Positions 1 to 64,000 of a stretch of 64,000 nucleotides of DNA are shown one piece after another. The stretch is from Ectobius pallidus. Taxonomy: Eukaryota > Arthropoda > Insecta > Blattodea > Ectobiidae. Made by a program: the position numbers and the translations under genes. Every line of letters begins with the position of its first letter. The first letter of the stretch is position 1. Under the pieces are notes generated by a model. That model did not search any database and was not told the origin of the DNA. It worked only from the letters and a program-made list of their open reading frames with translations. The stretch covers positions 173,536,825 through 173,600,824 of the forward strand of contig CAXKWD010000006.1 in assembly GCA_964059195.1 (NCBI GenBank). Reading direction: 5' to 3'.

Positions 1-291
1 ACCGCTCACGGCCTTGTGGAGCGTTGCACTGCAAATCTCACCTTCACCCGATCGGAATATCTAATCCAAAGCAACCTGTCATTACCCTGTCTTCTGTTTC
101 CTGCACAGATATCAAAGTCCTTGGAAATAATTTGCCACGCATAATGATGCTCAATTTTTCACCCATTTCTTAAAAACAAGTAACGCTCAACAATGTGTTA
201 GTTATCAACGAATCATGGCAGGAATTAATGTAGGAATTATAGCTATCATTTTATCAATCCGGCAAGAAGTTTAACACTCCTTTATTTAAAA
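1..291. other. Unassigned sequence
   Basis: No repeat family or coding signal recognised before the first Helitron end at 292. Confidence 0.5.
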
Positions 292-838
292 CTAGCAGGT
301 GGCCGCAGCTTTTCCCACGATAATTAATTCGAAGATTAAAAATTAAGAGCAAAATAATGAAAACATATTTATTATCACTTACACGTGAATCATTCATAAA
401 CTAAACAATTAGTTATAATGAAAGAGCTAAAAATCCGGCTTTGGAGTGCATTCCACGATTAGAAAGCGCCTCTATTGTATTTGACATTATAAACAAACGA
501 ATCGATCGATCACAGAATCGAAACTATCGATAATCCCATGCGATATATTGAAAAAATCGCGATGCTTTTATTTCCAAGTTATGACCAAAAAGCAAAGTCA
601 CCTGTGACTGATTTGACAATTGAAATGTAAGACCGAAAACTGAAGCTTCGATGGCGCAAAAAATTCACGTTTTTTGCCAGTTTTTCACTTATAACTCGCG
701 AACGAAAGCGAAAATTAAAAACCCGGCTTCGAGGTGCCATTTTCCGACCCTTCAGTCCATCTATCTTTAAAATTTCAGATCTCTGCGTGCAGTATATTTC
801 GCTGGGCATCGCGCACAGACAGACAAACAATTCCTCTT
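292..838 (-). mobile_element. Helitron A copy, decayed 5' end
   Basis: Reads inward on the minus strand from CTAG (after A at 291) through a degenerate GC hairpin, the AATTAAAAATTAAGAGC block and the family body to the 5' (TCTG)n-like zone near 820. Family A is non-autonomous: no Rep/helicase. Its 3' signature elsewhere in the window is CGCGG-loop-CCGCG followed by about 10 nt and CTAG. The terminal 5' TC is no longer recognisable here. A short frame over 579-830 is repeat sequence, not a gene. Confidence 0.75.
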
Positions 839-1000
839 ACAAATGGATCATAGAATAGCGATTTTTACAAAACTTCGAATAATTTAACTTTCGCTGTACA
901 GAATTTTGCACAATTTTATAAAAACTTATTCTACACAAGAATAGCTTTAGTTTTACGTATAAAACATATACAAAATATTCCAATATATTTCGATTTTTCC
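839..1000. repeat. Dispersed repeat E, copy 1
   Basis: The stretch with ATAATTTAACTTTCGCTGTACAG-type sequence and the following ATTTTGCACAATTTTATA zone resembles 23155-23290. No ends were found. Confidence 0.4.
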
Positions 1001-1683
1001 ATTTGATCGCATTCCCATAGGCTACATCCGATATAGGACGCAACCAAGCTAATCCTTTAATTGAACCTAAAAGTTTCACATCTGCAGGTCTAAAACACAA
1101 ATCTAGTTTTGACTAGATTATCTAATTCCACTGTTAGAAATAACCCTGAAATAATTACTCTGTACAATTAAAGATTTAAGAAAATAATTAAGTTTATTCC
1201 ATAAATATTTATTTTTCATGTTCTTAATGCCTGCATAAAATAACATTTAATAATATTTTTATTTGATAAATGACTGTCAAAGATAATTTTATCGATTGCT
1301 TTTCATTTGTTTAAATAAAGATTTTAACCACGGCCGTCTGCATAATATGTGCATGACCAACATATAATCAGCATACTTTCGCTTTAGGAATGTCTTCAGA
1401 TGGAGAAACTTGGAAATATCAGCATCTTCTTTAAGAAATAAAGCTGTTTTCAACTTCAGAGCGTTGAAACCTTACATTTCTTTTATTTCTCTGCAAAATA
1501 TGACATACATTTAATATTTCGGTTGTTCCTTCACTCGGAAAACACTCGGTATTCCCTTTCGTATAACATCTTCGATTTTTCAGGTAATAAATTATCCATA
1601 ACGGATCTGGCTACATCTGCAATGAAAATAATTATCTTCTAACATTTTACGAGAAAACTTATCTGACAGGACTGTAAATTTCC
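1001..1683. other. AT-rich unassigned sequence
   Basis: AT-rich DNA with no coding potential over about 90 residues and no recognised repeat ends. Confidence 0.5.
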
Positions 1684-1686
1684 TTA

Positions 1687-2114
1687 TGCCCGGTTTCTAC
1701 AAACTTGTGAATTACCTATGGGTAAATTACCCATGGACAAATTAGTTCCATTTAACCTACAATGGTATAATGAGGAAGGCCTTGGAGTTGTACAGTTAAT
1801 TTAATTCAGAAGGCTTTGATTCTCATTGTTATTGATCCTATGAAAGGTTAAATTTTATCCAGCCATGCAAGAAAGGATAAATTAACCCGATGATTTACCC
1901 TTGGAAAGGTCTAGCCCGAGTTTGTAGGAACATTTTTTCTGCCATTTTCATATTTACCCAGAGGATATTTATCTAGAAACTCGCCAAAAGTGTATGTGAT
2001 TGCTATCTTTAAATTATTTGTGTTTGTGTGGTGTTATTCTTGTGTAAATTGTGTAAATTCTGTGCATTAGATAATTTACCCATAGGTAATTCGCGAGTTT
2101 ATAGAAACCGGCCA
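1687..2114. mobile_element. Harbinger-type MITE, 428 bp, TSD TTA
   Basis: Terminal inverted repeats begin TGCCCGGTTTCTA and end TAGAAACCGG(C/G)CA, with a longer imperfect inner match including ACCTATGGGTAAATTA. Exact TTA target duplications flank it at 1684-1686 and 2115-2117. A second copy of the same family at 43253-43672 has TAA duplications. A 3-bp TWA-like target, TIRs and no coding capacity are typical of PIF/Harbinger MITEs. Confidence 0.9.
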
Positions 2115-2117
2115 TTA

Positions 2118-2888
2118 ATGAACAAATTTGTTTTCGAACGGTTCTCATGGCAACGATTCAGAACTTTTCTTGTGGATCCGAATCACCAATTATAAGCATT
2201 TCTAATAATTCATAAGCGTATGAATTTTGATTATGGGAAGTAGGCAACTAATTGAAATTCTAATGCTTTCGTGGGAAACGCAAAAATCAAACAAAATTTT
2301 AATCTTATACACAACAAAAATTAATTTTATCCCATTGTGTAACGAAAAACTAATTTTTTGTGTTCTTTTTTCTTCTTTTTAAAATTACTTTCCTATTACT
2401 TCTATGGATGGGTGTAATTGATTGTACTTTTGTTAAAAATAATATATTTTTTAATTTAATATATTTATACCCATTCCTGAACTACCCCCGACAAAGAGCA
2501 TTTGCTTATTCGGGTGGCGTATTAATGAAAATAATAACAATAAAATAATGTGGAAAAATGTAAATTTTAACTGAATTCTGATTGAATAAAACTTTTAATA
2601 AAATATATTCCAGTAAAAAATTAATAATATAACATAATTTCAATTTTTCCCTAAATCTGAGTTCATGCTCTAAAGGATGGGCCTCAATGAGTGTTTTATT
2701 TACTTTGATATTAGATGTCTGTTTTTAAATTTATTTTTCTAAGATGTATTTATTTCTAAGTTAGTCAATTTAACTTACGGGAATGTGGCAGCCTACGCTG
2801 ATATTTCACCATCAGTAGAAAAGTGTGAAGTTACCTGAAACAAAAAGAGAATAACAATATTGAATAAATAATGCTATTATTAGAGATA
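2118..2888. other. AT-rich sequence with repeat E-like segment
   Basis: Low-complexity AT-rich DNA. The part from about 2600 to 2760, with AAATCTGAGTT...GGGCCTCAATGAG, resembles 23380-23480, so it belongs to an older dispersed repeat. No gene seen; a 62-codon frame at 2360 is not supported by any motif. Confidence 0.45.
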
Positions 2889-2896
2889 AAATAGAT

Positions 2897-3284
2897 CATA
2901 GGCGTAGCGAGGGGGGGGGGGTTTGGGGGTTTGAACCCCCCCCCATTGATTAAAAAAAGGAAAATTGTATAATTTTTTTAAGTTTGCCCATAAATTGCTT
3001 AATACAAGTATAAAGCGTGGGAAGCTTAAAACTCGTTATTTTGCGTCTTAATTTTTAAAATTTTCCGGGGAAGGACCCCCGGAAGCTTAAAACTTGTTAT
3101 TTTGCATCTTAATTTTTAAAATTTTCCGTGGGAGAACCCCCGGAAGCTTAAAACTCGTTATTTTGCATCTTAGTTTTTTAAATTTTCCGGGGGAGGGCCC
3201 CCGGACCCCCCTCTCCTTCCATACTCGCCAGACCCCGCGGATGTTATAACCCCCCCCCATATGGTCGGCCTGGTTACGCCTATG
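2897..3284. mobile_element. hAT-type MITE, 388 bp, 8-bp TSD
   Basis: Ends CATAGGCGTAGCGAGG and CCTGGTTACGCCTATG are imperfect inverted repeats, flanked by a perfect 8-bp duplication AAATAGAT (2889-2896, 3285-3292). A poly-G run followed by GGGGGTTTGAACCCCC sits just inside the left end, and a C run near the right end. Eight-bp TSD and CA..GGCG ends fit hAT. Confidence 0.9.
3020..3204. repeat. Three tandem 61-bp units inside the hAT MITE
   Basis: GGAAGCTTAAAAC starts recur at 3020, 3081 and 3142, giving an exact 61-bp period. Each unit ends in a CCGGGG...ACCCCC stretch, so each can form its own G/C hairpin. Confidence 0.9.
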
Positions 3285-3302
3285 AAATAGATAATACGAG
3301 AA

Positions 3303-3497
3303 TCTATATATAGGACTAAGAGGAAGTGTTCGTCTGTCTGAATGTGATGCACAGCCAAATCTAGACCACTCAGAGAACTGAAAAGTTTTAACATATATGG
3401 ACTGAAGGGTGTCCAAATGCACCTCGAAGCCGGATTTTTATTTTTCTCTTTCTTTCGAGAGCTATAAGTGAAAAACTGGCAGAAAACGTTTTGGCTA
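3303..3497 (+). mobile_element. Helitron A 5' fragment
   Basis: Starts A|TCTATATATAGGACTAAGAGG and continues through the family 5' body (GATGCACAGCCAAATCTA...). It stops in the CAGAAAACG region, where the next Helitron begins in opposite orientation. Confidence 0.8.
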
Positions 3498-3508
3498 ATA
3501 TATTTCAA

Positions 3509-4200
3509 CTAGCTGGTACCCGCGGATTCAACCGCTATTATTAATTCAATCGCTAGATTTTTAAATAAATTATTTTAGAGAGAAACAATTAAAGCATTAT
3601 ATTTATTAACACTTACACGCGAATCATTCATAAACTAAATTATTAACAACTATAACGAAACGGCTAAAAATCCGGCTATGGAGTGAATTCCACAATTAGA
3701 AAGCGTCACAAAAAAAACTGCATAGTGAGTTCCGTTAAAGTCATTCAATATTTTCCTATTTGGGCTTACATTCATTATCCCTCTGCCCCACCTATGTAAA
3801 AAATCAGATCTCTGCGTCCCAAACACTATAAACAAATTAATCCTTCACAGCGGGCTAACAAAATCGTAAAGATCGACAAATTGGTGTGTTAAGTTGCAAA
3901 ATATCGATTTACGCAATTATCTTTCTTTCCTCGTTGCCATGGCAGCAGAGCAAGGTCATCTGCAAATAATTTATAATTTAAATTTGTTAGCCAAAACTGG
4001 TGCTTCGATAACGCAAAAAAAATTACGTTTTATGTCATTTTTTTCACTCATAACTAGCGAACGAAAGATAAAATTTAAAATCCGGCTTTGAGATGCATTT
4101 GGGCACCTTTCAGTCCATCTATGTTAAAAATTTCAAATCTCTGCGTGCAGGAGATTTGGCTGGAGATGGCACAATTGCAGACAGACAAAAAAACTTGAAG
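3509..4200 (-). mobile_element. Helitron A copy, decayed ends
   Basis: Begins CTAGCTGGTACCCGCGG (diverged 3' end with hairpin remnant) and runs through the whole family body to GACAGACAAAAAAACTTGAAG, a worn 5' end. It contains a segment around 3900-3970 not shared with other copies. Confidence 0.75.
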
Positions 4201-4599
4201 AGACCAAAAAACAATAAAATAAAATTAGATAGTAAGCTACTTAAAAGGTAGAGAAGTGACTAGGAAAGGAAGAATATTCATCGGATCTACTGTAGTTTCA
4301 CCACCAGGAATCACCATTACAGATTAAATTACGATGTTCAGATGTTATGACAAGACAACTTAATGATGAAAGTTCTCATAACATCGACTTAATTTTACTG
4401 CAAAGGAATGAAGAGTACAGCACTAAAGTATACAATGTCCAATTACCCATTGACTGTACTAGCTATAAGAGGAGCATAGCTTCAAGTTATAGGCTACTAC
4501 TGTCTTAATTTTATTTTACGATCCTTCGCTCGACAGGAAGACTTTCAAAGGTAATAATACATTACATGTGTTTCTGCGATGAGTTTGAAATATTGAATA
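4201..4599. other. Unassigned sequence
   Basis: No repeat ends, RNA gene or coding signal recognised between two Helitrons. Confidence 0.5.
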
Positions 4600-5237
4600 C
4601 TGGCATGTGCCCGCGGCTTCGCCCGCGATAATTTTTTCAAAAATTAAAAATTAAGAGCATAATAGTTAAATCATTATATTTATTAACACCTAAATCACGT
4701 GGACTACATACCACGATTAGATAGCGTCGCCTGGTAAAAGCGACCTCAGATTCGAGTTCCTTGGCCCAGAATACCCCTGTACAGTGAGTTTCGTCCAAAT
4801 CGAACAATGTTTGACCATATTTAGGGTTGATTATCCTTCTTCCGTGTAGGTTGAAAATGGCATATGTCTGTGAGCCTTGACACTCTAAACAAATGAATCG
4901 TCTAGGATGGCCTAACAAAATCAAGCGATCGCGTTGCTTTTATTTCCAAGGTATGAGGTATGATGACAAAAATAGCCAAAGCCAACTGTAATTGATTTAA
5001 CATTGAAATATATTACTGAAACTGATGCTTCGAAATCGCAAAAAATACACGTTTTTTGCTCATTTTTCACTCATAACTCACGAACGAAAGCGAAAATTAA
5101 AATTCCGGCTTCGAAGTGCACATTCCGACCCTTTAGTCCGCCTATGTATAAAATTTCAGATCTCTGCGTTGAGTAGATTTCGCTGGGCATCGCGGACAGA
5201 CAGACGGTGGACAGACACTTCCTTTTATTAATATAGA
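4600..5237 (-). mobile_element. Helitron A, near full length (638 bp)
   Basis: 3' end (left) carries GTGCCCGCGGCTTCGCCCGCG, with the terminal CTAG changed to CTGG. The 5' end (right) is ...CCTTTTATTAATATAGA followed by T. Both hairpin arms are intact. Confidence 0.85.
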
Positions 5238-5487
5238 TTGCGAAGAATTTGAGACTATTTCAGTCATATTTGTTAAATAAAAATTGGTTTAAAGAAGTCT
5301 ATTGACTACCCTACAAAACTATTAGGCCTATACTCTGAATTCGAGGTTATGAAAACTTAGCAGCTTTATAAGTTTACCATAAAACTGATAAAAATTTATT
5401 TCCTTCAAACATTGTCAAATTTCAAGAAAAACAAAATACAAATTACATGGTCTAAATTATGGTTTGAAACTGTATAATATGTGTATT

Positions 5488-6115
5488 GGTGAGCACTCTG
5501 ATTGCACAAAATACAGTCTCAGCCATTTTAAGATGAAAATTAAAAAGCTGTTTAATATTAATAATAAAATCTTATAATTGTTTTATCTTTCCATTTGTTT
5601 CAATCAAATTTTCTTCCATTTTTGTGTCTATATATATATTTGCACTAGAGAATTCCTTAGTCAGATAAAGGAATATTATATATTTTATGAAACCTGAAGG
5701 TTCATTGCCGCGCTTACCTGAGCCCGCCATTCAACCCTATTCTGTGCTAACTCCATCCAACCATTCCTAGCAAATCCTACTTCCCTTAAATATATCCTAA
5801 TATTGTCCTCCCACCTACGTCTAGGTCTTCCAAGTGGTCTTTTCCCTTCGGGTCTCCCATTCAATACTTTTGAGATATGTCTTTCCTCTCCCATGTCCAG
5901 CCCATTTCATCCTCAGTGATTTAATTACCCTTACTGTATCTGGTGAAGAGTACAGGTCATGAGCACCCCGATTTCATAAAATACGGTCTCAACCATGTTA
6001 AGATGAAAATTTAAAAAAAAACTGTTTAATATTAATAATAGAAACTTATAGGCTAATTGTTTTGTCTTTTCATTTATTCCATCAAAATTTAAAAAAAAAA
6101 TGTATTGATATAGTT
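5488..6115. repeat. Direct repeats flanking a LINE fragment
   Basis: About 130 bp at 5488-5620 (GAGCACTCTGATTGCACAAAAT...) recurs diverged at 5955-6095 (GAGCACCCCGATTTCATAAAAT...), on either side of the LINE fragment. The right copy has an extra GGCTA at 6051-6055. Bases 5238-5487 are unassigned. Confidence 0.7.
5683..5944 (-). pseudogene. LINE C-terminal fragment (GKRPLGRPRRRWEDNI)
   Basis: Translates on the minus strand to a piece ending ...GKRPLGRPRRRWEDNIRIYLREVGFARNGWMELAQNRVEWRAQVSAAMNL. This is the hallmark tail downstream of reverse transcriptase in common arthropod non-LTR elements. The upstream part (GRVIKS..MKWAGH-like) is frameshifted relative to the open frame at 5685-5894. Related pieces lie at 27935, 47686 and 52595. 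It is a dead 3' fragment with no host function. Confidence 0.8.
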
Positions 6116-6155
6116 TGTAAAATGAAGTTAGTTTTCTGGTAACACTATAAAATTA

Positions 6156-6856
6156 TTTACTCTTATACAATTCAACGGCCCTAAATAGCGTGCTTGCTCG
6201 CCCGCTTCGTGAGACAACGGGTATACTCGGCGATGTTCGTCTCTCGCAGTCTAAGCTTTCATGACGACTACAAAATTAGGAAGGAAAACCGTTTCTTTAT
6301 TATATAAGGCCTAAGTGAAATGAACACAATGAACACATATTCTAATTTTATTTTTACTTACAATTTTCATAGCTCTGAACCACAAACATTTTTAATAATC
6401 TACCAGTGTAATTTTCTTAAAAATCCTGGAGTCAATGAATAATAGCGGGCGAAGCCGGGGGCAACAGCTGTAAAATATTGATGGTTTTATTTCTTGAAAT
6501 ATCGCTGATAATAAACCATTCCTTCCCTTGAAACATTATATAATTTCTGAAAATTACACTGAATTGATAAAATAAAATTCACATCATATTCATGTCAATA
6601 AACAGTTGAGAAACAATATGTATTATGTGTTCACCCATGGCCTCCTTTATAGGTTCTTTGGAACTGCATAATCGATTCTGATATAGTTTTCCCAGGGGGC
6701 GCTTTAAAGCCGGAATTTTAGCTGTTTCATTAATTATTAATGGCTTAGTTTATGAATTATTCGCGTGCAAGTGTTAATAAATATAATGCTTTAATAATTA
6801 TTATACTCTTAATTTTTAAAAGAATTATCGTGGACGAAGCCACGGGCACCTCCTAG
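6156..6856 (+). mobile_element. Helitron A-prime, 701 bp
   Basis: 5' end TTTACTCTTATACAATTCAA (TC changed to TT) and 3' end ...GACGAAGCCACGGGCACCTCCTAG followed by T. The 3' third (GTGTTAATAAATATAATG...) is shared with family A, while the 5' two thirds are specific to A-prime. An internal hairpin AGCGGGCGAAGCCGGGGGC at 6442-6460 looks like an extra Helitron 3' end, suggesting that A-prime captured or fused a second 3' terminus. Confidence 0.85.
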
Positions 6857-7055
6857 TATTTTACATTTTGGGTAGTACTATAAACACGTTTAACTCTTTT
6901 TAAATATTTAATTTTTATGCTGTGCATTTTATAAATATCTCTGTTTTTCTAAAATATAATTCATTTCTAACACCTAAACACGAGCTATGCTCATCTGGGG
7001 GCTAAAATTCATTTTGTTTGGTTTTGTTTCTTGCAAGAAAATTTTTGTATTTGTA

Positions 7056-7195
7056 CAGGTAGGGGGGGGGGAAAGAGGACCGACTAAAATATCTAAGTTG
7101 CTGATATGAGCCACTGCGCATTCCTAGCGGCATTCACAGGACGGCAGGGAATGTATTGAAATTTATTCTAGTGTCGACTGTTGACTTAGCCCATT
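7056..7195. mobile_element. TA-target TIR element, truncated copy
   Basis: Begins TA|CAGGTAGGGGGG..AGGACCGACTAAAATATC and matches, in reverse complement, the right half of the element at 46481-47474 across the point where that copy is split by a Helitron. The second TIR is missing. Confidence 0.8.
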
Positions 7196-7875
7196 TCGAA
7201 ACACTCATAAACCTTTACACACAACAGCTAACCGATACAGTCTAGTTAAATGGTAGATATAAATAGCTTTGCAAAATATTTAGTGACCCTTTGAGTACCA
7301 AGAGTCTATTTTCTTTAACAATACGGAATGGAATTGGAATTGACAAAGAATTCAAGAATAGCTATTACCTCTGCTTTCTCACTCAGAATCTATTCTATTT
7401 AGAATTAAATAACCTATTGTAATGTTATATTACTTAAATGGTGTAACTAATAAATACAAAGTAAATAAAAATACATATTGTTTACCTTTTTTCGATGAGA
7501 GAATCGCTGGTCTTCGGTGATGGGTGGCCTCGGTTTGCACCAAGACCGCTCTTCACCTCTAAAAAGAGGCCCCTATCTATGCCCCTTCCTAAGTACTACC
7601 TTCGTTAATACCTTGAGGTGTCCAGCAGTATTAGAAATGGAGCTTACACAGACCTCACTTCAAAATTCCACGCCAGAGCACAGAATTATGAAGAGAAGGT
7701 CTGAATCTAAGTGATGTCTTCCTCAGCATGCTCTTGATTTAGAAAAGTTTATTTTCTTGATGTCACAAACACTAAATAAAAACACTATCTTCTAGTCTTC
7801 TTGATTCTTGATATAGGAAAGTTTGTAAACAGTCACTATTACAAACCGATAAACCCGAAAAAGTAAAATTCGATA
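7196..7875. other. Unassigned, partly GC-richer sequence
   Basis: 7500-7740 is richer in GC and holds a 65-codon frame with no recognisable motif. Nothing else seen. Confidence 0.45.
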
Positions 7876-7878
7876 TCG

Positions 7879-8045
7879 ATGCTGAGTAGTCCAGGATGGC
7901 TTCCACAAGATCTCCAGATCAAGGCTGGGTAGTCCAGGGTGGCTTCCACAAGATCTCCAGATCAAGGCTGGGTAGTCCAGGGTGGCTTCCACAAGATCTC
8001 CAGATCAAGGCTGGGTAGTCCAGGATGGCGTCCACATCTCCAATC
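7879..8045. repeat. 43-bp minisatellite, about four units
   Basis: GGCTGGGTAGTCCAGGGTGG recurs at an exact 43-bp spacing (AGGCTG at 7922, 7965, 8008), with degraded units at both edges. Related units resume at 9906-9990 beyond the Tc1 element, so the transposon landed inside the array. Confidence 0.9.
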
Positions 8046-8288
8046 ATACTAGTGTCCAAAATTAAAGCAACAAACTGAAATTTCTCCTTCCTGTGTCGAC
8101 TATACGAGATATTCACATAAAACCTAAAGCTATGTCCGTACAGTCGTGTTCTGAACTGAAGATGGCATTTCTGTCATCTTACAACCATGTAAACGATGAC
8201 GTCAGTGCACCAATCAAAAGGGAAACTGCAGCATAGTGTTTGTTGCTTAGTCCAATATCAACGTTTGCTGTGTAAACATTTACTGCAG

Positions 8289-9597
8289 GTACAGGACGGC
8301 TCAGAGAAGACGCCTAGAAGATTCTCTTCGGTGGACAGCCATAGGAAGAATGGAAGCAGGACAATCCCAAGCTGATGTGGCCAGATGGCTTAATGTGAAT
8401 CTTTCTGTTGTTTCTCGGATGTGGAAACAGTTTGTAGAGTCCGAAAATGTATCCTGAAGACCAGGGCAAGGACGACGAAGAGTGGCATCAGAAAAACAGG
8501 ACCGTTATTTGGCTGTACTGCCGTAGTACTGAACGACAACTGGCATCTGACCTCACAGCATCCATTGGAGCAGTTTTATCGAAGCAAAGAGTGTATAGAA
8601 GGCTTTGGCAGAAAGGCCTTTATTGTTGGAGATCTGCTACATGACGCATATTCACAGAAGAGTACGTCTAGAGTGGAGTCATTAACAGTGGGCCAATGTT
8701 CTCTTTACAGATGAGTCCAGATTTTGTCTTGAAAATGATTTTCGACGGATTCGCATCTGGAGAGAACCTGGGACACGATTTCGGGAAGGAAACATTGGGG
8801 AAAATTACCGATATGGAGGTGGATCAATAATGGTGTGGAGAGGAATTCTGTTGACTACCCGAACACCTCTTCATGAAGTTCTACGGGGAAATCGGCAAAG
8901 TTTAACTGCTGTCAGGTATCGTGACGAGATCTTGGCACCTCATATGCGGTTGTTTCGAGGTGCTGTGGGCCCAGACTTCGCACTTCTTCTTCTTTCAAGG
9001 ATTAGGCTTTTGCCTGTTCCGATCTCATATATGTTCAGTCCATCTTTTAATTGGTCGTCCAATCGATCTTCGTTCTTCGTCCTTTAATGCTTGTCTAGGT
9101 ATTCTTTCCTCTGGCATGCGATCTAAATGTTTCATCCATTCTTCTCTGTATTTTTCGATCTGATTTAGAAGTGGTTGTACTTGTAATTCTTCTCTAATTT
9201 TCTCGTTTTTGTACATCCCTTGACTGAACAAAATACATCATTTCTGCTGCTTGTATTTTACTTTTATCTTTTTTCTTAACGGTCCATGCTTCACTTCCAT
9301 AATGTATCACTGGTACTGCCATTGCTGAGTAGAATCGTAGTTGTGTTTCTTGCCTTACTTTGTTTTTAAAGGTTCTTTCAATTGTTCCACAAACTGCCTG
9401 AAATTTTTGTATTTTGGTGTTTTGGTGTTTATACTTCTTACTGATGGATGAAAATACTCGTCCTCATAGAGCACAGGCGGTGGACGTTTTCCTGGAAACT
9501 GAAGACATTGCATGCATGGATTGGCCTGCTCGCTCTCCCGATCTGAATCATATAGAGCAAGTTTGGGATGCACTATGGAGACGACTTGCTTCAAAAT
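8289..9597 (+). pseudogene. Tc1-family transposase, disrupted
   Basis: Fragments in order: N-terminal helix-turn-helix region (RWTAIGRMEAGQSQADVARW then LNVNLSVVSRMWKQFV); an RPGQGRRRV stretch like the family GRPR motif; first catalytic Asp in FTDESRFCLENDFRRIRIW; the GGSIMVW motif; after the nested LINE, MDENTRPHRA with the second Asp and SPDLNHIEQVWDALWRR with the third residue Glu, a DD34E-type triad. In-frame stops, frame changes and a roughly 445-bp insertion (8989-9432) mean no active protein. Short open frames at 8421, 8830 and 9414 are pieces of it. Confidence 0.9.
8989..9432 (-). pseudogene. LINE fragment nested in Tc1
   Basis: Minus-strand translation gives RFYSAMAVPVIHYGSEAWTVK, then MYKNEKIREELQVQPLLNQIEKYREEWMKHLDRMPEERIPRQALK and GRPIKRW, the usual post-RT tail of arthropod LINEs, with an AAGAAGAAG-type 3' end. 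A 7-bp direct repeat ACTTCTT at 8982-8988 and 9433-9439 is the likely target duplication. 5'-truncated. Confidence 0.85.
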
Positions 9598-9905
9598 GAG
9601 ATTGATGACATTATTCACAGCATGCCATGCCGTTGTGAGGCCTGTATTGCTGCCAGAGGTGGTCACACCCCATACTGGGCACATTAACGCGTTTTTCTGG
9701 ATGTGAGTGAAAGACATTACGTGTGCAAAAAAAGAAAAAACAGGGCGTTTTGTTTCACTGGTATGCACAAACGTTGCAATAGTTTACTTTCTTTATTCTT
9801 CATATTGTTTATATGTTACTATCACCTGTTTATACTGTTTTGTGGAAAAGTAAACGACCAAAGATGAAATTTCGGTTTGTTGCTGTAATTTTGGACACTA
9901 GTGTA

Positions 9906-9990
9906 GTTCAATGCTGGGTACGTGAGAATGGCTTCCACATCTCCAATTAGATCAATGCTGCGTTCTCCAGGATGGATTCCACAATATCTG
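9906..9990. repeat. Minisatellite remainder right of Tc1
   Basis: CAATGCTGGGTACGTGAGAATGGC and a second diverged unit continue the 43-bp array interrupted at 8045. Confidence 0.7.
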
Positions 9991-10026
9991 CAATTAGAGA
10001 AAAAATAGCGAGTATTAGATAAATAA

Positions 10027-10150
10027 AATCAGGTAAACTGATATAACAAAGTGCCAGAATGCTGCTTTTAATACGTCATAATTGCAATTATGACAGGTCC
10101 ATGCAGGAAAGAAGTTATTTTTGTAACAGATCTCCGAGTTAAACTCCCAA
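10027..10150 (-). mobile_element. Family C fragment
   Basis: AAATCAGGTAAACTGATATA and AAAGTGCCAGAATGCT, then the GAGTTAAACTCC block; truncated thereafter. See 37613-38112 for a fuller copy. Confidence 0.8.
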
Positions 10151-10535
10151 AACAGGGGTCTTCAGTGTGTCGCGGCGAAGAGGGAGGCACGGAAAACAAA
10201 TTTAACGCCATTAGGAGTTGTCCCAAACCTCTCTCTAAGCTTTCTTTTCACCTGAACGGCTACAGTCATCAGAACTGGACTGTAGTTCAGATGAAGAGGG
10301 ATACGGTGGTTCTGGAGATTAGTGTTTTACCAAAAATAAAAAACCCTACCACAGGCTTAAAAAATACACAGCATTATTTGAGAGTTAAGTAAAAATTTCA
10401 CTAGAAGTATGGTATTTTTCAGGTAGGTTGTATGATTTAATTGCTTCAGTTCATAATAGTATTTCAGGTAGGTTGTATGAGTTATTTAGGCAAAGGTAGT
10501 TTCGAAGTTCATATTTCTGTAAGAATTTGGTAATA
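10151..10535. other. Unassigned, with a short direct repeat
   Basis: TTTCAGGTAGGTTGTATGA occurs at about 10419 and 10463. A 100-codon frame at 10090-10392 starts inside family C and shows no domain. No other feature. Confidence 0.5.
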
Positions 10536-11206
10536 CGAGGCGCTTCCTTAAAGTAACTTTCCCACAGACCATTAACGGAAACAAAACACAATTTAATGGA
10601 CATATATATTCCAACGGATAGAGCAAGTTTTCAGCTATTTTCCAACATATTTGCCACCGGAATTTAAACAATTGTCATACCGTAGAACCAACTTTTGAAT
10701 ACCTGTGTCTGCCACCAGGGACTTAAACCACTGTGTGACAAACATCTCCTCCTCTCTGTCATTCCCTGCCATTCCTTTAGGTGTAGGAAAATATATAAAT
10801 CACTGGGAGCGAAGTCTGGGCTGTAGGGTGGATGTTTAAACACCTCCTAGGAAGATTCCTGCAGAAGTTCGGCTGGGAAGTGTTTAAACATTCACCCTGA
10901 AGCCCGGACCTCGCTCCCAGTGATTTCCATCTGTTTTTATACTCCACGAAATGACAAAGAGTGACATAGAATGACAAAGAGGCGAATGTGGTTGTCCCAC
11001 AGTGGTTCAAATCCCAGGCGACAGACTTCTACGACAAAATTATCCAAAATATGGTTCCACTGTATGACAAATGTCTCAATCCTGGGGCGAATATGTTGAA
11101 AAATAGCTAAACACTGGCTGTGTCTGTTGCAATTAAATATTTCCTTGGTATTGTGTTTTGTTTTTGTAAACGGCCCTAGGGAAACTTATTTTATGGACGC
11201 TCCTCG
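10536..11206. mobile_element. Mariner inverted dimer (foldback)
   Basis: Ends CGAGGCGCTTCC... and ...GGACGCTCCTCG are inverted and flanked by TA. The left half on the minus strand encodes SPDFAPSD, then FVTQWFKSLVADTGIQKLVLRYDNCLNSGGKYV. The right half on the plus strand encodes HSP*SPDLAPSDFHLFLYSTK, then QWFKSQATDFYDKIIQNMVPLYDKCLNPGANM. Both are the C-terminal part of a mariner transposase, so the element is two 3' halves head to head, with a tight inverted repeat at 10799-10922. Stops break both copies. Confidence 0.85.
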
Positions 11207-11318
11207 TATGAACGGGCTGGATATTGTGTCTAGTAAGGAAGCCGCGAGGCTGAAGTGCTTAGGGTAGTCCCAACCCGCCTTCCCCCTTCAGGGGCCAAAT
11301 ACAAGGAAGTAATCCATT

Positions 11319-13693
11319 TTTCTTTGTGATCACAACCCGTGGAAGACAGCTGTATCGTGCAATCACTAATAATAATTTAGAAATCTTATCTACTGGTGAA
11401 CCCACTTACTGGCCTTCTGATACAAGTAAAATACCAGATCTATTGGACTTTTTCATAACAAAGGGTATTTCACAGAATTATCTGCACATAGAATCCCTTT
11501 TTGATTTATCGTCTGATCATTCTCCAGTTATGATGTCATTGAACGCAGAAATAATACTCAGGCAGAGACCTCTCACTCTCTGCAATAGACGAACTGATTG
11601 GGAGTCTTTCCGAGATATCTTACAAGAAAGAATCACATTGAAAATCAGTCTCAAAACATCTGAAGAAATAGAAGACGCAGTAAGCAATTTAACAAAGTCG
11701 ATTCAATCTGCTGCATGGGAAGCCACTCCAAATTTAAATCTAAAACTGCCTCCTGTAAATCAGTACCCATCATGTGTTAAAGAAAAAATAGAAGAACGTC
11801 GTAAGTTAAGAAGAATATGGCAGAACCACAGATATCCTGAAGATAAAAGGCGATTCAACAGAGCTTCCCAAGAACTAAAAAGGCTCATACAAACAATGAA
11901 AAACCAATCCATCCAAGAATATCTGGAAAATCTAACGCCTCTCGAAGCTAGTGATTATTCTTTATGGAGAGCTACAAAGAAATTGAAAAGACCTACAGAC
12001 CCCATACCACCAATTAATAAAGAAGATGGCACTTGGGCTAGAAGCTGTGATGAAAAAGCTATGTTATTTGTCACCCATTTATCACAAGTATTCCAGCCAT
12101 TTCCTTCAATGGCACAAGACGATGAGACTGAGATAGATCAGTACCTTCAAGCCCCTTTCCAAATGTCTCTACCGATTCAGTCAGTATCTCCAAGAGAGGT
12201 CAGAAAAACTATAGAAAATAATTTGAATCCTAATAAGGCTCCTGGTTATGATCTAATAACTGGTCGTATCTTGAAAGAACTGCCATATAAAGCTATGATT
12301 TTTATTGCATTCGTATTTAATGCAATAATAAGGTCGGGGTACTATCCAGGAGCTTGGAAAATATCACAAATTATCCTCATCCATAAAGCAGGAAAACCTC
12401 CAAATGAAGTTAAATCTTACAGACCTATAAGTTTATTGCCTGTTATTTCTAAATTGTTTGAGAAAATACTCCTGGCCAGACTTAAACCACTCCTTACTGA
12501 CATAATTCCCGACCATCAATTTGGATTTCAAGCACAGCACTCAACCATAGAACAAGTGCATAGAGTAACAGATGTCATTCACAATGCATTTGAAAATAAA
12601 GAATACTGTTCAGCAGCATTTCTTGATGTTAGCCAAGCTTTTGATAAAGTATGGCATACTGGATTGCTATTCAAAATAAAAAAGTTCTTACCCCATTCTT
12701 TTTATAGTATTCTGCAATCATACCTAGAAAAAAGATTCTTTCAAGTTAAATTTGAAGACAGCCTATCGGATCTTTACCCTATCAACTCTGGAATTCCACA
12801 AGGAAGTGTCCTTGGTCCTATGTTGTATTTACTGTACACTGCAGATTTGCCCATAGATGTACCGACAACTATAGCCACTTTTGCTGATGATACAGCAGTT
12901 TTAGCAGTCCATGAAGATTTAACCACAGCGTCACAACACATACAAGATTACCTAATTAAATTGGAGACTTGGTTTAAAAAATGGAGAATAAAAATTAATG
13001 AAGATAAGAGTCTACATGTAACTTTCACGTTAAGACGAGGCACTTGCCCTCCAGTAAGAATCAATGGTAAGACTCTACCTCAGTCAGAAGAAGTTAAATA
13101 TTTGGGTATCCATCTTGATCGTCGTTTGACCTGGAAAAAGCATATAAGTACCAAACGCAAACAACTAAATCTAAAATTCAGCAAATTGTATTGGCTCCTA
13201 GGACCCAAGTCAGAGTTGTTAACTACGAACAAACTTCTAATTTACAAATGTATCCTTAAACCAATATGGACATATGGAATTCAACTTTGGGGTACATCAA
13301 GCAACTCCAACATAGAAATTCTAGAACGTTTCCAATCCAAAACGATACGAACTATTGGTAAAATTCCCTGGTACATCAGTAACAAATATATTTATCAAGA
13401 TCTTGAAATACCAACAGTAAAACAGGAAATAAGTAAATACAGTATGACCTACCAGAATCGTCTAAACAAACACCCCAATTCATATGCAGTGAATCTCCTG
13501 AACAATGGGACAAACACGTGTAGGCTCAATAGAAATAGAGTTTTGGACTTGATCTACAGATTTAATTAAATGTCAAACAAATTTGTTATGTTATACAAAT
13601 ATTAGCCACTGGGCTATATTTGTAACATGTTCATTCTTGCATCATTATTACTTATTGTTCATTATAGAACAGATTGTAATGTTGAAGAAAGGT

Positions 13694-13744
<51 letters not shown>

Positions 13745-13748
13745 TTGT
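11319..13748 (+). mobile_element. Young Jockey-like LINE insertion, 5'-truncated
   Basis: A 9-bp target duplication TTTCTTTGT lies at 11319-11327 and 13740-13748. Between them are a truncated ORF2, a short 3' UTR and an A tail of about 42 (ending 13739). An intact frame, perfect duplication and long A tract point to a recent insertion. Confidence 0.95.
11329..13569 (+). CDS. LINE ORF2: endonuclease end plus reverse transcriptase
   Basis: The pol protein of a non-LTR retrotransposon: it nicks the target and copies its own RNA into the site. About 746 residues remain. The first 70 are the C-terminus of an APE-type endonuclease, with DLLDFFI and the catalytic SDHSPV. Reverse transcriptase follows: NPNKAPGYDLI near residue 300, SYRPISLLPVISKLFEKIL, the AFLDVSQAFDKVW Asp motif, GIPQGSVLGP, and FADDTAVLA with the catalytic Asp pair. 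The tail contains EVKYLGIHLDRRLTW and YGIQLWG. Motif content and order resemble the Jockey clade. It has no true start: the insertion is 5'-truncated just before ITTRGRQL, so the copy is dead though its frame is unbroken. The stop is followed by a 3' UTR of about 170 bp. Confidence 0.95.
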   Translation: MTTRGRQLYRAITNNNLEILSTGEPTYWPSDTSKIPDLLDFFITKGISQNYLHIESLFDLSSDHSPVMMSLNAEIILRQRPLTLCNRRTDWESFRDILQERITLKISLKTSEEIEDAVSNLTKSIQSAAWEATPNLNLKLPPVNQYPSCVKEKIEERRKLRRIWQNHRYPEDKRRFNRASQELKRLIQTMKNQSIQEYLENLTPLEASDYSLWRATKKLKRPTDPIPPINKEDGTWARSCDEKAMLFVTHLSQVFQPFPSMAQDDETEIDQYLQAPFQMSLPIQSVSPREVRKTIENNLNPNKAPGYDLITGRILKELPYKAMIFIAFVFNAIIRSGYYPGAWKISQIILIHKAGKPPNEVKSYRPISLLPVISKLFEKILLARLKPLLTDIIPDHQFGFQAQHSTIEQVHRVTDVIHNAFENKEYCSAAFLDVSQAFDKVWHTGLLFKIKKFLPHSFYSILQSYLEKRFFQVKFEDSLSDLYPINSGIPQGSVLGPMLYLLYTADLPIDVPTTIATFADDTAVLAVHEDLTTASQHIQDYLIKLETWFKKWRIKINEDKSLHVTFTLRRGTCPPVRINGKTLPQSEEVKYLGIHLDRRLTWKKHISTKRKQLNLKFSKLYWLLGPKSELLTTNKLLIYKCILKPIWTYGIQLWGTSSNSNIEILERFQSKTIRTIGKIPWYISNKYIYQDLEIPTVKQEISKYSMTYQNRLNKHPNSYAVNLLNNGTNTCRLNRNRVLDLIYRFN

Positions 13749-13872
13749 TTGTATGGCGACCTCATTTTGGTGACCCCTTATAGTAAGAGTTGATAGACAT
13801 TTACTTTAATAGTATACAATGTTAAAATATATCTGTATCATTATAGTGAAACTGTAATAAATGGTGAAATAA

Positions 13873-14552
13873 AATTGAAGAGCCTAGTTCCATAAGGGCG
13901 TAAGGCACAAATCTTTAATTTTTAGTTTTCAACATTTATGCCTTCTCCTATCTCTTAAGTACACAATGAACTATTTGTACTTGTGCCTTAAACCTTTGCT
14001 CAGTTATAAGAACATACACATTCATTCTACTTTATAACAGTTCCAAATAGGCGTAAGGCACACTTCCTATCTGTTATTGAAGTGTGTTTATTAACTGTTT
14101 TTTATTTTCCGCAGTGCTACCATCCAAGCAAATGTTTATAAAAACTGAACTTGCACTTCTGAAGTGTTAACTCCATTAAAAATAGATTGTTTTGCTTATC
14201 TATTGTATTAATTACTATACTGGTATTCACTGGGAAACATGCAATTATCACTGTATAATACAGGTTTTTACTAAAATAAAGTAAAAACAAATAATATGAT
14301 AGAAAGTAAAAAGATTTTGCTACTGTAAAAGTACTTCAGTTTTTGTTTAACATGTTTAGGTACCTCTAGTTGTAAAAAATCCCAATACACTCTACCTTGT
14401 AAATTTTCAGAACACTAATTTAGCCTGTACTTCAAAAGTATATGTTATAAAATTAAACTTTAAACCACCTACTTGTGAGTGGTAACATTGTTTAAAAACA
14501 TCAAGTTTTCTCGAAACTATGTCCTTGTGCCTTACGCCTAGGCCCTTCAATT
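13873..14552. mobile_element. TIR element with GTAAGGCACA repeats
   Basis: AATTGAAGAGCCTAG at the left end and CTAGGCCCTTCAATT at the right end are inverted. GCGTAAGGCACA occurs inside both ends and again at about 14051. No coding capacity. The target duplication is unclear; bases 13749-13872 are unassigned. Confidence 0.65.
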
Positions 14553-14568
14553 ATGAAAATAGTATTTT

Positions 14569-15282
14569 TAGGTAGATTTCGAAGAAAAATCTACCTATTG
14601 CAATGGATACCATGTCATGATTTTCGAAAAATTCTTTCATATCTTTACGTTCCATGTTCCCCTAAGTACGAAACCACCGCCCGTTAAAAAAAAAAAAAAT
14701 GTGATATTTAAATATATATATATATATATATATCTTTACACGATAGCGGCCGTAATTTTGAAGATATTTGAACCAAATTTTAATATGTTATTTCTAGGCC
14801 CAATAGTTCGGACAAGTTCGTTAATGAGCAAAATTGGCCCAAGGGGGTGGTCGGGGGAGGGGGTTGAAATTTTAAAACATTTTTATCTCGGCCCCTATGA
14901 AGTATAGAGGGAAACTTTGTTTGAATAAATTAGAGTACTCCCTATGGAGTTCACAGTGACACCAACGATTCGGGGGTTTTGGGGGTAAAAGTGGGGGTGG
15001 GGGTGGGAGGGATGGAAATTCGAAATTGTTGAAACCACGTCTTGTGGGGTATCATTGAAAAGGTCTTGATGAGTACTCTACAAATCAATAATTAGTTTCT
15101 CGATAGCTCTCATTTAAGGCGAGATTTGAATGTTTGAAAAAGTGCTCTTTCCTCTTTTTTTTGCAATTATTATTGCGGGTTTGTCATGCCAAGGCTAAAG
15201 AAGAAGAGTGCTACGCAGCGACAGTAAATTAAACCAAAAGCACTTTGAAATCTACCTCAGCCTGTAGGCTTGCCTAAAGGGA
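14569..15282 (+). repeat. Dispersed element G, copy 1
   Basis: Starts with a hairpin (AGGTAGATTTCGAAG facing AAAAATCTACCT) and ends CAGCCTGTAGGCTTGCCTAA. It carries an (AT)n run and G-rich blocks. An inverted second copy is at 26637-27223. Compared with that copy, this one has an extra block of about 115 bp at roughly 15131-15240. Confidence 0.85.
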
Positions 15283-15712
15283 TATTTTTTCTTGATTTTC
15301 TAAAAATTATTGTATTGCTCTTTATCTACGTATTGTTCTGATGCCTTCAATTGTAAATCCAAAGAGATTAGGGCTAAGCTGAATCCGAGGTCAATCAGGG
15401 GACTCTCCCGAGGAAACTGGAGCATCTGGTAACCTTATCCTAGGAAGCAGCGATGAAGATACATAAGTGCACATTTCCATCTGGACTACGTAACAATGCC
15501 ATAGAGCACGTGACGCGTGTTTTCCAGGTGGGAGATGGATCTCCCCACCGAGTTCCGCAGACCCCGTGAAGAAAGTTGCAGCGGTCCCCACCCAGTCTCG
15601 AGTCCCCTTGAGGCTCAAGTAAAAGGAAAAAAATACACTCTTGAAGTGGGGGAAAGTGATGCAAGGAAAATAATAAAAAAGTGTGTGAAAAGCCGATGCA
15701 AAAGTACATGAG

Positions 15713-15750
15713 TATATAACAGAGTTGGGCAGAGTTTGGAAGAATCAGTT
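15713..15750 (+). promoter_or_regulatory. Candidate core promoter: TATA box and initiator
   Basis: TATATAA at 15713-15719 and an arthropod-type initiator TCAGTT at 15745-15750 put the predicted +1 A (15747) 34 bp after the first T of the box. This spacing is typical of insect TATA promoters. Prediction from sequence alone. Confidence 0.4.
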
Positions 15751-15797
15751 GCAGTCCTGCAGAGTCTAAGACTTCTTCTGGAGCCTGCGTCGCCGAA

Positions 15798-15818
15798 ATG
15801 AGGACGTGGATACTCCTG
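15798..15818 (+). CDS. Candidate first coding exon (MRTWILL)
   Basis: About 50 nt after the predicted start site an ATG in good context (GCCGAAATG) opens MRTWILL, followed directly by GTCAGT, a usable splice donor, in phase 0. Insect secreted and cuticle protein genes often have a tiny first exon that holds the start of the signal peptide. No partner exon was found. The exon at 32173 needs two bases of a codon before it, so a direct join does not fit. Could be chance. Confidence 0.3.
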
Positions 15819-15890
15819 GTCAGTGTGGAAAAGTGCTCTAAGTGATTGTGTAGCAGTGCCCGTTATCAAGGACGATAAAATAATTTTTTT

Positions 15891-17105
15891 TTTTTGGTTG
15901 GCAACGTTTCGGATTTTTCGATAATTTGTGAATGTACTAAATTAAATATCGGAAAGTTACAAAGTTTTGGAGCTTCTTTTAAAATATTTTCGTAATTTTG
16001 TGGATATACAAAATTAAATATACAAATGTTGAAATTTTGGTGCTAAACGGTCCTTTCAAAATTCAAGTTTGAGTACGAAGAACGATTCAAAAGAAATATT
16101 TCGGGATTTTAAAATATATTTTAGTAAATATGTGAAAATATCGATGTTGAAATTTTGGCGCCAAAGGTCTTATCAAGATCAAAGTTTAAGTATAAAGGAC
16201 AGTAAAAGAATAGGCCTAATTTACAGAGTTTTGACATTTCTTTTAAAATACTTTCGTAATTTTGTGAATATACAAAATTAAATATAAAAATGTTGAAATT
16301 TTGGTGCTAAACGGTCCTTTCAAAATTAAAGTTTAAGTACGAAGGACAAAGAAATATTTTCATTACTATATTTCGGAATTAAAAAAAAAAATATATTAGC
16401 AAATATGTGAATATATATTTGTATATATACAAAATTAAATATCGAATGATGAAATTGTGTCGCCAAAAGTCTTATCGAAGTACAAAGGACAGTAAAAGAA
16501 TAGTTTACAGAGTTTTGAAATTTCTTTTAAAATACTTTCGTAATTTTGTGAATAGGCTATACAAAATTAAATATAAAAAAGTTGAAATTTTGGTGGTAAA
16601 CGGTCATTTCAAAATTCAAGTTTGAGTACGAAGGACGATTCAGAAGAAATATTTCGGTTACTGAGTTTTGGAATTTGTTTTAAAATATTTTCGTAATTTT
16701 CCAAAATTAGTAAATAATATTTTTGGTTGGCAATGTTTCGGAATTTGCGTTAATTTGTGAATATACAAAATTAAAAATAGGAAAGTTACAATTTTAGTGC
16801 TAAACTGTTTTTACAATATACAAAATTAAATATAAAAAAAGTTTAAATTTTGGTGCTGAAGTTTGAGTACGAATGACAATGAAATATTTTGATTACAATA
16901 TTTTGGAATTTTTAAAAAAATATATTAGTAAATATGTGAATATATAAAATTAAATATCGATATGATGAAATTTTGGCGCCAAAGGTCTTTTCAAGAACGA
17001 AGTTTAAGTAGAAAGGACAGTAAAAGAATAGCTTGCAGAGTTTCGGAATTTCTTTTTAAAATATATTCGTAACTTTGTTATTATACAAAATTAGAAATAA
17101 AGACA
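15891..17105. repeat. Degenerate satellite-like array
   Basis: Units alternate between a GTTGAAATTTTGGTGCTAAA..GGTCCTTTC type and a TTTTGGCGCCAAAGGTCTT type, linked by TACAAAATTAAATAT and TTTCGTAATTTTGTGAATA. The higher-order spacing is about 255-290 bp (starts near 16007, 16270, 16560, 16816). Short frames at 16069 and 16407 are by-products. Confidence 0.8.
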
Positions 17106-17458
17106 TAACCAAGTTCGAAGTTCACAATTATGCAAGGTTTTAACTTACAGCTAAAAGGTACAGTTTCAAAGTAACTTTTCTCCAAGAAAATAAACTCTTC
17201 AAAAAAGTAGAGTTTTAAATTACTGAATAGACTTTTTCCGATCCCACTAATAAATAGTCATTTTAATTTAATGTACCTTCAAGATTTCCTATTAAAGAAG
17301 GTAGAAAATACTACAATTATTAAAAGCAGAAGAATTTAGTTAATGACCATAAATTTACAATTTGGTGGCTAAATCAGCCTGCTGCGAAGAATGTGTACCA
17401 AAACTGATTTCGTCACTATTTTTTGGAAAATGAGATTTTATGTCATGTTATAGTGAAA
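17106..17458. other. Unassigned sequence
   Basis: AT-rich sequence, no feature seen. Confidence 0.5.
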
Positions 17459-18323
17459 CTAGCTTAAAAGACCCGGCGTCGCCCGGGTTTTGTATCTTGT
17501 AATTGGAAATTAGCTTATGAAGGATTTTCAATTTTAAATTCTAGGTCCTTATATAGGCATTTATGATTTGAAATAGGAAGAACGACTTATTACACTCAAA
17601 CTATTCCCTCAGAAAACGCTTGATATAATTTTTTATGGCTCATAGAGGATCTAGAATTTTGCATCCCATCGCTTGTACAGTGCACAGCAAGCCTGGTAGA
17701 GGTTTAAATAAGAAGAAACAGAAATTCCTGTAACATAAAATTGTAATATCGAGGCGGGAAATTTCCCACTCTTATGTTACCATAAAGCCGTTTTGGAGAT
17801 GAAATTAAACAGAAAGCATTATCACTTTCATACTTTTCTCTCCAAAAACCTGCCATATAATATAATAATATACACATTACCATACCTCGTTTTGTTTTCT
17901 CTATGTCCAGGGTAGAGAAAGTTATGTGATTCCATTATTTTAGTGGATTTCATTCTGTAATATTTATTTATAACATGAATTATTTTGATAACTTCTCTTA
18001 TTTGTCAAAAGTGCATTTCAATTGTTTTTTCCAAGCCCACCTGATACCATTTGGCAACAATATATTCTGTGATTTGGAATGGATAATTCTATGTAAAAAG
18101 GGATTAAGTATTTTCAAAAACATTTAATTTTTGGCATTTAGAATCAGAATTTTTCTAAATCCTTTCTTAGTGAGCACCTACATTATGAAACGAAGGTACT
18201 GTCAAAATTCCAAGTCTCTACCTGTTATAGTTTAGGCTGTACGTTGATTCCTGTCATTCAGTCAATCAGTCAGTCAGTCATTCATTCAGTCAGTCAGGAC
18301 AAAGCCTTTTATATAGATAGAGA
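17459..18323 (-). mobile_element. Helitron B, full length (865 bp)
   Basis: Left (3') end CTAGCTTAAAAGACCCGG with the CCCGGCGTCGCCCGGG hairpin; right (5') end ...GCCTTTTATATAGATAGAGA followed by T. Inserted between A (17458) and T (18324). A CAGTCAGTCATT tandem lies just inside the 5' end. No Rep/helicase coding. Confidence 0.95.
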
Positions 18324-19149
18324 TACACGTTTTGAGGTCCCAGGAATCCAGAAAATAAACATGTCTGTCTGTGTGTTAACAGACAAGCGCGAGAAGAAAA
18401 AATCTACAAAGAATTTTATATTTGGGTTAGGTACTTTATGAGAATGTGACATGAAGATAGGCGACGATTTTCTCTTACTTCACACGAAAAGAAATTCTTT
18501 TCTTCGCGATTTTCTTGAAAACGGTTCAAAAGCTTTTCTTAAAATTTTGTATATGAAATGCTTATAAAAAGAGCTAAGGCATTTATTTGAATTTTTTCGT
18601 AAATATTCTCTGAAGGGTAGTTATAAGCTATTCATTTCACACATAAACTTGCCTCACGGGAATGCAACTTTGTGAGAGACTGCGACAATTGAATGCGCAC
18701 TACCGCAATCGATTCCTGTATATTACACATTAAGGATAGAGGATGTTGTGTGGTTGACATAAGATTTTTATATATGTTTAAATGTATGCATATGTAAATT
18801 ATTTTTAATCCCCAGATTATTTTTGTAGGCAAAATTTTTAACAGCGATCTAGTTCTGGGTGATTTACAAAAATTAGCCTATATTATGTGGCACCTTGCAC
18901 AAAGATTTTCACAAAATTCTGTTTAGTAGTTTTTTATATAACAGGGAAGAAGTTTAACAAAACGTAATTTGCTGGAAAAACTTATAGACTAACATTAAAT
19001 TACACAGATTGTAGTCAGCAAAGCATCTTGCATGTAAATGCACAACTTTAAAACTAATGCAGATATTTTTTTTAAAAAGCCCCAAAGAAGAACTTAAAAT
19101 GGAGCTGCAAATTTTACAAATCAGTATTTTGAAAATATTACATAGGAGA
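18324..19149. other. Unassigned sequence
   Basis: AT-rich, with frames under 80 codons and no motifs. Confidence 0.5.
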
Positions 19150-19262
19150 AAAATTCCTTTGACACTGGGATTTGAACCCAGCACCTTAGGCTATCCGTGC
19201 CAATGCTCTACCAACTAAGCTAAGCCAGAGTTCAGTTCACTTCACATCGCCAGATGGAACCT
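19150..19262 (-). mobile_element. tRNA-derived SINE, head region, copy 1
   Basis: On the minus strand: GAAGTGAACTCTGGCTTAGC, A box TTAGCTTAGTTGGTAGAGCA, then B box GGGTTCAAATCCC. The same unit and upstream flank occur at 45050-45152. An anticodon-like TTGGC-loop-GCCTA stem is present, but the loop lacks the universal T before the anticodon, so this is a SINE head rather than a working tRNA. Confidence 0.75.
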
Positions 19263-19964
19263 CTCTCATATGACTGATTGTCCTTAATGGTCTACCTCAC
19301 CGACAGGTAAATTATGTCATATGCAGTACTGTGAGGTACACTAATTTAGTGATTTTTGTGACCGGGCTTCCACTGTTATTGCACAGTTAACTTTCAAAAT
19401 GAATATATATACATTCATGAACTACAGATTATTGTCCCTGTTGGTCATTACATGCCCCTATTATCCAGTAATTTGTCCCTGCTGTGATTGGTCTGCTAAT
19501 GGACTGCACTAGAAATGGAAACTGTAAAATATGTCGTTGTAAATAATGACTCTATGCATGTACTACACTAATAATACTTAGGTAATTTAAGCCCCTAGCT
19601 TAAGCTGTAACTATGAATGAAGCTTGAGAGGTATTCTTGCATAATGACTTTCTACCGGTGAGGAAGATGCTGGTAGTATGGCTCAAGAACACTGTACGTA
19701 TCTGCTTTCTTGTCCCACTAAGTGGGCTATGGATCGACACAGCAAAAAACCAGTGTAGGGGGGATAGGGGGTTTCCCAAGATCCTAATAGACCTTTCCCT
19801 CTCTCGTAAAATCACAATTCGTTCACTGGTTACAGGAGACATCGCATCCAAAAATAAATAGGCCTATAAGATCTGCTCTTCATCATCTTAAAACGAAATC
19901 AAAAAGTAAAAACCCTTACACATACGTCGTTTTTAATAACTACAAGGAACATTCGACAACAACA
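19263..19964. other. Unassigned sequence
   Basis: No recognised repeat or gene. Overlapping frames of 74-83 codons at 19600-19861 lack motifs. Confidence 0.45.
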
Positions 19965-19978
19965 ATAATAATAATAAT

Positions 19979-20048
<70 letters not shown>

Positions 20049-20069
20049 TTTCATTTTACCTAGCAGAGT

Positions 20070-20100
<31 letters not shown>

Positions 20101-20133
20101 AAGAAGAAGACGAAGAAGAAGAAGAAAAAGAGG
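19965..20133. repeat. (AAT)n and (GAA)n microsatellites
   Basis: A (TAA)n run at about 19966-20046 is followed by an (AAG)n run at about 20071-20133. Confidence 0.95.
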
Positions 20134-20197
20134 AAAAAATACAAACAACTTACAAAATAATTGATTAGACAGTAAAGTGATCTTTTAAGTAATATTA

Positions 20198-20503
20198 AAG
20201 TAAACTAAAGTGATCCCTACACAGGCCATGAAGGCCCAGAGGGTTCCAGGAGGTTGAGGCTACCAGATTTTGGACATTCGGCACACGAAGGTGGTATGGT
20301 TGTCAGCCATACGCATCGGCCGCCTTTACACCCAGGATTGCTTCCGGCACTCATTTATTTGGGAAGCTGAGTCGACCCCCGGGCCATAGTGCCACCAGAA
20401 GGATTAGGCCAATTGAAAAACCCCAACGACCTCATCGGGAATCGAACCCGCGACCTTCCGGTTTGTAGCGCAGCGCCTCAACCATTACGCTACGGCGTAC
20501 CCC
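20198..20503 (-). mobile_element. tRNA-derived SINE, full length, 14-bp TSD
   Basis: Head at the right end: GTAGCGTAATGGTTGAGGCGC (A box) and GCGGGTTCGATTCCCGATG (B box). A 14-bp duplication TTTAAGTAATATTA sits at 20184-20197 and 20504-20517. The body of 306 bp carries no ORF. Confidence 0.93.
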
Positions 20504-20568
20504 TTTAAGTAATATTACACAAAAGAAATACGATAAGTTTTAAGATACAATAATAATTATTTACAGAA

Positions 20569-20622
<54 letters not shown>
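20569..20622. repeat. (AAT)n microsatellite
   Basis: Pure TAA trinucleotide run. Confidence 0.95.
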
Positions 20623-20625
<3 letters not shown>

Positions 20626-21937
20626 CATAAATTCACGCCTAATAGGAAGAAAATGGAACGACTGCATAACAAACTAATTTGCAGACAAACAGACGAAATG
20701 ACGAGTTAAAATAGCACCTCGCTTAGGTAGGTACATTATTTCAAATAATGTAGAATTAATTGTAAAGAACAACATTGTAATAGTACTCTGATTAGCTAAT
20801 CGGCAAGCAATTTCTAAAATAGCTGTGCTTATGGAAAATAAGTACCGGTTGAATAATGTTTCTCCCTTTCTTGGAGAGCAATTTTTTTTACTTATTTCAG
20901 TCTCCAAGGTAATTATCTCAGACACTACTGAACATAATTGTATGAAATTTTCAAATAAAAAATTCTACAACACTTTTTTCAGATTTGCATTGCTTTACAA
21001 AATACGAGTTTCTAAGCATTTTTTTAAGATTTTATTTGGAAGGACTTGTATTTTTTTCGGGTTTTTAGACTGATTTAAACACGATTCTAAGCATTCTGGT
21101 CAAACCTGAAAAGTTTATATTCAGCATATAAATGCATATTTATGCAGTTTTCAGGTTTTGTTTACGATAAAATTGATAACGACGTATTTCGATGATTTTC
21201 ATTTAAATTTGTAGGAATTTTTGAAGTTGTATAGCATGTTTATTTTTTAAATGAATCTATTAAAAATCATAACGTGATATTAAAAATTACACCCTACTAG
21301 CTTTTTACTACCTTCTTAATAAATTTAACAACTTATTTTTTTCCTTCTTCTTCTTCTTCTTCTTCTTCTTTTTCGGGGTTCGTGTTTTGGATTTTGGGTT
21401 TGGAGAAAGGAATTCAAGATGGCATGCATGCTGTAGGCTGTAGACCATTTTAAAAGACAGATTTTTGAAGCAATTTATCACAAGACCAGGTTCAACCCTG
21501 TCATTTAATTAATGTTTAACATATGGAACAAAAAAAAAATATGACAGTAATATTTTAGAGATAAGGTCAAATTTTTAATTTTATTCGTCATATTTTTATT
21601 TTATTTTTCAGGTTATAAGTGCATGCATATTTCCAACTATAAGATAAGTTTCGCCTAATTCTATAATCGTCACTGGAATTCATTGCCTAGCCATCACGGT
21701 TCAAGAGTCATTTAATAAATTTAGTAACTTATACAATAACATTTAGGAATTGATGCTCTTTAGTTAAAAAAAATTAAAATTTCCATTTTTTTTGTAGGCT
21801 AATAGCTAAGAATGTATTAGTTTAGTCTTTCATCTTTTTTTTTCATTTCTTTATTTTAGTCATTTGCATTATATATCAGTCAAGTATTTTTTGTTTGAAT
21901 TTTTTTCTTTGCTTTTAATCTACGTTTCTTGTTTTTC

Positions 21938-21941
<4 letters not shown>
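20623..21941. other. AT-rich unassigned sequence
   Basis: No gene or element ends recognised. A (TTC)n run at about 21346-21371 is the only landmark. Confidence 0.45.
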
Positions 21942-22011
<70 letters not shown>

Positions 22012-22110
22012 GTAGTAGTATTTTTATTATTTCATGTTTTTGCCCAGGCTGTGTGGTAGAGAAGGCCTTATGGCCTTAACTCCGCCAGGTTAAATAAATA
22101 AATAAATGAA
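21942..22110 (+). repeat. (ATT)n microsatellite and LINE-like 3' tail
   Basis: An (ATT)n run (21942-22010) precedes GGTAGAGAAGGCCTTATGGC, CTTAACTCCGCCAGGTTAAA and (TAAA)n. I recall this as a common insect LINE/SINE 3' end, without database support here. Confidence 0.6.
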
Positions 22111-22787
22111 AATAAAATAAAATATTCCAGTATGCTGTTAAAAATTTATATATTGACTTTATTAATATAATAATCTATCTATTGCTTGCCGGGTATTGAA
22201 CCTGAGTCTCCTAGAAAGAATGACGGTGCCAGGAATACCAGATATATATCAAACATTCCATACTACATTTCACATTTTACGCACGCCAAATTTCTCATGA
22301 TTTTTTTGCACGGCTTATTAATTTCGTAACATAATATCAGAACTCTCTCCATCTCGAAACAAGTGAAAGGCGTGTATCCTGCATAATTAAAACAGGGGGC
22401 ACTGGAATCGTCCTTCAGACAGTGATTTGTTTCCAGAGCCTGCTTTTACACGAGTTAGATGCCAGATAAGATTTGGATCCGTTACAAGGCGGTGGCCATG
22501 GTAACGGAGACAATTAGAAATGTAGATGTCATTAACCACGAAGCCATCTCACTGACTTTTTTAGTTTCATATGTAACAAGACACTTGAATGAGTTTCCGG
22601 AAACCGACAAGTTCAAGTTCTATAGCTTTTGTTACTTTCACTATTGTTCGGCGGCCCATGAAGGACAAGTTACTTCCTAAGTTATAATAAATTCACCAAA
22701 CTTATAATTTAAGTAGAATCACTCTAACTTTTTACGCATCTCGGAACAAGCAAACACTTCTTCATTATTTATGTTTTGTAAAAACAC
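22111..22787. other. Unassigned sequence
   Basis: 22440-22680 has a 73-codon plus frame without a motif. Otherwise nothing seen. Confidence 0.4.
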
Positions 22788-23060
22788 TTTCTGAGATTGT
22801 ATGTTTGACGGGAAAATATCTGTCCGTCTGTCTGTCTGTCCATGTGTCTGTACGCGCGATAACTCAAATACGCTTTATCGGATTTTCATCAAACTTGGTA
22901 TACGCATTTATAACGTCCATGGGAAGAAGCCTATTGATATTGGACCAAATCGGTTGACCGGTACAGGAGTAAAGCCCAATTTACTGCCTATTTTTTGGTA
23001 ATATATTAGAAGGAATGTAACAAATGCAAATCAGTTCTCATGACAACATACTGTTTTACA
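22788..23060 (+). mobile_element. Family C copy
   Basis: Reads TCTGAGATTGTATGTTTGACGGG, a (TCTG)n stretch, then ACTCAAATACGCTTTATCGG and CCATGGGAAGAAGCC. It ends near the ATGCAAATCAGTTCTCATGA block; the second half of the family is missing. The 66-codon frame is the same one conserved in other copies (DNSNTLYRIF..GIRIYNVHGKK). Confidence 0.8.
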
Positions 23061-24544
23061 ATATACGCTTTGCAAGTTGCAATACCCCACTTATTTCATG
23101 AAAATTGTCCAGAATCACAGTCTTTTCGGTTTATTAATTATACAGTAGCGAAATCTCTTATTACATAATCTTGAATAATTTAACTTTGTCTGGACAGATT
23201 TTCATACAATTTTGTACACTTATTCTACAGGAAGTTATCTATAATTTTATATGTAACACATCTAATAATACATCAATATGAGTGATTTTTAATTCATTAA
23301 AAAACATCTAAAACATCTTCTATTAAACATTATATTATCTAAAGTAAGCAAGTAATTTCCAATTTATTTAATTTTTCATTTAAATCTGAGATTGTTTTCT
23401 GAGGCGTGGACCTCAATGAACATTCCATCTGCTTTAATATTATATCTAGATTTCTTTTTAGATTTGCATCATGTCAGATGATTTCCCAGTAGCCTACCTA
23501 TTTCAGAGATATTTATAGTCGAATGTTAAGGTTCTGAAAATATTTATGCTTTTCTTGTGTTACATTCTTTCGTTATGGGCAGTTAATAAATTTTGTCAAT
23601 TGCATTATTTACTTTGACAAACAAAATTTATTGACTGATGCGTACACCTAATCAAAATATCTACCCTCCACCATTTATTATTATTATTGTCGTTATTATA
23701 GTATATATTTGTCGGATTGTACATAAAGATCGGTATTGATGCCTTCCTTTCTAGGTATTTTTACTGTTATAAAAATGTATTTAAAAAATTAAATGTCTCT
23801 ATAATTTACTTTTTTTGTGAGCTAGCTTTCAACACGTATATGCGATAAAGTTTTTGCAACATATTTTGCACCATTTATTTAGATTTGCATTACAATTTTG
23901 ACTTTATTTCCAAACATGTTTTTATTTTCCAGTTAATAATTTTTAATCAAATCTTAACCACTGAAATCCACCCCTCGTAGATTAATACAAAGGACGACTG
24001 TGAAAATTTTGAATGAAATCAGGCAACTGGTTCTTCAGATATTACGTTTTCTGCAATGAAAATTGAATTAACGAATAAATGAATCTAAAATTATATTTTA
24101 GGCCTACTTAATCCTCCACAGCTTTAGAGAAAGATTGAATAATACCACTATTAAATGGAATTTGTGTCTGAAAATTTGTACACTTGAAATTATATATTTT
24201 TAAAAATATATTTTCTAGTGTAAGAGCACAATTGAAAAGAAAATAAACAATGTTTTCACCAAATGCGAGTAGCTGAATCCTTTCAGAGCAGAGTTTGTAT
24301 GGTTATATAAGCAATGATCAGGCGAAACCATCAGTGGGCTCCAAGTTTGAAATGACTGAGGAAAATTTGGTTGGAATAGCTGCTTCTCTGAATGATGCTG
24401 ATAAAAATCCTCACATTTTATGTAAAGTATTACTGTATTACTTTTACATCTCGGCTTCAAACAATGTTTTGATATGACGTATTTTTACGCCAGCAGCAGT
24501 GGAAACGCTAACATACTTTCTCAATTCAGCACATGGTTTCAAAA
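23061..24544. other. AT-rich; repeat E-like copy, otherwise unassigned
   Basis: 23155-23290 and 23380-23480 resemble 839-1000 and 2600-2760. The rest shows no gene; a pair of 60-81 codon frames near 24215-24477 has no motif. Confidence 0.4.
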
Positions 24545-25685
24545 CTAATAAAATCAGGTTAAACTGATATAACAAAGTGCCATAATGCTTTCGTTTAATC
24601 AGTGATAATTGCAATTATGATATTCATAAAACAGGTTATTTTTGTAATCGATTTCAGAGTTAAGCTCCAGATCGATTCATTAAGCAGGGCTTACGGAAGA
24701 ACAAAGGTCTAGTTTGATAAGCATATGTGAAGAAATATATGGGCAGTGTTATTTGTCAAAGCTAACTGTACTGCTACTTCCAAAGCCGTACATGAACACT
24801 GTAAAACAATATGTTGTCATGAGAACTGCATTTGATAAATACTGTATAATATGTTACCATAAAATAGGCACTAAATTGGGCATTACTCCGGTACCGGTCA
24901 ACAGATTTGATTCAAAATCAATAGGCTTCTTACCACGGACGTTATAAATGTGTATACCAAGTTTCTTGAAAATCCGATAAAGCGTATTTGAGTTATCGCG
25001 TCTTTTGTTATATATTACCATAAAAATAGGCACTAAATTGGTCATTACTCCGGTACCGGTCATCAGATTTCGTTCAAAATCAATAGACTTCTTCCCATGG
25101 ACGTTATAAATTCGTATACCAAGTTTCATGAAAATCCGATAAAGCGTATTTGAGTTATCGCGTCTTTTGTTATATATTACCATAAAAATAGGCACTAAAT
25201 TGGGCATTACTCCGGTACCGGTCATCAGATTTCGTTCAAAATCAATAGACTTCTTCCCATGGACGTTATAAATTCGTATACCAAATTTCAAGAAAATCCG
25301 ATAAAGCGTATTTGAGTTATCGCGTCTTTTGTTATATATTACCATAAAAATAGGCACTAAATTGGGCATTACTCCGGTACCGGTCATCAGATTTCGTTCA
25401 AAATCAATAGACTTCTTCCCATGGACGTTATAAATTCGTATACCAAGTTTCATGAAAATCCGATAAAGCGTATTTGAGTTATCGCGTCTTTTGTTATATA
25501 TTACCATAAAAATAGGCACTAAATTGGGCATTACTCCGGTACCGGTCATCAGATTTCGTTCAAAATCAATAAACTTCTTCCCATGGATGTTATATTTTCG
25601 TATACCAAGTTTCATGAAAATCCGATAAAGCGTATTTGAGTTATCGCGCATACAGACATTTTCCCGTCCACCACACAATCTCAGA
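24545..25685 (-). mobile_element. Family C copy with internal tandem expansion
   Basis: Starts AAATCAGGTTAAACTGATATA / AAGTGCCATAATGC, includes the GAGTTAAGCTCC block, and ends CCCGTCCACCACACAATCTC..CATTCTG. Its central block is amplified (next entry). Confidence 0.85.
24872..25655 (-). repeat. 162-bp tandem array, about five units
   Basis: CGTCTTTTG marks recur at 24999, 25161, 25323 and 25485, an exact 162-bp period, with near-identical units. Because 162 is 54 codons, a minus-strand frame stays open for 286 codons (24854-25714) as five copies of a DNSNTLYRIF...MVIYNKR unit. I treat this as repeat sequence, not a gene: no family match, and single copies elsewhere are clearly part of a dispersed repeat. 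Confidence 0.9.
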
Positions 25686-26064
25686 AAGTACCATTCTGCC
25701 ACATAATAACTCAATGGGGTCTTTTCACTTGTCGTACGTTCACACCTGAACAGATGGAGAAGGTTGTCTGAAAAACTAGTAAAAAGCTGGAAAGATGATG
25801 TGAAAGTTATTAATAGAAAGAAATAATGACACTGCCGGAGGCTGGAAAGTTGGCAGACGACAAAAGTCAGAATGGAATAAGATCGTTAAATGCAGTTTAT
25901 GACTCCCGCTGGCCCCAGGCGCTGATCCAGTTTGGCTCGTGCTGTCATTAGAGTCACGGCCATGGAGACGATTAACACACACACACGGTGGAATATCTAC
26001 ATAGGAGGCATGCCTATGACTTGGGCAACGAAACACATGCGAAGACAGGCCGGATATAAACAGG
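25686..26064. other. GC-richer unassigned sequence
   Basis: Mixed composition with an (AC)n run near 25976. Overlapping 63-86 codon frames; no domain. Confidence 0.4.
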
Positions 26065-26335
26065 AGATTCTAAAACAATATGTCGTCCTGATAACTGAGT
26101 TGCATTTGATAAATTCTTTCTAATATATTGCCATTAAAATAGGCACTAAATTGGGCATTACTCCGGTACCGGTCAACCGATTTGGTCCAATATCAATAGG
26201 CTTCTTCCCATGGACATTATAAATGTGTATACCAAGTTTCATGTAGGCCTAAATCTGATAAAGCGAATTTGATTTATGGCGCGTACAGGCATGGAGAAAC
26301 AGTCATTTTCCCGTCCCACGATATTTGTGGGTCCT
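26065..26335 (-). mobile_element. Family C fragment
   Basis: Contains the GGCACTAAATTGGGCATTAC, GGTACCGGTCAACCG and CTTCTTCCCATGGAC blocks and ends at CATTTTCCCGTCC. TAGGCCTA replaces two bases at 26244-26251. Confidence 0.85.
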
Positions 26336-26636
26336 AGGAGATCGTAACGTTATATGAGGGTTATTGTTAATTTGAGACCTTGTGATTTACAACATATTTG
26401 AAAGAGTTCATGCAGAAAACGGTGTAGGCTAGTCTACTACGATTGGAAGTCACTGAATGAAAAAATTAGCAAAAGGATAACATTGGCCAAAACTTAAAAA
26501 AAATTTTAAAAAAGTTTAAAAAATGGGTATGTTGACCGGAAAACTAGATTTGCAGCTAAGGAAAAAGTTTATGAAATTTTACATACGGAGTGTTGTTTTA
26601 TATGGAAGCTAAACATGAACTCTGAAGAAAAAAATT
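26336..26636. other. Unassigned sequence
   Basis: No feature recognised. Confidence 0.5.
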
Positions 26637-27223
26637 CCCTTTAGGCAGGCCTACAGGCTGAGATAAATTTCGAAGTGCTAAATCTCGCCTTATATGAGCG
26701 CTATCGAGAAACCAGTTATTGATTTGTAGAGTACTCATCAAGAGCTTTTCAACAATACGTCACAAGACATGGTTTCAAAAATTTCTAATATCCATCCCCC
26801 ACCCCCACTCGTACCCCCAAAAGCCCCGAATCGTTGGTGTCAATGTGAATTCCATAGGGAGTACTCTAATTTATTCCAACAAACTTTCCCTCTGTACTTC
26901 ATAGGGGCCGAGATATAATTTTTTCAAAATTTCAACCCCCTCCCCCGATCCTCCCCTTAAGCCAATTTTGATCATTAACGAACTTGTCCGAACTATTGGG
27001 CCTAGAAATAACATAATAAAATTTGGTTCAAATATCTTCAAAATTACGGCCGCTGGCGTGTAAAGATATATATATATATATATCACCATTTTTTTTATTT
27101 TTTTTTAACAGGCGGTGGTTTCGTACTTAGGGAGGCATCAAACGTAAAGATATGAAAGAATTTTTCGAAAGTCATGACATGGCATCGATTGCAATAGGTA
27201 GATTTTTCTTCGAAATCTACCTA
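26637..27223 (-). repeat. Dispersed element G, copy 2
   Basis: Inverted relative to 14569-15282, from CCCTTTAGGCAGGCCTACAG to the AGATTTTTCTTCGAAATCTACC hairpin. It lacks the 115-bp block found in copy 1. Confidence 0.85.
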
Positions 27224-27934
27224 AAAAAATTTCTTTTCGTACGATTTTCCGTTATGAGAGGACATATTGCAAAGAGCGCGTATTCAGAGTTGGTGGTTTG
27301 TAACTACTCTTCAAAGAATATCTTCGAAAAAATATTTCTAATCAACCCATGTGCAAAATTTAAAGAAAATCGTAAGAGCCATTTTCGAGAAAATCGCGAA
27401 AAACGAACATTTCTTCATGTAAAGTCCCCTTAAAAATAAGAGATATTTGTCGCCAATTTTCGGGTCCCATTATCAGGAGGTACCTAGCCCAAACACAATT
27501 TTTTTTTTTCATTACGATTTTCCGTTCTGGATCTAGTATGTTTTGAATCAAGTAGGCCTACTCTGTCTCCCAGTAGCGTATATGTTCTTCTTGTTATGAT
27601 AATTAAATAAGAGAAAATCAAAACAGTACACAAAACTGAGGGTTTTTTGTGTCTCTAGTACAAATTTCTAAAAGGCACTAGGCTATTTGCACGCCTCATT
27701 TATTCGCTTTTGAATCAATGTATTTCTTGAGAGTTTTGCTGAATATTAATGAATGTTACTTTGTTTCATGTGTCGAAGACCCTCTTAGGGGTCCTGCTCG
27801 CAGTACCTGTGCTTAGCAATCCAGTCAGGGAGAAGAAACAGTAAGTATCAGCAAATCAGGGGTACGCATTTACTTCCTTACTTACTCAATGGCAATAGAC
27901 AATTACTCAGCAAGCAAAAGCAATATTATCTATT
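27224..27934. other. Unassigned sequence
   Basis: Contains a 93-codon plus frame at 27152-27433 that begins in element G and has no domain. No other signal. Confidence 0.45.
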
Positions 27935-28320
27935 TTATGGAACCCGAAGGTTCATTGCCGCGCTTACCTGAGCCCGCCATTCAACCCTATTCTGTGCTAA
28001 CTCCATCCAACCATCCCTCGCAAATCCTACTTCCCTTAAATCTATCCTAATATTGTCCTCCCACCTAAGTCTAGGTCTTCCACGGGTCTCCCAGTCAATA
28101 TTTTTGAGACATGTCTTTCCTCCCCTATTTCATCCTCCGTGATTTAATTACCCTTACTATATCCGGTGAAGAGTACAGGTTATGAAGCTCGTCGTTATGC
28201 AGTTTTCATCTATCTTAAGCCCAAATATTTTCCTAAGCCCCCTGTTTTCTAACACTCTCAGATTATGTTTTTCCCGAAAGGTAAGCGTCCATGTCCCACG
28301 TCCATATAATATCGGAAAAT
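27935..28320 (-). pseudogene. LINE C-terminal fragment
   Basis: Minus strand carries pieces of the post-RT tail: LRESKHNLRV-like and ILGLR-like sequence, HNDELHNLYSSPDIVRVIKS, RPRKT-like sequence and EDNIRIDLREVGF. Homologous to 52595-53025 but with a deletion around the GRPRRRW segment. No intact frame. Confidence 0.75.
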
Positions 28321-28366
28321 AACTTTCAAGAAAAATCTAAAATTCAAATACAATTACAGAATCCAT

Positions 28367-28480
28367 ACAAAATTACAGAATAGGGTACGAGAAATAAACT
28401 AAGGACCTAATCTTTGTGTTAACTGTTTTCTTTGCAGTCCGGCATGGGTTAGAAATTCTGTCTCGTATATTTTTATATTA
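28367..28480 (+). repeat. Dispersed repeat D
   Basis: Block with GAAATAAACTAAGGACCTAAT, GTGTTAACTGTTTTC and GCAGTCCGGCA. Other copies are near 38113 (+), 51165, 56610 and 59160 (all -). No ends defined. Confidence 0.7.
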
Positions 28481-28656
28481 AAAATATTTAGTTTCGTACG
28501 TTTATTTCGTATGTTTATTTCCACGTTTTCTCAACTATGTACATGAAAAGTTTTTGAAAGAATGTTCTAGGAAGCATGGAAATAAGGGTAAATACCTTCT
28601 TTATGTGTCATTGAGTTTTAAGTGGGTGCTTAAGTTATGTACCTTACATTTTACAA

Positions 28657-29020
28657 TCTGTAATAATAAAAGGAAGTGTTTGTCTTTCTGCCTGTGCACG
28701 ATGCCCAGCGAAATCTACTGACTGCAGAGGTCTGAAATTTTAATCATAGGTAGACTGAAGGGTAGACGAAAGCACCTCGAAACCGGATTTTAAATTTTCG
28801 CTTTAGTTCGCGAGTTATGATTGGAAAACGGGTAGAAAACGTGCATTTTTTTTGGAGCTTTCGAAGCATCAGTTTTCAGTCAAATCAATTGTAGGTGGCT
28901 TTGCCTATTTTTGTCATACCTTGGAAATAAAAGCATCGCGATCGCTTAAATTTTGTAAGCCCACCCTGGTCGATTCATTTGTCCATAATATCAAGGCATG
29001 CAGACATCTGTATTTGAAAA
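28657..29020 (+). mobile_element. Helitron A 5' half
   Basis: Starts A|TCTGTAATAATAAAAGGAAG and follows the family body to ATCAAGGCATGCAGACATC, then breaks off. The 3' hairpin is absent. The 67-codon frame at 28852 is repeat sequence. Confidence 0.85.
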
Positions 29021-29433
29021 TACCATACGAACAACATAGATTATCTGCAGTATAAATATTTTTAAAAAATAATTCGTCACTTGATAATTTTTTTACAAAT
29101 TTTTACATAAGGAATATTAAAGTTACATCAATGATTCTACAAATTGTTATTCATTAATACCAAATATACTTGCATTTAAAATTTATCAGCAATTTGTTAA
29201 TAAATGTTTGAGTTATGAGGGAAACGGCACAAAAAATTGTAATGATAATTACCCATTAACTGTAATAGTTAAATTAATTCTGAAAGCAGTATGCAATTGT
29301 TTAGATAATCAATATATAACAAGTCAGATTGCAAGGCTACAGAACAATTCATTGCTGAAAGAGAAAAAAAAATAACTTCACCTATTTTTCAGCATCGAAA
29401 GCTGTATGTCCCCCCTTAAGGTATATATTTAAA
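29021..29433. other. AT-rich unassigned sequence
   Basis: No feature seen. Confidence 0.5.
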
Positions 29434-30749
29434 ACTAGCTTAAAAGACCCGGCGTCGCCCGGGTTTTGTATTTTATAATTGGAAATTAGCTTATGAAGGA
29501 TTTTCAATTTTAAATTCTAGGTCCTTATATAGGCATTTATAATTTGAAATAGGAAGAACGACTTATTACACTCAAACTATTCCCTCAGAAAACGCTTGAT
29601 ATAGTTTTTTATGGCTCATAGAGGATCTACACCTTTTCAACCTCAATTTCGGAAAAAGTAATTTCAATTTCGGAAAAAGTAATTCCAATTTCGGAAAAGG
29701 TAATTTCAATTTCGGAAAAAGTAACTTCAATTTCGGAAATACGAGGGCTATGAAGAGGGTATAGTAAAGTTGGTACCACGCTGGGACAAATGACTCAATC
29801 GGAGCGAGATTATGTAGAGAAGTAGCTAGAAGGTGTACCTAAATGTTCCAAACAAAACAGTTTTGATTTTCACTGTGGTTTTCATTTTATGCCCCATCGA
29901 ATGTTTTAATAAATAACCCTCGTATTTCCGAAATTGAAGTTACTTTTTCCGAAATTGAAATTACCTTTTCCGAATTTGAAATTACTTTTTCCGAAATTGA
30001 AATTACTTTTTCCGAAATTGAGGTTGAAATGGTGTAGAATTTTGCATCCCATCGCTTGTACAGTGCACAGCAAGCCTGGTATAGGTTTAAATAAGAAGAA
30101 ACAGAAATTCCTGTAACATAAAATTGTAATATCGAGGCGGGAAATTTCCCACTCTTATGTTACCATAAAGCCGTTTTGGAGATGAAATTAAACAGAAAGC
30201 ATTATCACTTTCATACTTTTCTCTCCAAAAACCTGCGATATAATATAATAATATACACATTACCACACCTCGTTTTGTTTTCTCTATGTCCAGGGTAGAG
30301 AAAGTTATGTGATTCCATTATTTTAGTGGATTTCATTCTGTAATATTTATTTATAACATGAATTATTTTGATAACTTCTCTTATTTGTCAAAAGTGCATT
30401 TCATTTGTTTTTTCCAAGCCCATCATATACCATTTGGCAACAATATATTCTGTGATTTGGAATTGATAATTCTATGTAAAAAGGGATTAAGTATTTTCAA
30501 AAACATCTAATTTTTGGCATTTAGAATCAGAATTTTTCAAAATCCTTTCTTAGTGAGCACCTACATTATGAAACGAAGGTACTGTCAAAATTCCAAGTCT
30601 CTACCTGTTATAGTTTAGGCTGTACCATAATGAATAGAATGATATTCATTATGGCTGTACGTTGATTCCTGTCATTCAGTCAATCAGTCAGTCAGTCAGT
30701 CAGTCATTCATTCAGTCAGTCAGGTCAAAGCCTTATATATATATAGAGA
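29434..30749 (-). mobile_element. Helitron B split by a nested element
   Basis: Intact 3' end CTAGCTTAAAAGACCCGG at left and 5' end ...TATATATAGAGA followed by T at right. A 405-bp TA-flanked element sits at 29630-30034. The family sequence on both sides joins as GAGGATCTA/GAATTTTGC, matching the uninterrupted copies at 17459 and 58270. An extra palindromic ATAATGAATAGAATGATATTCATTAT lies near 30628. Confidence 0.95.
29630..30034. mobile_element. Palindromic mariner composite, copy 1 (TSD TA)
   Basis: Inverted ends CACCTTTTCAACCTCAATTT... and ...GGTTGAAATGGTG flanked by TA. Each arm holds several 21-bp units (AATTTCGGAAAAAGTAATTC). The centre begins CGAGGGCTATGAAGAGGG and encodes on the plus strand a mariner C-terminal remnant (VGTTLGQMTQSERDYVEK, stop, LEGVPKCSKQ). 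An inner TIR pair CGAGGGNTAT/ATAACCCTCG suggests a mariner core inside an outer palindrome. Copy 2 is at 51644-52028. Confidence 0.9.
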
Positions 30750-31132
30750 TAATTGTAAGACGAGATAGATTTCGATTTATATGAAAAAGATAAAACATTT
30801 CATATATTAGAAACGAGTTTTTTTTTTAATATAAGAAAATTTTATTATACAAATGCATATTACAATTGTGCTCATAAATATAGTGATTTGTTAACATTAG
30901 TGGAACATGAGGAGAGGTCGCAATCCAATGATTGTCCTCACGTAAGAAACGAGCTGGAATATAAAACAGAAATTTGGAGTAGTAAAGTTCCGTTCTGATT
31001 TTAGTTAAAAAAGTCAATTTTCAAAATTCCTACAAATAGTTAAAAAAATAACTCTCTACACCTTGGTTATCCTTGAAGCTAAAAGTATACTCGTATTTTA
31101 TAACTTCCTGTGCAATGGGCGGGAAGGATTAC
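30750..31132. other. Unassigned sequence
   Basis: No feature seen. Confidence 0.5.
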
Positions 31133-31134
31133 TA

Positions 31135-32083
31135 TACAGGGTGTTAATAAATAACACCTAAATATTTTACCTGTGTATAGATGGGACTTAGACAAGCAAC
31201 TTTTATTAGGAGATTTTTACTCTATGACGTAAATTGTATATGCTACATTGCATTAAAGTCATTATAATTCTGTATCTCTCTGTATCTGGTACCCTATGAC
31301 CCCAGGCGGGGCGAAGGGGCCTCCAAGTGAAGGTTTCATTACCTACACTAATTTTGATATGCTTATTTTCCGAGAGAGGGTAGAGGGACAGGTGGTAAGC
31401 CCATCGCCTCGCAACCCCCCCTCTGGAAACTAAGTATTTCTTGGACGTGAAAGGGCCGAGAAATTTTGTCCAGAGGCTCTAATTTAGGCTTGGAGTTCTT
31501 TCACGTGCCGTAAATCTACGACACGGGACCCCCAGCTTAAAGTCCCTCCCGGAGGACTCCGTGCCCAGGATTTTTACGTCCCGAAAAGTCCATAGACCGC
31601 GGCCGGGTTTGATCCCGCGCCCTGCGGATCCAGAGGCGGGCACGCTACCTCTAGACCACCGCGGCCGACTCATTATAATTAGGTGCTCATAAATAAATAA
31701 TTACGCAAAATAGGGTTAAAATGTTCATTAAATTGACTTCATGCCTTCCTAATGGTCGATAAAAACCTCATTCTTAATCATTCGTCAACATTTAGTGTTT
31801 CCATAATCTGCAAAATTTACAGACTAATCACATGACTGGTCGCCACTGCATTAGTATTTTTTTATTCATAGCTACTGACTACAATGTTAACAGCGAAGTT
31901 CATTTGTTTTGCATTTTTTTTTTCCTAATTTAGAAGTTAGTGGCGGCCATGATCTAGGGAGATTATATGCTGTAACAGAAAAAATTGAATCCATAGAGCA
32001 AAATTCTCCTAATAAAAGTTGCTTGTCTATGTCCCCTGTATAAACAGGTAAAATATTTCGGTGTTATTCATTAACACCCTGTA
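31135..32083. mobile_element. TA-target element with ~95-bp TIRs
   Basis: Left TACAGGGTGTTAATAAATAA and right TTATTCATTAACACCCTGTA are the tips of inverted repeats that stay alignable for about 95 bp, through GCTTGTCTATG and AACTTTTATTAGGAGA. TA duplications at 31133-31134 and 32084-32085. Probably Tc1/mariner-like and non-autonomous. Carries a nested SINE. It ends 89 bp before the Trp/Lys exon, so it probably lies in that gene's intron. Confidence 0.9.
31270..31669 (-). mobile_element. tRNA-derived SINE, 400 bp, 11-bp TSD
   Basis: Head at right: GCGGTGGTCTAGAGGTAGCG (A box) and GCGGGATCAAACCCGGC (B box). The tail ends in a GATACAGAGAGATACAG motif. TCATTATAATT is duplicated at 31259-31269 and 31670-31680. 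Nested in the TA element above. Confidence 0.93.
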
Positions 32084-32172
32084 TAAAAGCTCTTCAATGA
32101 ACTATAATAGAATATTAAGTTAAAAGCTGTGAGATTTTAAGTAGTTAAAAAATGACTTTTTTATTATTTCAG

Positions 32173-33004
32173 CATAGAGACAGACATTTCCCGGGGCGAT
32201 TATGGACCACCAGCCCAACACCAGCCAGAAGGAGTGTGGAAGAAGAAACTCGTGTGGAAAGAAGAGTGGAAAAAGGTGTGGAAAACAGCTTCCAAAGTGA
32301 TATGGAAACCAGACTGGAAGAAGATACAGGTCCCAGTGTGGAAAGAAGTAAAGATACCTGTATGGAAAGAAGTTAAGGTATCTGAATGGAAGAAAGTACA
32401 AAAGCCAGTGTGGAAAGAAATCCAAGTACCAGCGTGGAAAGAAATCCAAGTACCTGAATGGAAGAAAGTGTACAAGCCAATCTGGAAGGAAATAAAGGTA
32501 CCAGTATGGAAAGAAAATCAAGTACCTGATTGGAAGAAGATCTGGGTACCAGAATGGCAGAAGGTATGGGAAACAACCCATGACGAATGGGGACACGAAC
32601 ACAAGGTCTGGAAGAAGAAACTCGTGTGGAAACCACAGTGGAAGAAGGTGTGGAAGACAGAAAAGAAACTTGTCTGGGTACCAGAGAAGAAACTTGAGTG
32701 GAAAGAAGAGTGGAAACAAGCGTGGAAAACAGAGAAGAAACAAATCTGGGTAAAGGACAAGAAACTGATCTGGAAAGAAGAATGGGTTCAGGTGTGGAAG
32801 ACAGGAAAGAAACTTGAATGGGTACCAGACAAGAAACTCGAGTGGAAAACGGAGTGGAAACAGATCTGGGTACCAGTATGGAAGCAGTACCAAGTACCAG
32901 AGTGGAAAAAAGTGTGGAAACCAGTCTGGGAAAAAGTTTGGGTACCAATTCATCACGAAGAACATCACGAGGAACATCACGAAGAACATCACGGCTGGAA
33001 CTGA
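32173..33004 (+). CDS. Trp/Lys-repeat structural protein, terminal exon
   Basis: The only convincing host gene here. A splice acceptor with a strong pyrimidine tract (TTTTTTATTATTTCAG, ending 32172) opens an exon that reads IETDISRGDYGPPAQHQPEGVWKKKLVW... for 276 residues to a stop at 33002-33004. About 40 Trp and very many Lys form units such as VPVWKE, VPEWKK, KKVWK and KKLEWK every 4-8 residues. The block VWKKKLVWK..WKKVWKT occurs twice (near residues 21 and 135), indicating an internal duplication. The end is (HHEE)3HHGWN, a possible metal-binding or pH-sensitive tail. No hydrophobic segment is present, so any signal peptide must be in upstream exons; the exon starts with the third base of a codon. 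Composition suggests an extracellular or cuticle-type matrix protein. A Vajk-like or other low-complexity insect cuticle family is a guess. Long frames on the other strand are shadows. Confidence 0.8.
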
Positions 33005-33470
33005 AGAAAACATCTCCACTCTCTTATGCGATAAGAGCGATCTTAAGACAAAAAAACTCTTTCTAGTAAAGATCTCGAAAGTCAAGAAGTGAAATGGTCA
33101 ACGACAGACAATGTCTCTTGTTTTTCATTGTCACTTCTCGACATCAACACCAGTGGATGTGTTTTGTTCTTCATTGTAAATAGAGACCGTTAACCTCTTC
33201 TGCTTCCAAGTACAAAAACAATTGCATGCTGCTATAACGGGTGCGTTCGAAACACGTAACGTTCCGCTCTGTGTACATACCATTCATAAGCCCTGACTGT
33301 TTTTAATTCTAGTTGTTATTGTTTTGTAATCAAACGTTTTTTGTAATATATTTTATACAAACTTTTTAACCGTGTGTTTTATTTAAAAAACCCGGCTGTA
33401 TCAGCTTCCTCTTCACATTATAAGAGAACAAAAGCAGGGAAATACAAACAACTGTAGAATAAATAAATAA
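33005..33470 (+). other. Probable 3' UTR of the Trp/Lys gene
   Basis: Non-coding sequence after the stop, unlike nearby repeats. An AATAAATAAATAAAA polyadenylation-type signal starts at 33458. The actual cleavage site is unknown. Confidence 0.45.
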
Positions 33471-33993
33471 AAAAGTGGGCGTGGAAAGCCACACGACAAG
33501 TGAAACTCGTTTTAATTTTTGAATTTTTTCAATTTTGGATTACTGGATTTTTCAATTTTTGATTGTTGAATATCTTTTAATATTGGGTTATTGGACTTTT
33601 TAAATTTTGGATTTTGGATATTTTAATTTTTGATCTTTTAATGTTTTAATTTTTTTTAATTTGGATTTTGTACATTTTGTTGTTTTTAAATTTTAGATCT
33701 AAGATTTTTTATTTTTTGGATTTTTTTTAATTTTGGATTTTTTACATTTTGGAATTTTTAAATTTTATCTTTGAATTTTTAAGTTTTTAATTTTGGATTG
33801 TCAAGTTTTTAATTATAGATTTTTTAATCTTTTCAATTTTAGATTTTCAATTTTTAATTTTTTTAAATTTTGGATTTTAATTTTTTTAATTTTTTTTTTT
33901 TTCAATTTTGGACATTTAGATTTTTAATTTTTAACGCAAGTTTGGGTCAGCTCTCGATTTACTCCTACCGCGGCTAAAGAAGTTTCACTTAAA
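33471..33993 (+). repeat. Composite repeat H (TTTTGGATTTTT core), copy 1
   Basis: Head AAGTGGGCGTGGAAAGCC..CGACAAGTGAAACTCGTTTT, then about 400 bp of degenerate AATTTTGGATTTTT-like units, and tail GCTCTCGATTTACTCCTACC GCGGCTAAAGAAGTTTCACT. Copies 2 and 3 at 49162 and 54409 share head, core and tail. Confidence 0.85.
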
Positions 33994-34184
33994 AAATACA
34001 ACTGAAGCAAAAAAGATTCCGGTCAAGAATTTTATACAGTGTTGATCTTCTAAAGGATGTAAGTATGGTGTCCCATTTAATTTATGAAATAACTTGATTT
34101 TGAAGGCCAGTGGAATTTTTAAAAGGCTAACATCACAATATACAAAACTTTTTCATAACTCAATATCTCCAAGAAAAATGAAAA

Positions 34185-34515
34185 GTGTCTATATTGTGGT
34201 AATACATTAGAAAGAATTTATCAAATGCAAATCAGTTCTCATGGCAACATGTTGTTTTACAGTGTTCACATACGGGTTTGAAAGTAGCAATACAGGTAGC
34301 TTTGACAAATAACCCTACCCACATATTCCTTCACATATACTTATCAAACTAGACCTTTGTTCTTCCGTAAGCCCTGCTTAATGAATCGATCTGGAGCTTT
34401 ACTCGGAAATGGATTAGAAAAATAACATATTTTCTGGATCATATTTACAATTAACACTGATTAATCAGAATATTTCTGGCACTTTGTTACGTCAGTCTAA
34501 CTGATTTTATTTAAA
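34185..34515 (+). mobile_element. Family C 3' half
   Basis: From GGTAATACATTAGAAAGAAT through ACTAGACCTTTGTTCTTCCG and GAATCGATCTGGAGC to TCTGGCACTTTGTTACGTCA. The (TCTG)n end is missing. Bases 33994-34184 and 34516-34789 are unassigned. Confidence 0.85.
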
Positions 34516-34789
34516 GCTGTTATTATTGTAATGTTGTGAGTTTTAATTGTACTAGAACTAACTCAGTCTCCATTAGGACTGCACTTGACCTCTATGGTCT
34601 AGTTCCTCTATGGTCTTGTAAGAAGCAAGTGCATTAATGGAAGGAACGTGATGTGGTTTGGAATTCATAATCAAGGCATACACTATGCCTTTCAAATTAA
34701 CTGTATCTCAAGTCAGTGTGAGTTTCTAGGTCAGTGCCAAGTACATATTATGTAACACCCTAGCGCTCCGAAAGTTTGTTGAACCTACA

Positions 34790-35255
34790 ATTTTTTTTTG
34801 CACTCCTTAGCTAGTAAGTGGTACTTACGAACGTTGTTTACATGGATCGTAAGTTGACATTCCCACACAGTCTTGTTGCTAAGGGCGGTTGCGATGAGGT
34901 TAAATTACTTACGGTCCAAGCGCCACATCATAATTCATTACGATACACTTCATAATACAAGTCTTTATGGACAAAGCCCCCAGGACAAATATTCGGTTCC
35001 CATAACAACAAACACATGCGAATCACTTTCTGAAATAAACATCTATTTTCAAGAATGTATTTGCATAATATTTTCACAATTAATATAATTAAATTGATAT
35101 AAATAATCATCGTGCAAAAAATAGCATGCAACACACGGGCCGTAAAGGCATTTACGGGTCTCGAAAACTTAAAAACCCTCGGCTGCGCCTCGGGTTTTCA
35201 ATCTGTTTCCTCGACCCGTAAACGTGCCTTACGGCACTTGTATCGCAATATACTA
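34790..35255 (+). repeat. Dispersed foldback element F, copy 1
   Basis: From TTTTTTTTTGCACTCCTTAG through CATAACAACAAACACATGCG to the terminal hairpin zone, where GGGCCGTAAAGGCATTTACG faces CGACCCGTAAACGTGCC. Inverted copy at 45562-45998. A 71-codon frame inside is not a gene. Confidence 0.8.
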
Positions 35256-35367
35256 TTAATGTTTTTCTTTCCTTCTTTCAACCTTCTTTTGAATCATTGC
35301 CTTTTCAATTATGCATAAAAATAGCGTAAATTTTATTTGCAGCATTGTGTATTTTAGTCTAATCGTA

Positions 35368-36919
35368 GGTAATCCCAAGAGAGTTGACGAACCTATCGAT
35401 ATATTCACGACTGCGCAGCAGGAGCGAATTTATCTGATGAAACTCGTCAATTGAGTTGGATTTTTTTAAGACTATTCCATGAATAAAAATGTAACGGATT
35501 ATACAAATAATAATTACTTTCGTGCTTTGTTGCATAAAAACAAAACTAACAGCTGCGAGATCACGGCTTACTATGAATCAACCATCCATGAATCGATTCG
35601 AGTTATCATGTTGTGACCAGTGGTACCAATGGTGCATACAACAACAGTTAACTTCATTCAGGTAAGCTAACAGCAGAACAGAATAAAAGCTCACGAATAG
35701 AAAATGTGTTTGTAAAGAATGTACACTTATACTATTGCAATTTCCAAACAAGTTATGTTGTATAAAATAATCTGTTTTCGTGGTGCTTAATGGCAGAATG
35801 TGATGTATTAATCACAGCACATTGGTGCTTAGGCTGCATCTCCAGTAACGAGCTGACAATTTTATCAGGTAAAATCCCTTCCTCATATTGATACAAGCAT
35901 TTTATAAGATAAACAATCGTGATTGGTCTACATCCGAGGAATTGCTCAACATTATTAGTCAATAACGTGGGATATGGATGGTTGATTCATAGTATGCCGT
36001 GATCTTGCAGCTGTTAGTTTTATTCTTATACAACAAAGCACGAAAATAATTATTATTTGCATAATCTACTCTTATACAATTCAACGGCCCTAAATAGCGT
36101 GCTCACTCCCTCACTTCGCGAGACATCGGGTATACTCGGCGATGTTCGTCTCTCGCAGTCTAAACTTTCATGACGACTACAAAATTAGGAAGGAAAACAG
36201 TTTCTTTATTATATAAGGCCTAAGTGAAATGAACACAATGAACAAATATTCTAATTTTATTTTTACTTACAATTTTCATAGCTCTGACCCACAAACATTT
36301 TTAATAATCTACCAGTGTAATTTTCTTAAAAATCCTGGAGTCAATGAATAATGGCGGGCGAAGCCGGGGGCAACAGCTGTAAAATATTGATGGTTTTATC
36401 TCTTAAAATATCGCTGATAATAATAATCCAAACAAACCATTCCTTCCCTTCAAACATTATATAATTTCTGAAAATTACACTGAATTGATGAAATTAAATT
36501 CACATCATATTCATGTCAATAAACAGCTGAGAAACAATACGTATTATGTGTTCACAGGTTCTTTGGAACTGCATAATCGATTCTGATATAGTTTTCCCAG
36601 GGGGCGCTTTCATGTCGTGGAATGTACTCTAAAGCAGGAATTTTAGCTGTTTCATTAATTATTAATGGCTTAGTTTATGAATGATTCGCGTGCAAGTGTT
36701 AATAAATATAATGCTTTAATAATTATTATACTCTTAATTTTTAATTTTTTAAAGAATTATCGTGGCGAAGCCACGGGCACCTCCTAGTCCGTTACAATTT
36801 TATTCATGGAATAGTCTTAATAAATCCAACTCGAGTTGACGAGTTACATCAGACAAATTAGCTCCTGCTACGCAGTCGTGAATATATATAGGCTACTCGT
36901 CAACTCTCGTGGGATTACC
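35368..36919. mobile_element. Long-TIR element (TSD TA) split by a Helitron
   Basis: Left arm from GGTAATCCCAAGAGAGTTGACGA; right arm ends TCAACTCTCGTGGGATTACC; TA on both sides. The arms pair for about 250 bp (TTAAGACTATTCCATGAATA; AACTAACAGCTGC; ATGAATCAACCATCCAT). The right arm is interrupted at 36065-36787. Without the Helitron the element is about 829 bp with a short non-coding centre. Confidence 0.9.
36065..36787 (+). mobile_element. Helitron A-prime, 723 bp, in a known empty site
   Basis: 5' TCTACTCTTATACAATTCAA and 3' GCGAAGCCACGGGCACCTCC then TAG. The flanks join as GCATAA|TCCGTTAC, which matches the uninterrupted left TIR arm (reverse complement GTATAATCCGTTAC). The insertion therefore fell exactly between A and T with no target duplication. 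Confidence 0.96.
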
Positions 36920-36921
36920 TA

Positions 36922-37540
36922 TGATAAAATAGCATCCTTGAGTTTCTAGGAAGAATATTAGGCTATAAGATCTGCGATCGTTGTTAGTCGATATACGAGA
37001 AATTGTTAAACGTTATTGGTCAACATGAAATACACGTCATACGAATGGAATAGTCAGCAAAAATCATGAATAATTTAATGCTCTTTGAACGGTCTTTTTT
37101 GAAGTATGGAAGTTGTATGCAAAGAAACCTACATAAGCAGATAATTATACTATGTGGAGTACTGTATCCGAAATAGAAACTGGGTCAATTGTCCTTGTCA
37201 TTCATTTCCTTTGTTATATTCAAACATGCAACGAGCTAGAAATGTGTGCTTTACAGGTAAACAACACATCTGTTATTATGGGAATGACAACGGAATTTGG
37301 CCGAACTTTTACCAGTTTTCTCAGCATTATTACGTATGACATATAAAATTCCTTCTTGTCTGTGATGAATTGGTTAGAAGCCACACTGGCACTCGTTTTT
37401 ACAAGTGGCCCTAGAATAGTTATTTACATATGTATGTATGTACGAAGGTAAAATAAAATTTAACAAAAATGCATAATTTCAAGAAGAATTTCAAGTACAA
37501 TATATATATAGAGGCCTACACACACATTTATACACATAAT
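36922..37540. other. Unassigned sequence
   Basis: Two overlapping frames of about 62 codons at 37152-37346, no motif. No repeat match noticed. Confidence 0.4.
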
Positions 37541-37592
<52 letters not shown>

Positions 37593-37612
37593 GTAATAAT
37601 AATAATAATATC
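37541..37612. repeat. (AAT)n microsatellite
   Basis: TAA run with one TAG interruption, directly abutting the family C copy. Confidence 0.95.
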
Positions 37613-38112
37613 GTCAGGTAAACTGATATAACAAAGTGCCAGAATGCTTTTGTTTAATCAGTCATAACTATAATTATGCTTTGCAGAAAATAAATTATTT
37701 TTCTTATCGATTTCCGAGTTAAGCTCCAGATCGATTCATTAAGCAGGGCTTACGGAAGAACAAAGGTCTAGTTTGTGAAGGAATATGTGGGTAGTGTTAT
37801 TTGTCAAAGCTAACTGTATTGCAACTTCCAAACTCTTATTTGAACAATGTAGAACAATATGTTCTCATGAGAACTGATTTGCATTTGATAAATTCTTTCT
37901 AATAAATTACCATAAAATACACTAAATTGGGTTTTACTCCGGTACCGATTTGGTCCAATATCAATAGGCTTCTTCCCATGGACGTTAAAAATACGTGTAC
38001 CAAGGTTCGTGAAAATCCAATAAAGGGTATTTGAGTAATTCGGGTACTGACATACAGACAGACGACGGATAGACATTTTCCAATTAACCACACAATCTCA
38101 TAAACTACTAGT
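37613..38112 (-). mobile_element. Family C, fullest copy (~500 bp)
   Basis: Left AAACTGATATAACAAAGTGCCAGAATGC, right ..CACACAATCTCATAAACTACTAGTCTGGCACTT. AAGTGCCAGA near the left and TCTGGCACTT at the right are inverted, so the family may be a short-TIR element; target duplications are not clear. It contains GAGTTAAGCTCCAGATCG, TTACGGAAGAACAAAGG and the CTTCTTCCCATGGACG block with a (CAGA)n stretch. Confidence 0.8.
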
Positions 38113-38240
38113 CTGGCACTTAACGCAAGAAATAAACTACGTGGCTAATCATTGTGTTAACTGTTTTCTGTGCAGTTCGGGTTTATATATTATGCAAGTC
38201 TCGTCCATGGATTAAATTATCTTTCTTCTCTAACTATTTC
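38113..38240 (+). repeat. Dispersed repeat D
   Basis: GAAATAAACTACGTGGCTAA, TTGTGTTAACTGTTTTCTG and TGCAGTTCGGGTTTATA match the 28367 copy. Confidence 0.7.
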
Positions 38241-38273
38241 CTTGGGTTAATGTTGCTCTTAAATCTAAATATA

Positions 38274-40475
38274 TCTATATTAATAAAAGGAAGTGTCTGT
38301 CCTCCGTCTGTCTGTCTTCCGTCTGTCTGTCTTCCGTCTGTCTGTCCGCGATGCCCAGCGAAATCTACTGAACGCAGAGATCTGAAATTTTATACATAGG
38401 CGGACTAAAGGGTCGGAATGTGCACCTCGAAGCCGGAATTTTAATTTTCGCTTTAGTTCGTGAGTTATGAGTGAAAAACGGGCAGAAAACGTGTATTTTT
38501 TGCGATTTCGAAGCATGAGTTTTCAGTAATACAAATCAATTACACTAGGCTTTGGCTATTTTTGTCAAACCTTCGACATAAAAGCATCGCAATCTCTTGA
38601 ATGTTGTAGCTCATGCTGGTCGATTCATTTGTTTTTAATGTCAAGGCACGCAAACATAATGTGAAATTTTCAACCTACACCGGAGAGGATTATTATTATT
38701 ATTATTATAGGGATAATCAATATTAGCCTAAATATGGTCAAACGTTGTTCGATTTGGACGAAACTCACTATACAGGGGTTTTCTGGACCAAGGAACTCGA
38801 ATCTGAGGTCGCTTTTACCAGGTGACGCTATCTAATCGTGATATGTAGTCCACGTGATTTAGGTGTTAATAAATATAATGATTTAACTATTATGCTCTTA
38901 ATTTTTAATTTTTTTAATAATTATCGCGGGCGAAGCCGCGGTGCTCATGCCATCTTAAAATAATAAAAGGACGTGTTTGTCTGTCTGTCCACGATGCCCA
39001 GCGAAATCTACTGAACGCAGAGATCTGAAATTTTAAACATAGATGGGCTGAAAGGTGGGCGAATGCGCATCGAAGCCGGATTTTTTATTTTAGCTTTCGT
39101 TCGCGAGTTGTGAGTGAAAAACTGGCAGAAAACGTGATTTTAGCGCTGTCGAAGCATCAGATTTCAGTAATACATTTCAATGTCAAATCAATTGCAGTTG
39201 GCTTTGGCTATTTTTGTCATACTGTGGTAATAAAAGCATCGCGATCGCTAGAATGTTGTAAGCCCACGCTGGTCGATTCATTTGTTTAGAATGTCAAGGC
39301 CCGTAGACATATGAAATTTTCAACCTACACGGAAGAGGGGTAATCAACATAGACCTAAATATGGTTAAACATCGTTCGATTTGGACTAAACTCACTATAC
39401 AGGGATTTTCTGGGCCAAGGAACTCGAATCTGAGATCGCTTTTACCAGGCGACGCTATCTAATCGTGACATGTAGTCCACGTGATTTAGGTGTTAATAAA
39501 TATAATGATTTAACTATTATGCTCTTAATTTTTAATTCTTGAAATAATTATCGCGGGCGATCGCTTGATTTTGTAAGTCCATCCTGGACGATTCATTTAT
39601 TTAGAATATCAAGTCCCGAAGACATGAAATTTTCAACCTACACGGAAGAGGGATAATCAATATAGGCCTAAATATGGTCAAACATTGTTCGATTTGGACG
39701 AAACTGACTGTACAGAGGTATTCTGGGCCAAGGAACTCGAATCTGAGGTCGCTTTTACCAGGGGACGCTACCTAATCGTGGAATGCACTCCACGTGATTT
39801 AGGTGTTAATAATTATAATTTGAAATAATTATCGCGGGGGAAGCCGCGGGCACATGCGGGCACATGCTGTTTGTCTGTCTGTCCACGATGCCCATCGAAA
39901 TCTACTGAACGCAAAGATCTGAAAATTTAAAGATAGATGGACTGAAAGGTGGGCGAATGCACCTCGAAGCCGAATTTTTAATTTTAGCTTTCGTTCGCGA
40001 GTTATGAGTAAAAAAACTGGCAGAAAACGTGATTTTAGCGCTGTCGAAGCATCAGATTTCAGTAATACATTTCAATGTCAAATCAATTGCAGTTGGCTTT
40101 GGCTATTTTTGTCATACTGTGGTAATAAAAGCATCGCGATCGCTAGAATGTTGTAAGCCCACGCTGGTCGATTCATTTGTTTAGAATGTTAAGGCCCGTA
40201 GACATATTAAATTTTCAACCAACACTGAAGAGGGATAATCAATATAGGCCTAAATACTGTATGGTGAAACATTGTTTGATTTGAACGAAACTATACCAGG
40301 GTTTTCTGGGCCAAGCAACTCGAATCTGAGGTCGCTTTTACCAGGCGACGCTATCTAATCGTGGTATGTAGTCCACGTGATTTAGGTGTTAATAATTATA
40401 ATGATTTAACTATTATGCTCTTAATTTTTAATTTTTGAAATAATTATCGCGGGCGAAGCCGCGGGCACATGCTAG
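38274..40475 (+). mobile_element. Head-to-tail array of four Helitron A units
   Basis: Unit 1 starts A|TCTATATTAATAAAAGG and ends in a worn GCCGCGG at about 38953. Unit 2 runs about 38958-39555 (TAATAAAAGGACG...GCGGGCGATCG). Unit 3, about 39556-39860, lacks the 5' half. Unit 4 starts near 39866 (TGTTTGTCTGTCTGTCC) and ends CGGGCACATGCTAG|T at 40475. All are in the same orientation, with 3' ends next to the following 5' parts. Units 2 and 4 are nearly identical over long stretches (ATTTTAGCGCTGTCGAAGCA). Confidence 0.9.
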
Positions 40476-40555
40476 TAATAAATAATACTAACCAGAGAAA
40501 AGTTCGCAGACACTTTCCCGTCCGCCACACAATCCTATAAGTATCACTCTGGCAT

Positions 40556-40556
<1 letters not shown>

Positions 40557-40608
<52 letters not shown>
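40557..40608. repeat. (AAT)n microsatellite
   Basis: TAA run ending in three ATG units. 40609-40976 beyond it is unassigned. Confidence 0.95.
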
Positions 40609-40610
<2 letters not shown>

Positions 40611-40976
40611 TGATGATTTTAAAAGACTGGATTTTCAGTGAAGTAATTTACAGTTTTATATGAGCCATGGTTACTAAGGGAAAAAAAAAACTAAATTAGG
40701 TTTCTATTCCAGCGCATTTGGCTGTACCTGGCACGAAGTTCTGGTATTATCGCATTGCTATAAAAAGAAGCAATGTTGGCCCACATAAGCGTGCGTTACA
40801 GTGAGGAATAAGAAGAATACACGAGACCTTGTGATGTACTTTCACACGAAGCGGCTGCCCCTGGCATTGGCTGAATAACCCTGGAAGCTATGCTACTTTC
40901 TACATCACTATATTACACCTGTCTCTCATCCATTCAGCTTTTATAAATAACACCTTGCATGAACTTCTTTCACAAA

Positions 40977-41138
40977 TCTATATATCATAATAAAAGGAAG
41001 TGTTTGTCTGTTTGTCCGCGATGCCCAGTGAAATCTACTCAACGCAGAGATCTGAAATTTTAAACATCGGTGGACTGAAGGGTCGGAAAATGCACCTCGA
41101 AGCCGGAATTTTAATTTTAGCTTTCGTTCGTGAGTTGA
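40977..41138 (+). mobile_element. Helitron A 5' fragment
   Basis: A|TCTATATATCATAATAAAAG through AGCTTTCGTTCGTGAGTTG, then abrupt change. The 83-codon frame across it is repeat sequence. Confidence 0.85.
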
Positions 41139-42147
41139 GCATTGATAACCGATGTTTTCATGTCGATGATCGATGTTTTTGCTACCTCGATGGTTCTCCC
41201 CTAAATCGGTGTTTTTATAATAATAAAAATATATTAATAGGCCTACCTTAATTCTAAGATAAAATTTTATTTACAGAAGCCTAATTTCCAAAAACATCGA
41301 TTTTTTACATATATAGTTTTCATGGAAATATTTCAGTTTATTTATGAATTTGGCCTAATTGTCTTAAATCATGACTAGACTTCGGATTTTAGGTAAAAAC
41401 CTATTTTAATCCTTAAGTGATATATGGACGAAAACTTGTATATGCATGTTTCATAAGTGACTATGCCTAAAACTGATACTTTTATAGGACCTAAAACAGC
41501 CTATTTTTACGTTAGAGCCTAATATTGCCTTTTTTGATTGTTTTCTCTCTAAAGTTCAAAATAAGTTAGTTTTTATTATAAATTCTAGCGTTTATTTTCA
41601 GTTCGTACTAAATTTTTAGCTCGGAATGTGCAGTACATGACACATTTCTGACATGGTTAAATAGTAAGGAATGTTTCATCTTCAGTGAAAAATAAAATTC
41701 CTTGGAATTCCCAAGAAAATGTAGTGTTTTTCTCCAAAACTCCCATATCCAGTTAAAAAATAAGAAGTTCTCTGAATCACTGAGGGCAATAGGTCTATTT
41801 AATTCTGTGTACCATAGGCCTATATCTGTGTTTTATCATGATTATTGATTAATGGTGACTTCAATAAATATAATATTCTGCATTGCAATTGAGATATTTC
41901 TGAAAATTGGCAACTTAACGATTTTATAAGAGATTATTTTACGATTTTTAGAACCTATTTTCCAATTTTTAAAGCCTATTTTAGGTACCTAAAACAGCAT
42001 TTTAGCTACCTAAAAGTCCGAAGTCTAATCATGACTTTTTTAAATATACATGGACGTTTTTCGTCTAAATACATCGACGTTTTCAGGTCGACATTACCGT
42101 CACATCGATGGTTACCGCCGATTTTAACATCGATGGATGCTCATCCA
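41139..42147. repeat. ATCGATG-rich region split by a hAT element
   Basis: Left 41139-41210 (AACCGATGTTTTCATGTCG, ATGATCGATGTTTT) and right 42055-42147 (CATCGACGTTTTCAGGTCG, ACATCGATGG) contain related, partly inverted motifs. Possibly two ends of an older element; no duplications found. Confidence 0.5.
41376..42027. mobile_element. hAT-type non-autonomous element, 652 bp
   Basis: TIRs TAGACTTCGGATTTTAGGTA at left and TACCTAAAAGTCCGAAGTCTA at right, flanked by a perfect 8-bp duplication ATCATGAC (41368-41375, 42028-42035). CCTAAAA/TTTTAGG motifs recur subterminally. No coding frame. Confidence 0.92.
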
Positions 42148-42499
42148 AACTACAGACGGTCAGTGTGAAAGAATTATCATTCCATTAAAGAGAAGTACCT
42201 GCTCATATTCAAGGAAAGGAAAGTGGAAGCGAAAATACTTTCATGTCAATGTGTGCTCATATCTTTGGCTGAATTGAATAAAAGTCTCGAGGTATACGAA
42301 ACAGTAGCAGAGTGAATGGCATGACGAACGTAGGCGTTACCAACTGCTTTTGTATGCAAAACCGCACAAGTCATAAGACATTTTGAATTCAGGGTTGTCC
42401 AACTTCGAGTTAGCTAAGGCCTTACACGAGGAAATAGGACATCAAAACATTCATTCCTACGTCCAATGTTCTCTTTTCGTAAATATTTTTATATTACAC
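42148..42499. other. Unassigned sequence
   Basis: No feature seen. Confidence 0.5.
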
Positions 42500-43180
42500 T
42501 AGCAGGTGCCCGCAACTTCGCCCGCGATAATTAATTAAAAATTAAGAGCAACATAATTAAAACACTATATTTATTAACACTTACACGCGAATCATTCATA
42601 AACTAAACTATTAATAATTATAAAGAAAAAGCTAAAAATCTGGCTTTGAAGTGAATTCCACGATTAGAAAGCGCAGAATGGGAAAAACGACCCCAGATTC
42701 GAGTTCCCTGGTCCAGAAAACCCCTGCATAGTGAGTTTCGGCCAAATGTAACAATGTTTGTCCATTTAGGCCTATATTTATTTATACTTCTTCCGTGTAG
42801 TTTGGAGATTTCAGATGTCTGCGTGCCTTGACATTATAAACAAATGAATCGTCCAGGCTGGGCTTACAAAATTAAAGCGATCGCGATTCTTTTATTTCCA
42901 AGGTATGACGAAAGTAGACAAAGCCACCGGCAATTGATTTAACAAATTAAATGTATTACTAAAAACTGATGCTTGGATAGAGAAAAAAAAAATCATGTTT
43001 TCTGCCAGTTTTCCACTCATAACTTGCGAATGAAAGCGAAAATTAAAAATCCGGCTTCGAGGTGCCTTCGCCCACCCTTCAGTCCATCTATGTTTAAAAT
43101 TTCAGATCTCTGCGTTCAGTAGATTTCGCTGGCAATCGCGGACAGACAGAAAGACAGACACTTCCCTTTATTAATATAGA
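42500..43180 (-). mobile_element. Helitron A, full length (681 bp)
   Basis: 3' end CTAGCAGGTGCCCGCAACTTCGCCCGCG at left, 5' end CTTCCCTTTATTAATATAGA|T at right. Both termini intact between A and T. Confidence 0.95.
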
Positions 43181-43252
43181 TATGCCAATCCTCAACTTTG
43201 ACTGCAAACTTTTAATATAGGCCTACAAGTAGTGTGTAAATTTACTTATTAA

Positions 43253-43672
43253 TGCCCGGTTTCTATACACTCTCGAAATACCTATGGGTAAATTATCCAA
43301 TGAACAGAATTTACACAAGAATAACACCATACAAACACAAATAATTTAAATGTAACAATCACATACACTTGTGGCGAGTTTCTAGATAAATGTCCTCTGG
43401 GTAAATATGAAAATGACAGAAAAAATTTTCCTACAAACTCGGGCTCCAAGGGTAAATCGTCGGATTAATTTATCCTTTCATGGATGGCTGGATAAAATTT
43501 AACCTCTTGTAGCATCAATAATAATTTAAACAATGAGAATCAAAGCCTTCTGAATTAAATTAACTGTACAACTCCAAGGCCTTCCTCATTATATAATTGT
43601 GGGTGATTAGGAACTAATTTGCCCCTGGATAATTTACCCATAGGTATTTCGCGAGTTTATAGAAACCGGGCA
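43253..43672. mobile_element. Harbinger-type MITE, 420 bp, TSD TAA
   Basis: TGCCCGGTTTCTATAC...TATAGAAACCGGGCA with TAA at 43250-43252 and 43673-43675. Same family as 1687-2114, in inverted orientation. Confidence 0.92.
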
Positions 43673-43675
43673 TAA

Positions 43676-44220
43676 ATTAATTTATCGACTTGCTATACAT
43701 TGTAAAAAAAATAACATGACAATAAGGGCGTTTTTCAAGAAATGAGCGCTTTCCATTTAAAAAAAAATAGTTGACCAACTATTTAACCTATAGAGCCACT
43801 ATGAAATACGAGAGCACATTTAATGATGTAGCTTATTATTATAACTTTAGGAACCTTAAATCCAACGTGTTCTAACAACACACATATATTTAATCCATTT
43901 CCTGCATATATGATATCACGGAAGAGGTAACTTAACGAAGCCTGCACAACAACTGTGCCGTGAAAAAGCGGAAGTTCTTAGCTATACCTTGTTATCTTCT
44001 CTGCTTGACTTTCCTCAAATTTCTGTTGCCAACCAAATCTCTCCTGAGTTTCTGCGTATGAGGAATCACATTTCATTCGAGCGAAGCGGGCGTTACCTCC
44101 ATTCTTCCCCGAAATTGCGACACATTTAAACTGTTTAACGGACCTCTGCCAAATTTTGCACACTGACGAATTAAATAGAAGAATTTTCTGTCCTTTCTCT
44201 CTCCATTTTTATTGGTATTG
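43676..44220. other. Unassigned sequence
   Basis: A minus frame of 61 codons at 43978-44163 has mixed composition but no recognised domain. Bases 43680-43900 are AT-rich. Confidence 0.4.
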
Positions 44221-44221
44221 A

Positions 44222-44985
44222 CTAGCAGGTGCCCGCGACTTCGCCCGCCATGTTTTGTTTAAATTCTTTATTTAACAGAAAAATAATTAAAACTTTATAT
44301 TTATTAACACCGACATCGTTTTCACACAAATGTTCCATACTATTTTGTCTGCTTTTACATGCTTATGGCCTATGATAAACATCAATACTTCTCAACTAAA
44401 AGTACGAAGCCTACAGCTATGAATAACATATCAGTGGATACAATTTTTTACCGACTTCTGATATGGCATAACTTACTCGTTGGCACAAACTCAGACCGTC
44501 CCTGCAATACGTACTCTTATTCTGCATCAAAATGTGAAATGAGAAAATGGTATTCTCTATGTCCAGGGAAGAGAAAGTTACGTGACTGCATCACATTCTG
44601 CATTACTTTCGTGAATTTTATTACTTATTTACACAAATGAATGATATAGATAGCTTCTCTAATTTGTCAAAGTCCCGTATCATTTATTTCCAAAGCTACC
44701 TGTGACCACTGTCAATAATGCATTGTCGTCATGAGATCTATACATGGAATTTGATTTGGATTTGATACTTCTGTGTAAAAAGGTATTTCGTCTCCTCGAA
44801 AACATTTGGTTTTTGCCATTAAAAATCAAATTTTTTTAAAATTCTTTCTTAGTGAGCACTTACATTTTGAGACGAAGGTACTGTCAAAATTCCAAGTCTT
44901 TACGTATTATAGTTTAGGTTCTACGTTGATTCTCTGTCAGTCAGTCAGTCATTCATGCATTCATTCATTAAGTCAGGACGATTTT
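44222..44985 (-). mobile_element. Chimeric Helitron: A-type 3' end, B-type body
   Basis: The left end CTAGCAGGTGCCCGCGACTTCGCCCGC and TTTATATTTATTAACACC are family A. From about 44555 the body is family B (TCTATGTCCAGGGAAGAGAA, TTCTTTCTTAGTGAGCAC, AAGGTACTGTCAAAATTCC, CAGTCAGTCAGTCATT), ending GTCAGGAC without the terminal TCTCTATAT. Confidence 0.85.
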
Positions 44986-45049
44986 AAGTTAGAGTTTTCT
45001 TTTGTTTTATGCAATTGTATTTAATTGAGTATTAAAATAACTTTTTTCC

Positions 45050-45152
45050 CGTCTGGCGCTGTGAAGTGAACTCTGGCTTAGCTCAGTTGGTAGAGCATTG
45101 GCACGGATAGCCAAAGGTACTGGGTTCAAATCCTAGGGTCAGGAGAATTTTT
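45050..45152 (+). mobile_element. tRNA-derived SINE, head region, copy 2
   Basis: GTGAAGTGAACTCTGGCTTAG, A box TTAGCTCAGTTGGTAGAGCA, B box GGGTTCAAATCCTAG, then CAGGAGAATTTTTCTCC. A five-pair TTGGC/GCCAA anticodon-like stem encloses a loop with C where T is invariant. Same family as 19150-19262. A decayed tRNA gene is the alternative. Confidence 0.75.
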
Positions 45153-45561
45153 CTCCAGAAAACAATCTGTCGTTCATTAATACAAATATATCCATGATTA
45201 GACAGTGTTTAATGAAAATAACATGTTTCCGCGGACCACGAGTTGGGAAACGCTGACGTAAACCTGAACACTTTATAGCACGATCACGAGGAGTGTCACG
45301 CGTAAGTAATGACCGGTGTTTAGACCCAGTCACGCTTAGCGAGGGTGGTCATGTACATTATCTGTACTTCAATAAATAAGACAATACCACTTTCCAAACC
45401 AAGCGGAACAACTTGCTCCATCTGTATTATTCACTTCCTTATTAATAAGTTTATTAATTTCACCCAGTTATTAAATGCATGTTTTTCGCACGGGTATTGC
45501 CACTAATCTGACGTGTAAACTTCTTTAAACTCGATCATTTGCTAAAACCGCATGTAATAGT
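45153..45561. other. Unassigned; possible hAT terminus
   Basis: CGCGGACCACGAGTTGGGAAACGCTG at 45230-45257 looks like one end of a hAT element, but no partner was found. Nothing else seen. Confidence 0.3.
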
Positions 45562-45998
45562 ATAAATTGCGATACAAGTGCCGCAAGCGGTGCATACGGA
45601 TCGAGGAAAGAGTTTTTTTCAATTTCCGAGATCCGTTATGCGCTTACGGCACGAGTATCGCATGCTATTTTTTGCACGATGATTATTTATATCAATTTAT
45701 TTATATTAATTGACATATTAGCTGAAAATATTATGTATATAGGCCTACACTATTGAAGATGGATGTTATATTTCAGAAAGTGATTCGCATGTGTTTGTTG
45801 TTATGGGAACCGAATATTTGTCCTGGGGGGGGGCCTTGTCCATAAAGGCTTGTATTATGATGAGTGCCGTAAGTAAATTCTTACCGCACGGAAATTTGTT
45901 TTGTTTCCATAGCAACAAGATTGCGTGCGGGAATGTCAACTTACGATCCACGGCAACAATATTCGTAAGTACCACTAATTAGTTAAGGAGTGCAAAAA
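45562..45998 (-). repeat. Dispersed foldback element F, copy 2
   Basis: The left end folds: TTGCGATACAAGTGCCGC faces GCTTACGGCACGAGTATCGC. It then matches copy 1 in reverse (TGCACGATGATTATTTATAT; GATTCGCATGTGTTTGTTG; AAGGAGTGCAAAAAGG). GGCCTA at 45742-45747 is absent from copy 1. Confidence 0.8.
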
Positions 45999-46000
45999 GG

Positions 46001-46309
46001 CAGAGGCGGATCCACGGGGGGGGGGGGAAATGGGGGAAATTTCCCCCCCCCCCAAAATTTGTAACATTAAGCACAAATTATTCAAAATTTGTAACATTAA
46101 GCACAAATTATTCAAAATTTATTAGAACATAACCCAAATACTTAAATTAAAGCAACGACATTCATTATTTTGAAATACCTTTGTAAGAAAATGCTGAAAT
46201 ATTCATTTTGTTTTCAATTGTGTACTGGGAATAATTAATTTTTATGAGTAAAAACTTCCCTCTCTACTTTGGTCCCCCCCCCAAAAATGTCTCTCTGGAT
46301 CCGCCACTG
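46001..46309. mobile_element. hAT-type MITE, 309 bp, 8-bp TSD
   Basis: Ends CAGAGGCGGATCCACGGGG and GGATCCGCCACTG. Perfect duplication CAAAAAGG at 45993-46000 and 46310-46317. A G13 run and a GGGGGAAATTTCCCCCC hairpin lie at the left end; a C9 run lies near the right end. Confidence 0.95.
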
Positions 46310-46480
46310 CAAAAAGGTAATAGATGCACTAAAAATACGTCAACTCCGGACAAACGAATGTATAAACCACGACCTCCCTATTTATTATTCCATTCATGAT
46401 TTTGAGTAGAGAAGGCCTTGACTACAATACAGTCAGATGTTTGTAAATTTAATGTCAAGCTTTGCTTTAGATGTAAGTTA

Positions 46481-47474
46481 CAGGTAGGGAGGAAAAAAGC
46501 GGACCGACTCTTATAGCTTATTTTGGAGCCTTGTGATACGTAAATAAATGTAAGAGATGTAACGGAAACGTTTGTTTTCACAAGAATGCAAATTACGTGA
46601 AATAAGTAAACAGTCGACACTAGAACAAATCTACTCTTATACAATTCAACGGCCCGAAATAGCGTGCTTGCTCGCCCGCTTCGTGAGACATCGGGTATAC
46701 TCGGCGATGTTCGTCTCTTGCAGTCTAAACTTTCATGACGACTACAAAATTAGGAAGGAAAACCGTTTCTTTATTATATAAGGCCTAAGTGAAATGAACA
46801 CAATGAACAAGTATTCTAATTTTATTTTTACTTACAATTTTCATAGCTCTGAACCACAAACACTTCTATTAAACTGGAGTCAAATATTAATAATGGCGGG
46901 CGAAACCGCGGGCACCACCTATTGATAGTTTAACCCTGTAAAGTATCGCGGACACTAAAAATGCAAACAAACTACTCCTTCCCTTGAAGAATTATACAAT
47001 TTCTGAAAATTACACTGAATTTATCAAATAAAATTCACATCATATTCATCTGTCAACAAACAGTTGAGAAACAATAGTATTATCCACCGCCGTCTCGAGA
47101 ATTATACAAGAGTATTACAGTCTAGAAGGCAGTGGTTCACAGCTTTGGAACTGCATAATCGAATCTGTTTTCCAAAGCCGCACTTTCTAATCGTGGAATG
47201 TACTCTAAATCCGGAATTTTAGCTGTTTCATTAATTATTAATGGTTTAGTTTATGAATGATTCGCGTGCAAGTGTTAGCCTAATAAATATAATGCTTTAA
47301 TAATTATTATTCTCTTAATTTTTAATTTGTTCAATTAATTATCGTGGGCGAAGCCGCGGGCATCGGCTAGTTTCAATACATTCCCTGCAATCCTGTGAAT
47401 GCCGCTAGGCATGCGCAGTGGCTCATATCGGCAACTTAGATATTTTAGTCGGTCCGCTTTTTTTCCCCTACCTG
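46481..47474. mobile_element. TA-target TIR element split by a Helitron
   Basis: CAGGTAGGGAGGAAAAAAGC at left and CTTTTTTTCCCCTACCTG at right, with TA at 46479-46480 and 47475-47476. The subterminal GGACCGAC is inverted too. About 253 bp without the inserted Helitron. Bases 46318-46478 are unassigned. Confidence 0.9.
46630..47370 (+). mobile_element. Helitron A-prime, 741 bp, second known empty site
   Basis: 5' TCTACTCTTATACAATTCAA, 3' GCGAAGCCGCGGGCATCGGC then TAG. Flanks GAACAAA|TTTCAATAC match the uninterrupted relative at 7160-7175 (reverse complement GAATAAATTTCAATAC). GCCTA at 47278-47282 is extra relative to the other A-prime copies. Confidence 0.96.
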
Positions 47475-47520
47475 TACATATTTCACAGGGAATGTATGTT
47501 AAATTATACCTATAGGCCTA

Positions 47521-47685
47521 CTAGCAGGTGCCCACGACTTCGCCCAAGATAATTAATTCCAAGATTATAAATTAAAAGCAAAATACAACACATATTTACT
47601 ACCCCTTACAAGCGACTCGATTAAAAATTATAATAAAACAGATAAAAATCCGGCTTTGGAGTGCATTCAACAATTAGACGACTTC
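47521..47685 (-). mobile_element. Helitron A 3' fragment
   Basis: CTAGCAGGTGCCCACGACTTCGCCC to GGAGTGCATTCAACAATTAG, then LINE sequence begins. Confidence 0.85.
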
Positions 47686-47955
47686 ATAACCTGTACTCTT
47701 CACCGGATATAGAAAAGGGTAATTAAATCACGAAGGATGAAATGGGGGAGGAAAGACATATCTCAAAAGTATTGACAGGGAGACCCAAAGGGAAAAGACC
47801 TCTTGGAAGGCCTAGATGTAAGTGGGAGGACAATATTAGGATAGATTTAAGGGAAGTAAGATTTGCGAGGGATGACTGGATTGAGTTAGCATAGAATAGG
47901 GGTGAATGGCAGGTTCAGGTAAGTGCGGCAATGAACCTTCGGGTTCCATAAAATA
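47686..47955 (+). pseudogene. LINE C-terminal fragment
   Basis: Plus strand: YSSPDIEKRVIKSRRMKWGRKDISQKY-like sequence, RPKGKRPLGRPRCKWEDNIRIDLREVRFARDDWIELA, stop, then NLRVP. Frameshifted. The 3' flank ends in (GTAA)n-type repeats near 48000. Confidence 0.8.
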
Positions 47956-48305
47956 GATAATATTCCTTTAGCTTGCTAAGGAATTGTCTATTGCCATTGA
48001 GTAAGTAAGTAAGGTACATTAATAGAAATTCAAGCTTCAGATAGCATCCCCAAGACGAAACCAAAGAAATCCTTTAAATTTTTCAAGATTAACCCTTTTT
48101 TTAATAGCGCTTGGCCCTGAAAAGGCTTTGGCTTCTACCTTTTCAATTCTAATCCTCATTTAACCTTCATTTCCTAAGAGCTGCAGCCAATCTTCCTCAG
48201 GTGCTTTGTGGGTAACATATCCACAGGTTCCTAGGCGGAATACTTAGCAATAATAGAAATCAAGTATTTAACAAAGCCTTACAGATGTGGTACGCCAGAT
48301 GAAAT
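47956..48305. other. Unassigned sequence
   Basis: No feature seen beyond the short GTAAGTAAGTAAG run. Confidence 0.5.
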
Positions 48306-48832
48306 AAAAATAAAATCAGGTAAACTGGCGTTACAAAGTGCCAGAATGATTTTGTTTAATCAGTAATGATTTCCACTAAGATATGCAGAAAACAAGTTAT
48401 TTTTGTTATCGATTTAAGCTCCAGATCGATTCATTAAGCAGAGCTTACGGAAGAACAAAGGTCTAGTTTGATAAGGATATGTAGTGTCATTCGTCAAAGC
48501 TAACTGCATTGCAGCTTCCAAAGCCGTATATGAATACTATAAAAAAATATGCTGTCGTGATTTGCATTTGATAAATTCTTTCTAATAATTATATTACCAA
48601 CAAATAGAGACTAAATTGGGCATTACTTCGGTACCGGTCAACCGGTTTGGCCCCAAGTCAATAGGCTTCTTCCCAAGGACGTTATAAATGAGTATACCAA
48701 ATTTCATTAAAATCCGATTAAGCATATTTGAGTTATCGCGCGTATAGACACACGGACAGACAGGCGAACGGATAGACATTTCCCCATCGACCACACAATC
48801 TCAGAAAATAGGCCTACCATTCTGGTACATAA
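48306..48832 (-). mobile_element. Family C, near full length
   Basis: AAATCAGGTAAACTGGCGTT / AAAGTGCCAGAATG at left; CCACACAATCTCAGAAAATA and CCATTCTGGTAC at right, which are partly inverted. GGCCTA (48811-48816) interrupts the usual GTACCATTCTGG end. Confidence 0.85.
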
Positions 48833-49161
48833 TAAAAATTAACAAAGATTTAAGAACGCATAGACATAGTGTTTGTGAACTTTTAAATTCGAAAAAGGAA
48901 TTTCACGAAATAAACAAGTGACTGTATAAAGAGTATAGCGTGAGACATCATGCGGCGAAAGGAGAAAACTTCACCTGATAAAAGAAAGTGCCCCAGTTGC
49001 ATTCATTGATGTTAGATGCCGCTGTGTACATCAGTTTTATTCTGCCTGAAGTGTGTTTCATGACGAGGAATATAGAGTGCGCTGGTATCAACAACAGAGC
49101 ATTCAATTATTTCTGTTATCACTATCAGACTTACATACGATGCCAGGTACTTGGATTGCAA
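48833..49161. other. Unassigned sequence
   Basis: Two overlapping frames of about 70 codons, no motif. Confidence 0.45.
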
Positions 49162-49662
49162 TTAAAAAAAAAGTGTGCGTGGAACGCCAAGCGACAGGAG
49201 TGAAACTTGTTTTAATTTTTGGATTTTTAAATTTTCGATTATTGGATTCTTTTTAAATTTTGGATTGTTGGTCTTTTTAATATTGGGTTTTTGGACTTTA
49301 TTAATTTTGGATTTTCAATTTTGGATTTTTTATTATTTAATTTTTGGATTTTTGGACTTTTGAATTTTTTAATTTTGGAATTTTGATTCTTTTAATTTTG
49401 GATTTTCGATTTTTAACTTTGGATTTTTTAAATTTTGGATTTTCGATTTTTAGTTTTGAATTTTTGGATTTTTTAAACTTTGGAATTTTGATTCTTTTAA
49501 TTTTGTATTTTCGACTTTTTAACTTTGGATTTTTTTAATTTTTTATTATCGATTTTTTAATTTTTAATTTTTGGATTCTTTAAACTTTGGATAAGCCTAT
49601 TCATTGAGTTGATTGTTTTCTGTGCAGTCTGTTCCGTCACACCTCACTAATTTCGTGACGAG
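49162..49662 (+). repeat. Composite repeat H, copy 2
   Basis: Head AAAGTGTGCGTGGAACGCC, core of TTTTGGATTTTT-type units, tail TTTTCTGTGCAGTCTGTTCC and CACTAATTTCGTGACGAG. A separate tail piece (TTGAGCGTTACACAAGCTC) lies at 50013. Confidence 0.85.
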
Positions 49663-50214
49663 CAAAAGACGGGCCGCAACCCGCATAATAACAACCTCCC
49701 CAAATTTCAAAATTGTTAAATAAAAGGACCCTTTGACCGCGTAAGATAACATTTTAGAGTAAGAAATTGGATATACAAAATTACAATAGACTGTCTTTTC
49801 GGCAACAACAATAGAATGGAACATGCTAGCTACCCCTACTTTACTACTATGACACCACCTCCAAATCATACTAAAAATTATGGGGCAAATGGGCTTTGCC
49901 TAGGTACCCATTGCCTACTACATAGTAGTGGGCATAAAAGAGGAAGGAGCCACGTATCAAAAGTACGTTGCAGATATTCTCAATTCGATTCCGATTCCGA
50001 TTCCGATTTTTGAGCGTTACACAAGCTCTTCTGAGTGCTGTCCCCGGAAAAGGTAGGCTATTGTCATTATAGGGTTCTAGGTGAAGAAAAAAGGCATATA
50101 CAAATTTGTCACTTAATACGCTCTTGTCTCCTAATAGATGTAATGGGTTTATGTCTTTCGTTCAATTTTCACCCCATTATAGTATTAGGGCCTACTGATC
50201 GAGGAAGAGTTTCT
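49663..50214. other. Unassigned sequence
   Basis: No gene recognised. A (GATTCC)n run at about 49987-50007 and a fragment of the H tail at 50011 are the only landmarks. Confidence 0.45.
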
Positions 50215-50465
50215 AAAATCAACTTGAAATCAACGAAGAAAGAGGGAGAGAAGTAGTGAAAGGTACAAAGAAATAAAGACACAGAAAGAGAGAAAGTGAT
50301 GAAGAGAAAAAGAATGTGAATAAGTGAGAGAAGGACAGAAATAAAGAGAAAAATCAAGGAAGAAAGAAAGAATATGAGAAAATAGAAAGGTACAGAGAGT
50401 GTGATGAACATAGAAATAAAGAGGGAAATACAGGAAGACAGAGAAACATAGAAAGAGAAAAGTGA
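50215..50465 (+). repeat. Polypurine tract, ~240 bp
   Basis: Overwhelmingly A and G on the plus strand (AAGAAAGAGGGAGAGAAG ... GAAAGAGAAAAG) with only isolated pyrimidines. The long minus-strand frames here (LFLSLSL-type) are compositional artefacts. Confidence 0.9.
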
Positions 50466-50769
50466 ACATTTCATAAATATTTAGTTGCGTGAATTATGTA
50501 CGAATTTCCTGCGACATACAAAGAGTAGATGAAAAAGAGACAGGCTATGTGATGAAATTCATCGCTCCAAGAGTTGGAATATGTTTTGTGAAGCCAGTTC
50601 ATTGTTTACGGACGACAATCATTATTTCAAAAGTAACTGAAACAAAAAAAAAATTCCTAATATTCTTTGCATAAATAAAAACGATGTAAACAATAACAAA
50701 AAACATCACATAAGAGATGCTTTTTTATTCTACCGCTTATTATTATTATCATTATTATTATTACGATTA
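50466..50769. other. Unassigned sequence
   Basis: No gene seen; an (ATT)n run at about 50737-50762 precedes the Helitron fragment. Confidence 0.5.
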
Positions 50770-50905
50770 CTAGCATGTGCCCGCGGCTTCGCCCGCTATA
50801 ATTATTTTAAAAATTAAAAATTAAGAGCATAATACTTAAATTATTATATTTATTAACACCTAAATCACGTGAATTACATACCAGGATTAGATTATTAACA
50901 GCTGA
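50770..50905 (-). mobile_element. Helitron A 3' fragment
   Basis: CTAGCATGTGCCCGCGGCTTCGCCCGC to the ACCAGGATTAG block, truncated. Confidence 0.85.
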
Positions 50906-51643
50906 TCGCGAAGACCGTTTGATCACTCTAAAATGTCAAAACTTAAACATTTCATTATCAGCAACAAATACAAGTCATACGCAACTTGCCTATAGGCCTA
51001 ATGATAACTAAGAAACTCCTATGAAAATTATGAAACGGTCCTGGCATGTAGATGCATAGAACCGCGACCTCTTCTCTCTGGTTAGTTATTTAGTACATAT
51101 TTAGATCTAAGAACACCATATATTCATTCCAACGGAACTATTCTCGAGATCGAATGATAATTTAATCCTTGCACGAGACTCAAATTTCTCACACAATATA
51201 CAAACCCGTGTCGGACTGCACAGAAAACAGTTAACACATTGATTAGGCTCATAGGTTATTTCTAGTACCTTATTCCGTTAAAAAAGTGCCAGAATGGTAC
51301 TTTATGAGATTGTGTGGTGGACGGGAAAATGACTATGCGTCTGTCCGTCCGTCCGTCCGTGTGTCTGTACATTTGCAGTCTCGTAGCTATGTTATTTTAC
51401 GAATTTTTTAGCATAAACGTGTGGGATTTATGACATTGGGCACACCCTAGAGTAAAAATCAGCTACGCCTATAATAAGGGACTACAAATAGGTTACCTCA
51501 AAACGTAGCCTATACATAACAGTAGGGCCCGGATTACGATGACCTAAAAATCCTTTAGAAATGAGCTATAAAATGAATGCAAAAGTACAAAAAATGACCC
51601 AAAGCCATTAAAAAAAGATCGAAAAATGTGTATGAAAATTCTA
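50906..51643. repeat. Repeat D and family C pieces in unassigned DNA
   Basis: Repeat D (minus) at about 51165-51288 (CCGTGTCGGACTGCACAGAA, AACAGTTAACACATTGATTAGG). It is followed by the 5' end of family C (plus) at 51293-51380: AGTGCCAGAATGGTAC, GAGATTGTGTGGTGGACGGG, (GTCC)n. The rest is unassigned. Confidence 0.7.
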
Positions 51644-52028
51644 CACCTTTTCAACCTCAATTTCGGAAAAAGTAATTCCAATTTCGGAAAAAATAATTTC
51701 AATTTCGGAAAAGGTAATTTCAATTTCGGAAAAGGTAATTTCAATTTCGGAAAAAGTAACTTCAATTTCGGAAATACGAGGGCTATGAAGAGGGTATAGT
51801 AAAGTTGGTACCACGCTAAGACAAATGACTCAATCGGAGCGAGATTATGTAGATAAGTAGCTAGAAGGTGTACCTAAATGTTCCCAATAAAACAGTTTTG
51901 ATTTTCACTGTGGTTTTCATTTTATGCCCCATCGGAGGTTTAAAAAAAATAGCCCTCGTATTTCCGAAATTGAAGTTACTTTTTCCGAAATTGAAATTAC
52001 TTTTTCCGAAATTGAGGTTGAAAAGGTG
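51644..52028. mobile_element. Palindromic mariner composite, copy 2 (TSD TA)
   Basis: Same structure as 29630-30034, with TA at 51642-51643 and 52029-52030. Both arms carry 21-bp AATTTCGGAAAAAGTAATTC units (about five left, three right) around the mariner C-terminal remnant. Unit numbers differ between copies. Confidence 0.92.
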
Positions 52029-52030
52029 TA

Positions 52031-52594
52031 GTTTATTCATAAGATTTGTGCCTATTCTACATCTGTGTTGTAGACCCAATTATAGGCTTGTGATTAGTTA
52101 ATTGGTATTTACGGTTATATGCAAATAGCCAACACCGTCTTACAGTATCCAAATTAATATTATAACAAGATTCATTTATTTAGGCTTATTTAGAATTCCG
52201 ATGATATTCAATGAAAGTAAATGCACAAAAACTCTATAACTTACAATGCGAAAAACAACACAAAATAAGAAAATAATGACTTCAAAATTTAAAGTCAAAA
52301 TTATCTAAATTATGAATTACCTAATTACATTACGTAAATTAATTACATAAAAATATGTAATAAAAGCCCATAAAATGACCAAATAATGTCATTCAATTCT
52401 AAAAAGAACCTGAAAATTTTCAAAAATGGGGGGAAAATTACCAAAAAAAAAGACTAAAAAATTACCATTTTTATATTCTAGGAATCATGATCAAAATATC
52501 TGCACTATGGGGCAACATCCATGATGTACCAGTTAAAAGATGATTTACTTACTTACTCAATGTCAATAGACAATTCCTCAGAAAGCTAAAGGAA
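52031..52594. other. AT-rich unassigned sequence
   Basis: No feature seen. Confidence 0.5.
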
Positions 52595-53025
52595 TATTAT
52601 CTATTTTATAGAACCCAGAGGTTCATTGCCGCGCTTACCTGAGCCCGCCATTCAACCCTATTCTGTGCTAACTCCATCCACCCATCCCTCGCAAATCCTA
52701 CTTCCCTTAAATCTATCCTAATCCTGTCCTTCCACCTACGTCTAGGTCTTCCTAGTGGTCTTTTTCCCTTCGAGCCTCCCAGTCGATATTTTTAGATACG
52801 GTATGTCTTTCCTCTCCCATGTTCAGCCCATTTCATCGCCCGTGATTTAATTACCCTTACTATATCCGGTGACGAGTACAGGTCATGAAGCTCGTCGTTA
52901 TGCAGTTTTCATCTCTCTTAGGTCCGAATATTTTCCTAAGCCCCCTGTTTTCCAACACTCTCAGATTATGTTCTTTCCGAAGAGTAAGGGGCCATGTCTC
53001 ACATCCATATAATACAACAAAGATG
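52595..53025 (-). pseudogene. LINE C-terminal fragment, longest copy
   Basis: Minus strand includes RKNIIRECWKTG-like sequence, RKIFGPKRDEN, HNDELHDLYSSPDIVRVIKS, then GRPRRRWKDRIRIDLREVGFARDGWMELAQNRVEWRAQVSAAMNL, broken by frame changes. Confidence 0.8.
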
Positions 53026-53799
53026 AAATGTCATCAAAATCTGGTCCCTGATAATCAGTATAGATTGCTTTGGTATTCTATTGTACAAAAACGTATGGTA
53101 TGAGAAGAAGTCATATTGATGTGGAATTCACTATACAAACAGGAGGCATTGGACAAACTATAACAGTTGAAAGTGTCGCCAAAATGTGGGCGTGTCTGCA
53201 GATGGTGGGAAGAGGCGGGGCAAAGAAAGTGAGCCCGGGGTCCACGAGGCGGGTCCTTAATCCGCCACTTTCCAAATGTGCTAATCCGCAAAGAGAATGC
53301 TGATCTTTCAGTTCCAGATTAATGGAGTGAGAGATCAGAAGCTTTTCACTCCATTCCATTTACATAATGTGCTTTAAGTTGACACTTTTAAATGCGTCAT
53401 AGGTCATGTGAGGTGTTTGGGATCCTTAGTTATTAATAAGGCCCGGAAGTTAATGTTTATCAGAAGACGAAATATGCTATGAAATATGTAAAATATGCTC
53501 CGGAACCAATGAAGATTTGTGTTTTATCTTTTCCATAGAAGAAATATTTTAACCTGGATTTTTGTAATCTGATCCCCTCCCAAGCTGTGTTTATACTCCT
53601 TTTAGCTTCGAGGTCATATCAGGAGTTAGGTACAATATCTGTACCTATCAAATTGGGTAGGCCATGGAACTATTGATTGCCAATTGTTTCTACTGTCGGT
53701 GTATTTAATGGAGTAAATTTCAACTGATATTAATTTAAATGGATATGATAGAGGATGAAATGGTGAGGATGATTCATGGTATGTAAATATACAATTCGG
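53026..53799. other. Unassigned sequence
   Basis: 53100-53350 is GC-richer with overlapping frames of 77-82 codons (both strands), none with a domain. No repeat ends. Confidence 0.4.
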
Positions 53800-53829
53800 C
53801 ATTTGCCTTTACGACTGGGGAAACCATGA

Positions 53830-53942
53830 AAAAAAAAAAAAAAAAAAAAACCTATGTCAAATTGGCCGGCCCCGAGATTTGAACCTGGGACCTCCTGAAT
53901 GCTAGACCAAGACGTTACCATCTCGGTCACCTAGCTCTGAAA
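53830..53942 (-). mobile_element. tRNA-derived SINE head
   Basis: Minus strand AGAGCTAGGTGACCGAGATGG, TCTTGGTCTAGCATTCAGGA, then B box CCCAGGTTCAAATCTCGGGG. On the plus strand a run of 20 A (53829-53848) adjoins it. Target duplications not identified. Confidence 0.7.
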
Positions 53943-53989
53943 TTTTGTAATATTGAAATATTTTAAAAAATCGATAATCGATAAAATTC

Positions 53990-54235
53990 AACGTGGAAAA
54001 AAGTAACTACTTTACGCTCTCTTCGGTTTGTTCGGGAAATTTGTGTGCATCCATTGTTTGGATTGTACATTTGATTCTGGATTGTCGTAACGAATCCACG
54101 TTTCATAACCTGTCACGATGGATTTTAAAAACTCGTTCCCGTGCCGAGTGACTTTAATCTTTTTCGGCAGCTGAAGAAAGATCTGGGAGGACAGAGCTTC
54201 CACACCAACTTAAAGTAAAGTGTTCCCTACTACAG
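53990..54235 (-). pseudogene. Mariner transposase fragment
   Basis: Minus-strand frame of 63 codons: LQLPKKIKVTRHGNEFLKSIVTGYETWIRYDNPESNVQSKQWMHTNFPNKPKRA. This is the mariner IVTGDETW region, which carries the first catalytic Asp of the DD34D triad. Here that Asp codon reads Tyr, so the domain is dead. Upstream sequence fits an H..F..RLVT-type block only weakly. No ends preserved. Confidence 0.85.
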
Positions 54236-54240
54236 ACCAT

Positions 54241-54411
54241 GGAAAGCTTCTATGAATAGGGTATAGTAAAGTTGGTACCACGCTACGAAAAATTACTCAG
54301 TCGGAGCGACATTAAGTAGAGAAGTAGCTAGAAGTTGTACCAAAAGGTTCCAAATAAAAAGGTTTTGATGTTCACTGTGGTTTTCAGTTTATGCCCATCG
54401 GAAGTTGAAAA
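54241..54411 (+). mobile_element. Mariner 3' end fragment
   Basis: AGGGTATAGTAAAGTTGGTA ... CACTGTGGTTTTCAGTTTATG matches the cores of 29630 and 51644. It lies head to head with the transposase piece just upstream. Confidence 0.75.
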
Positions 54412-55045
54412 AAAGTGTGCGTGGAACGTCACGCGACGGAAGTGCAACTTGTATTAATTTTTGGATTTTTTCAATTTTGGATCATTAGATTTTTTAATTT
54501 TGGATTGTTGCAGTTTTTAATATTGGGTTTTTAGACAATTTGGATTTTGGATTTTTTAAATTTTTGATATTTTAATTTTTTAATATTGGAATTTTGAATT
54601 TTTGAATTTTGGATTTTTTTAATTTTAGATTTTTTACTTTGGATTTTTTAATTTTTTAAATATTGAATTTATGAATTTTTTAAATTTTTATTTTTTTATT
54701 TTTAAAATTTTGGATATTTGGATATTTTAATTTTGGATTTTTTATTTTTTAAATTTTGTTTTTTTATATTTTGGATCTTTGAATTTTTTAATTTGGTATT
54801 ACGATTTTTGAATTTTGGATTTTTTAAATTTTGGATCGTTGAAATTTTTGTTAGATTTTTTATTTTTAAATTTTGGATTTTTGAATTTTGAATTTTTATA
54901 TTTTTTAAATTTTGGATAAGCGTTGGTTGTTGACTGTTGTCTGTGCAGTTCGTTCCGTCACAGCCTCACTATTTTCGTGACGATTTTGAGCGTTACACAA
55001 GCTCTCGATTTACCCCTACCGCGGCTAAAGAAGTTTCCCTTCAAA
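54409..55045 (+). repeat. Composite repeat H, copy 3
   Basis: Most complete: head AAAGTGTGCGTGGAACGTCA, about 460 bp of AATTTTGGATTTTT-like core, then TCTGTGCAGTTCGTTCCGTC, TTTTGAGCGTTACACAAGC, TCTCGATTTACCCCTACCGC and GGCTAAAGAAGTTTCCCT. Confidence 0.87.
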
Positions 55046-55472
55046 AAAGGTAGCCCTCGTAATTTTTCATTAACTTCCGGCGTTATTAGACACGAAGTTC
55101 GGGATCTCGGTTACGACTTGAAAACAGTTGCAGACCGGAATCTATTGTATTCTAAAGAATGCAGATGCATAAAATTAATTTAGATTCGCACAAGCAAATC
55201 TTGTCAGGAGAAAACCTGAACACTTGTAAACAACAGAGATGATTTCAGAAGATATCGTCGAGGAAAGTGTAGCTCCTGTGGGAGCTGAATCTTTCTTTAC
55301 ACTATTTCATGGGCTCGAAAGTCTGTGAAACTTGCCTCAAAGGGGGGACGAATAAAAATCCTGTTTGCTTACATTTTAAGGCAATATAAATACACATCAA
55401 TTTTAATTTCAGCAGCAACTGTTCTATTCATTGGCAGAATGTAAAATATGCCCATTAATAGCAATGCATTAC
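55046..55472. other. Unassigned sequence
   Basis: No gene seen. GTAGCCCTCGTAA at 55051 resembles a mariner end. Confidence 0.4.
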
Positions 55473-55479
55473 ATATAAC

Positions 55480-56601
55480 CACAGTATAGTATAACAGTAG
55501 CGAAGCTCCATACAGTTTTTTTCAACCGGCGCGACGGCAGCGCTCGTAGCGGTGAGCAAGATCCACACAATATGCATGCATTGTTGCTTATGTAAAATGT
55601 CAACAATATTTTATGGAAATGCTTGTGGTGCTAAAAATTGCACCAACAGCCAAAGGAATTCTCCCGATTTGTCTTTCTTCAGGTTCCCTAAAGATCCTGA
55701 GAGGTAAGCAAAAACAGTTATTTGTGAAATTAAATTGCAAATTTGTGATTATCATGCTTGCATCCATACTAGTGTATTTACTCCTAATTCTTTTAATTTT
55801 AGGAGCAGAAAATGGCTTGTAAATGCTATATACAATTAATTATTTTTATATGTATATCATAAATGAAAATCCTAACGATGCAAAGGTTTCTAAATATATA
55901 GGCCTCTTTACAAATACCCCACCTGACCCTACTAATTTTGAAAATGTTTTAACACGAGGTTATGTTAGGCCTATATAATTGAATTTAACAAAATTAAACT
56001 GTCGAGAATACAGATAACGTGTTTAATCCTTTACTTTTTAATAATTTATCGTGTTTAACAAAATGAAGAAAAAGACAAAAGTGTTTTCCTATTGCATCTG
56101 ATACTGACCATAGGCCTATCGTGCTATATGCCTATAGAACTTTACTTTCCCCCCTAATTTCTGAACTAGTACTACTACATGCTTATTGAAATTATTAAGT
56201 TTTCTTATTTGTCAGAATTTTCAGTGTAAGTACAGTATATGTTAGTAGTAGGTCAATTAAATTCTTGAAGATGTAGGGATGTAGCTTATATGGTGGACGG
56301 AAACCGGTCTGATACTTTATAAGATATACAATGTCATCGATCTTGAAACTACAACTTCTTTACATTACCATAAAGTCTATGATTTGGTGAGTTCACCAGT
56401 ATGCCTTTCCGGTAATAATCTCGTTCTGGTAATTTTAAAAATAAGAAGAAATACAGCCATATATTCGTATCTTTTCAATGCTGGAAATGGCTGTTTGCTA
56501 GTTCCGTCTTGCTGACCGCTTGGGGTGCTAGTGTCGCACGATCTGTCAAAAGGATGCATTTTCCTTTCATTAGACCTTCGCTACTGTTATACTATACTGT
56601 G
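55480..56601 (+). mobile_element. P-like element with 26-bp TIRs and THAP exon
   Basis: Perfect 26-bp inverted ends (CACAGTATAGTATAAC...GCGAAG at 55480-55505; reverse at 56576-56601). A duplication ATATAAC lies on both sides (55473-55479, 56602-56608; an eighth base C also agrees at the right). P-superfamily elements make 7-8 bp duplications and encode THAP-domain transposases, which fits the exon inside. At 1122 bp it is an internally deleted derivative. Confidence 0.85.
55597..55703 (+). CDS. THAP domain first exon of a P-like transposase
   Basis: ATG at 55597 opens MSTIFYGNACGAKNCTNSQR, then NSPDLSFFRFPKDPER, ending AGAG|GTAAGC (donor at 55704), 107 nt. CGAKNC supplies the first two zinc ligands of a C2CH THAP finger (C-x4-C), and FFRFPKDPER is the family's conserved core. 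The second half (Trp, C..H ligands, AVPTIF box) should be in a later exon, and none is recognised before the right TIR. THAP domains bind DNA at transposon ends or promoters. Undamaged frame and splice site. A host THAP gene that picked up flanking TIRs is the less likely alternative. Confidence 0.85.
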
Positions 56602-56609
56602 ATATAACC

Positions 56610-56863
56610 ATTAAATGCACGAAACTCACATCTCACACATTATATAAACCCGTGCCGGACCGCACAGAAAACATTCAACACAATGATTAGGCTCATAGTT
56701 TATTTCTTGTACCTTATTCTGTAATTTTATATGAAAAAAAATAGGAGGGAATTACATAATTTTACTCTTAAACGTTAAAAATATAAATAAACAAACGAAC
56801 AAAACTAATCTTATGCTATATGGACATAGAAATTCGAAATGAAACGATTAAAATGAACCAAAA
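56610..56863 (-). repeat. Dispersed repeat D
   Basis: Minus-strand copy at about 56610-56740 (CCCGTGCCGGACCGCACAGA, TTCAACACAATGATTAGG), followed by unassigned AT-rich DNA. Confidence 0.65.
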
Positions 56864-57615
56864 TCTCTATATATATAAAAGGCTTTGTCCTGACTGACAG
56901 GAATCAACGTAGAGCCTAAACTCTAATAGGTAGAGACTTGGAAATTTGACAGTACCTTCGTTTCATGGTGTAGGTGCTCACTAAGAAAGGATTTTGAAAT
57001 ATTTTGATTTTAAATGCCAAAAATCAAATGTTTTTGAGAATACTTAATCCCTTTTTACACAGAATTGTGAAACTCAAATCACAGTTCACATGACAACAGT
57101 GTATTGTTGGCATAGGTATCAGGTACGTTTGGAAATAATTGAAATGGGACTTTGACGAAACTACTGATATAATGCATTGCTGTAATTAAATATTGAAGAT
57201 GAAATCTATATTATTAGGCTATATCGCAGGTTTAAGGGGAGGGAAGTATAAAAGTGAAATTGATTTACTTTTTAATATCATCCCCGAAACGGTTGTATGG
57301 TAACATGAGAGTGAGAAATAAAATATTCCGCAAAGACAATACTATTTTATGATACCAGAATTTCTATTTCTTCTTATTTTAACCCCTACCAGGCTTGGTG
57401 TGTAGAAGCGATGGGATACAAAATTCTACATCCTCTATGAGCCATAAAAAGCTATATCAAGCGTTTTCAGCGGGAATAGTTTAGTGAGATAAGTCGTTCT
57501 TCTTCATTTCAAATTTTCAATACGTATATAAGGACCTAGAATTTGAAAGTCGGAAGTCCTTCATAAGTTAATTTTGAATTACAAAACCCGGGCGACGCCG
57601 GGCCTTTTAAGCTAG
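56864..57615 (+). mobile_element. Helitron B, 752 bp
   Basis: A|TCTCTATATATATAAAAGG to CCCGGGCGACGCCGGGCC and TTTTAAGCTAG|T. The CTGA tandem has contracted to one unit. Confidence 0.95.
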
Positions 57616-57629
57616 TCATGCATAAACAA

Positions 57630-57790
57630 TTTTATTACAACTAAAAACCTGGTTACGAGGTGCATTTCACGATCAAAGTGCGCCACCCGGGAAAAAAGAC
57701 CTCAGATTAGAGTTCCCTAGTCCAAAAAACACCCGCATAGTATTTTTCGTCCAAATCATTCCATGTTTTCCCATTAAGGCTTTGCCCTCA
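57630..57790 (-). mobile_element. Helitron A internal fragment
   Basis: Shares AAAACCTGGTTACGAGGTGC, CCTCAGATTAGAGTTCCCTA and GTCCAAATCATTCCATG blocks; both ends missing. Confidence 0.7.
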
Positions 57791-57884
57791 AAACTTGTAA
57801 AGCTGTAAGGAACATATTGATTAATTCTAACATTTCGATTAAAAGGTCGACTTCAATGATTATTTTACACAATCTACAAAATTT

Positions 57885-58268
57885 TGAGATACATAATTTA
57901 CTCAAATATAAATTTCAATAGCTTCTCTAATTTTCAAAGTCCCATTTCAAAGTCTTGTTTCATTTATTTCCAAAGTCTTGTTTCATTTATTTCCAAAGCC
58001 TTATGTAAAGACTGCAAACAATACACTGTTGCCATGTGAACTGTGATTTGGATTTGATAATTCTGTGTAAAAAGGGATTAAGTATTCTAAAAAACATTGG
58101 ATTTTTGGCTTTTAAAATCAAAATTTTACAAAATTCTTTCTTAGTGAGCACTTACATTACGAAACGAAGGTACTGTCAAAATTCCAAGTCTCTACCTATT
58201 ATAGTTTAGGCTCTACGTTGATTCTCTGTCATTAAATTAGTTATAAGTCAGTCAGGACAAAGCCCTTC
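57885..58268 (-). mobile_element. Helitron B 5' part, abutting the next copy
   Basis: Runs from AGCTTCTCTAATTTTC through TTCTTTCTTAGTGAGCAC and GTCTCTACCTATTATAGTTT to CAGTCAGGACAAAGCCCTTC. It ends head to head with the copy that begins at 58270. A TCTTGTTTCATTTATTTCC duplication lies at 57953-57990. Confidence 0.85.
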
Positions 58269-58269
58269 A

Positions 58270-59142
58270 TCTCTATATATATAAAAGGCTTTGTCCTGAC
58301 TGACTGACTGAATGAATGACTGACTGACTGACTGATTGACTGAATGACAGGAATCAACGTACAGCCTAAACTATAACAGGTAGAGACTTGGAATTTTGAC
58401 AGTACCTTCGTTTCATAATGTAGGTGCTCACTAAGAAAGGATTTTGAAAAATTCTGATTCTAAATGCCAAAAATTAAATGTTTTTGAAAATAGTTAATCC
58501 CTTTTTACATAGAATTATCAATTCCAAATCACAGAATATATTGTTGCCAAATGGTATCAGATGGGCTTGGAAAAAACAAATGAAATGCACTTTTGACAAA
58601 TAAGAGAAGTTATCAAAATAATTCATGTTATAAATAAATATTACAGAATGAAATCCACTAAAATAATGGAATCACATAACTTTCTCTACCCTGGACATAG
58701 AGAAAACAAAACGAGGTATGGTAATGTGTATATTATTATATTATATCGCAGGTTTTTGGAGAGAAAAGTATGAAAGTGATAATGCTTTCTGTTTAATTTC
58801 ATCCGCAAAACGGCTTTATGGTAACATAAGAGTGGGAAATTTCCCGCCTCGATATTACAATTTTATGTTACAGGAATTTCTGTTTCTTCTTATTTAAACC
58901 TCTACCAGGCTTGCTGTGCACTGTACAAGCGATGGGATGCAAAATTCTAGATCCTCTATGAGCCATAAAAAACTATATCAAGCGTTTTCTGAGGGAATAG
59001 TTTGAGTGTAATAAGTCGTTCTTCCTATTTCAAATTATAAATGCCTATATAAGGACCTAGAATTTAAAATTGAAAATCCTTCATAACTTAATTTCCAATT
59101 ACAAAATACAAAACCCGGGCGACGCCGGGTCTTTTAAGCTAG
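58270..59142 (+). mobile_element. Helitron B, full length (873 bp)
   Basis: A|TCTCTATATATATAAAAGG ... CCCGGGCGACGCCGGGTC, TTTTAAGCTAG|T. Highly similar to 17459-18323 and to the outer part of 29434-30749. Confidence 0.96.
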
Positions 59143-59159
59143 TAGCCTATAGAGAGAAA

Positions 59160-59300
59160 AGATAACCATTAATTAAATGCACGAAACTCATTTCTCACAC
59201 AATATGCAAACTCGTGCCGGACTGCACAGAAAACAGTCAACACAATGATTACGCTCATAGTTTACTTCTTGTACTTTATTCTGTAATTTTATATGAAATT
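59160..59300 (-). repeat. Dispersed repeat D
   Basis: CTCGTGCCGGACTGCACAGA and TCAACACAATGATTACGC, like the 56610 copy. Confidence 0.7.
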
Positions 59301-59940
59301 TCATTTTTACTTTAAGTTAATTTTCCTTAATTTTATTACGAATTTAAGGCAAACTACTGTATTTCGTACAATACCTTACGCAATTAAGGGTATAAAAAAA
59401 ATAGAAAAGAAGGAGCACATACAATAAATTCAATATCATTTCACATAGAGATTTGTACCTGGATTTCAATAAGAACTTATAAACTTCACAACAGATATAC
59501 AGTAGGCTACGAGAAAAAATGTAATATTTTAATTCTGCTGATTTAATCTTTAAAGTTTTTATTTTTATTATAAGTCTACGAATAAACACATGGCGCTTGA
59601 ATGCACATATCTAAAGCAACATGTTATCTCATGGATTAACGTTTAACCATGGAAGTGAGGTCTCTGTGACCGCAGTAAAAAAAAAACATTAACAGCTGCT
59701 ACTCTCTGGATATCGCCTTCACAGATAGGTTATTTAGGCCTACACTATCTTGCCTTCTCTACACTCTTTATCATCCCACATGTGTCACCCATCAGTAACT
59801 TAGGCCTATTACTGAAAATGTGGAAAAAAACCTTATTTTTTGGAGCGGTCTGTGAGACTCTACGTCCATAGTTATGTAAGTTCCCCCCCCCCCAGATTAC
59901 AGTATTGTGAATAAAACTGAATGGTTGGGACCATCATAAA
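59301..59940. other. Unassigned sequence
   Basis: No gene seen; an 81-codon minus frame at 59344-59589 has no motif. Confidence 0.45.
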
Positions 59941-59944
59941 CTGT

Positions 59945-61090
59945 TAGATCGAGAGTTTTAAGACTATGTGATGACAGTTATGATGACATTTTGCAGTGAA
60001 AGTTTTGAGAGAATGACTGTATGTCTCAATTCTAAGGGAAAATGTTGTAAGTTAAGCTACTGCACTTGTTATGGTGAACTGTGATTAATATCTCATGTGA
60101 ATGACGATACTAAATAAGCTTTTGTGTATATTAGCCATTCATTTGAAAAATATTAACATATCTTCCAAACTGTGACTCATATGTGTGCCCTGAAAACCCC
60201 CTTAACATGGTGGTGTAAGAATAATGCTTCGGTAATTATACATTTAGGAATCAATTCGCTTGAATAATAATAATTAAAATTCACATTTTGCAAGTATTTT
60301 CATTGCTTCAAGCCCATTAACTTTGAGCGGTTACTCAAATCTCACGACATGTTAATTGTACAGAATAATCACTGTCCATGTTTAAGGGGTTTCAAACACA
60401 CTCTACAGATGGTTAATAAGAAATTTTAATTGCAATCAAAACTGCAGGCAACAGCTTAACTTTAAAAATCTCCTCCAATGTATTCCGATTTTGGGTAATT
60501 TAAATTGTTAATTGTTGATGTATTAAGTATTATATTATGCTATATGACGGTATTATTAGTTTATTTTTGTATAACGGTATAATTTTGTAAAAATTTCAAA
60601 TAAAAAATTTGCTACAGAACGCAATATCCTAAAGCTCACCAACGGAATTTCTACATATTGTATATGAATTAAAGATTCATAATAAGTAAGTCAAAGGCAA
60701 TTACAATTCCGTTCAAGTGTCTAAAACACTTGCATATAACATAATACTGATTGTACTCTGCCCGTACCATAAAACATAAAATGTTTGACCGAAACTTTTA
60801 AGACTACGTGATTGTAATGAATGTTTTGAGAGAATGACTGTATGTCTCATTTCTAAGGGGAAAATATTGTAAGTTAAGCTACTGCACTTGTTATATTATG
60901 TTATATGACGGTATTATTCCATTAATGTTGTATAATGGTATAACTTTATAAAAATTTCAAACAAAAAATTAGGTACAGAACACAATATCCTAAAGCTCGC
61001 CAACGAAATTTCCACATATTGTATATTAATTAAAGTTTCATAATAGGAAAGTCAAAGGCAATTAAGGAAATCGGAGAGTGCTTCAAACAC
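59945..61090 (+). repeat. Local direct duplication, second copy shortened
   Basis: TTTTAAGACTA(T/C)GTGAT, TTTTGAGAGAATGACTGTAT and GTAAGTTAAGCTACTGCACT occur at 59957-60075 and 60798-60893. TATATGACGGTATTATT, CAATATCCTAAAGCTC and GTCAAAGGCAATTA occur at 60540-60703 and 60902-61064. About 460 bp of unit 1 is absent from unit 2. Confidence 0.85.
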
Positions 61091-61104
61091 TTGCATCAGT
61101 GTTG

Positions 61105-61200
61105 CCATACGTACGACTATAGTCGTACACATACGACTATTTCATAGATTTGTACGACGTACGACGCAACCATGTGTCGTATGCCTATTCATACGACTAT
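61105..61200. repeat. TACGAC palindrome cluster
   Basis: GTACGACTATAGTCGTAC is a perfect palindrome; CATACGACTATTTCATAG, TTGTACGACGTACGACG and CATACGACTATTTTT follow within 90 bp. Confidence 0.85.
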
Positions 61201-61209
61201 TTTTAATAT

Positions 61210-61688
61210 TAGCAATTTATACTACCATTATGTGTTTATTTTTGAAGCAATCTACTGCAGAATTTCAATTTGGATAAACATGAAGTTTTTCGTAGTTTAT
61301 TTTGTATGTCACTAAATGAATGGCGGAATGTTATAATGACCAATATCAAATAAAACTCAGTCCATTTATTTATTACAGGCTTTCACGGGCCGGTGCCGAA
61401 CCTTGTGTATTGTGGTATTGTTATTGCTACTTCTCTCATTATTCTTTTCCAAACATTTTATATTTTAGCCACACGTGTGCAAAACGAAGCAATCCAAATC
61501 TCTAAAGAAATTATACCGATAAAGAGCAGCTGGTCTTATTGTTTTTATTTTATTTTGACCAAACATAATAATCATATTGTTACTATTAATAGTATATGTT
61601 GACACGTGCATATCAAAAGTGGCTGTATAAATGACATTTAGAAATCTTACTTTCTTATGGATTGTAATTTATTAATATTTTATTTTTA

Positions 61689-61733
<45 letters not shown>

Positions 61734-61852
61734 CTTTATTTATTTCTCTGTTTAACTAAACAGGTATATATTTATGTACATACAGCTTTACATGCAGGTA
61801 AGTACACTGTAAATGTATATAGTAACAACAATTGTCCTGTTGTACACAACTT
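61210..61852. other. Unassigned; (ATT)n at 61693-61733
   Basis: Two overlapping frames of 61-69 codons, no motif. The microsatellite is the only landmark. Confidence 0.5.
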
Positions 61853-62300
61853 CTACTGGTCCACTTTTTCCCCAAGAACTCTTCTGACGATGTTACACGT
61901 TTCTAGGATTACCGCACGCTGCATAGATAAGTACAAATATTTCTGTACTTTTAATCGCTTTAAACTGTCTTGAAGCTTGAAGGGAATCTCACCAGTACAT
62001 CCCAGCACAATAGGCACAATCTGTACAGTGTCCATATGCCACATAGCCTTGATCTCATCAGCAAGTGGTAAGTATTTATTAATTTTTTCCCCATAAACTT
62101 TTTCTACATTGGCTGCTAACGGAACCGCAATGTCGATGATGTAGGTGAGTTTTTCTTCCTTCAAGGAAAGCACAATATCTGGAATATTATTTTGTATGGT
62201 CTTATCTGTGATGATCTTCCTATTCCAGTACAATTTCGCCCTCTGATCCTCACATACAGGAGAAGGAACATATTTATAACAGGGTAATGTAGGTTCCTTT

Positions 62301-62381
<81 letters not shown>

Positions 62382-62419
62382 GATTTCTTCCTGCAACACC
62401 TGCAGGTTGCCGATGACAA
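61853..62419 (-). CDS. LINE endonuclease-like C-terminal ORF with Asn run
   Basis: 188 codons. After MSSATCRCCRKKS comes a run of 26 Asn encoded by the (ATT)n microsatellite at 62303-62379. Then YKYVPSPVCEDQRAKLYWNR, ITDKTIQNNIPDIVLSLKEE, TYIIDIAVPLAANVEKVYGE, KYLPLADEIKAMW, VQIVPIVLGCTGEIPFKL and AVILETCNIVRRVLG. The PDIV...IIDIAVP pair is the pattern I associate with the PD-(D/E)XK-type endonuclease-like tail of some R2/R4-like non-LTR elements, from memory. The N-terminal part is likely a fragment boundary. It lies downstream of the RT ORF on the same strand but probably belongs to a different element, since that RT looks CR1/Jockey-like. Confidence 0.65.
62303..62379. repeat. (ATT)n microsatellite inside the ORF
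   Basis: About 26 uninterrupted ATT units, in frame as AAT (Asn) on the minus strand. Confidence 0.97.
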
Positions 62420-62738
62420 AGAGTACCAACAACAATTTTTTGATATTTTGATATTTATTTGTTAGACCTTTAGGCAGTACAAACTGCAATCGGTCATGTA
62501 AGCTATTTACATTAATACTTATCAACAACATTAATACTTACATTAATACTTATCAACAACAACCTAAGCTATGCTAATTCAATCTATAATTATTTACAAT
62601 CTTATAAACATATAATTATACGAGTCAATTGTTATACTAATACTACAACCTGAGTAACACTAAATGAACAAAGTATACTTATAGTTTACATTAATTTCTT
62701 ACGTTTTTACATCATGCAATTATTTGCACTAAGTTGTT
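62420..62738. other. Probable LINE 3' region
   Basis: Non-coding sequence between the two minus-strand ORFs; TTAATACTTATCAACAAC occurs twice in tandem near 62511-62560. Confidence 0.5.
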
Positions 62739-64000
62739 CTATTCTATTTGTATGTCAGATTCTAGGTATTCTTGAATATTATAAAAAGGATTTTTTTGAA
62801 GCCAGGAATATAGTTTTTCTGTAAATAAATTTGGGGACATTTCTTGAAGTTTATCTGGCAATTTGTTATATAATGTTATCCCAATATTGTTATGGTATCC
62901 TTTTGTTTTGTTTAGCCTACACCTAATTAGATCAAGTTTATTATGATTTCTAGTCTGATATGTATGTACTTGACTTCGTGTTTGATAGTTTTCTATGTTT
63001 TTTTTTACTAATGACAAGACATCAAAAATGTATAAATTTATTATTGTTAGTATACCTGTCTCTATAAATAGAGGCTTGCAGTGCTCTAATTTTTTAGCAT
63101 TAGTTATTATTCTAATTGCCTTTTTCTGAATGACTAATATTTGATTAATTCCTACCCCATTACCCCATACTACTAGACCATACCTTATTATGCTCTGAAA
63201 AAATGCATAATAGGCAGTCTTTACATAATTTAAAGATACACATTTCTTTAATCTACTTATTAAATATATTACACGTGAGAGCCTTTTACAAACCACTTCT
63301 GTGTGTTCTTTCCATGATAGATTTTTGTCAATGGTTATTCCTAATAATGTTGCATTTTTTTCAATTTCATGATCATTTTCTGGAGTTAGTGTGACAAGTA
63401 ATGATTTAGTTTTTTCCTCATTCAAATATAGGCCGTTATTTTTGAACCAGGCTGCTGCTTCTTCCAACGAATTTTTTGCTAAATTTTTTAATAGGTTAAG
63501 ATCTTTATGGGTACTTTGTAAAGTTGTGTCATCTGCATATATTAATGAAAATGTAGATAGGTTTATGCTGATATCGTTAATCATTATTAAGAATAAAATT
63601 GGCCCCAACACTGAACCTTGCGGGACACCATATCTAATATTCAATATTTCAGAGTGTTTACCATTTATATCTACCAACTGTTTTCTGTTTTCAAGATAAG
63701 ATTTTATCATTAATAACTCATTTCCTTGTACACCATAATGATTTAGCTTGCTTAGAAGAATATCATGTCTGACACAGTCAAAAGCTTTGCTTAGATCACA
63801 TAAGGTGATCTCCGCTGAACAGTTATCTTCTAAGGCTACAAGGAGTTGTGTAACTAGACTATCTACAAGACTTGTCGTTGAGCGTCCAGTTCGATACCCA
63901 TATTGGCTATCATTGAAAAGTTTATACTTTTCAAAATAATTATAAATTTGCTTTTTGATAATTTTTTCAAAAATTTTCGCTATTATTGGTATGCAAGAGA
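62739..64000 (-). CDS. Non-LTR reverse transcriptase, partial at window edge
   Basis: Open for 420 codons from the window end; the usual start is outside. Order on the minus strand: IPIIAKIFEKII (RT motif 2 region), YGYRTGRSTTSLVDSL, LCDLSKAFDCVRHDILLSKL with the first catalytic Asp, YGVPQGSVLGPILFLIMINDI, then SLIYADDTTL with the YADD catalytic pair (residues about 150-160 here). After it come LYLNEEKTKSLLV, LLGITIDKNLSWKEH, YGLVVWGNG, and a TYQTRNHNKLD..GYHNNIGITLYNKLP tail typical of CR1/Jockey-group LINEs. No internal stop, so the copy is young or part of an intact element continuing to the right. It copies its RNA at a nicked target. Confidence 0.93.
   Translation of the reverse strand, partial: SCIPIIAKIFEKIIKKQIYNYFEKYKLFNDSQYGYRTGRSTTSLVDSLVTQLLVALEDNCSAEITLCDLSKAFDCVRHDILLSKLNHYGVQGNELLMIKSYLENRKQLVDINGKHSEILNIRYGVPQGSVLGPILFLIMINDISINLSTFSLIYADDTTLQSTHKDLNLLKNLAKNSLEEAAAWFKNNGLYLNEEKTKSLLVTLTPENDHEIEKNATLLGITIDKNLSWKEHTEVVCKRLSRVIYLISRLKKCVSLNYVKTAYYAFFQSIIRYGLVVWGNGVGINQILVIQKKAIRIITNAKKLEHCKPLFIETGILTIINLYIFDVLSLVKKNIENYQTRSQVHTYQTRNHNKLDLIRCRLNKTKGYHNNIGITLYNKLPDKLQEMSPNLFTEKLYSWLQKNPFYNIQEYLESDIQIE

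Follow-up and report, generated by a model that had tools for sequence, protein, structure and literature searches.

The excision footprints of Tc1/mariner transposons (Tc1, Sleeping Beauty, Minos and ZB) share a simple anatomy, in which a core of 2-4 nt is bordered by TA on both sides; more than one core length is possible, and the scars lie where no element resides. One account gives the length of Tc1/mariner footprints as 2-4 bp (PMC7913693), and another reports a footprint of 6 bp for Minos (PMC10992017). Along the same lines, the old scars of Stowaway MITEs described in Triticeae introns consist of 1-4 bp of the repeat end held between two TAs at otherwise empty sites (PMC1925063). A further kind of short insert is known from mammalian break sites, which have been reported to receive telomeric repeats, with a duplicated flank at a few loci (PMC7215372).

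Here we describe, in a 64 kb stretch of Ectobius pallidus DNA (hereafter the window), a set of short insertions with a comparable anatomy: an empty TA in some repeat copies stands against a filled TA-GGCC-TA or TA-GGC-TA in others, with the flank kept in the clean cases. Both cores, GGCC (4 nt) and GGC/GCC (3 nt), fall inside the 2-4 nt footprint range. Unlike the scars of the Tc1/mariner elements named above, these have a core, GGC(C), that matches no element established in the window, come as only two products and at high density, and are here read from the sequence. In the Stowaway report the scars belong to a known element at one locus, whereas here many loci and no known element are involved (PMC1925063). 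Likewise, the longer product, TAGGCCTA, reads as TTAGG head to head, and the short interstitial telomeric insertions resemble ours as short inserts at break sites; as that source describes them, they differ in that here there is no multi-repeat insert and no TTA preference, and the flank is kept in the clean cases (PMC7215372).

On the + strand of the whole window, TAGGCCTA is found 20 times, TAGGCTA 13 times and TAGCCTA 7 times. In this AT-rich sequence (34% G+C, with many repeats), the 20 occurrences compare with expectations of 0.59 under an order-1 and 1.23 under an order-3 Markov model, and with a mean of 0.54 in 100 dinucleotide shuffles, the largest of which gave 3 and none of which reached 20. 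By z-score, TAGGCCTA ranks 5th among 20,723 8-mer classes, preceded by one poly-C word and three TAA-microsatellite words. TAGGCTA, taken on both strands, occurs 20 times against 5.72 in the shuffles (largest 14) and 7.42 by the order-3 model; its class ranks 66th of 7,716 7-mer classes by z-score, so that by counts alone the 7-mer stands out far less. The initial annotation had held that TAGGCCTA and its variants are strikingly common, and had proposed a comparison with composition; for the window this is borne out, the counts standing well above expectation both for the 8-mer (20 against 0.54-0.59) and for the 7-mers (20 against 5.7).

Among the 16 palindromes of the form TA-NNNN-TA, a clear excess is seen only for TAGGCCTA and for the AT-only words TATATATA and TATTAATA. 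The one-substitution neighbours of TAGGCCTA sum to 25 against 16 expected. Neither TAGGTA (41 observed; 30.8 by order-1, 43.5 by order-3) nor TAGCTA (16 observed; 13.9 and 11.0, respectively) has an excess like that of TAGGCCTA, and TAGGCGCCTA has a count of zero in the window. TAGGCGTA, too, exceeds its expectation, with 5 occurrences against 0.85. Of the 40 motif sites made up by TAGGCCTA together with TAGGCTA and TAGCCTA, about 6 are expected by chance, and the excess comes to about 34 sites in 64 kb.

The window was aligned with itself and each of the 40 motif sites was inspected. Thirteen have an aligned copy across them, and 25 are without a usable copy within the window. Seven of the 13 are longer than the other copies by exactly 5 or 6 bases; in this self-alignment, the seven copy-to-copy differences cited in the initial annotation are all real. 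At four sites (6049, 16553, 45740 and 47276) the gain lies exactly at TA, and at the other three (16211, 26244 and 48809) the longer copy carries one extra substitution at or beside the TA. Among the cases that had been called clear, the word was slightly generous for 16213 (site 16211) and 48811 (48809), given the extra substitution; at 26244, which had been described as less clean, an A-to-T change is needed to create the TA.

TAGGCTA at 16553-16559 (+) is a 5 bp gain at TA, with five aligned rows lacking the motif, four of them showing the plain TA of an empty site, and with 0 mismatches in the best flanks. The same repeat family carries TAGGCCTA at another position, 16211-16218, where bases 16213-16218 are inserted relative to copies near 16500 and beyond (6 bp longer); the base after TA is A here and G in two other copies, and both of the good rows lack the motif (another two align poorly). 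In a family that we take to be Helitron-like, TAGGCTA on the - strand (TAGCCTA on the +) at 47276-47282 likewise adds 5 bp at TA; the six aligned rows all lack it, and the best flanks again have 0 mismatches. Family C was hit at two different positions. One 6 bp gain of TAGGCCTA, at 48809-48816 in a family end, is missing from two copies, which have G before TA where this copy has A; the other, at 26244-26251, is missing from eight rows (four of which come from one tandem array), and the other copies mostly read ATGAAAATC, so that the A-to-T change was first required. The copies of family C in 25000-25648 of the window end every 162 bases (25000, 25162, 25324, 25486 and 25648), a tandem array within a dispersed family. 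The two remaining sites each have a single other copy, and gain or loss fits both: with TAGGCCTA at 45740-45747, the copy exceeds the one at 35060 by 6 bp at TA (5 mismatches in 24 flanking bases), and with TAGGCTA at 6049-6055 (+), the excess over the copy at 5575 is 5 bp, again at TA.

These seven sites fall in five mutually non-aligning groups (6049; 16211 with 16553; 26244 with 48809; 45740; and 47276). Since the motif is absent from all of at least two other copies at 16553, 47276, 26244, 16211 and 48809, it was gained at these five, which makes unlikely there the possibility, raised in the same annotation, that the motif was ancestral and then lost. Outside the 13 aligned sites, TAGGCTA at 36959-36965 (+) is probably another 5 bp gained at TA, the comparison being with 35870, in a sixth repeat group: when the sequence was searched in its empty-site form, the alignment ran ungapped through the site, with 70% identity across 94 columns (E 1e-9), and when the motif was included, the search gave no alignment that spans the site.

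The rest of the 13 aligned sites comprise four copies of one family, the site at 19187 and an ambiguous one at 36889. In that family the motif is common property: TAGGCCTA stands at 39663-39670, and also at 40245 and 42767, with an altered form at 38724, most copies carrying the motif or a close form of it; a further copy, at about 4932-5217, is shorter by 5 bp, which gain or loss could explain. Outside the 13, TAGGCTA at 57215-57221 (+) is a same-length replacement with no net gain, ATTAGGCTATA standing against ATTATATTATA in three other copies. A plain counter-example is TAGGCTA at 19187-19193 (+), which arose by substitution in tRNA-like sequence, the other copy reading CTTTGGCTATCC at equal length. 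The two tRNA-like copies (19157-19229 on the - strand and 45072-45144 on the + strand) are called as tRNA-Ser (GGA) and are about 87% alike including their flanks; the pair is possibly a tRNA-derived repeat. A long open frame at 11263-13569 (768 codons without a stop) contains a reverse transcriptase domain, and none of the 40 motif sites lies inside it.

What share of all small length changes do these gains represent? A list of well-flanked 5-6 bp differences between repeat copies, drawn up without regard to the motif, has 31 entries, of which 7 are the cited insertions; the motif events, which spread over several rotation classes, were grouped by context by hand, and three further rows of the 31 (38720, 39349 and 39662) come from the family that shares the motif. 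The other 5-6 bp inserts that recur either do so among the copies of one family or consist of a T-rich 6 bp word (15975 and 44264), and short inserts of 3-4 bp recur too. Among 119 differences of 3-9 bp, 17 take the form TA-X-TA against TA, with X being GGCC, GGC or GCC in 7 and A in 4, while the other 6 each have a word of their own; one of the 7 rows (38720) belongs to the family with the shared motif, which leaves 6 gains. As a control, the same bounded form was counted with AA (22), AT (23) and TT (28). TA-bounded differences are therefore no commoner than the others, and the special feature is the recurring core rather than TA duplication as such. In this DNA there also exists another insertion of the same shape, shown by TACTGTA at 40255-40261, a TA-CTG-TA gain in which three aligned rows have AAATATGG and this one AAATACTGTATGG; it is shaped like a footprint of a CAG-ended Tc1-like element, CAG/CTG being the core of the Tc1/Sleeping Beauty type. 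The classification of indels across the repeat copies of the window thus agrees with what the annotation had anticipated, and its reading of a recurrent process, not specific to one family, is supported by the exact 8-mer excess, the 7 of 31 differences, the five unrelated groups and the derived state wherever at least two other copies are at hand.

The sequence context of the insertions was tested on 36 of the 40 sites, three copies of the shared-motif family and 19187 being left out, and not all of the 36 are demonstrated insertions. The context R-TA-Y is found at 18 of the 36, against 24% of the TAs of the window (one-sided p=0.0007, uncorrected for the eight flank positions inspected). A purine precedes TA in 53 of 72 flanks, against a background of 50% (p=8e-5, eight positions inspected and likewise uncorrected), while C before TA is rare (2 flanks against 10.4 expected) and T is found in 17 against 25.4 expected. 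TTAA occurs at 1 of 36 sites against 12% (one-sided p=0.06). Flank positions -2 to -8 gave no clear signal. The roughly 6 chance sites among the 40 dilute whatever signal the context holds. Such a context, palindromic about the TA, suggests an enzyme working symmetrically at that dinucleotide.

Regarding age, the excess of once-mutated versions of TAGGCCTA is about 9, beside about 19 intact. So few decayed versions (25 neighbours against 16 expected, beside 20 intact words) point to a fairly recent agent, because long activity would equalise mutated and intact forms; this suggests, on small numbers, activity no older than about a tenth of a substitution per site. The density of the motif shows no clear trend with the age of the repeats, judged by best-copy identity: the class at 90% identity or more (15.7 kb) holds 7 sites, that at 85-90% (8.0 kb) another 7, that at 80-85% (2.2 kb) 1 and that below (2.0 kb) none, the other 25 lying in the rest. 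Set beside about 1400 estimated substitutions in the aligned repeats, the seven gains correspond to about one per few hundred substitutions, a high rate; both the estimate and the rate hold to an order of magnitude only.

Taken as a whole, a fixed insert with TA on both sides, which recurs in unrelated repeats, is derived at five sites and sits in a preferred context, is what the window contains. In our view the best explanation, at about even odds, is that a TA-targeting transposon of the Tc1/mariner kind, with terminal inverted repeats that start with 5'-GGC or 5'-GGCC, left these insertions as footprints of its excision. Such an element would enter at TA, favouring R-TA-Y, and duplicate the TA. 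On its exit, the transposase would place its second-strand cut 3-4 nt within the element, and each flank would be left with TA followed by a GGC(C) 3' overhang. A pair of GGCC overhangs is self-complementary and would be joined as TAGGCCTA; a pair of GGC overhangs would meet with one G-G mismatch, the repair of which would give TAGGCTA or TAGCCTA, that is, a single product seen on either strand. A cut-and-paste cycle of this kind would proceed without many resident copies, the scars outnumbering the copies of the element, so that a modest number of active copies could suffice, and fixed scars would pile up at the rate of germ-line excision. The identity of the transposase, the sequence of its ends, the pairing of the overhangs and the excision rate are the conjectural parts of this proposal.

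Several results may be counted in its favour. If the ends must pair through GGC(C), TAGGTA, TAGCTA and TAGGCGCCTA would be expected to show no comparable excess, as is the case; the bias for R-TA-Y and for a purine before TA fits an enzyme symmetric at TA; and the TA-CTG-TA gain at 40255 has the same shape with another core. On the other side, about 34 excess sites in 64 kb would need a sustained rate of excision, the site at 57215 has no net gain, the density follows no clear age trend, and the TA-bounded class as such is not in excess. We know of no Tc1/mariner family with GGCC tips. Furthermore, experimental footprints are reported to vary beyond two products (PMC3770610). The initial annotation had left the mechanism among templated repair, a micro-mobile unit and an end-joining bias; it had been right about the recurrence, and footprints, which it did not name, fit better, given the flanking TAs, a fixed core of 3-4 nt and the palindromic R-TA-Y context. 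A general end-joining bias is unlikely, the insert being fixed and the flank kept in the clean cases; a templated process or a micro-mobile unit may nonetheless be the cause.

The 64 kb window was searched for TA-bordered inverted repeats having tips of the GG type, and no element with GGC-type inverted ends next to TA was established. Most of the GG-tipped inverted pairs listed have neighbouring matches and seem internal to longer inverted pairs. The weak candidate at 58207-58368 has GGC tips beside TA on both sides and was set aside, as its inverted match continues outward (58142-58433). Another weak GGC-ended candidate, at 14048-14541, has TA followed by GGCGTAAGGCACA at one end and the reverse complement followed by TA at the other; its first 13 tip bases match exactly and the interval is without a second copy in the window. 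GGCGTAAGGCACA stands at 13897, 14050 and 14527, two copies being direct and one inverted, all inside 650 bases, and the further copy of the tip at 13897 suggests that 14048-14541 may instead be a local repeat. Inspected by eye, no repeat border beside TAGG or CCTA has GGC ends on both sides; such borders are Helitron-like ends, motif sites and others (3317, 19145, 49592 and 62295, for instance).

An insertion at 8047-9904 has inverted ends around ACTAGTGTCCAAAATT with TA adjoining both, and contains a piece of open reading frame (8686-9087) that by eye resembles a Tc1-type transposase and is without a Pfam match. The family with the terminal pattern CGGGCGACGCCGGG...AAGCTAGT, for which we assume the name Helitron-like, has ends at 17458, 29434, 57616 and 59143, and its copy at 57207 lacks a 73-base stretch found at 17873-17945 and 58656-58728. 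Exact Helitron-like end patterns from the window had no match in viral contigs (two patterns) or in prokaryote genome contigs (one pattern), and a search of viral contigs with the reverse transcriptase of the window confirmed nothing. Viral contigs with three TAGGCCTA at short range gave 11 loci, which were discarded as parallels, 10 of the 11 having all their sites in one cluster, unlike the scatter in the window; one of the loci (L010) has three more TAGGCCTA outside its cluster. The open reading frame at 32156-33004 has eight stretches of DUF4816 (PF16086), of unknown function, and the opposite strand is open too; among its 33 listed relatives, those named by organism are insects, for example thrips, dragonflies and flies.

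The main rival to excision is a new kind of templated micro-insertion, possible but rather unlikely in our judgement, in which an enzyme cuts or nicks at R-TA-Y and the 3' end of the TA, after priming on a short RNA or DNA template of fixed sequence, gains GGCC(TA) and rejoins via the repeated TA, no transposon being excised. That no source element was established within the window speaks for it, as do two closely related products, their high density and the flank kept in the clean cases; neither an enzyme nor a template is known for it, and the shortage of decayed copies, if it means a recent onset, would suit a mobile agent better than a housekeeping process. Moreover, TA around a core of 2-4 nt is, in the accounts cited, already the signature of a transposon (PMC7913693, PMC1925063). 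The corresponding statement about the lineage, that a transposon-free process adds GGCC(TA) or GGC(TA) at R-TA-Y from a fixed template and makes about a fifth of the 5-6 bp changes between repeat copies, seems to us doubtful. Far less probable is healing by telomerase, in which TA ends would gain GG from a TTAGG-type enzyme and two such ends would be joined as TAGG/CCTA. This idea takes TAGGCCTA to be, as we assume, a head-to-head join of insect TTAGG repeats, and the telomeric repeats received at mammalian break sites would be its precedent (PMC7215372). The window has no multi-repeat units (TTAGGCCTAA, TAGGTTAGG and TTAGGTTAGG all count 0) and no TTA register, with TTAA at 1 of 36 sites against 12% (one-sided p=0.06) and T before TA in 17 of 72 flanks against 25.4; the one-sided product TAGGTA does not exceed its order-3 expectation, and the horse cases in the same report most often lose flank (PMC7215372).

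Three further readings were weighed. Selection or drive for TAGGCCTA as a protein-binding site, the excess then being made of kept sites, would agree with an exact word that is strongly over-represented among neighbours near expectation; we regard it as very improbable, given that selection alone does not create 5-6 bp gains across five unrelated repeat groups, that two lengths occur, and that the pattern of decay would fit recent insertion without selection. An artefact of library or assembly, such as the remnant of a short adapter or linker, is about as improbable: ligation could in principle yield a short palindrome at many places, but the context bias, the two related lengths and the motif common to the copies of one family all argue against it. 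A published Blattella germanica primer also holds TAGGCCTA, a single anecdote and possibly from a different species (PMC7650587). The least credible of all is that TAGGCCTA was ancestral in the repeats and that the short copies lost exactly 5-6 bp. The family with the motif in most copies and one shorter copy would allow it, and 6049 and 45740 can be polarised either way; elsewhere the motif stands in one copy and is absent from five (16553), six (47276) and eight (26244) other rows.

Literature searches, mostly judged from listings, found no description of TAGGCCTA insertions or of this pattern. Footprints as such are already known, and what seems new here is the occurrence of footprint-like scars of one sequence at high density. 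If footprints they are, one DNA transposon has scarred this window about every two kilobases and a sizeable share of its small insertions would be the work of that element; the scars would also record past activity and choice of target, even where no copy remains. Furthermore, any genome can be screened for the signature through counts of its TA-X-TA words and of the gains in its repeats, and the long-term rate of transposon excision would become measurable. Should no element stand behind the scars, the genome would be inserting a fixed sequence at TA by an unknown route, which would amount to a new kind of mutation. If they are the excision scars of an unseen jumping gene, a single mobile element would be a notable source of small mutations.
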